Origin: Desulfohalobiaceae bacterium
GTDB taxonomy: Bacteria > Desulfobacterota > Desulfovibrionia > Desulfovibrionales > Desulfothermaceae
Assembly: GCA_021737085.1 (NCBI GenBank)
Contig: JAIPEP010000002.1
Location: 1 to 53,473, forward strand
DNA: 53,473 nt
Reading direction: 5' to 3'
Translations under genes and position numbers: made by a program
Shown: in pieces, positions 1-53,473 of the stretch
Layout of the letters: each line of letters starts with the position of its first letter
Position numbering within the stretch: position 1 is the stretch's first letter
The notes under the pieces: model-generated
Seen by the model: only the letters and a program-made list of their open reading frames with translations
The model's database searches: none
Told to the model about the DNA's origin: nothing

Positions 1-237
1 ATGAGATATTTTACTCCCAATTTGCTTTAGTAAATACAATAAATCGATTCTTTCCTGATCATTTGTAATTGCAGAGATCTCTTTTTCATGTACTGCAGAA
101 TAAACTAATTCATAATCTCCTAACTCAATTGCTCTAAGAATAAGCTGTACGGCTGTAGTTTCCAGGTGGATCCTAGTATAGGATTGATCATCGTATGGTC
201 TACATAAAGCACACACATCCAAATAAATCTTTTTCAA
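1..237 (-). CDS. PIN-domain protein, N-terminal part (cut by left edge)
   Basis: The gene runs off the left edge; 79 codons are visible. I chose a TTG start at 237-235 because GGAG lies six bases upstream and a TGA in the same frame at 270-268 blocks a longer form. The protein opens KKIYLDVCALCRPYDDQS, where the early Asp after a hydrophobic strand fits the first acidic residue of PIN nucleases; helices with ETTAVQLIL and a later TNDQERID follow. PIN proteins are usually metal-dependent RNases, often VapC-like toxins. No antitoxin is visible upstream in 238-480, so it may be a solitary PIN protein or its partner may lie outside. The AT-rich composition differs from the neighbouring arsenic operon and suggests acquired DNA. 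Confidence 0.7.
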   Translation of the reverse strand, partial: MKKIYLDVCALCRPYDDQSYTRIHLETTAVQLILRAIELGDYELVYSAVHEKEISAITNDQERIDLLYLLKQIGSKISH

Positions 238-312
238 AATTAGCTCCGTACACCTATAAACAGCAAGTCAATTTTACTAAACCATATAATTTGAAAAAAT
301 AATAAATCATAA

Positions 313-474
313 TATTGCTTTTGGCAAGTTTTATCATCCCCCGGTTCACCCCAGCCGTTTCATGGAGCTCACCCAATCTATTTCTCCCAACGGCATGAAG
401 CGGCGCTCATTCTTGGAAAGCAGCATATGCTTGACCTGATCGAAGATTTACCCCGTCAAATCTCTGCCATTTGA
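313..474 (+). pseudogene. orphan C-terminal coding fragment
   Basis: An open frame of 53 codons without a start codon or ribosome site at its 5' end terminates at TGA 472-474. The second half looks protein-like (HPIYFSQRHEAALILGKQ, then HMLDLIEDLPRQISAI), while the first codons merge into AT-rich intergenic sequence. I do not recognise the family. It reads like the 3' remnant of a plus-strand gene whose front was lost. The rest of 238-575 shows no other gene. It could also be chance. Confidence 0.3.
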
Positions 475-575
475 CTTGGGCCTCGCCAATGAACTCCTTT
501 GGCCAGAGCACCTCCGATAAAATGCCGGGAAGCCTGCTCCGGAAGGCGCTGCCCCCCCCCGGAGCTGGTCCTGGC

Positions 576-812
576 TCATCCCTGCTGCACCCAGCCTTTT
601 ATTTCCTCCTTGGTGGGTATCTTCCCCACCGCTTTGACCTCTCCGTCCACAACCACGGCTGGAGTGCCGAAAACCCCGTACTTGGCGATCTCCATGGTGT
701 CGGTCACCTTTTCCACATTTGCCGGAACGCCCGCCTCCTGCAGGGCGTTCATGACCATCTGCTCCGTTTGTTCACACTTGGGGCATCCAGGCCCGAGTAC
801 TTTGATTTCCAT
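576..812 (-). CDS. small thioredoxin-like protein (redox-active disulfide protein 2 family)
   Basis: A 78-residue thioredoxin fold protein with active site CPKC (Cys10, Cys13) right after the first strand, and the cis-proline signature FGTPAVVVDG near residues 48-57. Length and motif fit the TM0996/MTH895 small redox protein family. AAGGAGG lies eight bases before the ATG. It is the last gene of the arsenic operon, 33 bp after the permease. Such proteins are frequent partners of DUF318 permeases and could pass electrons to the thioredoxin-coupled ArsC encoded upstream; that pairing is inferred. Confidence 0.85.
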   Translation of the reverse strand: MEIKVLGPGCPKCEQTEQMVMNALQEAGVPANVEKVTDTMEIAKYGVFGTPAVVVDGEVKAVGKIPTKEEIKGWVQQG

Positions 813-845
813 GATCCGACCTCCTTGTGTTGGGTTGCAGTGTGT

Positions 846-2021
846 TTATGCGAAGACTGCGCCGTAGAACATGCCCACCATTGTGGACAGGATAACCACC
901 AGAGTAGCGTAGGTGCCGGTCTTCTTCCAGCCCATGACGCTGCCGACGACTATCAGGTTGGGCAGGGACAGGGCGGGTCCGGCCAGGAGCATGGTCAGGG
1001 CAGGGCCCTGGCCCATGCCGGAGCCCAAGAGCCCCTGCAGGATGGGCACCTCGGTGAGGGTGGCAAAGTACATGAGCGCCGAGGCCAGGGCGGCGAAGAC
1101 ATTGGCTTGCAGGGAATTTCCACCCACCAAATCGGCAATGAAATGTTCCGGAATCAGGGCAGGATGCTCGGGGCGGCCCAGGAAGAATCCGGCGAAGAGC
1201 ACACCTGCGAAGAGCAGGGGAAATATCTGCTTCATGAAGCCCCAGGTGGAGTCCACCCATTCCCTTAGCTCCTGGCGCTGGAACCAGGCCTTGAGCATGA
1301 AGCCCAGGATTACCAGGAGGATCCCGGTGGCGTACCACTTGGCCTCAAAAATGGCCCGCCAGATGAAGGCGGCGTTCTGGCCGGGGTTGGCGAAGGCGGC
1401 GAAGATGAGGATAAGCACCAAAACTAGCATGTACAGGCCCTCCTGGGCGAGGGAGCGTCCGCCTTCCTCCTCGGGCAGGTGCATTTCTCCTGCCTTGCGC
1501 TGCTCATCCTCCTTGCGGAAGATATAGTGCATGAGCAGGCCGATGATGGCCGCGAAGGCAACCGCTCCAATCGCTCTGGCCAGGCCCAGCTCCCAGCCCA
1601 GCACCCTGGCGGTGAACACGATGGCCAGGACGTTGATTGCCGGCCCGGAATAGAGGAATGCGGTTGCCGGACCGATTCCGGCGCCACGCGAGTAGATGCC
1701 CGCGAACAGGGGCAGGACGGTGCAGGAGCAGACCGCGAGAATGACACCGGAAACCGAGGCCACGGAGTAGGAGAGGAACTTGTTGGCCTGGGCCCCGAAA
1801 TACTTGAGCACCGAGGCCTGGGAAACGAAGACCGCTATGGCCCCGGCGATGAAGAAGGCGGGGATGAGGCAGGTGATCACATGCTGTCTGGCGTACTCCC
1901 GGAGCATCATGAAGGCCTCCAGCCCGGCCTGGCGCACGGTTTCGTTGCTCCAGGGCACATAGTAGGCCACCAGGAAGAAGAGTACGAGCAGAAGCAGCTT
2001 GTAGCGTTCCTTGAGGTTCAT
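846..2021 (-). CDS. DUF318/ArsP-type permease
   Basis: A 391-residue integral membrane protein with about eight to ten hydrophobic helices in two halves, separated by a charged loop near residues 165-195 (RKEDEQRKAGEMHLPEEEGG). The first half carries AVCSCTVLPLFAGIYSRGAG with Cys98 and Cys100 and then SGPAINVLAI, the second ALMYFATLTEVPILQGLLG and LLAGPALSLPNLIV, which are the typical permease motifs of the DUF318 family. Members export methylated or inorganic arsenicals (ArsP) or other soft metals. GGAGG precedes the ATG. It has its own ArsR-like operator and promoter (2050-2086) although it lies downstream of arsC, so it and the thioredoxin may be expressed as a second unit. The exact substrate cannot be told from sequence. 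Confidence 0.88.
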   Translation of the reverse strand: MNLKERYKLLLLVLFFLVAYYVPWSNETVRQAGLEAFMMLREYARQHVITCLIPAFFIAGAIAVFVSQASVLKYFGAQANKFLSYSVASVSGVILAVCSCTVLPLFAGIYSRGAGIGPATAFLYSGPAINVLAIVFTARVLGWELGLARAIGAVAFAAIIGLLMHYIFRKEDEQRKAGEMHLPEEEGGRSLAQEGLYMLVLVLILIFAAFANPGQNAAFIWRAIFEAKWYATGILLVILGFMLKAWFQRQELREWVDSTWGFMKQIFPLLFAGVLFAGFFLGRPEHPALIPEHFIADLVGGNSLQANVFAALASALMYFATLTEVPILQGLLGSGMGQGPALTMLLAGPALSLPNLIVVGSVMGWKKTGTYATLVVILSTMVGMFYGAVFA

Positions 2022-2049
2022 GTCGCCTCCGAATCGTGTTTAACTATTC

Positions 2050-2086
2050 CTATTTGGCAAAATAACCAATAATTAACTTATGTCAA
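2050..2086 (-). promoter_or_regulatory. second ArsR-type operator and promoter, before the permease
   Basis: On the minus strand TTGACA (2086-2081) is followed after exactly 11 bases by TTGGTTATT, then TTG and CCAAATAG (2069-2050). The same half sites with the same 11-base offset occur before arsR, so I read this as an ArsR-controlled internal promoter. The second half site is degenerate compared with the arsR copy. Confidence 0.6.
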
Positions 2087-2124
2087 TCAGTCTGCAAAAG
2101 GCCGATACGGACAAGCCCACGGAA

Positions 2125-2553
2125 TCACTCGAGCATGTCCGGCAACTGCCGGACAAATTCCCTGATCTCGTCCCGGACCCGACGATAGGGCTGCAAGGTG
2201 CTTGCCTCATCCACGGCGTCCCGGGCCAGGACGGCCGGATCCTCAAAGCTTCGGTGCAGGCGCGTGGCTGTTCCCGGAAAGAAGGGACAGCTCTCCTTGG
2301 CCTGATCGCAAAGGGTGACCACCGCATCGAATTCCAGGTCTGGCAGATCGTCCAGGCTCTTCGAGACCTGCCCGGAGATATCCACTCCCACCTCGCGCAT
2401 GACCTGCACAGCCCTTTGATCCAGCCCCTGCGTGGCCACTCCTGCAGAGTGAGGGTTAATAACACCGGCCAACAATTGTCGCGCCCACCCCTCGGCCATC
2501 TGGCTGCGGCAGGAGTTCGCGGTGCACAGAAAAAGCACGTTCTTGGACTTCAT
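2125..2553 (-). CDS. arsC: arsenate reductase, thioredoxin-coupled low-molecular-weight phosphatase type
   Basis: A 142-residue protein that reduces arsenate to arsenite. The P-loop C-X5-R is CTANSCR (Cys10 to Arg16) directly after the first strand. TLCDQAKESCPFF supplies Cys82 and Cys89, so the three redox cysteines sit at the same numbers as in the staphylococcal pI258 ArsC. That places it in the thioredoxin-dependent class, in agreement with the CPKC protein at the end of the operon. The ribosome site is weak. It follows the candidate selenoprotein by about 100 bp and is followed by the permease promoter. Confidence 0.93.
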   Translation of the reverse strand: MKSKNVLFLCTANSCRSQMAEGWARQLLAGVINPHSAGVATQGLDQRAVQVMREVGVDISGQVSKSLDDLPDLEFDAVVTLCDQAKESCPFFPGTATRLHRSFEDPAVLARDAVDEASTLQPYRRVRDEIREFVRQLPDMLE

Positions 2554-2654
2554 TAGACCATTTAGGACCTTTTACCCTTTTGTTCAACTGGGTAGAGCTC
2601 ATATGGGCTGGAACACAAAAGATTCCAAAATTGATATCATTACCATAACAGTTT

Positions 2655-3014
2655 TTATCCGGATTGTTCTTTCACATACTTTCTGTATTCCCTCAGCAAA
2701 ACATACAAAAATTCTCTATAAACACTTTCAGAAGAAGGGATATAGTTCTTGTGATCTTTCAGCCTTTTGATAATCTCCTCCGCAGCTTCTTCATTAGGCT
2801 TCCAGCCTTCTTGGTAGAGCTCGGCCATTGTTTCGTCCAGACCCATAAATCCGACTTGCGTGTCATCGGGAAATTTCAGGGTTCGCCGGCTAACTGCCGA
2901 CTCTTCGGGAGGTCATCCGCCTACTCACCCGCCTTGGTCATTTTGAGAAATAGTGTGCCTACAGTTTAGTGTATTAGGGGAAAAGCTTGATACATCCTTT
3001 TTGTGACGAGACAT
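2655..3014 (-). CDS. candidate selenoprotein with two in-frame UGA codons, arsenic operon
   Basis: A conventional reading gives only a 63-residue protein starting at ATG 2846 with no good ribosome site. The same frame is continuous back to ATG 3014, which has a perfect AAGGAGG six bases upstream, and is interrupted only by two TGA codons (2927-2925 and 2915-2913). Read as selenocysteine the protein has 119 residues with the motif GG-U30-VGG-U34-PPEE. After this come TLKFPDDTQVGFMGLDE and an acidic/basic helical part (EEIIKRLKDHKNYIPSSES, then LLREYRKYVKEQ). A 6-bp hairpin begins 11 bases after the second UGA. The frame between the UGAs and ATG 2846 reads like protein without other stops. It lies between arsR and arsC. 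A redox or metalloid-binding role for the UxxxU pair is inferred. The alternatives are a pseudogene with two nonsense mutations or a short protein from ATG 2846. Confidence 0.6.
2885..2901 (-). promoter_or_regulatory. SECIS-like hairpin after the in-frame UGA codons
   Basis: On the minus strand GUCGGC-AGUUA-GCCGGC forms a 6-bp stem (one G-U pair) with a five-base loop. Exactly 11 bases separate it from the second UGA, the same offset as in E. coli fdhF, and 23 bases from the first. The loop starts 17 and 29 bases after the two UGAs, within the 16-37 range given for bacterial SECIS elements, and has a G among its first two bases as that consensus asks. Confidence 0.55.
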
Positions 3015-3099
3015 ACTGAGCCTCCTTAAACTTGAATGGATAGTAACTTTAGTGTTTTTTTATGTGCAAAAAGGCATTCTTATATTCTGCGACATATCC

Positions 3100-3435
3100 C
3101 TATCTTTGTCTGAAATCCTGCAGGTCGCCCGTCTGCCGCAGGATGTTGGTCTGGACCAAATTCTCCAGACAGGAGAAGAAATCGAGCACACAGGGAGCGG
3201 CCAGGTGATAGTGCATCTGGGTGCCCCGCTTCTCGTAGTCCACAATTCCGGCATCCCGCAGCAGGGACAGATGCTTGGACACAGTGGAGGTGTCCGCGCC
3301 CACCATCTCGGTGAGTTCGCAGACACACCTGTCTCGGCGGCTCAATTCATCTACGATGAAGAGCCGGGTGGGATGGCCCAGGGCCTTCATGATCCGGGCC
3401 CGGGTTTCGTAGCGATCGCGGATTTCTCGGTTCAT
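3100..3435 (-). CDS. arsR: ArsR/SmtB family metalloid-responsive repressor
   Basis: A 111-residue winged-helix repressor. LGHPTRLFIVDEL starts the DNA-binding domain, DRCVCELTEM (Cys37, Cys39) is the arsenite site of the ELCVCDL type on the alpha-3 helix, and STVSKHLSLLRDAGIVDYEKRG is recognition helix plus wing. Further cysteines Cys82 and Cys89 lie in the C-terminal helix. It is the first gene of the operon and sits directly behind a promoter overlapped by a 9-6-9 inverted repeat, so autoregulation is expected: arsenite binding should release the repressor. The metalloid could also be antimonite. Confidence 0.92.
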   Translation of the reverse strand: MNREIRDRYETRARIMKALGHPTRLFIVDELSRRDRCVCELTEMVGADTSTVSKHLSLLRDAGIVDYEKRGTQMHYHLAAPCVLDFFSCLENLVQTNILRQTGDLQDFRQR

Positions 3436-3447
3436 TTTTTATCTCCG

Positions 3448-3488
3448 TTGGTTATTTGGTATAATAACCAAGAATGAAAATTTGTCAA
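3448..3488 (-). promoter_or_regulatory. ars operon promoter with ArsR operator
   Basis: The minus strand has TTGACA (3488-3483), 11 bases, then the inverted repeat TTGGTTATT-N6-AATAACCAA (3471-3448), whose centre contains the -10-like TATACC. The repeat covers the -10 region and ends only a few bases before the arsR ribosome site. It is the presumed ArsR binding site. Confidence 0.72.
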
Positions 3489-3667
3489 GTCATGGCGGAT
3501 GCACGTCCGGAGTAAAATGAGTAGGACTTTGACAGTGACCCGGGATACGTGACTGATGGCTGGTGAAGAGCAGGGGGTCGGGGTTAGTGAAACAGGAGGA
3601 GCAATGAGTAGAGCGTACTCACTGACTTCCGCGAGGCGAAACGGTGTGGGGGTCCTTTCGTGGATAA

Positions 3668-4366
3668 TCACTTACCGGCCATCCAATCCATGAGACGGTC
3701 CTGGGCGCGCAGGGCCGCCTCCTTCCTGTTCCAGCCATCCCTCAAACACTGTCCCAGGCGCTTTCCGGCTTGCGCTGCCGCACGCATGGTTTCCGGCTGC
3801 TCGCTAACCTTGGGGATGATCTCCGCTCCTATTTTAACATCATCTCCGTGGCGCATACGGGGAATACCTATGCCGCAAGTCTCCCCGAAGCCGCAGAAGT
3901 AGCAGGGAGCGGCTCCTGTGGCGGTTAGGCTTGCCACGGGCTCGATGAGGTTGAATAGAAAAAAGCCTTCGATGTCCCGGGCGGGAGGGCCGCCGTCCAA
4001 GCCCCCCACTCCCACGGCCACTCCGGGTTTGCCCCAGAGAAGATCCCCCTCCCGGTGCCGGAACTGGAACCAGCGCTCCAGAAAGGCCCGGGTCTGGGCG
4101 TTGCACCCGGAAAAGTGGTTTGGGGCTCCCACCACATATGCCTCCGCACCGGCCACTGCCTCGCGCAAGGAGGTCATGTCGTCCTCCACCTTGCACACGT
4201 TGTCCCCGGTGCAGCGCAGGCAAGCGGTGCAGCCAGATATATTCTGCCCCCGCAGGGAGACGAGCTCGTAGTCCAGCTCCGTGTTCTCCAGGACAGCGGC
4301 AACAAGGGCCCTGGTCCCGGAAACATACTCGTGGCGCTGGCTTCCCGAGATGCCCAGTATACGCAT
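3668..4366 (-). CDS. iron-sulfur flavoprotein / NADPH-dependent FMN reductase family
   Basis: A 232-residue flavodoxin-fold protein. MRILGISGSQR is the FMN phosphate loop, followed by the compact cysteine cluster SGCTACLRCTGDNVC (Cys46, 49, 52, 58; C-X2-C-X2-C-X5-C), the signature of iron-sulfur flavoproteins that carry a 4Fe-4S cluster beside FMN. GAPNHFSGCNAQTRAFLERW is the second flavin-contacting loop. A further group of cysteines in APCYFCGFGETCGIG is unusual and may bind another metal. These proteins move electrons or detoxify oxygen and peroxide in anaerobes. It stands alone on the minus strand, divergent from ppsA, with repeat copy A directly upstream of its start. Confidence 0.8.
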   Translation of the reverse strand: MRILGISGSQRHEYVSGTRALVAAVLENTELDYELVSLRGQNISGCTACLRCTGDNVCKVEDDMTSLREAVAGAEAYVVGAPNHFSGCNAQTRAFLERWFQFRHREGDLLWGKPGVAVGVGGLDGGPPARDIEGFFLFNLIEPVASLTATGAAPCYFCGFGETCGIGIPRMRHGDDVKIGAEIIPKVSEQPETMRAAAQAGKRLGQCLRDGWNRKEAALRAQDRLMDWMAGK

Positions 4367-4381
4367 ATTTTTTCCCTTATG

Positions 4382-4747
4382 TTTTGTATGTAAATGTCTA
4401 TAACCTGCTGAATTACTGGAAACATTTTTAGCGAGCCGAGCCGGGGAGAGCGCTGAAGCGCAGGTTTCATCCCGGGCATCAAGTGCCTGGAGGAGCAGGT
4501 CTTGAGCGGCTCCACCCTCAAGCCACCGGACAACAAGGAGATAGTTTCTCTCTAAGGCAACCTTTGAAGCAAATGGGCACGCTAATTGGGCCTACGGCAC
4601 ATTAATTCAAAGCCATGGTCTATATGAAACTCAGCGAACACATGCACCCATTCTTTGAATGGGTGCAGAGTGAAGCGCTCTCCCCGGCTCGGCTCGCGAC
4701 ATTTTCATGCTTGGTTGTGCCTGTGTCACCGCAGGGATGAGGGTTAT
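4382..4747. repeat. MITE-like repeat, copy A
   Basis: About 366 bp that recur in inverted orientation at 12949-13278. The core is bounded by a perfect 24-bp inverted pair (4431-4454 against 4674-4697, beginning GCGAGCCGAGCCGGGG) with AT-rich outer flanks that also mirror each other (GGAAACATTTTTA and GCATGAAAATGTC). Internal landmarks shared with copy B are GGCTCCACCCTCAAGCCACC, GTTTCTCTCTAAGGCAACCT and AAAGCCATGGTCTATATGAA. No protein is encoded. The layout suggests a non-autonomous transposable element or a large extragenic palindrome. Confidence 0.75.
4643..4667. repeat. perfect hairpin inside repeat copy A
   Basis: TGCACCCATTC-TTT-GAATGGGTGCA, an 11-bp perfect inverted repeat with a 3-base loop. 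Copy B lacks this segment, so it was either inserted into A or lost from B. Confidence 0.7.
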
Positions 4748-4984
4748 CCTAGCAAAAAGGGAGAACAAATCCAGCCGGGAAGGATCGTGGCAGAAAAGGG
4801 AAATGTCTGCTACAATACAACCGTATATTTTCTGTTTGTTTCGGGCTTGGAGAGCTCCTGCACAGGAAGTTCCCTGTCGGCTCGTAGAGTCCTAGCTCCT
4901 ATAGCTCCATACTAAGCAAGAGACTTCGGATTTGACTTTCCATCCGGATACTAAACCGGAATTTTTTGGAGAAGGAGGGACAAG
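4748..4984 (+). promoter_or_regulatory. ppsA leader with possible attenuator
   Basis: This 237-bp leader holds no gene. Near its end TCCGG-ATACTAAA-CCGGA is followed by ATTTTTTGG (about 4953-4977), a short terminator-like hairpin immediately before the ppsA ribosome site. An upstream CGGA at about 4926-4929 could pair with the same TCCG and compete. No known riboswitch was recognised. Confidence 0.3.
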
Positions 4985-7378
4985 ATGGCACAGTCTGCCT
5001 CAATCCGTTGGCTGGAAGAGATCGGAATGGAAAACGTCGGGGAAGTGGGCGGAAAGAATGCCTCACTGGGAGCAATGATCCGGGAACTGGGGCAGCAGGG
5101 GATCAGGGTACCCGGTGGGTTCGCCACCACCGCGGAAACCTACTGGCGTGTTATTCGGGAGAACGGGCTGGATGAGGTCATCCGGGACTTATTGCAGGAG
5201 CTGGAGCAAGGCACCCGCCAGCTCGCGGAAGTGGGCCGGGCCATCCGCACCCGGATGCAGCAGCTCGTCTGGCCTGAGCACGTGGAGGCGGAAATCCGCG
5301 AGGCCTATCGCAGGATGTGTCAAATGGAGGGCACAGAGACCCTGGATGTGGCAGTGCGCAGCAGCGCGACAGCCGAGGACCTGCCTCAGGCGAGCTTTGC
5401 CGGACAGCAGGAGAGCTTCCTCAATATCGTGGGGGAGAATCAGGTCTTGGAGGCCATCCGTAGTTGCTTCGCCTCGCTGTTCACCGATCGGGCCATAAGC
5501 TATCGGCAGGAACAGGGCTTTGACCACCTCAAGGTGGCTCTTTCCGTCGGCGTGCAGAAGATGGTTCGCTCCGATCTGGCCGGATCGGGAGTTATGTTCT
5601 CCATAGACACAGAGACAGGATTCCCCCATACCGTGATCATCAACGCTGCTTGGGGGCTGGGGGAGAATGTGGTGCAGGGCACAGTGACCCCGGACGAGTA
5701 CAGGGTCTTTAAGCCTTTGCTCGGCGATGGACGCTACCGACCCATTGTAGAGAAGACACTCGGCTTCAAGGAGCGGAAGATGCTCTATGCGGAGGGCGGC
5801 ACGAAACGGACCAAGAATGTGCTAACCTCCGCGGAAGAGAAGGGAAGCTTCGTCCTCTCCGAAGAGGAGGTCCTGCAGCTTGCCCGGTGGGCCCAGATCG
5901 CGGAAGAGCACTACGGGCACCCCATGGACATGGAGTGGGCCAAGGACGGCCGTTCCGGTTTGATCTACCTGGTGCAGGCCAGGCCGGAGACTGTGCAGTC
6001 CCAGAAGGAGGCGGCCTCGCTCAAGCACTACACCCTGAAGCAAAGCGGGGAACAGCTTCTTTCCGGCCTGAGCATCGGGGACGCCATAGCCGCCGGGCCG
6101 GTGTGCCGCATCCGGAGCGCCTCCGAGATCGAGTCCTTTCGGGAGGGCTCCATCCTGGTGACGGAGATGACCGATCCGGATTGGGTGCCCGTGATGAAGA
6201 AGGCCAGAGGGATCATTACCGATCACGGAGGCCGCACCTGTCACGCTGCCATAGTCAGCCGGGAGCTGGGCATTCCGGCGATCGTGGGCACTAGCAGAGG
6301 AACCCAGGTGCTGGGCAACGGCAGGGAAATCACCATGTCCTGCGCAGAAGGGGAGGAAGGCCTGGTCTACGCCGGGATACTGGACTACGAGGTCAGCGAG
6401 GTGCGACTGGAGGAGATCCCGGAGACAAGGACGCAGATCATGATGAACATAGGCAGCCCCACAGCTGCCTACCGCTGGTGGCGTCTCCCCTGTCAGGGCA
6501 TAGGTTTGGCCCGGATGGAGTTCATTATCAACAACATCATCAAGATCCACCCCATGGCCCTGCTGTATACCGACCGGCTCAGCGACAGAGATGCCAAGAA
6601 GTGGATCGATATGCTTACCCACCGCTTCGAGGACAAGGCGGAGTATTTTGTGACCCACCTCTCTCTGGGCGTCGCCAAGATCGCCGCCTCGCAGTATCCT
6701 CATCCGGTAATAGTGCGCATGAGCGATTTCAAGAGCAACGAATACGCCAACCTGATCGGGGGCAGCGCCTTCGAGCCCACAGAGAGCAATCCCATGCTCG
6801 GTTTCCGGGGCGCTTCGCGCTACTACAGCTCGGAGTATCGCGAGGGATTCGACCTGGAGTGTCGGGCCATCAAGCGGGTCCGGGACGAGATGGGCCTGAC
6901 CAATGTGGTGGTCATGATCCCCTTCTGCCGCAATCTGGCCGAGGCGGACAGGGTGCTGGAGGTGCTGGCGGAGAATGGTCTCAAGCAGGGAGAGAACGGT
7001 CTCCAGGTCTATGTCATGTGTGAGGTCCCCTCCAACGTGATCCTCGCGGAGGAATTCGCCGCACGCTTCGACGGGTTTTCCATCGGCTCTAATGACCTGG
7101 CCCAACTTGTTCTTGGAGTGGACCGGGATTCGGACAAGCTTCGTCACCTCTTCGACGAACGTAACGAAGCGGTAAAACGTTTCATCAGTGATCTTTTGCA
7201 ACGGACCAAGGGCATCTCCGCTGGATGCAAGGTGGGCATCTGCGGCCAGGCGCCTAGCGATTATCCGGAATTCGCCGAGTTCCTGGTGCGGGAGGGAATC
7301 GACTCCATCTCCCTCAATCCGGACAGTGTGCTGGAGGTCAAAAGACGCGTTTCCCAGCTCGAGGCGCGTTTGGCCTGA
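4985..7378 (+). CDS. ppsA: phosphoenolpyruvate synthase
   Basis: A 797-residue enzyme making phosphoenolpyruvate, AMP and phosphate from pyruvate, ATP and water, the entry to gluconeogenesis. The N-terminal ATP-grasp part shows GGKNASLGAMIREL and VAVRSSATAEDLPQASFAGQ. The central swivelling domain has GGRTCHAAIVSRELGIPAIV with the phosphorylated His at position 420 (421 in E. coli). The C-terminal TIM barrel ends with VGICGQAPSD, whose Cys753 is the catalytic cysteine. Length matches the family. GGAGGGACAAG precedes the ATG. It is divergent from the flavoprotein, convergent with the phosphatase gene, and seems to be transcribed alone. Confidence 0.96.
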   Translation: MAQSASIRWLEEIGMENVGEVGGKNASLGAMIRELGQQGIRVPGGFATTAETYWRVIRENGLDEVIRDLLQELEQGTRQLAEVGRAIRTRMQQLVWPEHVEAEIREAYRRMCQMEGTETLDVAVRSSATAEDLPQASFAGQQESFLNIVGENQVLEAIRSCFASLFTDRAISYRQEQGFDHLKVALSVGVQKMVRSDLAGSGVMFSIDTETGFPHTVIINAAWGLGENVVQGTVTPDEYRVFKPLLGDGRYRPIVEKTLGFKERKMLYAEGGTKRTKNVLTSAEEKGSFVLSEEEVLQLARWAQIAEEHYGHPMDMEWAKDGRSGLIYLVQARPETVQSQKEAASLKHYTLKQSGEQLLSGLSIGDAIAAGPVCRIRSASEIESFREGSILVTEMTDPDWVPVMKKARGIITDHGGRTCHAAIVSRELGIPAIVGTSRGTQVLGNGREITMSCAEGEEGLVYAGILDYEVSEVRLEEIPETRTQIMMNIGSPTAAYRWWRLPCQGIGLARMEFIINNIIKIHPMALLYTDRLSDRDAKKWIDMLTHRFEDKAEYFVTHLSLGVAKIAASQYPHPVIVRMSDFKSNEYANLIGGSAFEPTESNPMLGFRGASRYYSSEYREGFDLECRAIKRVRDEMGLTNVVVMIPFCRNLAEADRVLEVLAENGLKQGENGLQVYVMCEVPSNVILAEEFAARFDGFSIGSNDLAQLVLGVDRDSDKLRHLFDERNEAVKRFISDLLQRTKGISAGCKVGICGQAPSDYPEFAEFLVREGIDSISLNPDSVLEVKRRVSQLEARLA

Positions 7379-7405
7379 AGGGGGCGAGCCATCTTCCGGC
7401 CCTTT

Positions 7406-9565
7406 CTAAGTGCGGTCGCCCTGTTCCTTTAGCCGGGGCTGATATTTGATAGCCACCAGGGTGATATCGTCCTCTTGCGCGGCCCCCCCGCAGAATGCCC
7501 GCAGGGAGTCCACGATTCTCCGGCAGATTTCTTCCGTGGTTTGGTTCGCGTTCTCGGTCAGTATTTTTTGGAGGCGCTCGTTTCCGAACATTTCGCGGGA
7601 ATTGTTGCGCGCTTCGCGGATCCCGTCCGTGCCGATAAGGAGTATATCTCCTGCCTCCATAACCAGGGTCCTTTGCTTCTCGTGGACTGCTTGGTTGGTT
7701 ATGCCCAGGGGCATCCCGGAGCTTTGGACCTCCTCCACTCCTCCGGTGGTCGCCCTGTAGCACAGGGCCGGCTCGTGCCCGGCAGAAATCCAGTTCAGGG
7801 AATGGGTCTCGGGATCGAGGACTGCGTAGAAGAGGGTCAAGAACTGGTCGTCGCGCGAGTCGTGGACCAGATGGCTGTTTAGAATCCGGAGCAGATCCTG
7901 GAGATTCCCCCTGTATTGAAGTGCGTGGGAGCGGATTACACCGCGGGCGGAGGCCATGAGGAAAGCGGCTCCCAGACCGTGGCCACTTACGTCCCCCACT
8001 GCGATGGCTAGCTTCTTCTTTTCCGGGGATTCCATTTCGATGAAATCGTAGTAATCTCCACCAGTCTCATCGGAATAGATACTTGTTCCGCAGATATCGA
8101 AATCCTGCATCTTTGGGGCTTGATAGGGGAGAAGATAGTACTGGGCCTTCCTGGCTATTTCCAGGGCTTGGCTCATTCGCTTGTGTTCCTCCAGCTTGGG
8201 CCCGATGTCGTTGAAAATCTCCCCCAGTTCCTGCAGCTCATCTCCTGAGTCGAGCTCGATCTTTGTCTGAAAGTCCCCCTGGGCCAATCTTCTTGCCGCA
8301 TTGGCGAGGTGCAGGACAGGCCGGGTAATGGAACGTGCGCTTCCCAGGGCCAAAATCACGGAGAGCCCGATCGCTCCGAGAAGGATGAACCCGGAGAGGA
8401 GGACCCATTTCCTGGTCTCCTGCTGAATCGTTTGTTTTTCTGTTAGCGCCTTGGCCACTATTTTTTCGTAGGGGAGCAGAATCAGGGGAAATGGCTCTCC
8501 CTGTTTGTGGCCCCCGTGAGCCAGCAGGATTTCCTTGCCGCGATAGCGGATTTTGTGCACCCCGGAATCTCCCGAGGCTATGCTCTGGCGCACCCGGGGC
8601 ATGGCCTCTAGGTCGAGGTCAGCCAGAGGCGAGCGTTTACTTAGGGCCTCCTTGTCCATCATCGCGGATTTGGGAGGAGATTCGTGGGCCAGGACCTTGA
8701 GCCTGTCCCGAGACACCCCGTCCTGCTGGTACAGAACGAGCATGGCGATTACATCCCCTCCCCACATTGTGGTGAATCGCAGATCCCTGAAAGCGCGTTC
8801 GTAGGGAACGCATATGGCGGTGGCACCGGCGAAACTCCCTTCCGGATGATACACGGGCATGGCTACCACCTGGTTCACGGCTCCTGTGGCTGGTTCCTTG
8901 CTCACGACGCGAACCATGGAACGGTCCTGTTTGACTTTTTTATACCAGGGCTGATTTCGGGGATCATAGTCGGAAGGAAAGCGCGCATGTCCGGGATAGG
9001 TGCTTTGTATTCCCGATTCCAGCACAGTATGCTGCCAGAGGATATGTTCCGGATTCAGCCTGTAGATGAAGCGATAATTCCCGCTCAACCTGGAGAGCCT
9101 TGCCAGATCCCTGGCTGCCTCCTCCCGCTCCGTGCCCGGGGGCAGGTACAGGACCTGATGGCTGTAGTTCACCCAGATGGGGCTGCGATCCATTCTTCTC
9201 ATCTGCCGCATGTGTTTGTAGTCGAGGCTCAGTCCTGGCAGAGGGGTGGCACCTTTACGAAAGGATTGGGGGAAGTGGATCTTTGGCGATTCAGGAGGCT
9301 CACTGGACAGAAGACGCTCCACTTCCCGCTTCTGCAGGCGGAGGGCACGTTCATGGGTCATCTTGTCCCGCTGCAGAATGGCGCTGTAGTCCTGCACAAT
9401 TTTGTTCAGAAGCGCCCGTTCCTTGCGTAGCAGCATTTTGCTGGTGTGTTCCGCCGTACTTGTCCCGAATTTGGTCATGGAGGAGTGCTGGAAGTAGGTC
9501 ACGGTGACCAGAGGCAGTATGACCAGGATAATACCTAGAAGGGAAAACTTGCTTCGTATCTTCAT
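7406..9565 (-). CDS. membrane sensor with Cache-like, HAMP and SpoIIE/PP2C phosphatase domains
   Basis: A 719-residue signalling protein. A first membrane helix (residues 8-25) and a second (388-409) enclose a large outer sensor region that contains the Cache signature FPSDYDPRNQPWYKK near 197-210. A HAMP domain follows (about 410-465), then a SpoIIE/PP2C-type serine phosphatase (about 475-708) with the metal-binding aspartates in TGGDYYDF (504, 507), VGDVSGHG (525), GTDGIREA (647) and QEDDITLVA (699/700). It resembles RsbU/RsbP-type regulators that dephosphorylate anti-sigma-factor antagonists. It lies 33 bp downstream of the BCCT gene, so osmotic or solute sensing is a reasonable inference. 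No anti-sigma partner is encoded here. Confidence 0.9.
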   Translation of the reverse strand: MKIRSKFSLLGIILVILPLVTVTYFQHSSMTKFGTSTAEHTSKMLLRKERALLNKIVQDYSAILQRDKMTHERALRLQKREVERLLSSEPPESPKIHFPQSFRKGATPLPGLSLDYKHMRQMRRMDRSPIWVNYSHQVLYLPPGTEREEAARDLARLSRLSGNYRFIYRLNPEHILWQHTVLESGIQSTYPGHARFPSDYDPRNQPWYKKVKQDRSMVRVVSKEPATGAVNQVVAMPVYHPEGSFAGATAICVPYERAFRDLRFTTMWGGDVIAMLVLYQQDGVSRDRLKVLAHESPPKSAMMDKEALSKRSPLADLDLEAMPRVRQSIASGDSGVHKIRYRGKEILLAHGGHKQGEPFPLILLPYEKIVAKALTEKQTIQQETRKWVLLSGFILLGAIGLSVILALGSARSITRPVLHLANAARRLAQGDFQTKIELDSGDELQELGEIFNDIGPKLEEHKRMSQALEIARKAQYYLLPYQAPKMQDFDICGTSIYSDETGGDYYDFIEMESPEKKKLAIAVGDVSGHGLGAAFLMASARGVIRSHALQYRGNLQDLLRILNSHLVHDSRDDQFLTLFYAVLDPETHSLNWISAGHEPALCYRATTGGVEEVQSSGMPLGITNQAVHEKQRTLVMEAGDILLIGTDGIREARNNSREMFGNERLQKILTENANQTTEEICRRIVDSLRAFCGGAAQEDDITLVAIKYQPRLKEQGDRT

Positions 9566-9598
9566 TTCTGTTTACTCGAGAGAGGCCTATACTACGGT

Positions 9599-11131
9599 TT
9601 ACTCCCTCTTTGTGTCTGTCCCTTGTAAATAGGGATTGCTGAAGCCCTGTCGGAATTCGTAACCAAGACCTTTGTTCAGACTTCGGCACATAAAAAGCAT
9701 AAGCACTGTGAAAGGAAGAGCGGCGGTGATGGCCATCTTCTGCAAAGCCTCCAGGCCGCCTGCATAAAGGAGAATAACAGATGTGCCGGATATGATCAGC
9801 CCCCAGGTAATCTTTTTGGAAGCTGGAGGAGAAAGCTTACCCCGGGTGGTCATCATGGAAAGGACAAATGTGGCGGAATCCGCGGAGGTAACGAAGAAGA
9901 CCCCAAGCAGGGCCACGGTGATTAGACTCAGCCCAATGCTCAAGGGGAAGAAGTCATAGAGATGGAAAAGACCCACCGAGATGTTCCCGGATACTGTTTG
10001 GGCGAGGTCCGCTTGCTGGGTGAACTCGACATGGAAAGCCGCTCCGCCGAAGACGCTGAACCAGAAAAAGGTGAGCAGGGTGGGTACAATAAGCGCTCCA
10101 GAGACGAACTCCCGAATGGTGCGCCCTCGGGAGATGCTAGCCACGAAGAGGCCCACAAAGGGTGACCAGGAAATCCACCAGGCCCAATAGAAAAGGGTCC
10201 AGGACTGGGTCCATTCATATCCCCGGAAGGGGTTGGTGGACAGGCTCATGTTGAATAGGGAGGAGAAATAGTCCGCGAGAGTATTGAGAAAGATGTCCAA
10301 AATGTAGGTGGTCGGCCCGGCGAGGAGCATGAAACAGAGCAGGGTGAGCGCAAGCACGATGTTTGTCTTGCTCAGCATCTGGATACCCTTGTCCAGGCCG
10401 CTTAGGCTGGAAATCAGGAACAAAACGGTGACCACGCAGATAATGATCACTGTTGCGGTAAAGGTGGCCTCAAAGGGAAAGACAGTGCTCAGGCCTGCGG
10501 TTATCTGCATAGCCCCAAGCCCTAGGGAGGTCACCACTCCGAAAACAGTGGCGAAGACAGCCAGGGCGTCGATGAGGTAACCCGCTACTCCATATATTCT
10601 CTCTCCGATGAGAGGATAGAAACAACTGGAGATTAGGGGTGGCATTCCGCGTCGGAAGGAGAAATAGGCAATGCACAGGCTCATGGTGATGTAGATCGCC
10701 CAGGGTTGAAGCCCCCAGTGGAAAAAACTGTATTTCATGGCGAACTTGGCGGCCATTCCGGACTGTTCAGTAATGTACTCCGGGGGGTTCAGGTAGTGGC
10801 TCATGGGCTCGGCCACCCCCCAAAAGATCATGCCGATACCCATGCCGGCGGCGAAAAGCATGCTGAACCAGCCAAAGTAGGAATACTGTGGCTTTTCCTG
10901 ATCTTTGCCCAGCTTGACCCCTCCGTATTTGCTAAGGGCCAGATACAGATTGAAGGCCAAGAAAATAAAGGCGGCTGCGAGATAGCCCCAGCCGAACATC
11001 TCCATGATTCTTTCCTGCAAATAGGTGGACAGGGCAAAGAGGCGGTCTGGGCTGATGATGCCGATAACCACAAAGAAGAGGACAATAAACAGGGCGATGA
11101 GGAAAACGATATTGTTTTTCAGAAGCTGCAT
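9599..11131 (-). CDS. BCCT family betaine/choline/carnitine transporter
   Basis: A 510-residue carrier with about twelve membrane helices. Family signatures are AAGMGIGMIFWGVAEPMSHY in helix 3 and WTLFYWAWWISWSPFVGLF followed by RTIREFVSG in helix 8 and the adjoining loop; the Trp cluster there forms the trimethylammonium binding box. These proteins take up glycine betaine or related osmoprotectants by Na+ or H+ symport, as expected for a salt-exposed organism. The C-terminal tail is short, so it lacks the long basic osmosensing tail of BetP. It follows the usp gene by 55 bp and precedes the phosphatase by 33 bp, giving a likely three-gene unit. Confidence 0.94.
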   Translation of the reverse strand: MQLLKNNIVFLIALFIVLFFVVIGIISPDRLFALSTYLQERIMEMFGWGYLAAAFIFLAFNLYLALSKYGGVKLGKDQEKPQYSYFGWFSMLFAAGMGIGMIFWGVAEPMSHYLNPPEYITEQSGMAAKFAMKYSFFHWGLQPWAIYITMSLCIAYFSFRRGMPPLISSCFYPLIGERIYGVAGYLIDALAVFATVFGVVTSLGLGAMQITAGLSTVFPFEATFTATVIIICVVTVLFLISSLSGLDKGIQMLSKTNIVLALTLLCFMLLAGPTTYILDIFLNTLADYFSSLFNMSLSTNPFRGYEWTQSWTLFYWAWWISWSPFVGLFVASISRGRTIREFVSGALIVPTLLTFFWFSVFGGAAFHVEFTQQADLAQTVSGNISVGLFHLYDFFPLSIGLSLITVALLGVFFVTSADSATFVLSMMTTRGKLSPPASKKITWGLIISGTSVILLYAGGLEALQKMAITAALPFTVLMLFMCRSLNKGLGYEFRQGFSNPYLQGTDTKRE

Positions 11132-11186
11132 GCGCGCAGTCCTTGGCTGGTTTTCGTCTGCCGGAAGTTCGGGCCAAAGCTAAGAT

Positions 11187-12005
11187 TTATGTAGAGGTTA
11201 CGTCGGTGACCACAAAAAGGGAACAGTTCGTTTTGTTGGGCAGGGTTTCGGCGATTGATCCCAGCATCTGTTCAAAGGGCCTGGTTTTGTTCGACTTGCC
11301 TACGATGATCAGATCCGCTTTTTTCCGTCTAGCTTCCCTCACAATGTGCCACCGGACGGATCCAGTCACTTCCAGTGTTTCCACCGAATTGAAGGCGTGA
11401 GAGCATTCCCGGGCAAGACGTTGCAGATTGGCAGTAGCCGCCTGCCGCCGGGATTCCTCGGTATAGGGGTCTGGGGCCCTGTCTCCCACATGGAGCAGAT
11501 AAAGGGTGTCTGCCTGGAAGTCCTTGTTTGTAAGATAGGGCATAACCGCGCTGTCCGTGTGCTGGAAGTCGGTTGCGTAAAGTACCCGGTTCAAGCTCGA
11601 GGTGGGCTCCAGGTAGTGTCTCCTTTGATAGATAAAGACCGGAAGGCTGCACATGCGAAGGATGTCCGCGTCTGGGCTTTGCAATAGAGTCTGCTTGATT
11701 ACGTTCTTTCTGCGCCAGTGCAGGCCCAGATAGTCTGCCTCGAGCTCGGTTGCAGCCTTGCACACCGCATCCGCGACGCGGCCGCTTTTGAAGTACATTT
11801 CCGTCTGCAACCCCAGATCACGTAAGCCGGTCGCAATAGTGCGAATGGATTCCTCGGCTTTTTTCTTTTTTGGGGAATCTTCCTGGGACATAATATGGAG
11901 CAAGAAGACTGTCTCCGTCCCGAAGTGCTTCATGCACCGGGCCATATGGTAGAGATTTTGTCGGGATTCTTTCAGGCTCAGGGGCAATACGGCCTTTTTC
12001 AGCAT
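11187..12005 (-). CDS. tandem-domain universal stress protein
   Basis: A 272-residue cytoplasmic protein of two Usp folds. The first (about 1-130) opens KKAVLPLSLKESRQNLYHM and the second (about 135-270) opens NRVLYATDFQHTDSAVMPY and ends in ADLIIVGKSNKTRPFEQMLG then SLFVVTDVTS. The nucleotide loop of the second half is close to, but not exactly, the G-X2-G-X9-GS ATP-binding consensus, so ATP binding is uncertain. It is the first gene of the usp-BCCT-phosphatase cluster, with GGAG upstream of the ATG. Usp domains beside solute carriers often have regulatory roles. Confidence 0.85.
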   Translation of the reverse strand: MLKKAVLPLSLKESRQNLYHMARCMKHFGTETVFLLHIMSQEDSPKKKKAEESIRTIATGLRDLGLQTEMYFKSGRVADAVCKAATELEADYLGLHWRRKNVIKQTLLQSPDADILRMCSLPVFIYQRRHYLEPTSSLNRVLYATDFQHTDSAVMPYLTNKDFQADTLYLLHVGDRAPDPYTEESRRQAATANLQRLARECSHAFNSVETLEVTGSVRWHIVREARRKKADLIIVGKSNKTRPFEQMLGSIAETLPNKTNCSLFVVTDVTST

Positions 12006-12310
12006 AATTAAGGGCTCCGGAATGCGGATTGGGCGTTGCCCTCGTCAGGCAAGGCACACGAGGTGGAGAATACATGAAATCGAGCTGGGACAAAAGAGAT
12101 CGTCGTTCCGGCGATAGGAGATAGGCTATAGGCGATGGAACGTGGAATCGGTGAGTCAGTATAGCAGTTACTCGGTTAGAGTCGGATTGTCTGCGATTCG
12201 ATCCGAGCCTTGCCAATACAGCACTTGTCGGATTATTATGCAGAGTCATTCGCTCGGCTTCTTTTTGGACAGGAACTAACGCGTGGGGCAAATATGTGGC
12301 GAGGACAACT
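12006..12310. other. divergent intergenic region
   Basis: About 305 bp between the usp start and a plus-strand hypothetical gene. It should contain both promoters but I cannot place a convincing -10/-35 pair. A short degenerate repetition of GATAGG/GGCGAT occurs at 12109-12135. No RNA gene or other coding region is seen. Confidence 0.4.
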
Positions 12311-12907
12311 ATGACTGCGATTCCGGAGAATGACTTCCTCTTGACGGCCATGCAGAGCCGTTTCTCCGAAGAGGATGCGGCGTGTCTTTGCAGCCTGGTA
12401 CGAACCTGTTTCCAGATGGTCCATCCCCGTTACCAGGATATCGATATGGCTGTGGAGGAAAAGGACGAGTGTCTTCTTACAGCCTTTCAGAAACGGATTG
12501 TTCTCCCGGCGCATTCCGGTCCAGGAGGCGGATGGAACGATCGTTCCTTAAGTCTTCAGGAGGAGGAATACTATACTATGCCCCCGGTAGTGTGGTATCT
12601 GATGCGGTATGCCGAGGATCAGGGCAGATTTTTGCCCGAGCAGGCCCTGGAAAAGGCTTTGCGCTCAGTGCTCGGTGAGGAGATGACAGAAACCGCTGCA
12701 TTGTTCCGGGAGGCCCGCAAGCATGCCCAGAAGGGCCAGATCGAGGCTGGACTTTTCGCCGCTTTGGCCCGGAATCTGGGTTTGGATCTTGATCTGCACG
12801 AAACCCTGGATCGTTACGTCCTTTTGGGGATAGCGAGCCCTTGCTCTAAGGGACAGGTGCATACAGGATTGGTGTGGTACGAGATCAATCCTTGTCTCTT
12901 CTGGTGA
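12311..12907 (+). CDS. conserved hypothetical protein
   Basis: A 198-residue soluble protein starting TAIPENDFLLTAMQSRFSEE after the initiator Met and ending GLVWYEINPCLFW. GAGGAC precedes the ATG at 12311; a reading from 12296 would lack this site. Recognisable pieces are EKDECLLTAFQKRIVLPAHS, a Gly-rich turn GPGGGWNDRS, and a helical C-terminal half. No membrane segment or signal peptide. I do not recognise a function. Its composition and codon use match the neighbouring chromosomal genes, so it is very probably real. It stands alone, divergent from usp. Confidence 0.7.
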   Translation: MTAIPENDFLLTAMQSRFSEEDAACLCSLVRTCFQMVHPRYQDIDMAVEEKDECLLTAFQKRIVLPAHSGPGGGWNDRSLSLQEEEYYTMPPVVWYLMRYAEDQGRFLPEQALEKALRSVLGEEMTETAALFREARKHAQKGQIEAGLFAALARNLGLDLDLHETLDRYVLLGIASPCSKGQVHTGLVWYEINPCLFW

Positions 12908-12948
12908 TAATTGGTGTCTTTTCTACGGGTACATGGTTTGCTTTCCAT

Positions 12949-13278
12949 ATAACCCTCATTCCCGGGCCGACCCGGGCACAACGAAGCATGAAAATGTCGC
13001 GAGCCGAACCGGGGGAGCGCTTCGCTGGGTTTCATATAGACCATGGCTTTGTAGTACTGTGCAGTAGGCTAAAGTAGGGTACCCATTTGCTTCAAAGGTT
13101 GCCTTAGAGAGAAACTATCTCCTTGTTGACTGGTGGCTTGAGGGTGGAGCCGCTCAAGTCTTGCTCCTCCAGGCATTTGATGTTTGGGATGAAACCTGCG
13201 CTTCAGCGTTCTCCCCGGCTCGGCTCGCTGAAAATGCTTCCAGCAATTTAGCATGTTATAGACATTTTCATACAAAAA
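12949..13278. repeat. MITE-like repeat, copy B (inverted relative to copy A)
   Basis: About 330 bp matching 4382-4747 when reverse complemented, at roughly 85 percent identity by eye, including both GCGAGCCG-type arms, the CTCCACCCTCAAGCCACC block and the AAAGCCATGGTCTATATGAA block. It lacks the 25-bp hairpin present in copy A. Together the two copies form an inverted pair about 8.2 kb apart around ppsA, phosphatase, BCCT, usp and the hypothetical gene. Confidence 0.75.
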
Positions 13279-13346
13279 GATCTTGCTGTTGCCTTCATCC
13301 CAGTGCATTGTAAGGGCCTAGGTCAGAACCACCCGAGACGTGATTC

Positions 13347-13973
13347 ATGAGGAAAGTTGTCTCTGCTCTGCTAATCTCCGCTGTGTTGGTGCTCGGTTTT
13401 AGCTTGGATCTTCGAGCAGAAAATCCTTGGGGAGTTACACTCTTCTACGGGCAACTAACAGAGAATCATTTCGAGGAGATTTTCTACACTCGTTCCCAGT
13501 TGGAGGAGCGTTTTATGCTCTCCGGCATGCTGCGGAGGGAATTGGGGTCAGTTCGGGAAGTGATCGACTGGGCCCCAAAGCGGTTGTTTGTGGACGTGGA
13601 AGGCGGGCTGGCGCACAAATGGGGGGATTGGAAAGGGATAGATCAGCGCTTTCAGGAGGCCGTGCTCTCGGCCAATCTGCGCTACGACCTGGGAACTAAT
13701 CTTTTGGGCCTGAGCGGCATCAGCTTCGGCAACGGGCTTTCCTATGCCACAAAGAAGCCGGAATACGAGAAAGAGATTACCCTGAACGACCAAACCTCCC
13801 GACTGCTCTATTATATGATGGTGGAAATGGCCTTTCATTTACCTTCTCTTTCCCATTGGGAGTTGGTCTTTCGTGTACACCACAGATCGGGATGTTACGG
13901 CTTGATCAACAACGTACGTGGCGGTTCGAATTATCTGGGCTTCGGGCTGCGCTACAATTTCGCATCTTTTTAG
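13347..13973 (+). CDS. outer-membrane beta-barrel protein, possibly PagL-like lipid A deacylase family
   Basis: A 208-residue exported protein. A Sec signal peptide (VVSALLISAVLVLGFSLDLR) ends near residue 24. The rest is rich in alternating strands, ends in a C-terminal Phe (GLRYNFASF) as outer-membrane barrels do, and contains ELVFRVHHRSGCYGLINN followed by RGGSNYLGFG. The His/Ser motif and position resemble the acyloxyacyl hydrolase (PagL) family that trims lipid A in the outer membrane, but the exact HxSN triad is not seen, so activity is uncertain. It lies 23 bp before the thioesterase gene and probably shares a transcript with it. Confidence 0.65.
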   Translation: MRKVVSALLISAVLVLGFSLDLRAENPWGVTLFYGQLTENHFEEIFYTRSQLEERFMLSGMLRRELGSVREVIDWAPKRLFVDVEGGLAHKWGDWKGIDQRFQEAVLSANLRYDLGTNLLGLSGISFGNGLSYATKKPEYEKEITLNDQTSRLLYYMMVEMAFHLPSLSHWELVFRVHHRSGCYGLINNVRGGSNYLGFGLRYNFASF

Positions 13974-13996
13974 ACCCTTCAGGAAGGTTCCTAGTC

Positions 13997-14458
13997 ATGG
14001 ATAAAATACCGCAGGAGCAGGCCGGATATCTGGCGGAGGCCTTTCGCTGCGAGTTTGTCTCTCTTTGCGGGATTTGGGTGGAGAAGATCCGCAGGGGGTA
14101 CCTGGAATCCAGGATGGAAGTCGCTAAGCGGCATCAGCAGCAGAACGGTGTGGTCCACGCTGGGGTCATATCCACTATGGCCGACCACAGCGCCGGCTAT
14201 GCCGCTTTCACAGTGATTCCGGAGGAATATGAAGTGCTCACTGTGGAATACAAGATCAACTTTTTCCGTCCGGCCCATGCAGACTCATTGCTGTGTCGCG
14301 CCAGGGTGCTCAAGGAGGGGGGGCGTATAATGGTTGGCGAGTCTGAAGTCTTCGCGGAGGCCGGTGCAGAGGAGGTGCTTGTTGCCAAGGCCACTGTGAC
14401 CCTGGCTGTCGTACACAAGGATAAAATGCCGCAAAAGGGTTCAGCTTCTCCGGAATAA
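13997..14458 (+). CDS. PaaI-family hotdog thioesterase
   Basis: A 153-residue cytoplasmic hotdog protein. I chose ATG 13997 (MDKIPQEQ) because AGGAAGG precedes it and longer readings would overlap the upstream gene in another frame. The motif NGVVHAGVISTMADHSAGYA is the HGG-X-ID type catalytic region, followed by the strands VLTVEYKINFFRPA and the C-terminal sheet. Such proteins hydrolyse acyl- or aryl-CoA thioesters; the substrate cannot be told. Distance to the outer-membrane protein gene is 23 bp. Confidence 0.85.
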   Translation: MDKIPQEQAGYLAEAFRCEFVSLCGIWVEKIRRGYLESRMEVAKRHQQQNGVVHAGVISTMADHSAGYAAFTVIPEEYEVLTVEYKINFFRPAHADSLLCRARVLKEGGRIMVGESEVFAEAGAEEVLVAKATVTLAVVHKDKMPQKGSASPE

Positions 14459-14553
14459 CGAAAAAAAAGGGGGAATCGGAACGCTGTTCAGGGAGGTTTA
14501 TAGGGTTGTAGGGGGTGCTGGTTTCGGAGTGGCTATGGGGGTTCCGGGCATGT

Positions 14554-14584
14554 TCCCCTGCTGATTACGCATAACAGGGGTTTT
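14554..14584 (+). terminator. possible intrinsic terminator after the thioesterase gene
   Basis: CCCCTG and CAGGGG form a stem over a 14-base loop followed by TTTT. The stem is short and the U tract weak. Confidence 0.45.
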
Positions 14585-14591
14585 GACTGTG

Positions 14592-14632
14592 ATCCCCCGG
14601 ATCTAGCCGAATAACGGCCTCGATCCGGGGGT
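14592..14632. repeat. strong inverted repeat between convergent genes
   Basis: ATCCCCCGGATC and GATCCGGGGGT pair perfectly over 11 bp around an 18-base loop, in the gap between the convergent thioesterase and HU genes. There is no U tract on either side, so it is either a factor-dependent terminator or an extragenic palindrome. Confidence 0.5.
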
Positions 14633-14641
14633 GGGGAGGGC

Positions 14642-14923
14642 CTAATTGAACTGGTCCTTGATGTTTTTGCTCGGAGTGAATTTTACGTCGTTCTTAGCAG
14701 GGATTTGTATCCTTTCGCCTGTGGAAGGGTTGCGTCCCTGCCTAGCCTTGCGCCGGGTGACAGCGAAATTGCCTAGTGGGGAAAGGGTGACTTTGTGACC
14801 CGAGCTAAGCTCCTTTTCGATGGAGTCCAGTAGAGTGTCGAGCACCATTTTGGTTTTGCTTTTGGTCATTTCCGCTTTTCTGGCTGCTTGGTTTACCAGA
14901 TCGTTTTTTGTCTTGCCAGCCAT
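14642..14923 (-). CDS. HU/IHF family DNA-binding protein
   Basis: A 93-residue histone-like protein. The helical N-terminus (KNDLVNQAARKAEMTKSKTK) is followed by the saddle VTLSPLGNFAVTRRKARQG, the arm motif GRNPSTGERIQIPAKNDVKF with the intercalating Pro, and the C-terminal FTPSKNIKDQFN. It binds and bends DNA as a dimer. GGGGA lies upstream of the ATG. It stands alone and convergent with the thioesterase gene. Whether it is HU or a subunit of IHF is not decided by sequence alone. Confidence 0.93.
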   Translation of the reverse strand: MAGKTKNDLVNQAARKAEMTKSKTKMVLDTLLDSIEKELSSGHKVTLSPLGNFAVTRRKARQGRNPSTGERIQIPAKNDVKFTPSKNIKDQFN

Positions 14924-15173
14924 ACACAGTTCCCCTTTTTTTGAGGTGTTTTTGATCAGGGCTAAACGTTTACGGGCGGAATGGAGGCGCTTACCTACGC
15001 CGCATTCTACAAATATATTACACTGAAAGGGGAAGATGCGTCAACGCCTACTCATAGAAATATAGGCTAATCTGTGCCCCCTGGCTTCCATTGCATCGGC
15101 TTGACTCGAATATCGCCGGGCATAGGCGCTTCACCCGGTTCCATATCCGCGAAAAAACGGATCACTTTGTCCT

Positions 15174-16670
15174 ATGACCACACTTTTATTTGCTTTCCTT
15201 TTCACTCTTCTTGTCTCTCTGGGCTTGGGTCCATGCGCGAGGCGTATCGGGCTGGGGCTGCGAATGTTGGATCAGCCGGACGAAAGGAAGATTCATCAGG
15301 GTTCGGTCCCCCGCATAGGTGGACTCGCGATCTTTGTCTCCTTTTTTCTGGGATTGGCTTTGGCCGCAACAGCGAGTAACCCCATAACGAGCCAGGTTAC
15401 CCTTGAAGCGGAAAAGGTCGCCTTTCTGACCGGAGCGATACTTTGCTTCGCAACCGGCTTCTGGGACGACGTCAGGCGGCTCGGACCTTGGGAGAAGTTC
15501 GCCCTGCAGATCCTCGCCACCGGAATCGCCTTTTGGGGAGGGCTCCGCATCCACTTTCCCCTGGATCTGCAGCTTCCCACGCTGCTCGCAGTGAGCCTCA
15601 GCTTCTGTGCCACCGCATTCTGGTTCCTGCTCTTAGTCAACGCGGTCAATCTCATCGACGGGCTGGACGGTCTAGCAGGGGGCGTGGTCCTTTTTACCTG
15701 CCTGACCATGATCATCTTTCTGGTCTTGGACGAGGACTACGGCTATGCCCTGTTCTTCGCCCTGCTCGGTGGAGCGGTGCTCGGCTTTCTTCCTTACAAC
15801 TTCAGCTCCGGGCTAAAAATGTTTTTGGGCGATGGGGGAAGTTACTTCCTGGGCTACATTATAGCCGGCCTAGCTGTTATGGGCTCGGTCAAGACAGAGG
15901 TCGGGGCGACCGTAATGATCCCCCTCGTGGCCATGGGCTTGCCTGTTTTCGAGGTAATTGTTTCCCCTTTGCGCCGCTTTGTCCTGGCCAAGCACCCTTT
16001 CCAGCCGGACAGTGCACATATTCACCACCGGCTTCTTGCCCAGGGACTGTCCCAGCGCAAGGCGGTCATTTATCTCTATCTTGCCACATTACTTTTGTGT
16101 CTGGCCGCTGTGGTTATGGTTAATCTCTCGGACGAGCAGGCGGGGCTCTTTCTCATCCTTCTGGGAGCAGTGATAGTGCTGGTTGTGCGCGGAGCAGGAG
16201 GGGTCGGATACATTGATCTGGAGAAGGCCCGAAGCTGGCTGCAGGATGTGGGCTACGCCACCGGCTTGGCCAGGGGCAGGCGGAGATTCCTGGGATTGCA
16301 GGTGGCAGTAGCCGAGTCCAGGAGCCTCGAGGAGCTGTGGGATGCAGTTTGTGAGGCTGCCAGGGAGCTGGATATGGACTTTACGGAGATGCGACTGGCT
16401 AATCACATGGACGGTTTTTGCTGTGATAAGGGAAGGACTGCATGCTTCAGATGGAGCCGGGACGGCTTCGACCTGGACGCGTCTGCTGCTGACGCCAATC
16501 TGTTCAAGATAAAGCTGCCGCTTGAGGTGGACCGCATTCACGCAGGAGAGATCTGGCTGCTCAAGGATCTCGATTATTCGTCCATCAATCACGATACCCT
16601 GACTCGCCTGGAACACCTGCGCCGATCCATCTCCAGGTCGCTGCGCGCAATGAGCCGGGTAGGGGAGTGA
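15174..16670 (+). CDS. WecA/TagO-type undecaprenyl-phosphate sugar-1-phosphate transferase with C-terminal extension
   Basis: A 498-residue membrane enzyme of the MraY/WecA superfamily that links GlcNAc-1-phosphate (or similar) to undecaprenyl phosphate to start surface polysaccharide synthesis. About eleven helices cover residues 1-345. Diagnostic loops are DQPDERKIHQGSVPRIGG, the catalytic NAVNLIDGLDGLAGG, MFLGDGGSYFLGY and the His motif DSAHIHHRLL that marks the WecA branch. The last 150 residues form a soluble extension (RRRFLGLQVAVAESRSLEEL onward) of unknown role. No clear ribosome site precedes ATG 15174, so the start is less sure. Its last 41 bp recur in intergenic DNA at 42541. Confidence 0.9.
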   Translation: MTTLLFAFLFTLLVSLGLGPCARRIGLGLRMLDQPDERKIHQGSVPRIGGLAIFVSFFLGLALAATASNPITSQVTLEAEKVAFLTGAILCFATGFWDDVRRLGPWEKFALQILATGIAFWGGLRIHFPLDLQLPTLLAVSLSFCATAFWFLLLVNAVNLIDGLDGLAGGVVLFTCLTMIIFLVLDEDYGYALFFALLGGAVLGFLPYNFSSGLKMFLGDGGSYFLGYIIAGLAVMGSVKTEVGATVMIPLVAMGLPVFEVIVSPLRRFVLAKHPFQPDSAHIHHRLLAQGLSQRKAVIYLYLATLLLCLAAVVMVNLSDEQAGLFLILLGAVIVLVVRGAGGVGYIDLEKARSWLQDVGYATGLARGRRRFLGLQVAVAESRSLEELWDAVCEAARELDMDFTEMRLANHMDGFCCDKGRTACFRWSRDGFDLDASAADANLFKIKLPLEVDRIHAGEIWLLKDLDYSSINHDTLTRLEHLRRSISRSLRAMSRVGE

Positions 16671-16672
16671 AG
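16632..16672 (+). repeat. 41-bp sequence duplicated at 42541-42581 (copy 1, end of WecA-type gene)
   Basis: The 41 bases covering the final codons and stop of the transferase gene (starting TCCAGGTCGCTGCGCGCAAT) are identical to an intergenic stretch 26 kb away. Both flanks diverge abruptly. Confidence 0.85.
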
Positions 16673-16826
16673 CGGGTAATCTGGCTCCGTGAGCCGAAAA
16701 AGAACTCGTTTCCCTCCTGCAACGGCGATGACAAGGCCAGACGAGCAGTGCCTAATAAACGGCTGCGCTTGAGATCTGGCAATGTATTTCACCCAGTCTG
16801 GAATTTTACTCTGCTCGCTACGACAC

Positions 16827-16850
16827 CTTTGATCAAATATTCTCCAGATA
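16827..16850. repeat. short 3'-flank homology to the RHS locus end (copy 1)
   Basis: CTTTGATCAA followed by ATATTCTCCAG matches the sequence just downstream of the putative immunity gene at 21513-21550, apart from an internal gap of about 18 bases. It suggests the RHS remnant here and the intact locus share an ancestral 3' flank. Confidence 0.45.
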
Positions 16851-16896
16851 CATAATACGGAAGAATGGGCAGCAAATATTCATGACGGGGGGAGCA

Positions 16897-17100
16897 CCCT
16901 GTACCACTTGCTTGACCGCATTCCCATTCTCATCAAAAGAGCAGGTGGCGTTGTTGTAGGCCAGGAGCTGGTTTTTGGCCCGATTGGCCTGGTTGTAGTC
17001 GTAGCTGTAGGTGGAGCCGTCCGGATAGGTCAGGTTCTTTCTGCGGCCGCTTTCGGTGTAGTGCCATTGTGTCTGAGCTGAAAGGGGCCGTAGACTACGG
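16897..17100 (-). pseudogene. decayed RHS core fragment
   Basis: The minus strand encodes pieces of the RHS core found in the giant gene: YGPFQL, TESGRRKNLTYPDGSTYSY, then a direct jump to QLLAYNNATCSFDENGNAVK. Compared with 22.9-23.5 kb, about 430 bp between the YNEANR and NANNELL motifs is missing, and four bases are lost near 17059, which shifts the frame. Homology stops after VVQG. It has no start, tip or stop of its own, so it is a non-functional mosaic remnant or a reservoir for gene conversion. Confidence 0.8.
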
Positions 17101-17211
17101 GGCTATTATCAGCCTGGCACTTTTTTTCCGATCAACAACACCCATCACGGAAACCTAGCCATCTTGCGGGTTAAAATCTTGGTCGTATCCGTCTCACATA
17201 TCTTCTTTACA

Positions 17212-17409
17212 TTATTGTATATTTACGTTTTTAATCAGGACAATATTATGTTTTGAATTCATTTTTTTCATCTGTTGATCTATGGAGTTACCTTTGTATT
17301 TGGCTGAGTTCACATTTACCTTTTGGCCATAAAAAGAGACTGAATCTCCCTTTTGTAAATTGTCGAGGTCTTGTGCCACATCTTGATTTTGGAGGAATAG
17401 TGGTATCCA
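17212..17409 (-). pseudogene. orphan C-terminal fragment of an unrecognised protein
   Basis: A 65-codon open frame without start codon ends at TAA 17214-17212. It reads like soluble protein: WIPLFLQNQDVAQDLDNLQK, GDSVSFYGQKVNVNSAKYKG, then KMNSKHNIVLIKNVNIQ. AT-rich. It begins right after an in-frame stop at 17412, so the front is gone. I do not recognise the family; lying next to an RHS remnant it could be part of an old toxin or immunity gene, but nothing proves this. Confidence 0.4.
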
Positions 17410-17434
17410 TTAGGCGGAGGTTAAAGAGCATGAA

Positions 17435-17837
17435 TCATGTCGTAGCCGAGTCAAAGCCTTGTTCTCGGAAATGGTCGTCAAAGGTGAAGGCTGACTGGAT
17501 GCTCAGAAAGCGCATTATTTCAAAGCTTACGCAATCAACAAAGCTCAGGTTGCGTCTTGAAGCGGAGAGAACCGCGGAAACTCCGATCCGATGCAGTTCC
17601 GAAGATACGAACTCCACGCGGACAACGGGCGTCATATTTGTCTGGAATACCCTCAAGGCATCCATGCCCAAGCGCCTCTGGATAAGCGCGAAAGATTCAA
17701 CCGGCACATAGTTGCTGGTTATCAGTACGGTATCGTTTTCAAACAGCTTGCACAGGATCCTCTCTGCAACGGGATGGTTTTTGTCGTCCCTGTCCAGCAG
17801 GGCAAAAAAAGGCCGAGGTGTCTACAAAGCATTTCAT
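17435..17837 (-). pseudogene. PIN-domain toxin (VapC-like) with a one-base frameshift
   Basis: ATG 17837 overlaps the antitoxin stop by ATGA. The frame reads KCFVDTSAFF, typical of VapC, then hits a run of seven T (minus strand, about 17807-17813). Removing one T restores FFALLDRDDKNHPVAERILC and joins the downstream frame TSNYVPVESFALIQRRLGMD through LSFVDCVSFEIMRFL to DDHFREQGFDSATT. The acidic PIN residues are present in the restored protein of about 133 residues. As written the product is truncated after about 36 codons. PIN toxins are RNases. The lesion lies in a homopolymer, so a sequencing error or phase-variable slippage is possible. Confidence 0.8.
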
Positions 17838-18082
17838 CCCTGAAACGCCTGGGACAGATATTCATCGTACCTTTCCGAAACATCCCCCGTGCCGGAACTG
17901 AACTTACCCATGGCTTCCAGAGCAAGCTCACGCTTCTTGCCGGCATCATTATCCAAGGAGGAGCTGTCCATTGAGTCAATTGCCCGGCGGATAACCTCGG
18001 ACACGGATATACCCTTTTCCGCTGAAATGGACTTGACCAGGCTGGCTTGTTTTTCGGAAAGCCGAATCTGGGTTCTGACCAT
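17834..18082 (-). CDS. ribbon-helix-helix antitoxin of the PIN toxin
   Basis: An 82-residue protein starting MVRTQIRLSEKQASLVKSIS, the short beta strand and first helix of a MetJ/Arc/CopG fold, continuing GISVSEVIRRAID. The C-terminal half (GDVSERYDEYLSQAFQG) would wrap the toxin. AGGGAGG precedes the ATG at 18082; a GTG at 18094 is an alternative with no ribosome site. Its stop overlaps the toxin start by four bases, the usual coupling of type II pairs. The perfect palindrome 22 bases upstream is the likely autoregulatory operator. Confidence 0.82.
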   Translation of the reverse strand: MVRTQIRLSEKQASLVKSISAEKGISVSEVIRRAIDSMDSSSLDNDAGKKRELALEAMGKFSSGTGDVSERYDEYLSQAFQG

Positions 18083-18103
18083 AACCTCCCTCACTTGTTA
18101 AAA

Positions 18104-18115
18104 CATGATATCATG
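18104..18115. promoter_or_regulatory. palindromic operator upstream of the antitoxin
   Basis: CATGATATCATG is a perfect 12-bp palindrome just before the antitoxin start region, with partial repetition (ATGATGTGATG) on its outer side. RHH antitoxins usually bind such sites to repress their own operon. Confidence 0.55.
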
Positions 18116-18366
18116 ATGTGATGTAATGTCAGCAGGCAATATTTGCTTGTCAACTATTAACCGGAAGGGCCGCTACCTTTCCGAAACAACAAGAATGGAG
18201 TCAACTTCCCGGTTTTCCTGATAACCACTGAATTAGGGGAGTCCGGCGGCATATGGTCTTTAAGGCTTAAGACCTCATGCCCTTCATTAATTATACATGA
18301 CGTCAAGAATTATTGCGCATAATGATATTGTCTGCTAACCTCCTTCTTAAACAAGAGGAGGTGCTT

Positions 18367-18885
18367 ATGCGCAAGTTAGAGATTAAAGATGCTGAAATCA
18401 TTAAAGCCTCTGTCCTGGAAGAAATCCAGAGGTCTGAAGAGTCGCGCTACGATCATCGGCTGCACGGAATCCTGCTTGCCTGTGCTGGCTTCAATAGCAC
18501 TCAAATTGCAGAAATCTTGGGTCATGGACGCCGTGCCATTCAATACTGGATTCGCAACTTCGAAAAAAGCGGCTTCGCCGGTCTCCAGGAAACCCCTCGC
18601 GCTGGCAGGCCAACTGCAGTTGATAAAGATTTTGAGGAGTCCATCAGCAATGATCTGCGCAAATCTCCGTCTGATTTCGGCTACAGCCAGACTCTTTGGG
18701 ATGGCAAACTGCTGAGCAAGCACCTTGCAGATTATTACGGTATCCATCTTGGAGTCCGGCAATGCCAAAGGCTTTTTCACAAATTGGGGTTTCGCCTCCG
18801 CAAGCCCAGGCCCGTCATAGCTAAGGCTGATCCGGAGGCACAGCGTGCATATAAAAAAACTTCAAAGCCTCGCGAAACAGGATGA
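18367..18885 (+). CDS. IS630 transposase, first frame
   Basis: 172 residues of N-terminal helix-turn-helix type DNA-binding region: HGILLACAGFNSTQIAEILG, then RAIQYWIRNFEKSGFAGL, followed by RLFHKLGFRLRKPRPVIAKA. GAGGAGG precedes ATG 18367. It ends at TGA 18885 shortly after a run of seven A at 18853-18859, where the second frame can take over by a +1 shift. It lacks the catalytic DDE residues, so alone it is not a transposase. Confidence 0.85.
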   Translation: MRKLEIKDAEIIKASVLEEIQRSEESRYDHRLHGILLACAGFNSTQIAEILGHGRRAIQYWIRNFEKSGFAGLQETPRAGRPTAVDKDFEESISNDLRKSPSDFGYSQTLWDGKLLSKHLADYYGIHLGVRQCQRLFHKLGFRLRKPRPVIAKADPEAQRAYKKTSKPRETG

Positions 18886-19402
18886 TCTGGACATCTGGTT
18901 TGAAGACGAATGCCATTTCCAACAGCATGGATCACGCTGCACCATGTGGATTCCTCCTGAGGAAACAGATCCTGTGGTCCTGCACGCCCCAACCAGGAAA
19001 AAGCTTGGAGTATATGGGGCTGTGTGCGCAAATGACGGCCGTCTTATCGTCCAAAAAGCTGAAAAATTTTGTGCCCAAAGTTTTCTCGATTTCTTACGCA
19101 AACTTGTTCGCCGAGGTCGAAAGCACAGAAAGATGCTTCTGGTTTTGGACAATGCCAGGTGGCATCACGCCATTCTCCTACGGCCATGGCTACAAAAACA
19201 AAAAAGGCTGAGCTTGGATTTTCTGCCACCCTATAGCCCGGAACTCAATCACATAGAGAGGGTATGGAAATTGACCCGGAGATTGAGAACACACAATCAG
19301 TATTTTCAAGAAATGGAGGAACTGACATCAGCTGTTTTCAGTCAGTTCAAAATATGGCGACAACCCAACGAAACATTGAAAAGATTATGCGCAATTATTT
19401 AG
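18845..19402 (+). CDS. IS630 transposase, second frame (DDE domain)
   Basis: 185 codons carrying the catalytic part: IWFEDECHFQQHG (first Asp), LLVLDNARWHHA (second Asp) and FLPPYSPELNHIERVWKL (Glu), the DDE triad of IS630. It has no ribosome site and overlaps the first frame around the A7 run, so it is expected to be made as a fusion through frameshifting. If the A7 run is merely a mutation the element is dead. The three acidic residues are intact. Confidence 0.85.
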   Translation: MHIKKLQSLAKQDDLDIWFEDECHFQQHGSRCTMWIPPEETDPVVLHAPTRKKLGVYGAVCANDGRLIVQKAEKFCAQSFLDFLRKLVRRGRKHRKMLLVLDNARWHHAILLRPWLQKQKRLSLDFLPPYSPELNHIERVWKLTRRLRTHNQYFQEMEELTSAVFSQFKIWRQPNETLKRLCAII

Positions 19403-19538
19403 GTCGCTGTGTATAATTATGAGCCTTATCTTTTGAAGGTCAGAATGTCTAGCGGCTACATAAGAGCTAACAGGTCTCAGTTTTATTAGAATTATGAGCC
19501 AGTCACCTTATGCTCATCTCTCGCAAAATTGCTTGACT

Positions 19539-21261
19539 TGTAGAACCTACAATGATATTGGTTCTACATGCCGCATCTTTATAAGAAATCGAAGCAAGGT
19601 AGAACCTACTGGTACCTCCGCGAAACCTACCGGGACCAAGGCAAGGTCAAGGTCAAATGGCAGAAGTACCTCGGAACTGCAGATACCATCCTGGCCAAGT
19701 TTCAAGAGAAGGAGGCTGCCAAGAAGCCGGTCAAGGTCCATACCGAAGCCTTCGGAGCTGTGTTCCTGGCCCATGTGCTCGAAATCGAGTTGGACACCAT
19801 CTCCCTCATCGATAGCATCGTTCCCAGAAGGGCCAATGAAAAAGGGCCGACTGTCGGCGAGTACTTCTTCTACGCCTGGGCCAACCGGATGATCGCTCCC
19901 AAAAGCAAGCGGGCATTGAAGGACTGGTACAAGAAGACAGCCATTCAGCACATTCGGCCCGTGGACCTCAATCAGTTGACATCAGAGCGCTACTGGGAAA
20001 AGTGGAGCAGGGTATCCCGAGAACAGCTCGAGGAGATCGGGGCCAGGTTCTTCGCCCAAATCTGGAGCAAACAACAGATGGGCCCAGAAACTCTGCTCTT
20101 TGATACCACCAACTACTTCACCTACATGGCCACCAAGACCGACTCGGAGCTGGCCAAGAGAGGGAAAAACAAGAGCAGCAAGCACCACCTTCGCCAGGTC
20201 GGTGTCGGAGTCCTGCAGGACCGGATCAGCTCACTGCCCTTGTACTACACGACCTATTCCGGCAACCTCCACGACTCCAAGCTCTTTCACCAGGTCCTGG
20301 ACGAGATATTCGGGGTACTCGCAGGCTTCACCAGGGACGACAAGCAGTTGACCGTGATTTTTGACAAGGGGATGAACTCCCCGGAGAACATTGCCTTTAT
20401 CGACGAGCGCCAGCACATCCATTTTGTGACCACCTACTCGCCCTACCATGTCGAGTATGAGGCCAAGCGGGACCCGGAAACCTTTACGATCTTGGACATC
20501 CCCAAGAACCAGGAGCTCAAGGCAAAGGGTCAGGATGAGGACTGTCTCAGGGCCTACCGGACAACGCACCATCTCTGGGGCCGGGAGCGGACCCTGGTCG
20601 TGACCTTCAATCCCGCAACCAAGCGGAAGAAGGAATATGATCTGGCCAAAAAGCTGGATCGGGTACGGGCCGAGCTCCTGGAGTTTCGGCGGAAATATAA
20701 CAACAACGAGCCCCAGTGGCGTGACGAGACCGCAGTCAGTCGGAGGTATCGCAGGCTGTGTGAGGACCTCTACATTAGCCCCAAGTACTATGACCTGACC
20801 TTCACGTCCCACCAGATGAGCTTTCGCAGGAACAGTCAGGAGATCAAGTCAGCCAAGGCCACGATGGGCAAGAACGTTATCATCACCGACAACAGCCGCT
20901 GGAGCACGGAACAGATCGTGCTCTCCTTACTGGATAGACACAAGATCGAACGCCAGTTCCGGGTGAGCAAGGATCCTTTCCAGGTGAGGGTCAATCCGAT
21001 GTTTCATTGGACCGACCACAAGATCCTCTGTCACCTCCTGATCTGCATGATTGCCCTGACCGCCTTGCGGCTTCTGGAACTCAAGCTGGATGACAAGTAT
21101 ACCTCCAAAGTGATCATGGAAGAGATGCACAGCTTTGATTGTGTGCTCACCTGGCCTGAGGTGGCGAAGAAGCCGGAACTCATGCTGGAGGAACCCACCG
21201 ACCTCCAGGCCGAGATCCTGAGGGGCGTAGGCTATGTAGTCCAGGACGCGTGGGTTCTACA
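19539..21261 (+). mobile_element. IS1634-family insertion sequence
   Basis: About 1.72 kb between TGTAGAACC at 19539 and its complement GGTTCTACA ending at 21261. A third copy, GGTTCTACA at 19561-19569, sits just before the transposase ATG and can form a 9-bp hairpin with the left tip. The right end lies inside the last codons of the transposase gene. The single transposase frame appears intact. I could not identify a clear target duplication. Confidence 0.75.
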
Positions 21262-21268
21262 GGCATAG
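19568..21268 (+). CDS. IS1634-family transposase
   Basis: A 566-residue DDE transposase of the IS4/IS1634 superfamily. The N-terminus MPHLYKKSKQGRTYWYLRE is typical. The catalytic domain shows LLFDTTNYFTYMA (first Asp), LTVIFDKGMNSPENIAF (second Asp) and the YREK-like RHKIERQFRVSKDP with the Glu. AICMIAL-like C-terminal helices follow (HLLICMIALTALRLLELKL). The stop codon lies seven bases beyond the inferred right end of the element, so the last residues depend on flanking DNA or the true end is slightly further out. Confidence 0.9.
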   Translation: MPHLYKKSKQGRTYWYLRETYRDQGKVKVKWQKYLGTADTILAKFQEKEAAKKPVKVHTEAFGAVFLAHVLEIELDTISLIDSIVPRRANEKGPTVGEYFFYAWANRMIAPKSKRALKDWYKKTAIQHIRPVDLNQLTSERYWEKWSRVSREQLEEIGARFFAQIWSKQQMGPETLLFDTTNYFTYMATKTDSELAKRGKNKSSKHHLRQVGVGVLQDRISSLPLYYTTYSGNLHDSKLFHQVLDEIFGVLAGFTRDDKQLTVIFDKGMNSPENIAFIDERQHIHFVTTYSPYHVEYEAKRDPETFTILDIPKNQELKAKGQDEDCLRAYRTTHHLWGRERTLVVTFNPATKRKKEYDLAKKLDRVRAELLEFRRKYNNNEPQWRDETAVSRRYRRLCEDLYISPKYYDLTFTSHQMSFRRNSQEIKSAKATMGKNVIITDNSRWSTEQIVLSLLDRHKIERQFRVSKDPFQVRVNPMFHWTDHKILCHLLICMIALTALRLLELKLDDKYTSKVIMEEMHSFDCVLTWPEVAKKPELMLEEPTDLQAEILRGVGYVVQDAWVLQA

Positions 21269-21602
21269 TAGGCGTATTTTAAGCTATTTCAGCCTATTGT
21301 GGCTTGCGCGTTCGTTCATTCCTGAAAGTCGAGTCAAACTCTTTCGCCTTCGGGAGGAGGCTGGCTGAAGGCTACAGGATAAAGGGAAAAGGGAAGGGGA
21401 ATACCCTCCTTGGTTCTCCTATCCTTCAAGGTTACCTCTTGAAAATCTTTTCACCCGTCACGCTCGATTTTAAAGAACAAGAGGTACTACCACAGACTCT
21501 TATGCCCACTGCTCTTTGATCAACATCACCTTTTATTAAATATTCTCCAGGCACGCTATACAAAAGAAAGAAGCTGATATACACAAACCGGGAATTCCTC
21601 CG
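21269..21602. other. gene-free stretch between IS1634 and the putative immunity gene
   Basis: No convincing coding sequence or RNA gene. At 21513-21550 it contains TTTGATCAACATCACC and AAATATTCTCCAG, which resemble the flank of the RHS remnant near 16.83 kb. No strong terminator was found for the long operon that ends here. Confidence 0.5.
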
Positions 21603-22067
21603 TTATGATAAGCTCCTTAGTTTTAATTTAATATAAGGATTAATTAGTATTAATTTATTAATTAAATATTTGACATTTAGCATATCTCTATGAATATATA
21701 TATGCTGGCCATTATTATCCACGATGATTATAATTGCAGACGTGGGCAAGTAAAGCAAATTATGTACTTCTTTTATTTCAGATATCTCAATAGACTTTTT
21801 AAACATGTTTAATTTATAAGATCTCAAATTAACCCCATCAGTTATTATACAATAAAATATAAAGTTATATATAATTAAAGGGGAAAGAATAATCAATAAA
21901 AAAAATATTATAAAATAGTGTGTATAAAACGAGATGATATCCATAAAAATCATTGCATAACAAAAAAAGAAAGAGATAAAAAAAGTAAGAATAGCACATG
22001 TACCAAGAAATAATTTGATATTTCTAGAAAAACATACTAATATTTTGTCATCAATCTCTCTTTTCAT
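21603..22067 (-). CDS. small two-helix membrane protein, putative RHS immunity protein
   Basis: 154 residues, very AT-rich. ATG 22067 lies inside the 3' end of the RHS gene, the two frames overlapping by 17 bases, which points to translational coupling. Two hydrophobic helices (FLGTCAILTFFISFFFCYAM and HYFIIFFLLIILSPLIIYNF) are followed by a soluble beta-rich part (SIEISEIKEVHNLLYL, HIYIHRDMLNVKYLI) that resembles a PH-like fold. I do not recognise a named family. Position right after a polymorphic toxin tip is typical of cognate immunity genes, and a membrane location would suit a membrane-acting toxin. Function is inferred from context only. Confidence 0.65.
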   Translation of the reverse strand: MKREIDDKILVCFSRNIKLFLGTCAILTFFISFFFCYAMIFMDIISFYTHYFIIFFLLIILSPLIIYNFIFYCIITDGVNLRSYKLNMFKKSIEISEIKEVHNLLYLPTSAIIIIVDNNGQHIYIHRDMLNVKYLINKLILINPYIKLKLRSLS

Positions 22068-22350
22068 TATCTGGATCCTCACAGGGCAAGGTTTTGTCAT
22101 GAGTTTTTGATGGTGACAACATTTCACCTACTATTGCACCAGCTGTTTGTCCCACAGCAGTGCCAATTATACCACCACCAAGACCACCTGCTATGAAATC
22201 TCCAGCGAATCCTGCAATTGCACCAGATGCAGCACCCGCTGTTGCACCTGCTAATGCTCCCCAAACTCCTCCTTCTTGTGCTCCTGCATAAGCGCCAGTA
22301 ATAGCCCCTCCTATTGCTCCAACGGCTGCTCCTTTTGCTCCTATTATAAG
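22051..22350 (-). other. RHS toxin-tip region (glycine-zipper)
   Basis: After the core motif SDSYGL the last ~98 residues are not RHS repeats. They contain repeated small-residue helices (AAVGAIGGAITGAYAG, GALAGATAGAASGAIAGFAG, FIAGGLGGGIIGTAVGQTAG) and a polar tail ending DPDNEKRD. Gly-X3-Gly patterns are typical of membrane-inserting glycine zippers. The DNA is much more AT-rich than the RHS core, as expected for an exchangeable cassette. Confidence 0.65.
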
Positions 22351-25300
22351 GCCATATGAATCACTATTTATAAATGAATTATTATTACAATAAGTATATA
22401 AGTTTATATTACCACCAAGAAACAACAATGGATCTTCTCTCAAATACCTCCCCACCTGCGGATCATAGTAGCGATGATAGTTATAGTGCAGCCCGGTCTC
22501 TCTGTCATAATATTGCCCCGGAAAGCGCAAGGGATTCTTTATCTCTTGCGCTACAAGCTGAGTTCCGCCGAAGCTCGCATATCGAGTTGACCAGACCACT
22601 CTGCCATTACGGGCAGTCAGTTTTTGTGGAGTACCTAAGTGATCATTGTGGTAGAAGTAGTAGGAGCCGTCCTTCCTCAAGAACAATGGGTCCGTGGTCC
22701 AGCTTGAGCCGGGTTTATAACCGTAGAAGCGAATGGGATCGCCCTGGTCATCATATTCTGCAATCAGACCCTGCTCGCAGTAGTGGAAGTAGGTTCGCTC
22801 GCCATTCACCTCCTTCCATAGACGTCGCCCGAAGGGGTCGTAGTAATACTCAGCAATCACGTCTCCCGAGCCATCCTCAACACGGACAAGCCGGTTGTTC
22901 GCGTTGTAGATGTAGCGGGTTTCCTGGCCGTGTACCACCCGCTTGACCATGTTGCCGTTGTCGTCAAAGGAACAGGTGGCGTTGTTGTAGGACAGGAGCT
23001 CGTTGTTGGCGTTGTAGCTCCAGGTACCATTCGTGTCCGCCGAGGTCAGGCGGTTGCCTACAGCGTCATAGGAGTATTCCTCGTCAGGGAGGGCCGGGTT
23101 CTCAGCTTTGGTCAATCGGTCCAGGGGGTCGTAATCGTAGTCGTGCCTGCCTTCCCCGGTCTTTTCGGAGATGATGTTGCCCGCTTGGTCGTAGTCGTAC
23201 TTCCGGTGCAGGATCGTGTTGCCTGCCGGATCGCTGGAGGTGATCTCTTTTATCCGCTGCAGGGGATCAAGGTCGAAGTTTTTGCTCGCTCCTCCGGGCA
23301 GATGGACCTTTGTGGGGCGCCTCCATTCGTATTCGCTCCAGGTGATCTGCCCCGAGTCAGGCAGGTCCATGGATTGGAGCCGGTTGGCTTCATTATAGCT
23401 GTATTCATAGGTGGAGCCGTCAGGGTAGGTCAGGCTTTTTCTGCGGCCGCTTTCGGTATATGTAGTGCCATGGCTTAACTGAAAGGGGCCGTAATCAACG
23501 GTGCTGTTTGTCCTGCGGCCGAAAGCATCGTAGCTGTAGCTGCCTGAAGTGGTGCCGTCGTCATAGGAGACAAGGTGACCAGCCTCGTCGTAGCTTAAGC
23601 TGACCGTCTTCTCCGGAGTTGTGGCACCGCTGCTCGCGTAATGCTTGACACCGGTCAGCTCACCAGCGGTATTGTACTCGTACACCGTCCTCTGACCCTC
23701 GGGGTCGATCTTTTCCACCAGATTGCCGGCCTCGTCGTAGGAGTAGGTGGTGCTCTCGCCCATGGGCCGGATCTTTTTCACTAGTTGGTCCTTTAAGTCG
23801 TATTCGAAGCGGGTGGTCTGCCCCTTGGGGTCGGTCAGGCGGATCAGGTTGCCCCGAGCATTGTACTCGTATTCCGTGACTCCTCCGGCCGGATCGGTTT
23901 TCTGGCTCACTCGGCCTAGGGGATCGTAGCTCTTTTCCGTGATCCGGCCCTTGGGGTCGGTTTTGGAGACCAAGTTACCCGAGGCGTCGTACTCGTATTG
24001 GGTGGTGAGGGTGGTGCCGTTGACCATCTTCCTCTCCACCGTCTTGCGGCCCAGCTTGTCGTAGGCGTATTCCACGCTGTACGTGGGATACTCGATGCGG
24101 GAGGGCTTGTCCGAAGGCCCTCCGCAGCTGGAGCAGCCGGATATGCTCGAGCTGTAGTGCCGCACGATCACGTTGCCTGCCTTGATTGTCCTCTTCTTGC
24201 GGCTCCGCTTGTCGTATTCAAAGCGCACCTGTCTGCCTCCGGGACCCACCTTCCGGATCACCTTGCCCGCGGCATTGTATTCGAACCGGGCCACCAGGTT
24301 GTCGCTCTCTGTCTCCGGGTCCCCCTCCCGAATCCTCTTCACCAGGTTGCCCTCGGCGTCGTATTCGAATCGGGTCACCCGACCCCCGGGTCCGACTCTC
24401 TTCACCTTGTTCCCGAAAGCGTCGTATTCGTATTTGGTTATTCTACCCTTGGGATCCACCTTCCTGATCCGTCTGCCCCGGTCATCGTATTCGTACTCCC
24501 AGGTCCGGCCTTCGGGGGCCTCCTTCTTGAGCAAGTTGCCCGTCTCGTCGTAGGTAAACTTCGTGACCCCGCCCTCAGGGCCGGTGCGCCTGATCATGTT
24601 CCCGCGCTCGTCGTACTCCATGCTCACCACAGCCCCGCCGGGCCTCACGATCTCGATCCGGTTACCGCTGCCGTCGTAGGCGTATTCGGTGATCCGCTCC
24701 GAAACGGTTCCCGCGGCCTCGATTTTGCGGATGCGATTGCCCTGGCTGTCATACTCGTATTCGGTGACCACTCCCCGCTCGTTCACCTTTCGGGTCACCC
24801 GGTGCAACTCGTTGTCGTACTCGTATTTTACGGTTGAGCCGTCCGGGTATTCTATACGGGTCAGATTGTTCCATTCGTTGTATTCCTTGCGGGTGGTAAG
24901 ACCCCGCTCGTCTGTGATCAACAGGTCCCGGCCGTCCTTTTCGATGGTCTTGACCGTCTCTCCGTTGATATCCACCCGGCGCACATCTCCATCGGAGTCG
25001 AACCAAACCTCCTTGACCTTGCCGGAGGGGAACTCCGCCATGGCGTAGTACTCCCTGCTTGCCTCGTCGAAGCTGTAGTCGTAGTTGAAGCTCCGGCCCT
25101 TGGAGTCGGTCACACGGCTTACCAGATTCCGATTGCCGAAAGAGGAGTAGGCGATCTCCCGCACCTTGCCCTGGGGGTACTCCACTCTGCTGATACGGCC
25201 ATTGTCGTTGTACTCGTACTGCGTCGCATTGCCCAGGGGACCAACCACTTTGCTCAGCCGGCCCTGCTCGTGGATGTAGCGCACCTGTCTGCCATCCGGG

Positions 25301-28300
25301 GAGTAGGCCCGGTCCAGAGTATCGTCCGCGCCGTACTCGAAACTGAGCACCCTGTTGCCGTGGCGGTCGTTTATTCCCACAGGCCTGGTCGCATTCGCAT
25401 CGGCGTACACCAGCCGGCCCACTATGCCTTTTTGGTTGCCATAGGATTCAAGTCGGAACTGTTGAGAGAAATGGATATCATTTCGGTGCATCCTCTTATA
25501 CTGCTCCCAGTCCCCATCGCCGTTTTTCCAACGTAAACCCTCTATCTCATATTCCCACCTGTTGTGGAGGCTGTCCTTATCCTGGTGTTTGCTTACATCT
25601 GTGACTTCTATGCGATTATGATTATTCTTAAATATCAGAGTGGATTTGTCCATGGACTTTGGATCACTCACGGTGTATCTTCCTTGATAATCAACTCCTG
25701 CCCGAACACATTTGTTATATAAACTCATGTCAATATATTGATAGTTGTATCCTCCATCACCTCCACTGCCTGCTGACTTGGAACCTTCCACATTCCGAGA
25801 GGCGTGGATTTCATTTAATTCATTATGAGGAGGTGTATACCGTAGAGTATAGTTATGCGGGAAATACCATCTGCCCTGGTAATAGTCCCGTTGCATTTTC
25901 ACTTTCCCGCCGGCAACCTTGACCGCCAGGTCCACCTTGCCGGGAAGTTGATACTCCCCGCGAAGGAGATCCACTCCAGATCCCGTCTCACAGCAGCGCC
26001 CCCTCTCTGTGTCCTTGCACTTATCATCATCAGGGCAGCCGGGATCGGATGGCGGCTCCGGAATGCACTCCGCCCCATCCAGGTCGTCCGGCTCGGGGAC
26101 GGGGCTTGAGCTGCCCCCGCCGCCGGCTCCGCCGCCCCAGGAGGCGCTGTCTCCGCCGCCTCCGATATTAATCGGCGGGCTGCCGGAGCCGGAACCGGAG
26201 CAGTCCCCGTAGACATGGGTCCAGCAGTGCTTTACCGCCTGCTTGCTCCACTCCCCGTTGGCGCAGACCCACTCGTAGCCCACGGTCATGCAGCGCATAT
26301 AGCTGCCGCAGTCCCCGCCTCCGGAGCCGCTGCCGGACTGCTCCAGGGGCTGTTGGCAGGTCACCTTGTAGGGCAGGCTCACCCGCTCTCCAGCAGCAAG
26401 CGTATCCGGGACCTCACCCAGCATCTCGTAGCGGAAGTGATCACCTCCGCTGGGAAGCTCGGCTGTCACGTTCTCCGCCCGGATCTTCCCCTTGTTGACC
26501 AGATTGATTTCGCCCCGGAAGACCTCGCCTGCCTCCATGGAGGGCAGGGAGGTGGAGGCGGGCTCCATGACCACCACCGGAGCGGGCACGTCCGTCTCGT
26601 ATTCCGCGGTGAGCACGATCTCGTACTCGTCCTCGATTGTGGTCTCCTCCACATCCCAGTGCACGGTGACCATGCTGGTGGGCAGAAAGACCTCTTTCGC
26701 CGCGGTCACCCCGGGCTTGATCCAGACCCTGCCGGTCTGGGCGTCGTGGTTGGAGGCGCTCACCCGATAGCGGTACCTCCCCGCGGGCAGATCGGAGAAG
26801 ACCGCCTCCCCAAGTCCGTCCGTCTCCTTCTCCTTGAGGATGCTTTGCACTTTTTCGTTCTGCAGCTCCACCTCGGCCCCGTTCACTCCCTGGATCAGCT
26901 CGCCCTCATCGTTCTTGGTCCCGGTGTACATGTCCGTGACCTTGAAGATGGCGTCCCCCTCCCCGGAGCGGGCCACGGTGGCGTAGCAGTGGATGTCCAC
27001 CGGATCCAGGTTGGAGCCACTCACCCGCAGCAGGAAATGGTGCCTGCCCTGGTCTACATTGGAGTCCGGAGAGAAGGCTACGCCGATGCTCTGGCTGCCG
27101 CCAACCGGAATCTCTTGCTGCGAGGAGGTCCCAGTGAGGCGGGCCCAGGAGGGCGCCTCGCTACCATCGGTCTGCAACAGGGAGAGCTCCAGGTCCTTGA
27201 GCGGGGCCAGGCCGCTGTTCTCCAGGGTGATGCGCTCGTTGGCGGTAGCGTTATGGGTCACACCGGTCTCGATATGGCTGGGCTCGAAGTCGAGAACGGG
27301 CAGGGCCTGGGAAAAGGAGGCCTGGACGGGAATGGTGCCCCAGGTGGCGTTGTCGCTGGCCAGGCGCAACACCAGGCTGGTCTCCTCGGCCGCGGCGTTG
27401 TCCGCCCAGAAGGTGAGGGGCAGCCTGGCCGAGGACCCCCCGCTCAGATCCACGGGGTCGCCGGGCTCCACGTGGACCCCCTCGGGCAATGAGCCATCCG
27501 GCTGGTCCTGCGGCAGGTACTTAAGGCCCAGGTTGTCCACCTCAGTGCCCTGGCCGGTCTCCACCCGGACGGAAAAGATCTTTTCCTTGTTTTTGGGGAG
27601 GCTTAGATCCACCCGGGAGGGTTGATAGGAGACCCTGGAGATCACGAAGCGCTCCTGCACCGGGCGAGCGGTCAGGTCCGGATGCACCGCGCAGACCTTG
27701 TACAGGCCGCTCTCGCCCTCCAGGGGAGTGAACTCGTGGCTGAACCAGCCTGTGGAGTTGGTCCGCACACTGCGCTCGCGCTCATATCCCTGATTGTTGA
27801 TGGACAGGATGAGCTCCGCACCGGCCAGGGCCTGGCCGGAGGAGCGGTCCTTTGCCCTGCCCCGGATGGTGATGGACTGGTTCCCGCTGGACTGCTTGGG
27901 GCAGACTTGGGTCACCTTGCCGGAGTAGGAGGTCCGGGCCAGGGACACCCGGTTGTCCGCTCGGATGCCCTGCATCACCACCTGGTCCCCCTTGCCCCTG
28001 TGGTGGTAGACATGGGGGATCCGGGCCTGGACCCGCAGCTCGTCCCCGGACAGGGAGGCGGGAACGGACAGGGTTACCTGCTGGGAGGTGTAGCTCCCCT
28101 CGGCCGGGATCCGGGCCACGGCGTCCCCGCAGGGCAGGCTGACAATCTTGTCCCCGAGCTTTTGCCCCAGGCGGGCCACGTCCAGGACGTTGCCCTCGCT
28201 GTCCTGGAGCAGGAACCTGATCCCCCGCTGGGATCCGGTGCCGGAGGAGGTCACCACCTCCACCGGGCCACCTCCGGGATTGGCCAGCTCCAGCCTGGCC

Positions 28301-31300
28301 GTGCCGTTGCCTCCCTGCAGGAAGCGCCCCGTGGATACGGACAGGGACAGGGACCCGGGGGCGACCTGCACGCTTCGGCTGTCCCGCAGCCGCACCAGTC
28401 TGCCGGGAGCAGGGCGGATCTCCACTGTCTCGGTGAGCTGGGCGGTGGCGTTCAGCTGCTTGTAACCGCCCACCGTGACCGGCATCTCGCGGCTGCTGCC
28501 AGAGGCTAGATCGAAGGTCTCGGAGCGGTGGCTGCGGCCGCCGGCCTCCACCAGCAGACGGACATTATCCAGCTTTTGCTGGGCGCGGTTTTTCACCCTG
28601 TACACCAGACGATTCATCAGGTTGCGGCGCAGGGGCGCGCCGCTTGAAAGCTCGGCCTCCACCCGGGGCAGGGTGATCCCTCGCGCCGGGCTGCCGCGGC
28701 CGGTGTCGTCCACAGCCACCACGCTGTAGGTGCGCCGGTCCCCGCTGTACCCGGAATCGGTGAAGGATTTTTGCTGCAGGGGGGACTGGTTCAGCTGGGT
28801 GCTATTGGAGTCGTCGCCCAGATAGACATTGTATCCGGCGATGTCCCCTCCGGGATGCTCCCAGGAGAGGACCGGGGATTGATCCCCCTTCTTCTCCACC
28901 CGCAGGGAGGAAACCGGCATGAGGTCCTGGTTCAGGTAGGCCGAGTCCGAGGGCGGGGACTCGTTGCCCGCCTCGTCCACCGCGGTCACCGCGTAGCAGT
29001 GCTCCGTGGCGCTCGGCTCGGTGTCCACCACCCGGGGCGGATCCCGGTGGGGGATCCCCGCGATCAGGGGATCCAGCCCGGAGACCGAGTCTATGCTCGA
29101 GGCGTCCGCCCGGTAGAGATTGTAGGTCAGCTCCCCTGTCGCATTGGGAGCGCTCCAGGCCGCCCGGACCCCGTTGCCAGCCAGATCCAGGGTCAGATCC
29201 GTCGGCGCGCCCGGGGCGAGCGAGTCCGAGGTCAGGGTGATTTTCCGGCTCAGGCCGCTCTCGCTCTCCTGCCCGTTCTCCTGGCGCACGCTCACCACCG
29301 CGTAAGTGTACTCCATGTCGCTCTGGGTCTGGTCCGTGTACTGCGTCTGATCCGAGGGGATCAGGTCCGAGCGGGGGGTCATCTGCCCCTGATTGGGGGC
29401 CTGGCGATAGACCCGGTATCCGGCGCAGTTGGGCACCGCCTCCCAGGCGAGCTCGATTCGGCCACCGGGTCGGGGAGTGCCGCTGAAGCCCTCCGGGGCC
29501 CGCAGGGGAGGCAGGTCTCCCTGGTAGACCTGGTAGGCGTTGTCCGCCTCGATGCGGGAGCAGACGTTGCCCAGATGGTCCCGGGCCTCGTAGGCGAAGG
29601 AAAGGGTCTGGGCCGAGTCGAGGCCCGCCTCCGCTGGCAGGGTGAGCTCCGCCCTCCAGGTCTGGGCGTCGGCTCCCTGGGATCCGATCCGCTCCAGACC
29701 GGTGATCCGGGTTGGATCTCCCGGAGAGCCGGAGAGACTATAGGCCAGCCAGGGCGTGGCGTCCGGGGCGACTGCCTCGTCAAGGCCCAGGACCACGGTC
29801 ACTGTGCGGGGATCGCTCTGGCTGTTCTCGATCGGGGCCGATGGATCGAGTGCGATCCGGGCCAGGGCGGGGCCGTCGGTGTCCAGGAGGAGCTTCTTGC
29901 CCGCTTCGATGTTCGTGCCCCGGTTGCCCGCCTCGTCGCGGGCAGAGAAAGTCGCCCAGGCCGGGCCCGAGGGGGTGCTGTTTTTGACCTGGAGGCTGCC
30001 GCTGTAGGTCCGTTCTCCTTGGGAGGAGAGATCCACGCTTATGGGCGTGCCCCCCTCCGGGGTGAGGCTGAGGAAGGGGCGGACAGCCACGGGCTCGGAC
30101 AGCCGCAGGGTCACCTCCACCCGTCCCGGGGCCACGGCCCCGGTATCGGGATCCTGTTCCCCCTGGGGCTCGTATTCCACAGCCAGGGCCCGGGGAGATG
30201 TACCGTCCGACTGGGCTAGGGCGGAATCCGAGGGCTGGCTCGTGGTCCCGGCCTGATTGAGGCAGACGACGCGGTAGTAATAGCTCCCGTCCTCTGGGGG
30301 CATGTCCGTGTAAGAGGCTTCCTGTATCGGATCAGCGGTCACCTTCTCCGCCTGGGCCGGATCGCTGAACTCGGAGTCGCTCCGGTAGACCAGGTATCCG
30401 GCAATTCTTTCCGTGTCCGGCGGCCTCTGCCAGGAGAGCCCGACCTCGCCCTGCTTTTGCGGGGTTGCACTCAGCCCCCGGGGCGGGGAAGGAACCGCGG
30501 TGTTCAGTGTGACCTCCACCGCCTGGCTGGGGTCGCTTGTGCCGCCTCTGTTGACCGCTCTGGCGGTAAGGCGGTTTGTCCCCTCGACAAGCCCGATGCG
30601 CAGGGCAAACGTTCCCTGCTCGCTCACAGTGGCGTTGCCGGCCAGGGTGCCGTTTGTATAGGCCCGGATTTCGCAGCCCGGCTCGGAGCTGCCCTCCAGG
30701 CGCAGCTCTGGCTGGTTGGTCACCGCTCCCGAAGAGGGGAAGGTGATCTGCGGCGCATCAGGTGGGGCCAGGGCCACCTGGAAGGTATGGGAGCGCGTGG
30801 CCGTGTTGCCCAGGCTGTCCACCGCCTCGATCTCTAGGGAATGTTCCCCGTCGCTTATCTCGGAGAGGTCCAGCTCCACCCGGTAGGGCGGGGAGTGGTC
30901 CGACACCAGATTGTCCCCGTCCACTGCGAAGGCCACCCGGCTCACCCCGGAGGGATCCTCTGCGGTGACGCGGAAGGCCCCGGACTCGGACAGGGGCTGG
31001 GCCTGGTCCAGAGGGGTCCCGGCATATTCCAGCCCGCTTATCTCCGGCCCTTCCCGGTCCTGCTCCGGTGTCGCCGTTGTTGTGTTCACCTGGGGTGAGC
31101 GCCCGCCGCTGATGTTCACCGATACAGCCGCGAAGTGGTAGGTGGCGTTGTTTTCCAGCCCGGCCACCTTGGCCGAAGGACTGGAGCTGGTCGTCTCCGG
31201 GCTCATGCCCTGCACGGAGTCGAAGGGAGAGCGGCTGGCGTACACAGCGTAGTGCCGCAGGAGATTCCCCGCCTGCACCCCGCTCCAGGAGAGCTCTGCA

Positions 31301-34300
31301 TAGCCGTCATAGCCCTCTGCGGAAATACTCTCCGGGTTGTCCAGCCACGTGGCAGCGGTGCTCTCCCGCTTTTGGCCCTCGTTGCCCGCCGCATCCACAG
31401 CAGCGACCCGTAAGGTGTAGCCGGATGCCGGATCCAGGCCGGTTTGCTCCCAGCTGGTCCGGTTGGCGGGCAGGCTTTCCGGGCTGGCGGAGCCGTCCCA
31501 GTAGAGATGATACCCTTCCGGTTCCTCCCCGCTTGGCGGATCCCAGGTGAAGCTAAGGCTGGTCCGGCCCGAATCCGCCTGGAAATTGCGCACCCTGTTT
31601 GGCGGGCTCGCATCGGAGATCGCCGCGGAAACCGGGGAGACCTCGTTCCGCATGTTGCCAGTCTGATCCACGGCGACCACGGCGAAATAGTATGTCTCTC
31701 CGCGGCTGAGCCCACTCGCTGTGTAGGTGCGGGTCCCCAGGGACAGCTCTGCTGTCGGGCTCATTCCCTGCACCTGGGAAAATTCGTTTTCACGGACGAA
31801 GACCTGGTACTTGGCAATGTCTCCGTGCTGCGACTCATCAAATCCGGACCAGTCCAGCTCGGCTGCCGTGCCGTCCAGCTCCCCGTTCACGGAGAGGCAG
31901 GCCACCTCCGGAGGAGCGATGTCGTTGAACACAATGCGCAGGGTGGCGTTTGGGCTCAGGTTGCCAGCCCGGTCCCGGCTGGTCAGGACCAGCTCGTTCT
32001 CGCCAGGGGAGAGGCTCACCTCGTGGCTCCAGGAGGTCTGTTCCGTATGGCCCACGATCTGTGTGCCGTTTAGCTCCACAGAGGCGTCCACCGCCTTGCT
32101 CCCGCTGATCACCTGCGTGGCCTGGTGAGTGGGCGATGTCACCGGATCCGGCTCCGGTGCCGGAGGTGGTGTGGTGTCCACGAAGAAGCTGGTGCTTTGC
32201 TTGGCCATGGCGTTGCCCAGCTTGTCCCGGAGCCGGATATTCAAGGTGTACACCGACTCGGGCAGGGGATCGTCCGGAGTGAAGACCATAAAGTCATTAG
32301 GTTTGATAATATGTCCAGTAGAATCAGGTAGACTTTCATATCCATCTAGAGACGGATGTATAGGTCTCCAAGCTGGAACAGTGTCTGGAACAGTCCTACT
32401 TTCAGCGTGAGAATCAGGCCGTTTCGCAAACTTAGAAACCCAATATCGCTCATTGGCATATACTGATATACTCCACGCAGCCCCTCCATTAGTATCTGCA
32501 TAAGGCTTTTCTGCAAACCAGTCGAAATCACCAGAGTTTTGATAGCCCAAATATTTGAAATAAATAGCCTGTCCTTCCCAATAACCAGACTTAGCTACAT
32601 ACCACCAGTCACTACCAACCAGATTAGATTCATCTAAATCCAGATTAGATTCATCTACATCGCCTTGGGAGATCTGCCAACTTCCCGGGACCTTCTGGTT
32701 CTCTCCGTCCACAAGCTCGAGACGGGAGGCGGACAGATCCAGGCCACTGCCGGATTCCTGGAAGCGAAGGGCCAACTCGGAAACGGCGGCGTTGAGGACG
32801 ACATGTTCATCCGAGATAGGCCACCTGGAAGAGTTTAGTTTTAGCTGTGTTGGAGAAGGTGGGGTGGTGTCAATAGTCCAGGATGCATTGGTCGGATTCG
32901 TTTGCCAATTGCCAGCTGCATCTCGTCCTTTGACTTCGAGCTCGTGGAATCCATCATCCAGATCGGTGAGATGAATAGTGGTGTTCACAGAAAAGGATTG
33001 ACTGTATTGGCTAGAGGCAAGCCTGTATTTGTAATGCGTTACTTCATCACCACTTACATTGATACTTAAAGAAGTGGAGTTTGTTACCTTTTCAGGTGTT
33101 CCGCTTAGCCCTGCTTCAGGTGGAATGTTGTCAAGAAAAACAGAAACTTTACAAGGATCTCCAAGATTTCCGGACATATCTACAGGTTGCACATGAACAT
33201 ACCATTCGCCGTGCTTACTTTGGAGAGTAAGCTCATTTGTGCTGTTGAACGTTCTTTGAGTGAATTCATGAGTGGCATTTTGTGTTACAGCGTGTCTATA
33301 CAGAGCAGCCTCAGAAGCGTTCCAGCTCCATGTAACTGTTTTATAAGGAGGATCGTCTACTTTTTCGATATTGGTTATCTCAGGACTATTTAAGTCCACG
33401 ATTCCGTTATGATATCTTTTGTTTCCAAACATAGGCCACTTTGAGCGATACAGGCCCGAGACGCCGTTTTCAAGGGCGTAGAGTTTTCCGTCTCCAGATC
33501 CTATATATATCGTTCCATCTTTAGCGATACACGGAGAGGATGAAATGTCTCCCCCTGTTTGAAAAGCATTTAATTTTTTTCCTTGGGGAGACAGGGCATA
33601 GAGCTTTCCGTTACGGGAACCGAAATATATATCGCCATTAGCGCTGATGGCTGGAGACGATTCTATCTCACCACCGGTTGAATAGGACCACACTTTGTTC
33701 CCTTTTTGGGAGATGGCATAGAGTCGGCCATTCTTGGCTCCTACATAGATTGTGCCGTTTTCTCCGATAACAGGGGAGGAATTGATTTCACTGTTTGTGC
33801 TATAGGACCATATCTCATTTCCTTCTTGAGAAAGTGCATATAAAGATCCATCCTGGGAACCTATGTAAATTGTATTGTTAGCGCCTATTGCTGGTGAGGA
33901 GACTATGGTATTATTTGTAGAGTAGGACCATTCCTTGCTCCCATCCTTGGATACAGCATAAATTGTTCCGTCCTTCGATCCCACATAAACTGTTCCGTTT
34001 GCTCCTATGGCAGGTGAGGACTCCACCTCACCTTGCGTAGAGTATGACCATTGAATATCGCCATCATGTGATAAAGCGTATAAGGAGCCATCGCTTGCTC
34101 CTATGTATATGGTGCGATTTTTAGCGATAGCCGGAGAAGAATTGACTTTCCCACCGATATCTTGTGTCCATAGCAGTTCTCCTGTTGAATTGAGCATATA
34201 AACTGAACCATCATCGGATCCTACAACAACATTATTGTCAGAAGTTATTGCAGGAGAAGAATATACATCGCCTCCTGTTTGATAGCTCCACTCTTTTATC

Positions 34301-35022
34301 CCACTTGTTGTCAATGCATAGATATTATTATCACCGGATCCAAAATAAGTTTTTCCATCTTTTCCTATAGCTGCCGAAGAATGGATATAATTTTGCGTCT
34401 CAAAAGTCCACTTTATTTGCTCAGCTATATCTTTTGACTTTATAACAATCTCATTGTTTTTATTGGGAAGAAGTATATAGTTGGGGTTTTCTAAAGTTCC
34501 CGTAACTATATTAATATCTTCAATTCCATTATTTACCTGTAAATCTATTGTTATTCGAAATTCATCATGCAATCCGCTTATAACACATCCATCATTACAA
34601 CAGGGATACCAATTCCATCCAAGAGTGTCATTGGGTGTACTCAAGTCGTTAAGATCACCATCATCATCTTTTACTTCTAAATGACAGCTATCAGTCATAT
34701 TTTTAATTCTAAGATTTAAATGACCGCCTGTTTCGTCCTGAGCATCATGGGCTATAAATAAGCTTAAAGCGTCATTATTTGTATTTTTGTATAAAAAAAT
34801 TATACTTTCATTGCTTAATACAAAATTACTATGATAGCTATATGCATTGTATGCGGATTGTGCTTTGTCATGTGGTGTGATCGATTGTGTGAAGCTACCT
34901 TGTGTTACGACATAGGCATTATCCTCTTGAGCATGGGCATTTGTATTTAATGCTAATATTAATGCACATATAACAAGAGTACTCGCAAGTATAACGTTCA
35001 AGCGTAAGAAATGAATGCGCAT
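22051..35022 (-). CDS. giant Sec-exported RHS/YD-repeat protein with beta-propeller, Ig/Fn3-like modules and glycine-zipper tip
   Basis: 4,323 residues. I chose ATG 35022 because it gives a signal peptide (VILASTLVICALILALN, then NAHA) and has GGAG six bases upstream; the open frame extends 49 codons further. Order: signal (1-31); PQQ-like propeller of eight 40-residue blades (about 203-522, motif SSPAIGANGTIYIGSKDGSLY); many Ig/Fn3/CARDB-like modules (to about 2,900); a Cys- and Gly-rich linker; the RHS entry VDLLRGEYQLPGKVDLAVK (about 3,010); more than twenty YD repeats (YEYDxxGNLxxxxDPxG); the core end HNDHLGTPQKLTARNG, RYLREDPLL, NSDSYGL (about 4,225); a final 98-residue tip rich in Gly/Ala (GAKGAAVGAIGGAITGAYAG). 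RHS shells encapsulate a C-terminal toxin released by cleavage near DPxGL, here DSYGL. No PAAR or VgrG domain, so Sec export and surface display are expected. It follows the rhodanese gene by 19 bp. Confidence 0.88.
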   Translation of the reverse strand: MRIHFLRLNVILASTLVICALILALNTNAHAQEDNAYVVTQGSFTQSITPHDKAQSAYNAYSYHSNFVLSNESIIFLYKNTNNDALSLFIAHDAQDETGGHLNLRIKNMTDSCHLEVKDDDGDLNDLSTPNDTLGWNWYPCCNDGCVISGLHDEFRITIDLQVNNGIEDINIVTGTLENPNYILLPNKNNEIVIKSKDIAEQIKWTFETQNYIHSSAAIGKDGKTYFGSGDNNIYALTTSGIKEWSYQTGGDVYSSPAITSDNNVVVGSDDGSVYMLNSTGELLWTQDIGGKVNSSPAIAKNRTIYIGASDGSLYALSHDGDIQWSYSTQGEVESSPAIGANGTVYVGSKDGTIYAVSKDGSKEWSYSTNNTIVSSPAIGANNTIYIGSQDGSLYALSQEGNEIWSYSTNSEINSSPVIGENGTIYVGAKNGRLYAISQKGNKVWSYSTGGEIESSPAISANGDIYFGSRNGKLYALSPQGKKLNAFQTGGDISSSPCIAKDGTIYIGSGDGKLYALENGVSGLYRSKWPMFGNKRYHNGIVDLNSPEITNIEKVDDPPYKTVTWSWNASEAALYRHAVTQNATHEFTQRTFNSTNELTLQSKHGEWYVHVQPVDMSGNLGDPCKVSVFLDNIPPEAGLSGTPEKVTNSTSLSINVSGDEVTHYKYRLASSQYSQSFSVNTTIHLTDLDDGFHELEVKGRDAAGNWQTNPTNASWTIDTTPPSPTQLKLNSSRWPISDEHVVLNAAVSELALRFQESGSGLDLSASRLELVDGENQKVPGSWQISQGDVDESNLDLDESNLVGSDWWYVAKSGYWEGQAIYFKYLGYQNSGDFDWFAEKPYADTNGGAAWSISVYANERYWVSKFAKRPDSHAESRTVPDTVPAWRPIHPSLDGYESLPDSTGHIIKPNDFMVFTPDDPLPESVYTLNIRLRDKLGNAMAKQSTSFFVDTTPPPAPEPDPVTSPTHQATQVISGSKAVDASVELNGTQIVGHTEQTSWSHEVSLSPGENELVLTSRDRAGNLSPNATLRIVFNDIAPPEVACLSVNGELDGTAAELDWSGFDESQHGDIAKYQVFVRENEFSQVQGMSPTAELSLGTRTYTASGLSRGETYYFAVVAVDQTGNMRNEVSPVSAAISDASPPNRVRNFQADSGRTSLSFTWDPPSGEEPEGYHLYWDGSASPESLPANRTSWEQTGLDPASGYTLRVAAVDAAGNEGQKRESTAATWLDNPESISAEGYDGYAELSWSGVQAGNLLRHYAVYASRSPFDSVQGMSPETTSSSPSAKVAGLENNATYHFAAVSVNISGGRSPQVNTTTATPEQDREGPEISGLEYAGTPLDQAQPLSESGAFRVTAEDPSGVSRVAFAVDGDNLVSDHSPPYRVELDLSEISDGEHSLEIEAVDSLGNTATRSHTFQVALAPPDAPQITFPSSGAVTNQPELRLEGSSEPGCEIRAYTNGTLAGNATVSEQGTFALRIGLVEGTNRLTARAVNRGGTSDPSQAVEVTLNTAVPSPPRGLSATPQKQGEVGLSWQRPPDTERIAGYLVYRSDSEFSDPAQAEKVTADPIQEASYTDMPPEDGSYYYRVVCLNQAGTTSQPSDSALAQSDGTSPRALAVEYEPQGEQDPDTGAVAPGRVEVTLRLSEPVAVRPFLSLTPEGGTPISVDLSSQGERTYSGSLQVKNSTPSGPAWATFSARDEAGNRGTNIEAGKKLLLDTDGPALARIALDPSAPIENSQSDPRTVTVVLGLDEAVAPDATPWLAYSLSGSPGDPTRITGLERIGSQGADAQTWRAELTLPAEAGLDSAQTLSFAYEARDHLGNVCSRIEADNAYQVYQGDLPPLRAPEGFSGTPRPGGRIELAWEAVPNCAGYRVYRQAPNQGQMTPRSDLIPSDQTQYTDQTQSDMEYTYAVVSVRQENGQESESGLSRKITLTSDSLAPGAPTDLTLDLAGNGVRAAWSAPNATGELTYNLYRADASSIDSVSGLDPLIAGIPHRDPPRVVDTEPSATEHCYAVTAVDEAGNESPPSDSAYLNQDLMPVSSLRVEKKGDQSPVLSWEHPGGDIAGYNVYLGDDSNSTQLNQSPLQQKSFTDSGYSGDRRTYSVVAVDDTGRGSPARGITLPRVEAELSSGAPLRRNLMNRLVYRVKNRAQQKLDNVRLLVEAGGRSHRSETFDLASGSSREMPVTVGGYKQLNATAQLTETVEIRPAPGRLVRLRDSRSVQVAPGSLSLSVSTGRFLQGGNGTARLELANPGGGPVEVVTSSGTGSQRGIRFLLQDSEGNVLDVARLGQKLGDKIVSLPCGDAVARIPAEGSYTSQQVTLSVPASLSGDELRVQARIPHVYHHRGKGDQVVMQGIRADNRVSLARTSYSGKVTQVCPKQSSGNQSITIRGRAKDRSSGQALAGAELILSINNQGYERERSVRTNSTGWFSHEFTPLEGESGLYKVCAVHPDLTARPVQERFVISRVSYQPSRVDLSLPKNKEKIFSVRVETGQGTEVDNLGLKYLPQDQPDGSLPEGVHVEPGDPVDLSGGSSARLPLTFWADNAAAEETSLVLRLASDNATWGTIPVQASFSQALPVLDFEPSHIETGVTHNATANERITLENSGLAPLKDLELSLLQTDGSEAPSWARLTGTSSQQEIPVGGSQSIGVAFSPDSNVDQGRHHFLLRVSGSNLDPVDIHCYATVARSGEGDAIFKVTDMYTGTKNDEGELIQGVNGAEVELQNEKVQSILKEKETDGLGEAVFSDLPAGRYRYRVSASNHDAQTGRVWIKPGVTAAKEVFLPTSMVTVHWDVEETTIEDEYEIVLTAEYETDVPAPVVVMEPASTSLPSMEAGEVFRGEINLVNKGKIRAENVTAELPSGGDHFRYEMLGEVPDTLAAGERVSLPYKVTCQQPLEQSGSGSGGGDCGSYMRCMTVGYEWVCANGEWSKQAVKHCWTHVYGDCSGSGSGSPPINIGGGGDSASWGGGAGGGGSSSPVPEPDDLDGAECIPEPPSDPGCPDDDKCKDTERGRCCETGSGVDLLRGEYQLPGKVDLAVKVAGGKVKMQRDYYQGRWYFPHNYTLRYTPPHNELNEIHASRNVEGSKSAGSGGDGGYNYQYIDMSLYNKCVRAGVDYQGRYTVSDPKSMDKSTLIFKNNHNRIEVTDVSKHQDKDSLHNRWEYEIEGLRWKNGDGDWEQYKRMHRNDIHFSQQFRLESYGNQKGIVGRLVYADANATRPVGINDRHGNRVLSFEYGADDTLDRAYSPDGRQVRYIHEQGRLSKVVGPLGNATQYEYNDNGRISRVEYPQGKVREIAYSSFGNRNLVSRVTDSKGRSFNYDYSFDEASREYYAMAEFPSGKVKEVWFDSDGDVRRVDINGETVKTIEKDGRDLLITDERGLTTRKEYNEWNNLTRIEYPDGSTVKYEYDNELHRVTRKVNERGVVTEYEYDSQGNRIRKIEAAGTVSERITEYAYDGSGNRIEIVRPGGAVVSMEYDERGNMIRRTGPEGGVTKFTYDETGNLLKKEAPEGRTWEYEYDDRGRRIRKVDPKGRITKYEYDAFGNKVKRVGPGGRVTRFEYDAEGNLVKRIREGDPETESDNLVARFEYNAAGKVIRKVGPGGRQVRFEYDKRSRKKRTIKAGNVIVRHYSSSISGCSSCGGPSDKPSRIEYPTYSVEYAYDKLGRKTVERKMVNGTTLTTQYEYDASGNLVSKTDPKGRITEKSYDPLGRVSQKTDPAGGVTEYEYNARGNLIRLTDPKGQTTRFEYDLKDQLVKKIRPMGESTTYSYDEAGNLVEKIDPEGQRTVYEYNTAGELTGVKHYASSGATTPEKTVSLSYDEAGHLVSYDDGTTSGSYSYDAFGRRTNSTVDYGPFQLSHGTTYTESGRRKSLTYPDGSTYEYSYNEANRLQSMDLPDSGQITWSEYEWRRPTKVHLPGGASKNFDLDPLQRIKEITSSDPAGNTILHRKYDYDQAGNIISEKTGEGRHDYDYDPLDRLTKAENPALPDEEYSYDAVGNRLTSADTNGTWSYNANNELLSYNNATCSFDDNGNMVKRVVHGQETRYIYNANNRLVRVEDGSGDVIAEYYYDPFGRRLWKEVNGERTYFHYCEQGLIAEYDDQGDPIRFYGYKPGSSWTTDPLFLRKDGSYYFYHNDHLGTPQKLTARNGRVVWSTRYASFGGTQLVAQEIKNPLRFPGQYYDRETGLHYNYHRYYDPQVGRYLREDPLLFLGGNINLYTYCNNNSFINSDSYGLIIGAKGAAVGAIGGAITGAYAGAQEGGVWGALAGATAGAASGAIAGFAGDFIAGGLGGGIIGTAVGQTAGAIVGEMLSPSKTHDKTLPCEDPDNEKRD
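33456..34416 (-). repeat. eight in-frame 120-bp tandem repeats encoding propeller blades
   Basis: The stretch encodes eight successive 40-residue units, each with the pattern W-S-Y-T-G-x-SSPAI, a strand YIG and DGxLYALSxxG, without any length change. The DNA units have diverged, so the array is old but strictly periodic. It is the PQQ-like domain of the giant RHS protein. Confidence 0.85.
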
Positions 35023-35041
35023 AACTTGCTCCATTTTGGAG

Positions 35042-35893
35042 TTATTCCCCACACCCGGTGCAGGCATCCGACAAACTTCTTTCCACCCTGCCAGGACATT
35101 CGGAGCGAATCGCGGTTTGATTGGATTCCTGTTTCTCGATGTTTCTCCGAGCCCGAAGGTGACCCGCATAGGCGGTCAGCCCGCCCCGGAGACAAAAGAC
35201 GTTGGCAATACCTTCGGCCCGCAGGGCGGACTCCAGGCGGTCGTATCCCTCGCCCTTGCGGGTGACCAACAAAATGAGCCTGGGTCCGGCCCCATCCTCC
35301 AGGTGCGGGGCCAGTTCATCCTGTTGCGCGATTTCCGCGCCGGGCAGGACGGTGTCCAGCTCCTGGGGCCGCTTGTCCCCGACGTACAGGACGCGCCAGT
35401 ATTCACGTCCCCTCTGCCGGTAATACGCTGCAGGCGAGACCTCGTTCAGTGCCTGGTGATCCCCGCGCTTTCCGGTCAACCGCCCGCCTGACTCGCGCCA
35501 GCGGGCGAGCCCGCCCCACAGGACGGAGGCTTGGACCCCTTTCTGACGCAGTTTTCGGCAGATGCGGAGCAAAGGTCCCGGATTCGCGCCACCACCCACC
35601 AGAATAACAGGGCCGCTCTGCAGGAAGGACTTGTGGGGCACCAGACTGAGGGGAACATGGATGGATCCGGGGATGTGCGCCCTTTGAAATGCCCGAACGC
35701 TTCGTACATCGACAAGCTGTACTTCGGGATTTCGCTGTTTGTAGCGCTGTACATACTCCGCGCCCACCAGGAGGGAGGGGTCCGTCTTGTCCTCAGCGAC
35801 ACCGGGTTTCGCCTTATCCGGTGCGGTGAAAACCAGGCCCAGTGCAATGGCGAAAAAAATCAGAGGTGTGATCCGGGCTGCTTGCGTTTTCAT
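35042..35893 (-). CDS. secreted tandem rhodanese-like protein lacking active-site cysteines
   Basis: 283 residues starting MKTQAARITPLIFFAIALGL, a signal peptide or N-terminal anchor; AGGAGGAG lies three bases before the ATG, which overlaps the stop of the upstream gene as ATGA. Two rhodanese-type domains follow: about 37-130 (VQLVDVRSVRAFQRAHIPGS, then VLWGGLARWRESGG) and about 145-250 (ILLVTRKGEGYDRLESALRA, then VFCLRGGLTAYAGH). In both, the loop that should carry the catalytic Cys reads VGGGANPG or VTRKGEG, so sulfur transfer is unlikely. The C-terminus has CPG and CTGC, possibly redox-active. Probably a periplasmic binding or assembly factor of this operon. Confidence 0.78.
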   Translation of the reverse strand: MKTQAARITPLIFFAIALGLVFTAPDKAKPGVAEDKTDPSLLVGAEYVQRYKQRNPEVQLVDVRSVRAFQRAHIPGSIHVPLSLVPHKSFLQSGPVILVGGGANPGPLLRICRKLRQKGVQASVLWGGLARWRESGGRLTGKRGDHQALNEVSPAAYYRQRGREYWRVLYVGDKRPQELDTVLPGAEIAQQDELAPHLEDGAGPRLILLVTRKGEGYDRLESALRAEGIANVFCLRGGLTAYAGHLRARRNIEKQESNQTAIRSECPGRVERSLSDACTGCGE

Positions 35894-38800
35894 TGGCTCC
35901 TCCTGAGGGTGAGAACCATCCGGACAGCCAGGATCAGTAGGATCGACCCCAGCATGAGGGCCCATCCGGAGCCGGCCTCGCTTTCCGGGACGAAGGCACA
36001 GCCCCCGAAGGGAGGTGGCGGATCCCCGTCGCCATCCAGGGTGGAATTGTCCGACCTCGAACCGCCGCCGTCAGTAGGGGCAGCGCTCACACCGAAGGGG
36101 TCCACGATGCGGCCGTTGGCAACGCCGTCCGCGTCGCCCTCTCCGCCGTCCCGGACCTCGAGCAGGGCCTGTTTCCGGTTCCTTTGCCGCACACTGTCCG
36201 TGAAATCCATCCAGCCATAGCCGCAGACCTGCTTGTACCACGTTCCTTTTGGTGGCAGCTCGGCCGAGGAGTGCAGCCCGAGCTTGGCTGTGGAGCCTGT
36301 CCGCACCTGGAGCCGGACGCAGATCAGCCCGTGGGCCAGATCCGAGGGCGATTCCTCGGTTTGCGGATAAGCGGACAGCATTTGTGTCCTGGCTCCGGTC
36401 AATGTGGCGTTCTCACCTGGCTTTAGCCCGAAGCTGGCAGTGCCGTTCGCGGATGTGACGGCGGTTATATCCCCTTGCTCCGAGTCCGCAACTCCGTTGT
36501 TGTCCAGATCCACTGTGGCGTTCGCCTCTTGCCCGTCCGGGACTCCATTTCCGTTTTCGTCCCGGGGTGCGTCCTTCGTGCTGAAGGTGGACTTGTTCGA
36601 CCAGGGTGACGGGGCACCGTGCTCGTCCACATAGCGGACCCGCCAGTGGTAGGTTCTTTCTCCCAGGCAGAGCAAAGCCGGAAGTCGAATCTCCGTCAGG
36701 TCCCTTTCCGTCTCCATATCCGCCAACAGGGAATCGAACCTCGGATCGCGGCTCACCTGCCATCTGGTGCGGGCATGCTCGTCTCCCGGATCCGGATCGC
36801 TGAAGGAGCTTGCCTTGAGCTCGGCCCGCAGAGGGACACTGTCCTGCCAATCCGTCGGGGACACGGGCTCCGGCTTGTCCGGCGCGCTGTTGGCCTGTTC
36901 GGAGCCGTTTTGGTTCCTCACCCGCAGCCGGGTATCATCCCTATCCTGCAAGCCGTCCACGTCCGTTACCTGGAGCAGAAAGGTCAGGACCCGGCCGGAG
37001 CGCTCTACCTCGGGCACCTTGACTTGGGCCCGGCAGCTGTTTGAGGCGTTCAGCTCTCCAGCCGGCCCGGCAACCTGGCTCCAAGCACAGTCCAGTTCCT
37101 CCCCATCCGGATCGAAGGAGGCCGATCCATCCAGTACCACCTCCGAGCCCTCAGTCACCGTCCGGGAAGCTCCGGCATCCGCATGCGGAGGCTGGGGTGC
37201 GGGGGATTCGAATCTGTATTCGAATCGTGAGGTCTCGCCGCGATTGCCCGCCCTGTCCACTGCCAATGCCTTGAGCACCGTGGTATCGTTCAGGGAGATG
37301 GGGCCCTGGTAGGGGAGGGATTCGGGGCCGGGCTCGCGACCGTTCAAGGTGTAGAAGATCCTCCCGGGCTCGGTCGCATTGAGCTCCACCTGGACGGTGC
37401 GCGGAGGAGTGAACAGCCCGCCTGCCGGATCGGCCCCGACCTCGGGCTCGGTGTGGTCCACAATCACCCTGCCGGATGCATAGCAGCCGCTTCGCTTCTC
37501 TTCGTCTCTTATGGAGGCGTACAGGAGGTAGGTCCCCTCGGGCACGGACTCCAAATCCCAGGTGTAGGCGTCGTCCCGGCCCTCGGGATCCTCCTTGATC
37601 CCGGAGGCGATCCTTGTTCCGTTGCGACCCTGTTTGGTGCGCGCGTAGTACAGGGAGATATCCGCATTGTCCTCCGGATCCCGGTCGTTCCAGGCGATGC
37701 GCAGCGAATCGCTCGCAAAGCGCCTGTCTTGCTGCGTGGTGAGTTGGATAAAGGGGGGATCGTTTTCCCCGTTGTCCACAACGAAGAAGGAGCCCATATC
37801 CGTCCAGTCGCTTGTGGACCCGTTGCCGTCCACGGCACGGACCCGCCAGGAATACCACCGTCTGTTCCGGAGGCCAGAGGCCAGGGTCCAGCTCCTGGCT
37901 TGTATATTCGCCCGCTGCACGGGCTGGCTCGCATTGAGGGCGGAGTAAACCTCGTAAACATACGCCCGGGCATTCCCTGCGGGACCCGAGGGTGGCAGCA
38001 GGGAGAGCTTGGGCATTTTGGTCTCCACCCAGCTCTTGTCCCCGGGATTGCGTCCCTGGGGCTTTTGCGGCGCGCTCCCGGATCGCTCGACCCGGAAGGA
38101 GCCCCTGCTCCAGGCGCTGTCCGATGCGCCGTCCGTGGCCTTTACCCGCCAATAGTAGCGGGTGTCCCTTTGCAGATCGGAGACAGGGAAGACCGCCCGG
38201 TCCCCTTGCAGGGGGATCGCCTGGGAGATGGTCAGCTCCGGGCTGTCGAATCGTCGGCTGCTGTCCACCTGGAAAACGCAGGAGACGGACTCCCCGTCCG
38301 GATCCGCCGAGTTCCCCGCGGCGAGCTCGACTTGGGTGGCGTTGACTGTGGCCCCTTCCTGGGGAGAAAACAGCTCCGGAGCGAGAGGAGCGGTGTTATT
38401 CGCCTCCACCCGGAAAGAGTGCAGGCCGCTCATTGTTTCCGCTCCATGGCCGTCCCGTGCCGTGACCGTCCAGTAATAGCGCTCCCCCTGCCGCAGGGCG
38501 CTGTCCACTCGCCAGGAGGTGGTCCCTACCCCTTCCTGATTGAGCCCCGAGCCCGAAGCGACTTCCCGGGTCATGTTGCTGTCCGCATAGACCCGGAAAT
38601 CGTAGACAGGGGTGTCCTCTGGATCGTGACTGTTGTTCACCTCCAGAACCGGCCAGCGCGTGTCCACGCTCTTGCCCGGAGCGGGACGGCTGGGGGCAAA
38701 GGCCTGCGGGGGATCGTTCACCGTGTTCACCCGGAAACTGCCGTAGCGCCATAGGCTGTAGGCAATCCCGTCAAAGGCCCGGACCCGCCAATAATACATC

Positions 38801-40803
38801 CGGTCCTCCTCCAGCTCGGCCTGCACGTACCAGGAGGTCCTGCCCTGGCCCTGGACCACCTCTCCGGAAGAAGCCAAGGGCTCGGTCATCCGCTTGTCGG
38901 CATAGACCTGGAAGAAGTAGCGCACCGGATCCTGATCCGGGTCCTGGCTGTTTTGCACAGTCAGTCCCGGCTTTGTGGCATTCACCTCAGCCTTGTCCGC
39001 GGGAGAGCCTATCCGGGGGACCTCGGGCGGGAGATTGGATTCGCAAGGGTTGCTCCCTTGTTCATATTCCCGAAGATTGTTCACTCCGTCCCCGTCCCAG
39101 TCCCCTTGGGGGGGAACGTCCAGGCTCCCGAAATGCTCCTCTTCCCAGGCGTCCGGAAGCCCGTCCCCGTCGCTGTCCTGTCCCGGTGCGATGCCCAGGC
39201 CGACTTCGATCTCGGCCTGCAGCTCTCCGTCCGAGGCGATGAAGCGCACGGTGTATTCCCCTGCCTGGCCCAGCATGGGAGTCCAGTCGAAGACCGCGGT
39301 GCCGTCGCCCCGATCGGTGAATTCGGCTCCCGCGGGCAGTCCCCGTGCGGAGAGCTCCGGCTCGGTCCCGTCCGGATCGCTGGCCTGGACCAGGAACGAG
39401 AGCTGCTCTCCCTCCTTACCCGTCTTGTCCGAAATATGGTCTATAACAGGTGCCTGGGGACCCTGATCCTGGTCCCGGAAGCTCAGCTGATACGTCCCCG
39501 GGGTGTTGGCGTCGAAGAAGTTGACGTGATGGTTCCAGCCCTGGGTGGGATCCGCCTTCCGCGTCTTCGACAGCCAGGCGTTGGCCCGCTTGATCCGCTT
39601 GCCGTCGGAGCGGAGGACGGAAACCAGCTCAAGATCCCCCTGGTGGGGATCGGGGAGGCGGACGTAAATGAATCCCGCGGTCTTGGAAAGCTCAAGGGTG
39701 TGTCTTTTTTCCGCGGAGGAATCCGGCTCCAGCTCCGCCTCCTTGGACAGGTCCGCAACCTCGGTGTTCGCCCCGCTAGATTCGTACACGCGGTGGATGT
39801 CCCCGTCCCGGGCCAGGAAGTCCTTGACCTCATCCCTGCCCGGAAGATCGACCAGCACGTCCCGGACCAGGGTGTGGGTCCGCACCTCCCGTAAAAGCGC
39901 GGTCACCTCCCCGCCCAGGGAGTCCGCGTGGCTGAAGCCGGCCTCGAAGGTCTTGAACCTCCCGGACAGGGAACAGGTCATGATCCATCTGCCTACTGAG
40001 GAGGACCTGGGGCCGATATCCCCGAAGTCCACCAGGAGCGTATCCCTGGCAGGCTCGGCATCCACGTAGCTGCCGCGGATCTGGAAGCCGATCTCCAGGC
40101 CCTGCTCGTTGGAGACGATCTCCGGCTGGGCGGAATCGATGGACACATCCCGCGCTGTGCCGTTGCCGCTGTTTTGCACCCGGACCCCGAGGGTGAAGGG
40201 CACCGGGGGCTCCACCTCATCGGTGAAGGCATCGTCCCCGTAGACCTGTTCCGGGAGGAAATAGTCCAGACTGAGCTCCGGCATGGGCTGTACGCGGATG
40301 CTGTCCGGCTCCACCTCCACATGGTGCTCCTCGCCGCGCAGGGTGTAGGAAAGCGTTGCTCCCACGGAGTAGTGCGTGCCCGCCTCTAGGCCGCCAGCCG
40401 CTCCCGGGGAGGGAATGAGCATCCATTCCAGATCCGCGTTGCTGGAGAAGCCCACATCCGGGGCGCTCCATTCCTGGCCAGCGGTGCTCAGCCCATCGGA
40501 CTCGGGGCGGACGAAGAACAGGGCGTCGGTGGCGTCCGGGTCCGGGCTGACCCGGACCGGATTCCCCTCGCTGTCGGTCACTTGGATCTTTACCCGAACT
40601 TCCTTCAGGGATGCGTCGCTCAGGCCGTTTTCGATGCGCATGTGCGCCCTGAAGGCCTGACGCTCCAGGGTCATCCTCTGCTTGATCTCCATGACCACGG
40701 TGGCGCACTCGCTCTCCCGGGCATGGGCAGAGGATAGGGAAAGGAGGGCGAGACAAACACCCGCCAGAAGCCAGCAAGAAAGGAAAATAGGAAAGCGTTG
40801 CAT
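35890..40803 (-). CDS. large exported multidomain surface protein with sorting-like C-terminus
   Basis: 1,637 residues. A signal peptide (FPIFLSCWLLAGVCLALLSL) is followed by CARDB/Ig-like domains (to about 430), a putative-Ig domain (VIDHISDKTGKEGEQLSF), a calcium-binding thrombospondin-3-like stretch (DSDGDGLPDAWEEEHFG, DWDGDGVNNLREYEQ), four to five Fn3-like repeats each ending in YYWRVRAxDG, a chitobiase-like C-terminal module (IFYTLNGREPGP), a PKD-like domain (DAGASRTVTEGSEVVLDGSA), and near 1,480-1,590 a module resembling choice-of-anchor domains. The end is GGCAFVPESEAGSGWALMLG, a membrane helix and RR, a tripartite sorting-type tail. Likely a cell-surface scaffold or adhesin. It is 37 bp after the transglutaminase gene and coupled to the rhodanese gene. 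Confidence 0.82.
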   Translation of the reverse strand: MQRFPIFLSCWLLAGVCLALLSLSSAHARESECATVVMEIKQRMTLERQAFRAHMRIENGLSDASLKEVRVKIQVTDSEGNPVRVSPDPDATDALFFVRPESDGLSTAGQEWSAPDVGFSSNADLEWMLIPSPGAAGGLEAGTHYSVGATLSYTLRGEEHHVEVEPDSIRVQPMPELSLDYFLPEQVYGDDAFTDEVEPPVPFTLGVRVQNSGNGTARDVSIDSAQPEIVSNEQGLEIGFQIRGSYVDAEPARDTLLVDFGDIGPRSSSVGRWIMTCSLSGRFKTFEAGFSHADSLGGEVTALLREVRTHTLVRDVLVDLPGRDEVKDFLARDGDIHRVYESSGANTEVADLSKEAELEPDSSAEKRHTLELSKTAGFIYVRLPDPHQGDLELVSVLRSDGKRIKRANAWLSKTRKADPTQGWNHHVNFFDANTPGTYQLSFRDQDQGPQAPVIDHISDKTGKEGEQLSFLVQASDPDGTEPELSARGLPAGAEFTDRGDGTAVFDWTPMLGQAGEYTVRFIASDGELQAEIEVGLGIAPGQDSDGDGLPDAWEEEHFGSLDVPPQGDWDGDGVNNLREYEQGSNPCESNLPPEVPRIGSPADKAEVNATKPGLTVQNSQDPDQDPVRYFFQVYADKRMTEPLASSGEVVQGQGRTSWYVQAELEEDRMYYWRVRAFDGIAYSLWRYGSFRVNTVNDPPQAFAPSRPAPGKSVDTRWPVLEVNNSHDPEDTPVYDFRVYADSNMTREVASGSGLNQEGVGTTSWRVDSALRQGERYYWTVTARDGHGAETMSGLHSFRVEANNTAPLAPELFSPQEGATVNATQVELAAGNSADPDGESVSCVFQVDSSRRFDSPELTISQAIPLQGDRAVFPVSDLQRDTRYYWRVKATDGASDSAWSRGSFRVERSGSAPQKPQGRNPGDKSWVETKMPKLSLLPPSGPAGNARAYVYEVYSALNASQPVQRANIQARSWTLASGLRNRRWYSWRVRAVDGNGSTSDWTDMGSFFVVDNGENDPPFIQLTTQQDRRFASDSLRIAWNDRDPEDNADISLYYARTKQGRNGTRIASGIKEDPEGRDDAYTWDLESVPEGTYLLYASIRDEEKRSGCYASGRVIVDHTEPEVGADPAGGLFTPPRTVQVELNATEPGRIFYTLNGREPGPESLPYQGPISLNDTTVLKALAVDRAGNRGETSRFEYRFESPAPQPPHADAGASRTVTEGSEVVLDGSASFDPDGEELDCAWSQVAGPAGELNASNSCRAQVKVPEVERSGRVLTFLLQVTDVDGLQDRDDTRLRVRNQNGSEQANSAPDKPEPVSPTDWQDSVPLRAELKASSFSDPDPGDEHARTRWQVSRDPRFDSLLADMETERDLTEIRLPALLCLGERTYHWRVRYVDEHGAPSPWSNKSTFSTKDAPRDENGNGVPDGQEANATVDLDNNGVADSEQGDITAVTSANGTASFGLKPGENATLTGARTQMLSAYPQTEESPSDLAHGLICVRLQVRTGSTAKLGLHSSAELPPKGTWYKQVCGYGWMDFTDSVRQRNRKQALLEVRDGGEGDADGVANGRIVDPFGVSAAPTDGGGSRSDNSTLDGDGDPPPPFGGCAFVPESEAGSGWALMLGSILLILAVRMVLTLRRSQ

Positions 40804-40840
40804 AGGCCTGTCCCGTTTTGGGTTGATCAGGGAAGGGGGA

Positions 40841-41755
40841 TCACTTCATCCGGGTCTCGAGCCCCTTGCCCCGCACTTTGTAGAGCCGTCCCCTGGGTAT
40901 GGGCCGATCCCCTCCTCCAAGGAGAGAAAAGGCCACATAGTTGGAGCGGCGGCTGTCGAAAACCTTTTTTTGGGGATCCGCCAAGCGCCATCCGTCCCCG
41001 AAGTAGGATTGTGCCCAATTGTGGTGCATGGAGCGGCGAAGCGTGCCATTGCCGTCTCGGACGAAGCCGGACACTACCCGGGTGGGAAGGACGCAGGCCC
41101 GGGCAAGGGCCGCGTAGAGGTCGGCGAATTCGGTGCAATCCCCCTTCCTTTGGCTCAAGGCCTGGAGAGCGCCGCGTTCCCTGGCGGTGTATCCGGAATA
41201 AGCGATTTCCTTTCCCACCCAGTTCCATATGTTTCTGGCGGTCTCCTTGTCCGTATCCGCCTTCAACTGCGTGGCCAGGGACACAATGGGCTCGGAGGAG
41301 CTCTGCACGAAGGGGTCCGGATCCAGCCAAGCTTCTGGTTCCTCGCGGGGCAGGGGCTGATGCATTTTCGCCACGGCCAGCTCTGCCCGGATATTCACCT
41401 GCTTGGCTCCGAAGGGTGGAACGATGGGGAAACGGAAGCGAAGGATCTGGTGTCCCAGTTCGTCGTGGATCCGCTTGAACTCCCTCGAGGCCTTCAGATC
41501 CATGCACTTCTGGGTCGCTGTGCGCTTCATGGGGGCGTAAATCCAAAGCACCGCATTGTGCACTGCCCGGTTAGTAGGGTTTTCCAGGACAAGACCATAG
41601 CGTACCCGCTTGGTGCTATCGTAACTGGCCTGTTTCATGGAGCGGTCGGGCTCGTGCTCGCAGTGCATGGAAAGGAAGGCGGCGGCAAGAAGTAGCAGTA
41701 ACGCCCAGAACATAACTGGCACCGGGATGCGCTTTTTCCTTGTGGATTCATTCAT
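40841..41755 (-). CDS. membrane-anchored transglutaminase-like protein
   Basis: 304 residues from ATG 41755; the open frame extends 42 codons upstream but that part does not look like protein and would overlap the leader. One membrane helix (13-30, VPVMFWALLLLLAAAFLS) precedes a soluble outer part. The transglutaminase-like core shows RKGDCTEFADLYAALARACV with Cys207, RSMHHNWAQSYF with His245 and GWRLADPQ with Asp260, a complete catalytic triad. Such enzymes act as periplasmic peptidases or acyl transferases on surface proteins. As first gene of the operon it may process or anchor the giant proteins encoded downstream; this is inference. Confidence 0.85.
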   Translation of the reverse strand: MNESTRKKRIPVPVMFWALLLLLAAAFLSMHCEHEPDRSMKQASYDSTKRVRYGLVLENPTNRAVHNAVLWIYAPMKRTATQKCMDLKASREFKRIHDELGHQILRFRFPIVPPFGAKQVNIRAELAVAKMHQPLPREEPEAWLDPDPFVQSSSEPIVSLATQLKADTDKETARNIWNWVGKEIAYSGYTARERGALQALSQRKGDCTEFADLYAALARACVLPTRVVSGFVRDGNGTLRRSMHHNWAQSYFGDGWRLADPQKKVFDSRRSNYVAFSLLGGGDRPIPRGRLYKVRGKGLETRMK

Positions 41756-41879
41756 CGCGGTCCATGCTCCAGTGTCGATTGCTGCATTGCACAGGCTTTT
41801 CCTCAGGAGAAACGAAGAAGCTGGCAAAGCATCCTGCCCGGGCTGAGCGAGGCTCCGCCCGGCAGGGGCCAACAGGTAC

Positions 41880-41936
41880 AAAAAAAGCCGGACCGCCGAT
41901 TGGGAGGTTACGGCTCCCAGAACCGGCAGCCCGGCT
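41880..41936 (-). terminator. leader terminator overlapping the GEMM aptamer
   Basis: AGCCGG-N2-TGCCG pairs with CGGCG-N2-CCGGCT around an inner hairpin (GGGAG/CTCCC) and is followed by seven T on the minus strand, 125 bases before the first gene. Its 5' arm is the same sequence (AGCCGGGCTGCCG) as the conserved 3' strand of the aptamer, so aptamer and terminator cannot form together. Confidence 0.8.
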
Positions 41937-42003
41937 ATCCCTTTCGAGACCCGCGGCTTTCCGCTCCCCGCCTTGCGGCGGGGGTCGGCTTTATCCCATC
42001 CAG
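41922..42003 (-). promoter_or_regulatory. GEMM riboswitch (c-di-GMP-I or cGAMP type)
   Basis: The minus strand shows the conserved GEMM blocks in order: GGGATAAAGCC; a stem closed by a GNRA loop (CCCCGCC-GCAA-GGCGGGG); AGCGGAAAGCCGCGGGTCT, the tetraloop receptor region; and GATAGCCGGGCTGCCG at the 3' end. The same set, with minor changes, is found in GEMM aptamers of deltaproteobacteria. Ligand binding should sequester AGCCGGGCTGCCG and prevent the overlapping terminator, an ON switch. Sequence alone does not tell c-di-GMP from 3',3'-cGAMP. It governs the transglutaminase-surface protein-rhodanese-RHS operon. Confidence 0.8.
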
Positions 42004-42610
42004 ATTGTTTCAGCAGCGTGTCCAGCTTGGCTGAACGTATAGCTCTATCTCACGGCAGAAAAAGGAGTTGAGGCTTGCAATGCCTTCTGAATACCCATGG
42101 GGTTTTTCTTGAGGCAATTGTGTCAGTGAGAGCCCGTCCTGAATGAGGAGTTTTGTCTCTTTCCGTTAATGAGACCCCCATGGTTTCGAGCAGAATACCA
42201 CCTTTTCTTCTCATGTCAAGAAGACAATGAGGGCTGTTCCCAAAATGTTCTTCTTGGCCTGTTGTAGAAAAAGAATATATGTTTCAATAAGTTGGCATGA
42301 AATTTCTGTCGTGCGCCAGATGATTCTTGTGTCGAAAGGGTTTCCTTTCACGGATAGGCCTTAAAGATTTCTGTTTCAGGCTAGAAAAGAGGAAGAAAAG
42401 CTCCCGGGATGAACCCAGGCCACGTGGTCCGATCTCTGGAGCTAGGCTGGAAAACATTTGGAAATAGGAGGATGGACCCATCCCCTAAGGCCCGGCCCGA
42501 TCTGCTTCGACCGTGCCCTGAACTGCGCCATGCTGCTGTTTCCAGGTCGCTGCGCGCAATGAGCCGGGTAGGGGAGTGAAGAGGAGAAAAACGACTCGGA
42601 GGAGATCACG
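42004..42610. other. intergenic region upstream of the riboswitch
   Basis: About 600 bp without convincing genes. It must contain the promoter of the riboswitch-led operon, though I cannot place it. It includes the 41-bp copy of the WecA-type gene end (42541-42581). The short open frames here have no ribosome sites or coding character. Confidence 0.5.
42541..42581 (+). repeat. 41-bp sequence duplicated from 16632-16672 (copy 2)
   Basis: Identical to the last codons and stop of the WecA-type gene, in the same orientation, but with no coding context here. Confidence 0.85.
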
Positions 42611-42665
42611 CAAAAAAAAGCGGCCATCCGGCCACGAATATATGGGGCCGGATCGCCGCTTTTGC
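42611..42665 (-). terminator. intrinsic terminator of the paaK-like gene
   Basis: On the minus strand AAAAGCGGC-GATCCGGCC pairs with GGCCGGAT-GGCCGCTTTT, a long GC-rich stem followed by eight T. The reverse strand also has a short U tract, so it may stop transcription from both sides. Confidence 0.88.
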
Positions 42666-42696
42666 GTCTCTCGGGAAGGAATGCCTTTTCCGGAAG

Positions 42697-43968
42697 CTAC
42701 TCCCAGCTTCGCTTGTCCTCGATGGACTTGATCTGGGGGGGCATGGTGCCCGGAGCCAGGATGTTGAGCTGGGGCCGGATCTTGATCTTTTCCCGGAAGG
42801 TGTGCAACAACTCATCCTGTTGATGTTGCGGGAATTCCGAGGCCTCAAGGTAGAGGGTGACCTCGTCTATACCGCCCGGATTGGTTACCTCCAGCTGCCA
42901 GCGCTTGATTTTCTCGAAACGGGAGACAACCTGCTCGATTTGGTGCGGATAGACGAAGAGCCCCTTGATCCGGGCGGTAGTGTCCACTCTGCCGATTATG
43001 CCGCCCAACCTGGGTGATGTACGACCGCAGGGGCAGGGTCTCCGGTCAATATAGGAGAGGTCGCCGGTGGCCAACCGGATCAAGGGATAGGTCTTGTTGA
43101 AGGAGGTTACCACCACCTCTCCCACCTCGCCGTCCTTCATGGGGATGCCGGTGTCAGGATGGCAGATCTCCACATAGGCCCGGTTGGTCAGATGTAAGCC
43201 GTTACAGTGGTAGCACTCGTATCCGATGCAGCCCACATCCGCTGTGCCGTAGCCCTGGCGCAGGACTATATCGAATTTTTTTTCCAGGGTGTTGCGCACT
43301 TTTTCCGTGAGTTTCTCCGCGGTGACAAAGGCCACCTCCATAAACAGATCCTTGCGCAGGTTAATCCCCATGTTCTCCGCTTTCTGACCCAAGTGCATCA
43401 GGTAGCTGGCCGTGCCCACGTATCCGGTGATGCGCAGCTTCTGCATAATCTCCAGTTGGGTGTTAGTATTCCCCGGGCCTGCCGGGACAACGGCGCAGTC
43501 CAGATTGCGCAGGGGCTCCTCGTACATGAGGCCGGCCGGGTTGAGGTGGTAGTTGAAGCAGTTCTGCACCACGTCCCCGGCCCGGAAGCCGGCGGCATAG
43601 AACCCCTCGCTCCAGCCCCAGTAGTCCTGGACCCTGTCCTCGGGGTCGAAGATCGGACCAGGGGAGAGGAAGACGCGGCGCATCTTGCCCAGATCCTTGG
43701 TCAACAGACCTCCCAGCCGGGGACCCATGGACTGCAGGAAGATGAGCTCCTTCTTTTTTAGAATGGGGATGTGCTTGATGTCGTTTATGTCCTGGAATTG
43801 GTTTACGTCGAACTGTGCTCTGTCGAAGCGCTTTTTGGCCTCTTCGGAGTAGCGGTAGGCGTACTTGAGGACATCCTTGAGCTGGATACGGGTGTACTGT
43901 TTCCTCTCGGATTCGTCGAGCACTTCCAGACGGTTGTATATTCCTTCTGTACGGTCTTTTCGTGTCAT
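42697..43968 (-). CDS. phenylacetate-CoA ligase family AMP-forming enzyme
   Basis: 423 residues, the usual length of PaaK-type ligases that activate aryl or acyl acids with ATP and CoA. Signatures: KKKELIFLQSMGPRLGGLL at the N-terminal end, RVFLSPGPIFDPED in the place of the P-loop-like motif, VLRQGYGTADVGCIGYEC (adenylate binding), LIRLATGDLSYI and KGLFVYPHQIEQVVSRF (hinge and C-terminal domain). RPCPCGRTSPRLGGIIGRVD is also family-typical. In sulfate reducers such genes are often of unknown substrate, so phenylacetate is not assured. It ends at a strong terminator and follows the trmI-like gene by 95 bp. Confidence 0.88.
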   Translation of the reverse strand: MTRKDRTEGIYNRLEVLDESERKQYTRIQLKDVLKYAYRYSEEAKKRFDRAQFDVNQFQDINDIKHIPILKKKELIFLQSMGPRLGGLLTKDLGKMRRVFLSPGPIFDPEDRVQDYWGWSEGFYAAGFRAGDVVQNCFNYHLNPAGLMYEEPLRNLDCAVVPAGPGNTNTQLEIMQKLRITGYVGTASYLMHLGQKAENMGINLRKDLFMEVAFVTAEKLTEKVRNTLEKKFDIVLRQGYGTADVGCIGYECYHCNGLHLTNRAYVEICHPDTGIPMKDGEVGEVVVTSFNKTYPLIRLATGDLSYIDRRPCPCGRTSPRLGGIIGRVDTTARIKGLFVYPHQIEQVVSRFEKIKRWQLEVTNPGGIDEVTLYLEASEFPQHQQDELLHTFREKIKIRPQLNILAPGTMPPQIKSIEDKRSWE

Positions 43969-44063
43969 GTCCCACTCCCTGCGAAGAAAAGTATATGCAT
44001 ATCTACCTGAATTGAGCTGTTTCGTCTAGGCCATAAACCCTGTGGGCAGTGAAGTCAAAATGG

Positions 44064-44825
44064 TCATTTCATGATCCGGCAAAAAACTAGATATCCGGTA
44101 TGGGCGACCATGCGGTCCTGTGGCCTGAGGCGATCCGCTACTGGCTTGTAGGGTCGCACCAGGATTTCCAATACCTCCATATCGGTGCAGCTGGCGCTCT
44201 CCATGGCCCGTAACAGCCACTCCACTTGATTCATGGTGGGCAGGAGGAAACCGGCAGGGGCACCATTTTGCAGGGCCGCGACAAGTTGATCCAGGTAGTC
44301 CCAGGGGGTGCGCACATCGATGAATCCCGCAGGGATATCCGTGAGGCCGAATCCCTGCTCGATGTCGCGGTCGTGGAAGCGGACCCTGTCCTTGAGTCCC
44401 ACACGCTCCAGGTTCCGGGAACAGAGCTCTACGAACTCGCTACGGCGCTCGAAGCTGTGCACTCTGCCCTGATCACCTATGTACCAGGCCAGGGCCATGG
44501 TCAGGCTTCCGGAGCCGCTACCGGCCTCGAGCACTTCACCTCCGGGGGCGATTCCCAACTTGAGCAGGATATAGCCGATGTCCTTGGGATAGATGATCTG
44601 GGTTTTGCGCTGGACATTTTTGAGCAAATCATAGAGGGTCGGCTTGAGAACGAGGTATTTTCTGCCCAAATGGGTGGTCACCTCCTGGCCGAAATCCATA
44701 TGGCAGACCTGGTTTAAGGGGATGAGGCCGTCATGGGTATGGAGCTCCTTTTCCTCCTCCAGGATCATGGTATATCGTTTGCCCTTGGGGCTGACCAGTT
44801 GAATTAGAGAACCGGTTGGGATCAT
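44064..44825 (-). CDS. trmI: tRNA (adenine-N1)-methyltransferase, TrmI/Gcd14 family
   Basis: 253 residues. The N-terminal beta domain (GSLIQLVSPKGKRYTMILEE) and the linker LVLKPTLYDLLKNVQRKTQI with IIYPKDIGYIL precede a Rossmann methyltransferase whose SAM loop is VLEAGSGSGSLTMALAW. RVHSFERRSEFVELCSRNLE is motif II. AGFIDVRTPWDYLDQLV gives the catalytic region, with Val-Arg where Leu-Asp is more common (FLDLPxPW), a small deviation near the active site. The enzyme methylates A58 in the T-loop of tRNA. Divergent from rng. Confidence 0.85.
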   Translation of the reverse strand: MIPTGSLIQLVSPKGKRYTMILEEEKELHTHDGLIPLNQVCHMDFGQEVTTHLGRKYLVLKPTLYDLLKNVQRKTQIIYPKDIGYILLKLGIAPGGEVLEAGSGSGSLTMALAWYIGDQGRVHSFERRSEFVELCSRNLERVGLKDRVRFHDRDIEQGFGLTDIPAGFIDVRTPWDYLDQLVAALQNGAPAGFLLPTMNQVEWLLRAMESASCTDMEVLEILVRPYKPVADRLRPQDRMVAHTGYLVFCRIMK

Positions 44826-45288
44826 GGTCTCTCCTTGAAGATATTGGGGAATATCGTATAACTACTGTCCTATATTTCGATGGGAGGAGCAACTGGGGCA
44901 CTGGATCAGGAGAACAGGTTCGTCGATGGTGTACAACTTTTTCCGTGAGGGCTGTGCCCATCCGGGTGTACTATCCTTTTTGTATCTCCAGATCAAGAAA
45001 AGGCCCAGACCGAGTGATAATGTCGCTCAGTCTGGGTTGCAGTGGCAATCTCATCACTGTTTCGCTGCCCCGGACAGTCCTCTGCATCTGCCGCTTTGCT
45101 CCGGGCTCTAGAACGTGGCACAATTATGCTGCTCCTAGCGCAGAGTTGATTTTGGTGTTTAATGGGCACAGCTCTAGGACGGAAAAACGTGATGGGAAAT
45201 TACAAGTAGCAGAAGGCAACTTTCCGGTAAGGCTTCCACTGACCTTGCCGGATTACTATGAAGCGGTATTTTGGCGAAGGGCAATTCT
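44826..45288. other. divergent intergenic region and rng leader
   Basis: About 460 bp between trmI and rng. Two neighbouring hairpins can form: CCCAGAC-N19-GTCTGGG with an inner GAG/CTC pairing (45004-45036) and CAGTG-N9-CACTG (45041-45059). They could be part of a structured leader of rng or a small RNA. No protein-coding region is convincing. Confidence 0.45.
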
Positions 45289-46740
45289 ATGGCAATGAAA
45301 CGAAGGAAGATGTTTGTGAGCATACTTCCCGGGGAACAGATTGAAGTGGTTCTTACCCGGGATGGCAAGGTTCAGGAATATTATGTGGAAATGCTGCAGC
45401 AGAGCAAGACCAAACGCAATATCTATAAAGGAACCATCCATAATATAGATAAGTCTCTGCAAGCGGCATTCGTGGATTACGGAGCTCAGAAAAACGGATT
45501 CCTCCAGATCGACGAAGTGCATCCGGAATACTATGTGTCAGATGTCGCTCCCAAGAAGGGACAGCGTTTCCCCCCTATCCAGAGTGTGCTTCGCGCCGGC
45601 CAGGAAGTCCTGGTCCAGATCGTCAAGGAGCCCGCCGGAAGCAAAGGGGCCTTCTTGACCACTTATCTGACCCTGCCTGGGCGCTATATCGTCCTCACAC
45701 CGGGTCGGGAACATATGGGCGTATCCCGGAAGATCGAGGAGGAAAAGGAGCGTTCCCGCCTGAAGGCTATTTTGGAGGAAATGCCCTTTGAGGAGGGTGT
45801 AGGGGCCATTCTGCGCACAGTGAGCGAAGGTCAGAACAAGACCAATCTTTCCAGGGACCTACAGTTTTTACGGCGACTGTGGAAGGAGGTGCGCCGGAAG
45901 GGTCAGACCGAGAAAGCCCCTGTGCTGCTCTATGAGGAGAAAGATCTCGCCTTCCGTGCGGTAAGGGACTATCTGACCCAGGATGTGAAGGAGGTCTGGG
46001 TGGATCACGAGGAAACCGCCAAGCAGATCAAGGATTATGCCGCCCTGATTTTCCCCCGCCGCAAGAGGCTGGTCAAGGTGCACCGGGACACGGAGAAGAT
46101 GCTCTTTGACCGATTCGGCATCACCTCCCAGCTGGAAACCGTGCATCAGCGCAATGTAACCCTGCCCAGCGGCGGGGAGGTGGTCATAGACCAGACCGAG
46201 GCCATGACCGCTGTGGACATCAATTCGGGTAAGATATCCGGGGAAAAGAACTTTCAGGAGATGGCCCTGCGAACCAACCTGGAGGCGGCGGAGGAGATCG
46301 CCCAACAGCTGAGGCTCCGGGACATCGGAGGGCAGGTGGTCATAGACTTCATAGAGATGAAGGAGTCCCGGCATTGCCGCGAGGTGGAAAAGACCATGCG
46401 CGCCGCCCTGAAGGAGGACAAGGCGCGGACTACCGTGGGCCGGATCTCCCAGTTCGGTCTGATGGAGATGGTCCGTCAGCGTATGGGCTCCAGCGCCCTA
46501 TCCGCCGTCCTGGAGGACTGCCCCCGCTGCAATGGTGCGGGCAAGGTCAAGAACAGGGAATGGCACGCCCTGCAGGTCCTGAAGGACATCTATCAGCACC
46601 TTTTGGCCAAGGATTGCCCCTCCCAGCTGGAGTACACCCTGGACCGGGATACCGCTTTATACCTTCTGAACGCTAAACGAAATACTGTGCAAGATCTGGA
46701 AAACCGTTTCAACACCAGGATCCTGATCCACGCGGACTAG
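45289..46740 (+). CDS. rng: Rne/Rng family ribonuclease
   Basis: 483 residues from ATG 45289 (GAAGGG upstream); an earlier TTG at 45271 is less likely. RNase E/G catalytic fold: S1 domain with KGTIHNIDKSLQAAFVDYG, then ALRTNLEAAEEIAQQLRLRD, the Mg-binding stretch TEAMTAVDINSGK and VVIDFIEMKE, and the Zn-link DCPRCNGAGK. The C-terminus is short, lacking the RNase E degradosome scaffold, so RNase G-type. It processes rRNA and mRNA 5' monophosphate ends. It begins a plus-strand run with queH and hemW at 3-base spacing. Confidence 0.93.
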   Translation: MAMKRRKMFVSILPGEQIEVVLTRDGKVQEYYVEMLQQSKTKRNIYKGTIHNIDKSLQAAFVDYGAQKNGFLQIDEVHPEYYVSDVAPKKGQRFPPIQSVLRAGQEVLVQIVKEPAGSKGAFLTTYLTLPGRYIVLTPGREHMGVSRKIEEEKERSRLKAILEEMPFEEGVGAILRTVSEGQNKTNLSRDLQFLRRLWKEVRRKGQTEKAPVLLYEEKDLAFRAVRDYLTQDVKEVWVDHEETAKQIKDYAALIFPRRKRLVKVHRDTEKMLFDRFGITSQLETVHQRNVTLPSGGEVVIDQTEAMTAVDINSGKISGEKNFQEMALRTNLEAAEEIAQQLRLRDIGGQVVIDFIEMKESRHCREVEKTMRAALKEDKARTTVGRISQFGLMEMVRQRMGSSALSAVLEDCPRCNGAGKVKNREWHALQVLKDIYQHLLAKDCPSQLEYTLDRDTALYLLNAKRNTVQDLENRFNTRILIHAD

Positions 46741-46743
46741 ATC

Positions 46744-47298
46744 ATGAGCGGAGAGAAGGTCCTCTTGCACATGTGTTGCGGCCCCTGCGCAGTACATCCC
46801 GTCCGGAGCCTGCAAAAGCAGGGTTTTGAGCCAGTGGGGCTCTACTATAACCCCAATATCCATCCTTTGCGGGAGTATGTGCGTCGGCGGGAAGGAGCGG
46901 AGCAGGTAGCGGACAGGCTGGGGATTAAGCTCATTTGTAAGGACGAGGAGTACGATCCCGGACTCTATCTGCGGGAAGTGGTCTACAGGGAACCCAGCCG
47001 CTGTTTCTTCTGCTACCGGCTGCGCCTGGATCGGACCCTGTCCATCGCCAGACGGGGAGGGTTCGACTGGTTCACCACCACCCTCCTGTCCAGCACACAG
47101 CAGAAACACGAGCAGATTGCCGAGCTGGCCGGAGCCCTGGCCGGCGGGGGATCGCCTGGTTTCTATTACCAGGACTTCCGGCCTGGTCGGCAGGAGGGTC
47201 TGGAGGCCTGCCGGCAGTGGGGTGTTTACCGGCAGCAGTACTGCGGCTGCATCTACAGCGAATGGGAGCGGTATCACAAGGAGCTGCATCGGTCCTGA
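46744..47298 (+). CDS. queH: epoxyqueuosine reductase QueH (DUF208)
   Basis: 184 residues. It reduces epoxyqueuosine to queuosine in tRNA, replacing the cobalamin enzyme QueG. The family signatures are all present: LLHMCCGPCAVHPVRSL (Cys11, Cys12, Cys15), GLYYNPNIHPLREYVRR, REPSRCFFCYRLRLD (Cys87, Cys90), TTTLLSSTQQKHEQI and RQQYCGCIYSEWER. The cysteines bind an Fe-S cluster and a second metal. The start lies three bases after the rng stop. Confidence 0.93.
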   Translation: MSGEKVLLHMCCGPCAVHPVRSLQKQGFEPVGLYYNPNIHPLREYVRRREGAEQVADRLGIKLICKDEEYDPGLYLREVVYREPSRCFFCYRLRLDRTLSIARRGGFDWFTTTLLSSTQQKHEQIAELAGALAGGGSPGFYYQDFRPGRQEGLEACRQWGVYRQQYCGCIYSEWERYHKELHRS

Positions 47299-47301
47299 TC
47301 C

Positions 47302-48438
47302 ATGTTGCTCTATGTCCACTACCCCTTTTGTCGCAGCAAATGCGCCTATTGCGGATTCTTTTCCCAGGTGCGGGACGAGGAGCTGGAAAAAGCCTATTTC
47401 TCGGCCTTGTTGCGAGAGGTGGAGCACTGGGGCCGCCATTTGGACCGGCCCCGTGTCTCGACCCTGTATATCGGTGGCGGGACACCCAGCCTTCTGACTC
47501 CCAGGGACTTGGAGCTGCTCGCGGAGCAGATCAACCGGCATTTCAACCTAGAGCCCGGTCTGGAGCTCACCCTGGAGGCCAATCCGGACTCTCTGGACAG
47601 TCCGGACCTTGCGCGCGCCTTGGCGAAGGTTGGAGTAAACAGGGTCAGCCTGGGGTTGCAGAGCCTGGATGACAGCCAGTTGAGCCTGCTTAAGCGGCCC
47701 CACACCGCAAGACAGGGTCTCCGGGCAGTGAATGCGGTACGCTCTGCGGGAATAGAAAACCTCGGCCTGGATCTGCTGTGGGGCTTGCCGAACCAGACGC
47801 CCCTGGATTGGCTGGAGCAAGTGGGGCGGGCCGCTTCTCTGGAGCCGGAGCACATTTCCTGCTATTGTCTCACCCTGGAGAAAGGAACCCTGTTGCAGAG
47901 GCGTGCGGAGCGTGGCGAGCTCGGGCTTCCTCGCGAAGAGCAGCTGGAGGCCATGTACATGCAAGGGGCAGAGTTGCTGGGAGAGCGCGGGTACCTCCAC
48001 TACGAGATAGCCAACTTCGCTCGCCCGGGGTATTTCTGCCGGCACAACCTGGGCTATTGGCGGGGCAGGGACTACCTGGGGCTGGGTCCTTCCGCTGTGT
48101 CCACCCTCCAGGGCAGGCGTTGGGCCAATCCCAAGGATGTCTTGCGCTACGCGGAAACGGTGCGGACAGGGGCCTTGGGTGGGGATGCGGCGATGCTGAG
48201 CCGCGGTCAGCGGCTCGAGGAGTTCCTGATGCTCAGTCTGCGCACGCGCGAAGGTCTTGACCTGGATGGCTACAGGGACCTAGGTGGGGAGGAGCTTTTG
48301 CAGGACAGGGCAGAAGTGATCCGGGCCCTGCGCGAGCGCGAGCTAATAGGTGTTTCCGGGAGACGGCTTTGGCTGACCACGCGCGGAATGTTGCTCTGCG
48401 ACTCTGTTACTGGGGCCTTGATGCCGGAACTGGAGTGA
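47302..48438 (+). CDS. hemW: radical SAM heme chaperone HemW
   Basis: 378 residues. HYPFCRSKCAYCGFFS gives the radical SAM cysteines Cys10, Cys14 and Cys17 plus the trailing aromatic residue typical of the HemN/HemW group. TLYIGGGTPSLLTPRDLELL and RVSLGLQSLDDSQLSLLKRP are further family motifs; the ending is a winged domain with EEFLMLSLRTREGLDLDGY. The N-terminal extension of true coproporphyrinogen oxidase HemN is absent, so a heme-binding chaperone role is preferred. Start is three bases after queH. Confidence 0.92.
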   Translation: MLLYVHYPFCRSKCAYCGFFSQVRDEELEKAYFSALLREVEHWGRHLDRPRVSTLYIGGGTPSLLTPRDLELLAEQINRHFNLEPGLELTLEANPDSLDSPDLARALAKVGVNRVSLGLQSLDDSQLSLLKRPHTARQGLRAVNAVRSAGIENLGLDLLWGLPNQTPLDWLEQVGRAASLEPEHISCYCLTLEKGTLLQRRAERGELGLPREEQLEAMYMQGAELLGERGYLHYEIANFARPGYFCRHNLGYWRGRDYLGLGPSAVSTLQGRRWANPKDVLRYAETVRTGALGGDAAMLSRGQRLEEFLMLSLRTREGLDLDGYRDLGGEELLQDRAEVIRALRERELIGVSGRRLWLTTRGMLLCDSVTGALMPELE

Positions 48439-48499
48439 GTAAACCCGACAGAGGCCTAACCGCCGGGGCTTAAACCGAACGAAGTCGAGTAGAGGTCCT

Positions 48500-49339
48500 A
48501 TGGAGCAAACAAAAGCCCTCCTCATTGATGTGGGTAATAGCAGTATCAAGCTGGCCTTGGCCGGTCCGGACCGATTGCTCGCTACCTATGTTCTGCCCAC
48601 ATCCTTGCAGGAGTCCTCGGATACCTTCGGGCTCAAGGTCGTGGAGATCTGCCGCCATATTGGAGTCGAGGCGGAGGAGGCCGCGGCATGGGTTGTCTCC
48701 TCCGTGGTCCCGGAGTACAATTCCCTGCTGCGGCGGGCAGGGGAAAAGTATTCCCGTTCCCCGGTGTATTTTGTACCCGGAGATATCAAGATCCCCCTGA
48801 CCAACCAGTATGCGAACCCGGAAGAGGTAGGGGCGGATCGCCTGGTGACCGCATATGCGGCCAGGTGCACCTTTTCCGAGCCCGGTCTGATAGTGGTGGA
48901 TTTCGGCACAGCCACTACAGTGGAGTGCATCCAGGGCAATAACTATCTGGGCGGGCTCATCTGTCCGGGGGTTCTGACCTCACTTCGCAGCCTGGGTGGG
49001 GGGACCGCCAAGCTTCCTCGCATCGATCTGGAACTGGATTCTCCGGATCTCGCCATAGGGGACAGCACTGTAACCAGCCTGAACCATGGGTTCCTCTTTG
49101 GTTTCGCCTCCATGGTGGACGGGCTCTGCAATCGGGTGAGGCCCTATTTGCAGGGCCCCGTGCGCATCGTGGGCACCGGTGGCTTTGCCTCCGCTATCAG
49201 TTCGGTTTGTCCCTGCCTGGAGACGGTCCGGCCCGACCTATTGCATCGCGGGCTCCTGTTCACCTGTCGTTCCGCAGTTTTCGGTCCCTCGAAGGAGGAG
49301 TGCAAGGCACAGGATTCCCTCCAGGGGACGGGGGAATGA
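48500..49339 (+). CDS. coaX: type III pantothenate kinase
   Basis: 279 residues. It phosphorylates pantothenate, the first step of coenzyme A synthesis. The ASKHA fold starts ALLIDVGNSSIKLALAG (phosphate 1), followed by the pantothenate-binding NPEEVGADRLVTAYAARC, VVDFGTATTVECIQGN (phosphate 2) and IVGTGGFASAIS (adenosine). Length is within the family range. The spacer of 61 bp to hemW and 56 bp to eno suggests a continuous transcript, although eno may have its own promoter. Confidence 0.93.
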   Translation: MEQTKALLIDVGNSSIKLALAGPDRLLATYVLPTSLQESSDTFGLKVVEICRHIGVEAEEAAAWVVSSVVPEYNSLLRRAGEKYSRSPVYFVPGDIKIPLTNQYANPEEVGADRLVTAYAARCTFSEPGLIVVDFGTATTVECIQGNNYLGGLICPGVLTSLRSLGGGTAKLPRIDLELDSPDLAIGDSTVTSLNHGFLFGFASMVDGLCNRVRPYLQGPVRIVGTGGFASAISSVCPCLETVRPDLLHRGLLFTCRSAVFGPSKEECKAQDSLQGTGE

Positions 49340-49395
49340 ATTTCCCGGCCCCTAAAGCCGGGTGATATAGGTGCAGCAAATCATTGGGAGGGGTT

Positions 49396-50679
49396 ATGAA
49401 CACAATTATCGATGTCTGGGCCAGAGAGATACTGGATTCCAGGGGAAATCCCACGGTAGAGGTGGAAGTTGAGCTGGAGGACGGGGTGCGTGCTACTGCC
49501 GCCGTCCCCTCCGGAGCCTCCACCGGAAGCCGCGAGGCCCTTGAGCTGCGGGACGGAGATGCTTCCCGCTACAAGGGCAAGGGCGTGATCACTGCGGTGA
49601 ACAATGTGCGCAGGTGGATCTCCCCCGAGATCGTAGGCCTGGATGTATTGAACCAGATGGAGCTGGATCAGCTCTTGCTCGATCTGGACGGCACCAAGAA
49701 CAAGAGTGGTTTGGGAGCCAATGCTATCCTGGGTGTATCCATGGCCGTAGCCAGGGCTGGGGCGGCTTCTCTTGGGATCCCCTTGTATCGCTATTTGGGC
49801 GGTGTAGGGGCCAAGCGGATGCCCGTGCCCCAGATGAACATTGTCAACGGCGGGGCCCATGCTGCGAACAATCTGGACATCCAGGAGTTTCTCATCCTGC
49901 CCCTGGGGGCTGAGGACTTTAGCCAGGCCCTGCGAATGGGATCGGAGGTGTTTCATTCCCTCAAGGGTATCCTGAGCAGCGAGGGGCATATCACCTCAGT
50001 CGGGGATGAGGGTGGTTTCGCTCCCAGCTTTGAGAGCAATCGCCAGGCCTTCGACTACATCCTCAAGGCGGTTCAGGATGCGGGTTACGAGCCCGGCAGG
50101 GACATCGGCCTGGGTATCGACGCCGCCGCCTCCGAGTTCCACCGGGAGGGAAGTTATGCCTTCAGCGGAGAGAATAAACACTTTTCCTCCGCCGAGCTTG
50201 TCGACTACTACAAGGATCTAGTCTCCGATTACCCCATTGTTTCCATTGAGGACGGCCTGGCAGAAGAGGACTGGGACGGATGGGAGAGAATGACCCGCGA
50301 GCTGGGTGACAAGGTGCAGCTCGTCGGGGACGACATCTTCGTAACCAATCCTACCCTGGTGGAGCAGGGGATACGCCGGGGGATAGCCAATGCAGTGCTG
50401 ATTAAGCTGAATCAGATCGGGACCCTGACCGAAACCCTGTCCACGATGGAGATGGCCAAAGGGAGCGGGTATGCGAACGTGGTTTCCCACCGCAGTGCGG
50501 AGACGGAGGATCACTTTATCGCCGACCTCGCCGTGGCCCTGAACACCGGTCAGATCAAGACGGGATCCCTTTCCCGCAGCGACCGTCTGAGCAAGTACAA
50601 CCAACTCTTGCGCATCGAGGAGGACTTGGGGGAGCGGGCGATCTACAGCGGAGCCGGCCTGGCCCGGAAGGCTTCCTAG
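49396..50679 (+). CDS. eno: enolase
   Basis: 427 residues from ATG 49396 (GGGAGGGG upstream). It interconverts 2-phosphoglycerate and phosphoenolpyruvate, matching the ppsA product in the same window. Signatures: [65 protein letters not shown] (Mg site), [24 protein letters not shown] (catalytic Lys) and [19 protein letters not shown]. All catalytic residues are present. Confidence 0.97.
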
Positions 50680-51189
50680 GCCGTGTGGAGTCGGGAGCTC
50701 CCAGCGCCGAAGAGGAATATTTTTGGCGCGGGTGCCGCTAGCGCGGCACACACAGGCGCCTGCCGGCGCTCGCGGTGAAGAATTGGCGCGCAGAGGCGCT
50801 GAGGCGCGGAGAAGAAAAAAATATTTAGGCCCAGCCTGCTTTGCAGGAGAGGGGATTTTTCTTTCTATTCTCTGAAGTCTATCCTCTGGTAGTCCGGCAT
50901 CCGCTGTCCGACATCCGACGTCCGGAAAAAGTTCCCTGCGCCAAAAACTTGTAACCGGCAGGGGTATTGCCCATGTAAACCGAAAGAAGTAAGCACTGTG
51001 AGGTGAGGTTTTCTTGGGACCCCGGGAGCGCGCGAAGAAAGTTTCGGGGTCTCTTGACAAGGAGTTTTCTCCTGGCCTACAGCAAATTACAATAAACAGT
51101 GACATCCGCGCAGGGCGCTAGTAGGCCATCGAGAGCCGCCTCATGCGGCTGGGTACTCCGGAAACGACGTAAGCAAAAGGAGTTTGGGG
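50680..51189 (+). other. eno-folD intergenic region with hairpins and short repeats
   Basis: About 510 bp without a gene. GTGCCGC-TAGC-GCGGCAC (50732-50749) is a perfect 7-bp hairpin after eno but lacks a U tract. Low-complexity motifs follow (GGCGCGCAGAGGCGCTGAGG near 50784, and repeats of TCCGRCATCCG/CGTCCGG near 50892-50925). TTGACA at about 51054 may be the -35 of folD, and AGCCGC-CTCAT-GCGGCT at 51134-51150 is a leader hairpin. No known riboswitch is convincing. Confidence 0.45.
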
Positions 51190-52101
51190 ATGACGGCACA
51201 ACTCATCAAGGGTTCGGAGATCCGAGAGGAGATCCTGGGGGAGATCGGCAAGGAAGTGGAGCAGATCAAGGAGAAGCACGGCCAGGTGCCGGGCCTGGCC
51301 ACCATTTTGGTCGGCGAGGACCCCGCTTCCCAGTCCTATGTCTCCCTCAAGATGAAGACAGCGCACCAGTTAGGATACAAGGAGATCCAGGACACTCGCT
51401 CCGAGGACATCAGCGAGCAGGAGCTCCTGGATCTGGTGGAGCAATACAACAAGGACGACTCCATTCACGGCATCCTGGTGCAGCTACCCCTGCCGGACCA
51501 CATCAACGATAAGAGGGTCCTAAACGCCATCGACCCGGACAAGGACGTGGACGGGTTCCATCCTGTGAATGTGGGCCGGCTGATGATCGGCGGGGACGAG
51601 GTAAAATTCCCGCCCTGCACCCCTGCGGGCATTCAGGAGATGATCATCCGGGCCGGCGTGGAGACCAGCGGCGCAGAGACAGTGGTAGTGGGCCGCTCCA
51701 ACATCGTGGGCAAGCCCATCGCCAACATGATGGTGCAGAAAGGTCGCGGGGGCAACTCCACGGTGACCGTGGTGCATACCCGGACCAAGGACATGGAGTT
51801 CCACTGCAAGCGTGCGGACATCCTCATCGTGGCCGCAGGCGTGCCCGGGCTGGTCAAGCCGGAGTGGATCAAGGAGGGCGCCTGCGTGATCGACGTGGGG
51901 GTCAACCGGGTCGGCGAGAAGCCGAGCAAGAAGGATCCCAACAAGATGGTCCCCATCCTGCGCGGTGACGTCGATTTCGACGCGGCCAAGGAGATCGCCG
52001 GTGCCATCACCCCCGTTCCCGGAGGCGTCGGCCCCATGACCATCACCATGCTTATGCGCAACACCCTGAACTCGCTGAAATACAAGCTGGGCCTTATGTA
52101 G
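51190..52101 (+). CDS. folD: bifunctional methylenetetrahydrofolate dehydrogenase / methenyltetrahydrofolate cyclohydrolase
   Basis: 303 residues from ATG 51190, with AAGGAG upstream. It interconverts methylene-, methenyl- and formyl-tetrahydrofolate. Family motifs are VGEDPASQSYVSLKMKTA with the catalytic Lys (VSLK), GILVQLPLPDHIND, DPDKDVDGFHPVNVGRL, PCTPAGIQEMI, VVVGRSNIVGKPIANMM (NADP binding) and ITPVPGGVGPMTITMLM. A complete gene, followed by an intrinsic terminator. Confidence 0.96.
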   Translation: MTAQLIKGSEIREEILGEIGKEVEQIKEKHGQVPGLATILVGEDPASQSYVSLKMKTAHQLGYKEIQDTRSEDISEQELLDLVEQYNKDDSIHGILVQLPLPDHINDKRVLNAIDPDKDVDGFHPVNVGRLMIGGDEVKFPPCTPAGIQEMIIRAGVETSGAETVVVGRSNIVGKPIANMMVQKGRGGNSTVTVVHTRTKDMEFHCKRADILIVAAGVPGLVKPEWIKEGACVIDVGVNRVGEKPSKKDPNKMVPILRGDVDFDAAKEIAGAITPVPGGVGPMTITMLMRNTLNSLKYKLGLM

Positions 52102-52137
52102 CCCGGCACGTTCCGGAAAGCCCCTTCGCGGACTATC

Positions 52138-52180
52138 AAAAAAATCCCGCTTTGCTGTGAGGGCAGGGCGGGGTTTTTTT
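52138..52180 (+). terminator. intrinsic terminator after folD
   Basis: ATCCCGC...GGCGGGGT forms the stem around a loop of about 16 bases, preceded by A7 and followed by T7, so it may work in both directions. Confidence 0.82.
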
Positions 52181-52184
52181 CAAT

Positions 52185-52421
52185 AGACAGGATCAACAGG
52201 ATTGACAAGATCTTTTCTTGGCGTGCCGGAAGCCCGCCAACAAGGAACCAATCCCCTGTCGGTGATGGAAGTGAAGCGTTTGCATCACGCTCTGCACATG
52301 ATTGGTTATGTGCCCGCAGGCTTCCGCCTGTCCCGTTTAATTGCTCGGAGAGCAAGCCCAGGGGCATTAAACTGGGAGCCTGGGGGCACAAATCATTCTG
52401 AACATCCTGTTAATCCTGTCT
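52185..52421. repeat. extragenic element with 17-bp inverted ends and nested stems
   Basis: GACAGGATCAACAGGAT at the left (52186-52202) and the complement of GACAGGATTAACAGGAT at the right (about 52404-52420) are inverted ends differing at one base. The ~200 bp between hold further complementary pairs: GGAAGCCxG/CxGGCTTCC, AACCAAT/ATTGGTT and GTTTAAT/ATTAAAC with an inner TGCTC/GAGCA. It may be a mobile extragenic repeat or a structured RNA. No coding potential. Confidence 0.6.
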
Positions 52422-52456
52422 GACTCAATTTCTGGGAAATTGGGGCGCCCTGTCAG

Positions 52457-53473
52457 TCAGGACCAGTCCCATTGCCGCCACCCCGGAACAAGCGGGAAGT
52501 AGAGCCCCAGGCTTATGGGCCGCTTCTCCATCTGGCTCATGAGCTGCGCGTAGCTTTCCAGTTGGGGGCGGTAGCGCTCCATCTCCCGATTCAGAAAGGT
52601 CTCGGCATCCGATCCCTCGTGCCTGCCCGCCTTGTAATCGATGATCCAGCGCCTTCCTTGCCCGTCCACAAAGGTGCGGTCCAAGACCACATTCACCGGT
52701 TTGTTATCGCGCAGGCCGGTCAGGTGGAGCTCGCAGCGCCCGCTGGCGCGGTTTTTCAGGATCCAGCGGCCCACGGGGCTTTGCAGGGTGCCCTCTAGGG
52801 CGGTGTGCACCATCTCCGCGGTTTCGGCAAGCTCGTGTTCGGGCACGCCCAGGGAGCGGAGCAGGGGCGGGATCCGGCCCTCCAGGCCCGGCTCCTGGTC
52901 CGGGTCCCGGCGCCGGCCGCCTTCCAGGCAAATGCGGTGCAGGAGCCTGTGGGTCGCCACTCCCGCCTTGCGCACGGTTTCTCCCGCCCAGTCGAAGCGG
53001 GGGTCCTCGTCCGGGTCCCCGGGGCCCTCCGGGACGGCTGGCAACGGGCCAAGGCGCAGGTCCTGCGGCGGCTCGGGGCGCTCCCAATTCAGAGTCAGTC
53101 TGCGGCAGGTCTCGATGAAAATCTGTTCCCCGTCAGCCTCCGCCTCCACGGAAGATTCCCCCTTATCTGTCGCCGTTTGTGCGCGCGCATCTTGGAAATC
53201 CTGTTCCACACCGGGCCAGATGCAGGTCAGGAGGGAACGCGTGGGCGGGGAAAGGTTCCCGCTCCGGTCTTCCCGGGCCCGTCCCACCAGATGGAGCCTG
53301 CTCCTGGACCGGGTGCAGGCCACGTACATGAGCCGGATCAGCTCGTTGTCCCCCTTGCGGGTGGCGAGGCGCTTCAAGTGGCCGTAGATGGGATCCTCCT
53401 CCTGGCCCCGCCGCACAATGGGCGCCATCAGGAGCTCCTCCCCCTGTTCCGCGCCGGGCCGCTCCTGCCACAG
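52457..53473 (-). CDS. UvrD/AddA-type helicase-nuclease, C-terminal part (cut by right edge)
   Basis: 339 codons are visible and the frame is open to the last base. NELIRLMYVACTRSRSRLHLVG is helicase motif VI of superfamily 1A (UvrD/RecB/AddA). After a variable, acidic linker, GVATHRLLHRICLEGG and NVVLDRTFVDGQGRRWIIDY then KAGRH form a PD-(D/E)XK nuclease of the RecB/AddA kind with the Asp and Lys in place, followed by RYRPQLESYAQLMSQ. The protein unwinds and cuts DNA ends during recombinational repair. A partner AddB gene would be expected outside the window. Confidence 0.88.
   Translation of the reverse strand: MWQERPGAEQGEELLMAPIVRRGQEEDPIYGHLKRLATRKGDNELIRLMYVACTRSRSRLHLVGRAREDRSGNLSPPTRSLLTCIWPGVEQDFQDARAQTATDKGESSVEAEADGEQIFIETCRRLTLNWERPEPPQDLRLGPLPAVPEGPGDPDEDPRFDWAGETVRKAGVATHRLLHRICLEGGRRRDPDQEPGLEGRIPPLLRSLGVPEHELAETAEMVHTALEGTLQSPVGRWILKNRASGRCELHLTGLRDNKPVNVVLDRTFVDGQGRRWIIDYKAGRHEGSDAETFLNREMERYRPQLESYAQLMSQMEKRPISLGLYFPLVPGWRQWDWS

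Follow-up and report, generated by a model that had tools for sequence, protein, structure and literature searches.

The window, a stretch of 53,473 nt (contig C8 of a 2.36 Mb Desulfohalobiaceae genome that is 89% complete), contains a small frame among arsenic resistance genes that is interrupted by two TGA codons. This locus raises the question of whether the two codons are stops or are read as selenocysteine (Sec), and what a protein with two Sec residues would do in such a neighbourhood.

The gene lies on the minus strand (2655–3014). Direct reading gave 119 codons followed by a TAA at 2655. The sole interruptions were the TGAs of codon 30 (UGA1, 2925–2927, minus strand) and codon 34 (UGA2, 2913–2915, minus strand), and the ribosome-binding site AAGGAGG (3021–3027, minus strand) was located 6 nt 5ʹ of the ATG at 3014–3012. 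The first-pass annotation had described a perfect ribosome site and a frame broken by two TGAs alone, and both descriptions were confirmed. Read through, the product would be a protein of 119 aa with Sec30 and Sec34. The 63-residue C-terminal part reported in the same frame was also found, as a 63-aa ORF at 2655–2846 within the gene. This ORF is opened by an ATG at 2846 and gives some footing to a reading in which the UGAs are true stops, UGA1 closes a short leader peptide and the protein proper begins downstream, for example at ATG 2846.

A search with the window protein alone returned no match in genome contigs, viral contigs or plasmids, its patterns being too narrow, and the family was found with profiles of three, then five sequences. 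Relatives in two genomes of another genus of the same family, the Desulfohalobiaceae, were 50–54% identical to the window protein and carried the same two TGAs. Altogether, 63 members were read in Desulfobacterota genomes (39 in alignment A6 and 24 further ones), and 62 of them retained both UGAs; in the remaining one, L066, the first UGA was replaced by TTA (Leu). Within the alignment, UGA1 was TGA in 38 of 39 members and TTA in one, while UGA2 was TGA in 39 of 39, two of them offset by one alignment column. All 77 in-frame stops were UGA, with no UAA and no UAG, which argues against termination at these codons. In nearly all members, the start codon was located 8–29 codons before UGA1 and was preceded by a Shine-Dalgarno-like site (AGGAGG in many). 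Homologues that begin at ATG 2846, which the first-pass annotation had named as evidence against recoding, were not what we observed: ribosome sites, like conserved sequence, are present 5ʹ of the UGAs, the stretch TVSRR..FPDGTQV is conserved upstream of 2846, and the Met at 2846 is unconserved, relatives having none there.

Among close relatives, dN/dS was 0.24 for the segment between the start Met and UGA1, 0.12 for the next one, which begins at UGA1 and takes in the hairpin described below, and 0.16 for the domain. This purifying selection across all segments indicates translation of the frame before and after each UGA, and protein-level selection spanning the two codons is hard to reconcile with a leader peptide; we regard true stops as exceedingly improbable. 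The proportion of synonymous change (pS) was lower in the hairpin segment (0.37) than elsewhere (0.57–0.65), which is what an added constraint on RNA structure there would produce.

A stem-loop of the bacterial SECIS type, GUCGGC-AGUUA-GCCGGC, was confirmed at 2885–2901 on the minus strand, starting 11 nt past UGA2 and with a G at loop position 2, as had been proposed. It has a 6 bp stem, the loop AGUUA and a folding energy of −8.9 kcal/mol; the loop lies 17 nt past UGA2 and 29 nt past UGA1. Across the full 86-nt region, folding energy was not unusual (z = 0.53), so that the single window sequence is weak evidence, and the two-UGA reading is settled by comparative data, namely the UGAs of the relatives, the exclusive use of UGA among in-frame stops and the excess of hairpins. 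With respect to the last, 29 of 39 members passed a strict hairpin filter, compared to 4.0 expected after synonymous recoding; several of the 10 that failed did so through one stem mismatch. The hairpins of the 39 members aligned without gaps, and nearly all loops read AGUU(A/G). Among 36 members read, the loop valine was encoded by GTT in 33, compared to 71 of 208 other valines, and by inspection GTT also encodes it in the window, L085 and L086, which lie beyond those 36.

Covariance folding, which the first-pass annotation had suggested as a check, gave a consistent result. One stem pair was A-U in 19 members and G-C in 13, another was G-C in 30 and A-U in 5, and the covariation score exceeded that of 500 of 500 shuffles and of all slid controls. 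The covariance model matched the 39 members and two more copies in 552 kb, and in the same 552 kb no Cys paralogue or thioredoxin fusion was matched. A search of Rfam returned no match. According to the published bacterial SECIS model, the loop has 3–9 nt with a G in the first two positions and is located 16–37 nt from the UGA, on a stem of at least 4 bp (PMC13188914), and the hairpins of the window and of the family agree with this description. Of the 38 two-UGA members, 28 had 29 nt between UGA1 and the loop and the others 26 or 32 nt; from UGA2 to the loop, the distance was 17, 20 or 23 nt. Since the loop distances to both codons fall within 16–37 nt, one element can serve both UGAs, as had been suggested for the window, and this geometry leads us to infer that a single hairpin probably does so.

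The genome also carries the machinery for Sec insertion, the absence of which would have spoken against recoding: selA, a selB scoring over the cut-off, a tRNA-Sec (selC) of 81.7 bits with anticodon TCA, and a selD that has its own in-frame TGA followed by a G-loop hairpin. The presence of selA does not discriminate, because 355 of 395 Desulfobacterota genomes carry it. Judged from sequence comparison, Sec insertion at the window gene is near certain, and the locus almost certainly encodes a genuine double selenoprotein, the case for selenium insertion itself being comparative.

The arrangement of the two Sec residues varied among members. The UxxxU motif described by the first-pass annotation is present in the window, in the named isolate NaphS2 (L011, contig ADZZ01000416.1) and in others, but is only one of several spacings: UxxU was the commonest, followed by UxxxU and then UxxxxU (KGGE, AGGC). 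In one genome, L051 and L054 (UAGGCU and UVGGCU) had an extra Cys adjoining the second Sec. L099 contained a third TGA two codons 5ʹ of its start Met, in addition to the two inside the gene. At L010:1662–1664, the gene closes with GAATGATCCGGC in place of the GATCGATCCGGC of its relatives, and a TGA stop occurs a few residues sooner than in them.

Distant homologues indicate which chemistry occupies these positions. Where the Sec form has its Sec pair, free-standing homologues that share its domain carry CC or CPC (as in YCCVPPTPGLRMLTFPDG, GPCCTP and TCPCMM), and some of them share gene clusters with the Sec form. Thus, of the expectation that homologues would carry Cys-x3-Cys, the Cys at the sites held, but the exact spacing was not found; unrelated residues at both UGA positions, the outcome that would have counted against recoding, were not observed either, the relatives having Sec and the distant homologues Cys. 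A tree of the short domain placed the 39 Sec members in one group (support 94/94), separate from the Cys forms and the thioredoxin fusions, and most deeper forks were without resolution. In L089, L055, L058, L045, L046, L087 and L088, the same C-terminal domain formed the front part of a fusion with an ArsE-type thioredoxin; several of these copies are near ACR3 permeases, and the fused domain has no family model.

The Cys homologues bear on a further reading, in which the UGAs act as a Sec-dependent regulatory switch ahead of the arsenic genes and the chemistry of the two Sec residues themselves is irrelevant. The UGAs are near the start, so that low Sec would truncate the product, and one member has a Leu codon for UGA1, both of which would suit a switch. 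Cys at the corresponding place in homologues indicates that the chemistry of the residue matters, and the retention of both UGAs in all but one of the members read also argues against it. We consider such a switch very unlikely.

The AlphaFold model predicts a β-hairpin followed by three helices in residues 42–119 (2655–2891, minus strand; pLDDT mostly >90), preceded by a disordered tail, residues 1–36, that includes both Sec residues. No thioredoxin fold is present in the model of the selenoprotein. A Foldseek search of PDB folds gave no significant match (best E 0.51), nor did a PDB sequence search with the domain, and neither the Sec members nor the Cys homologues are covered by a model in Pfam or NCBIfam. 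Matches to Torsin, PrkA and other Pfam families were weak (E above 0.007) and were dismissed as chance. None of the 119 prokaryotic selenoprotein families listed in a 2026 review corresponds to this one; the families of two selenoprotein papers by Haft were compared via NCBIfam and the table of that review. The first-pass annotation had not recognised a described selenoprotein here, and these searches agree with it. On these searches, this widespread family of small bacterial two-Sec proteins is undescribed. Profile matches occurred in 59 of 395 genomes sampled evenly across the phylum, a count that takes in Cys forms and thioredoxin fusions.

The gene neighbourhood points to arsenic. On the minus strand, the order in the window is arsR (3100–3435; PF01022/NF033788), the selenoprotein gene, an arsenate reductase gene, arsC, of the LMW-phosphatase fold (2125–2553; PF01451, with TIGR02691 the best match, under NCBI's cut-off), an ArsP-type permease gene (846–2021; PF03773, E 1.7e-75) and a gene for an ArsE/MTH895-type thioredoxin-like protein with CPKC (576–812; TIGR00412 over cut-off), which bears out the proposed place between arsR and arsC. 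A sigma-70-like promoter, TTGACA-16-TATTAT, precedes arsR (3461–3488, minus strand), and a second promoter-like site precedes arsP. By direct reading, a TTGGTTATT..CCAAATA block overlaps both sites, and because this block recurs at each, it suggests a shared operator through which one ArsR may control both promoters. Further along the window, a perfect 24-nt inverted repeat, GCGAGCCGAGCCGGGGAGAGCGCT, was observed at 4431–4454 and 4674–4697 (219 nt between arms), between a flavodoxin-like gene and a PEP-synthase-like gene; a small mobile element is one possible explanation, a regulatory structure another.

Across the 39 family loci, an ars-type gene was located within 7 kb in 28 as a raw count; many contigs end sooner. 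Counted on all ORFs, the neighbours were ACR3 (17), ArsR (12), ArsE (12), CcdA (11), LMW-ArsC (9) and ArsP (8), and thioredoxins occurred in 9 of the 39. The arsenic link was weaker in a large UVTUVDPNAP subgroup, some loci of which have no ars gene within reach. From this gene context, the protein very probably has a role in handling arsenic or another soft metalloid. A Met-/Cys-rich protein of about 70 aa (..EMMPxCMExMK..MMxxMM), without a match in Pfam or NCBIfam, was encoded in 9 of 39 loci (L058–L061 and L064–L066, at about +325 nt; L085, at about −300 nt; and L056) and adjoined the selenoprotein gene in several; it is a possible partner of the selenoprotein.

How the two selenols would act can be read in two ways. 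In one, the protein is a redox shuttle whose diselenol/diselenide cycle recycles ArsC, the ArsE thioredoxin or an oxidised arsenical and is fed by CcdA or thioredoxin. The frequency of CcdA, thioredoxin and LMW-ArsC genes among the neighbours fits this reading, as does the fusion of the domain to an ArsE-type thioredoxin, but the selenoprotein itself has no thioredoxin fold, and a spacing of 2–4 residues together with CC or CPC in the Cys forms is unusual for a catalytic CxxC-type site. We regard a shuttle as possible, though doubtful. Because the spacing varies and the Cys forms are CC or CPC, a ligand role is favoured over a fixed CxxC-type redox site, and we lean slightly towards a chaperone or ligand rather than a redox catalyst.

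As a ligand or chaperone, the protein might work as follows. Both UGAs are, on the comparative evidence, decoded as Sec by SelB and tRNA-Sec, with one SECIS hairpin just 3ʹ of UGA2 probably recoding the pair. The predicted product would be a flexible N-terminal two-selenol tail on a compact β2-α3 domain. The selenol pair would most likely bind arsenic, either in trivalent form or as an organoarsenical, and the domain may dock on a partner, perhaps the permease, and pass the arsenic to an efflux permease, ArsP here and ACR3 in many relatives. Taken as a whole, an undescribed double-Sec protein with a shared SECIS that hands arsenic to an efflux permease is probably the best explanation of the locus. 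We give an even chance to the broader proposal that, in an anaerobe lineage, a selenol pair on a tail, made from two UGAs and one SECIS, serves as a dedicated ligand for arsenic or soft metalloids that feeds efflux pumps, with the Sec spacing free and the hairpin distance held.

These results add an unannotated selenoprotein family whose genes are cut at the UGA by gene callers; with matches in 38 of 46 genomes, it is nearly universal in one bacterial class. A two-Sec family in such loci would tie selenium directly to arsenic resistance. It also offers a natural test of one SECIS recoding two nearby UGAs at different distances, and its spacing variants, single-UGA member and Cys paralogues provide comparison material for the shared-SECIS question.

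Several known systems resemble parts of this one. ArsD, a small protein encoded in ars operons, has vicinal Cys residues and is proposed to bind As(III) and pass it to the pump. The selenoprotein is likewise a small ars-operon protein, and its proposed hand-over of arsenic is likened to that of ArsD by analogy; however, it has two Sec residues on an N-terminal tail where ArsD has Cys pairs, and the ArsD profile (PF06953/NF033727) gave no match to the window protein and was absent from the families listed for the 39 members. NF041115, a UxxU selenoprotein with predicted metal binding (PMC13188914, Table 1), shares the two Sec residues spaced UxxU but has a different domain, and its model touched only one of 39 members (E 0.035, below cut-off). 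TsoB (NF045694), with UxxxxU, also has two Sec residues close together, but it is a rhodanese/DsbD fusion-like membrane protein, unlike the present family, no member of which matched the model; a CcdA neighbour of the family matched it weakly (E 6.7e-10, far below cut-off). The ArsE/MTH895-type protein (TIGR00412) has a thioredoxin domain, whereas the selenoprotein has none, yet the two occur in shared operons, and some genomes encode a fusion of the ArsE-type protein with the C-terminal domain found in the selenoprotein.
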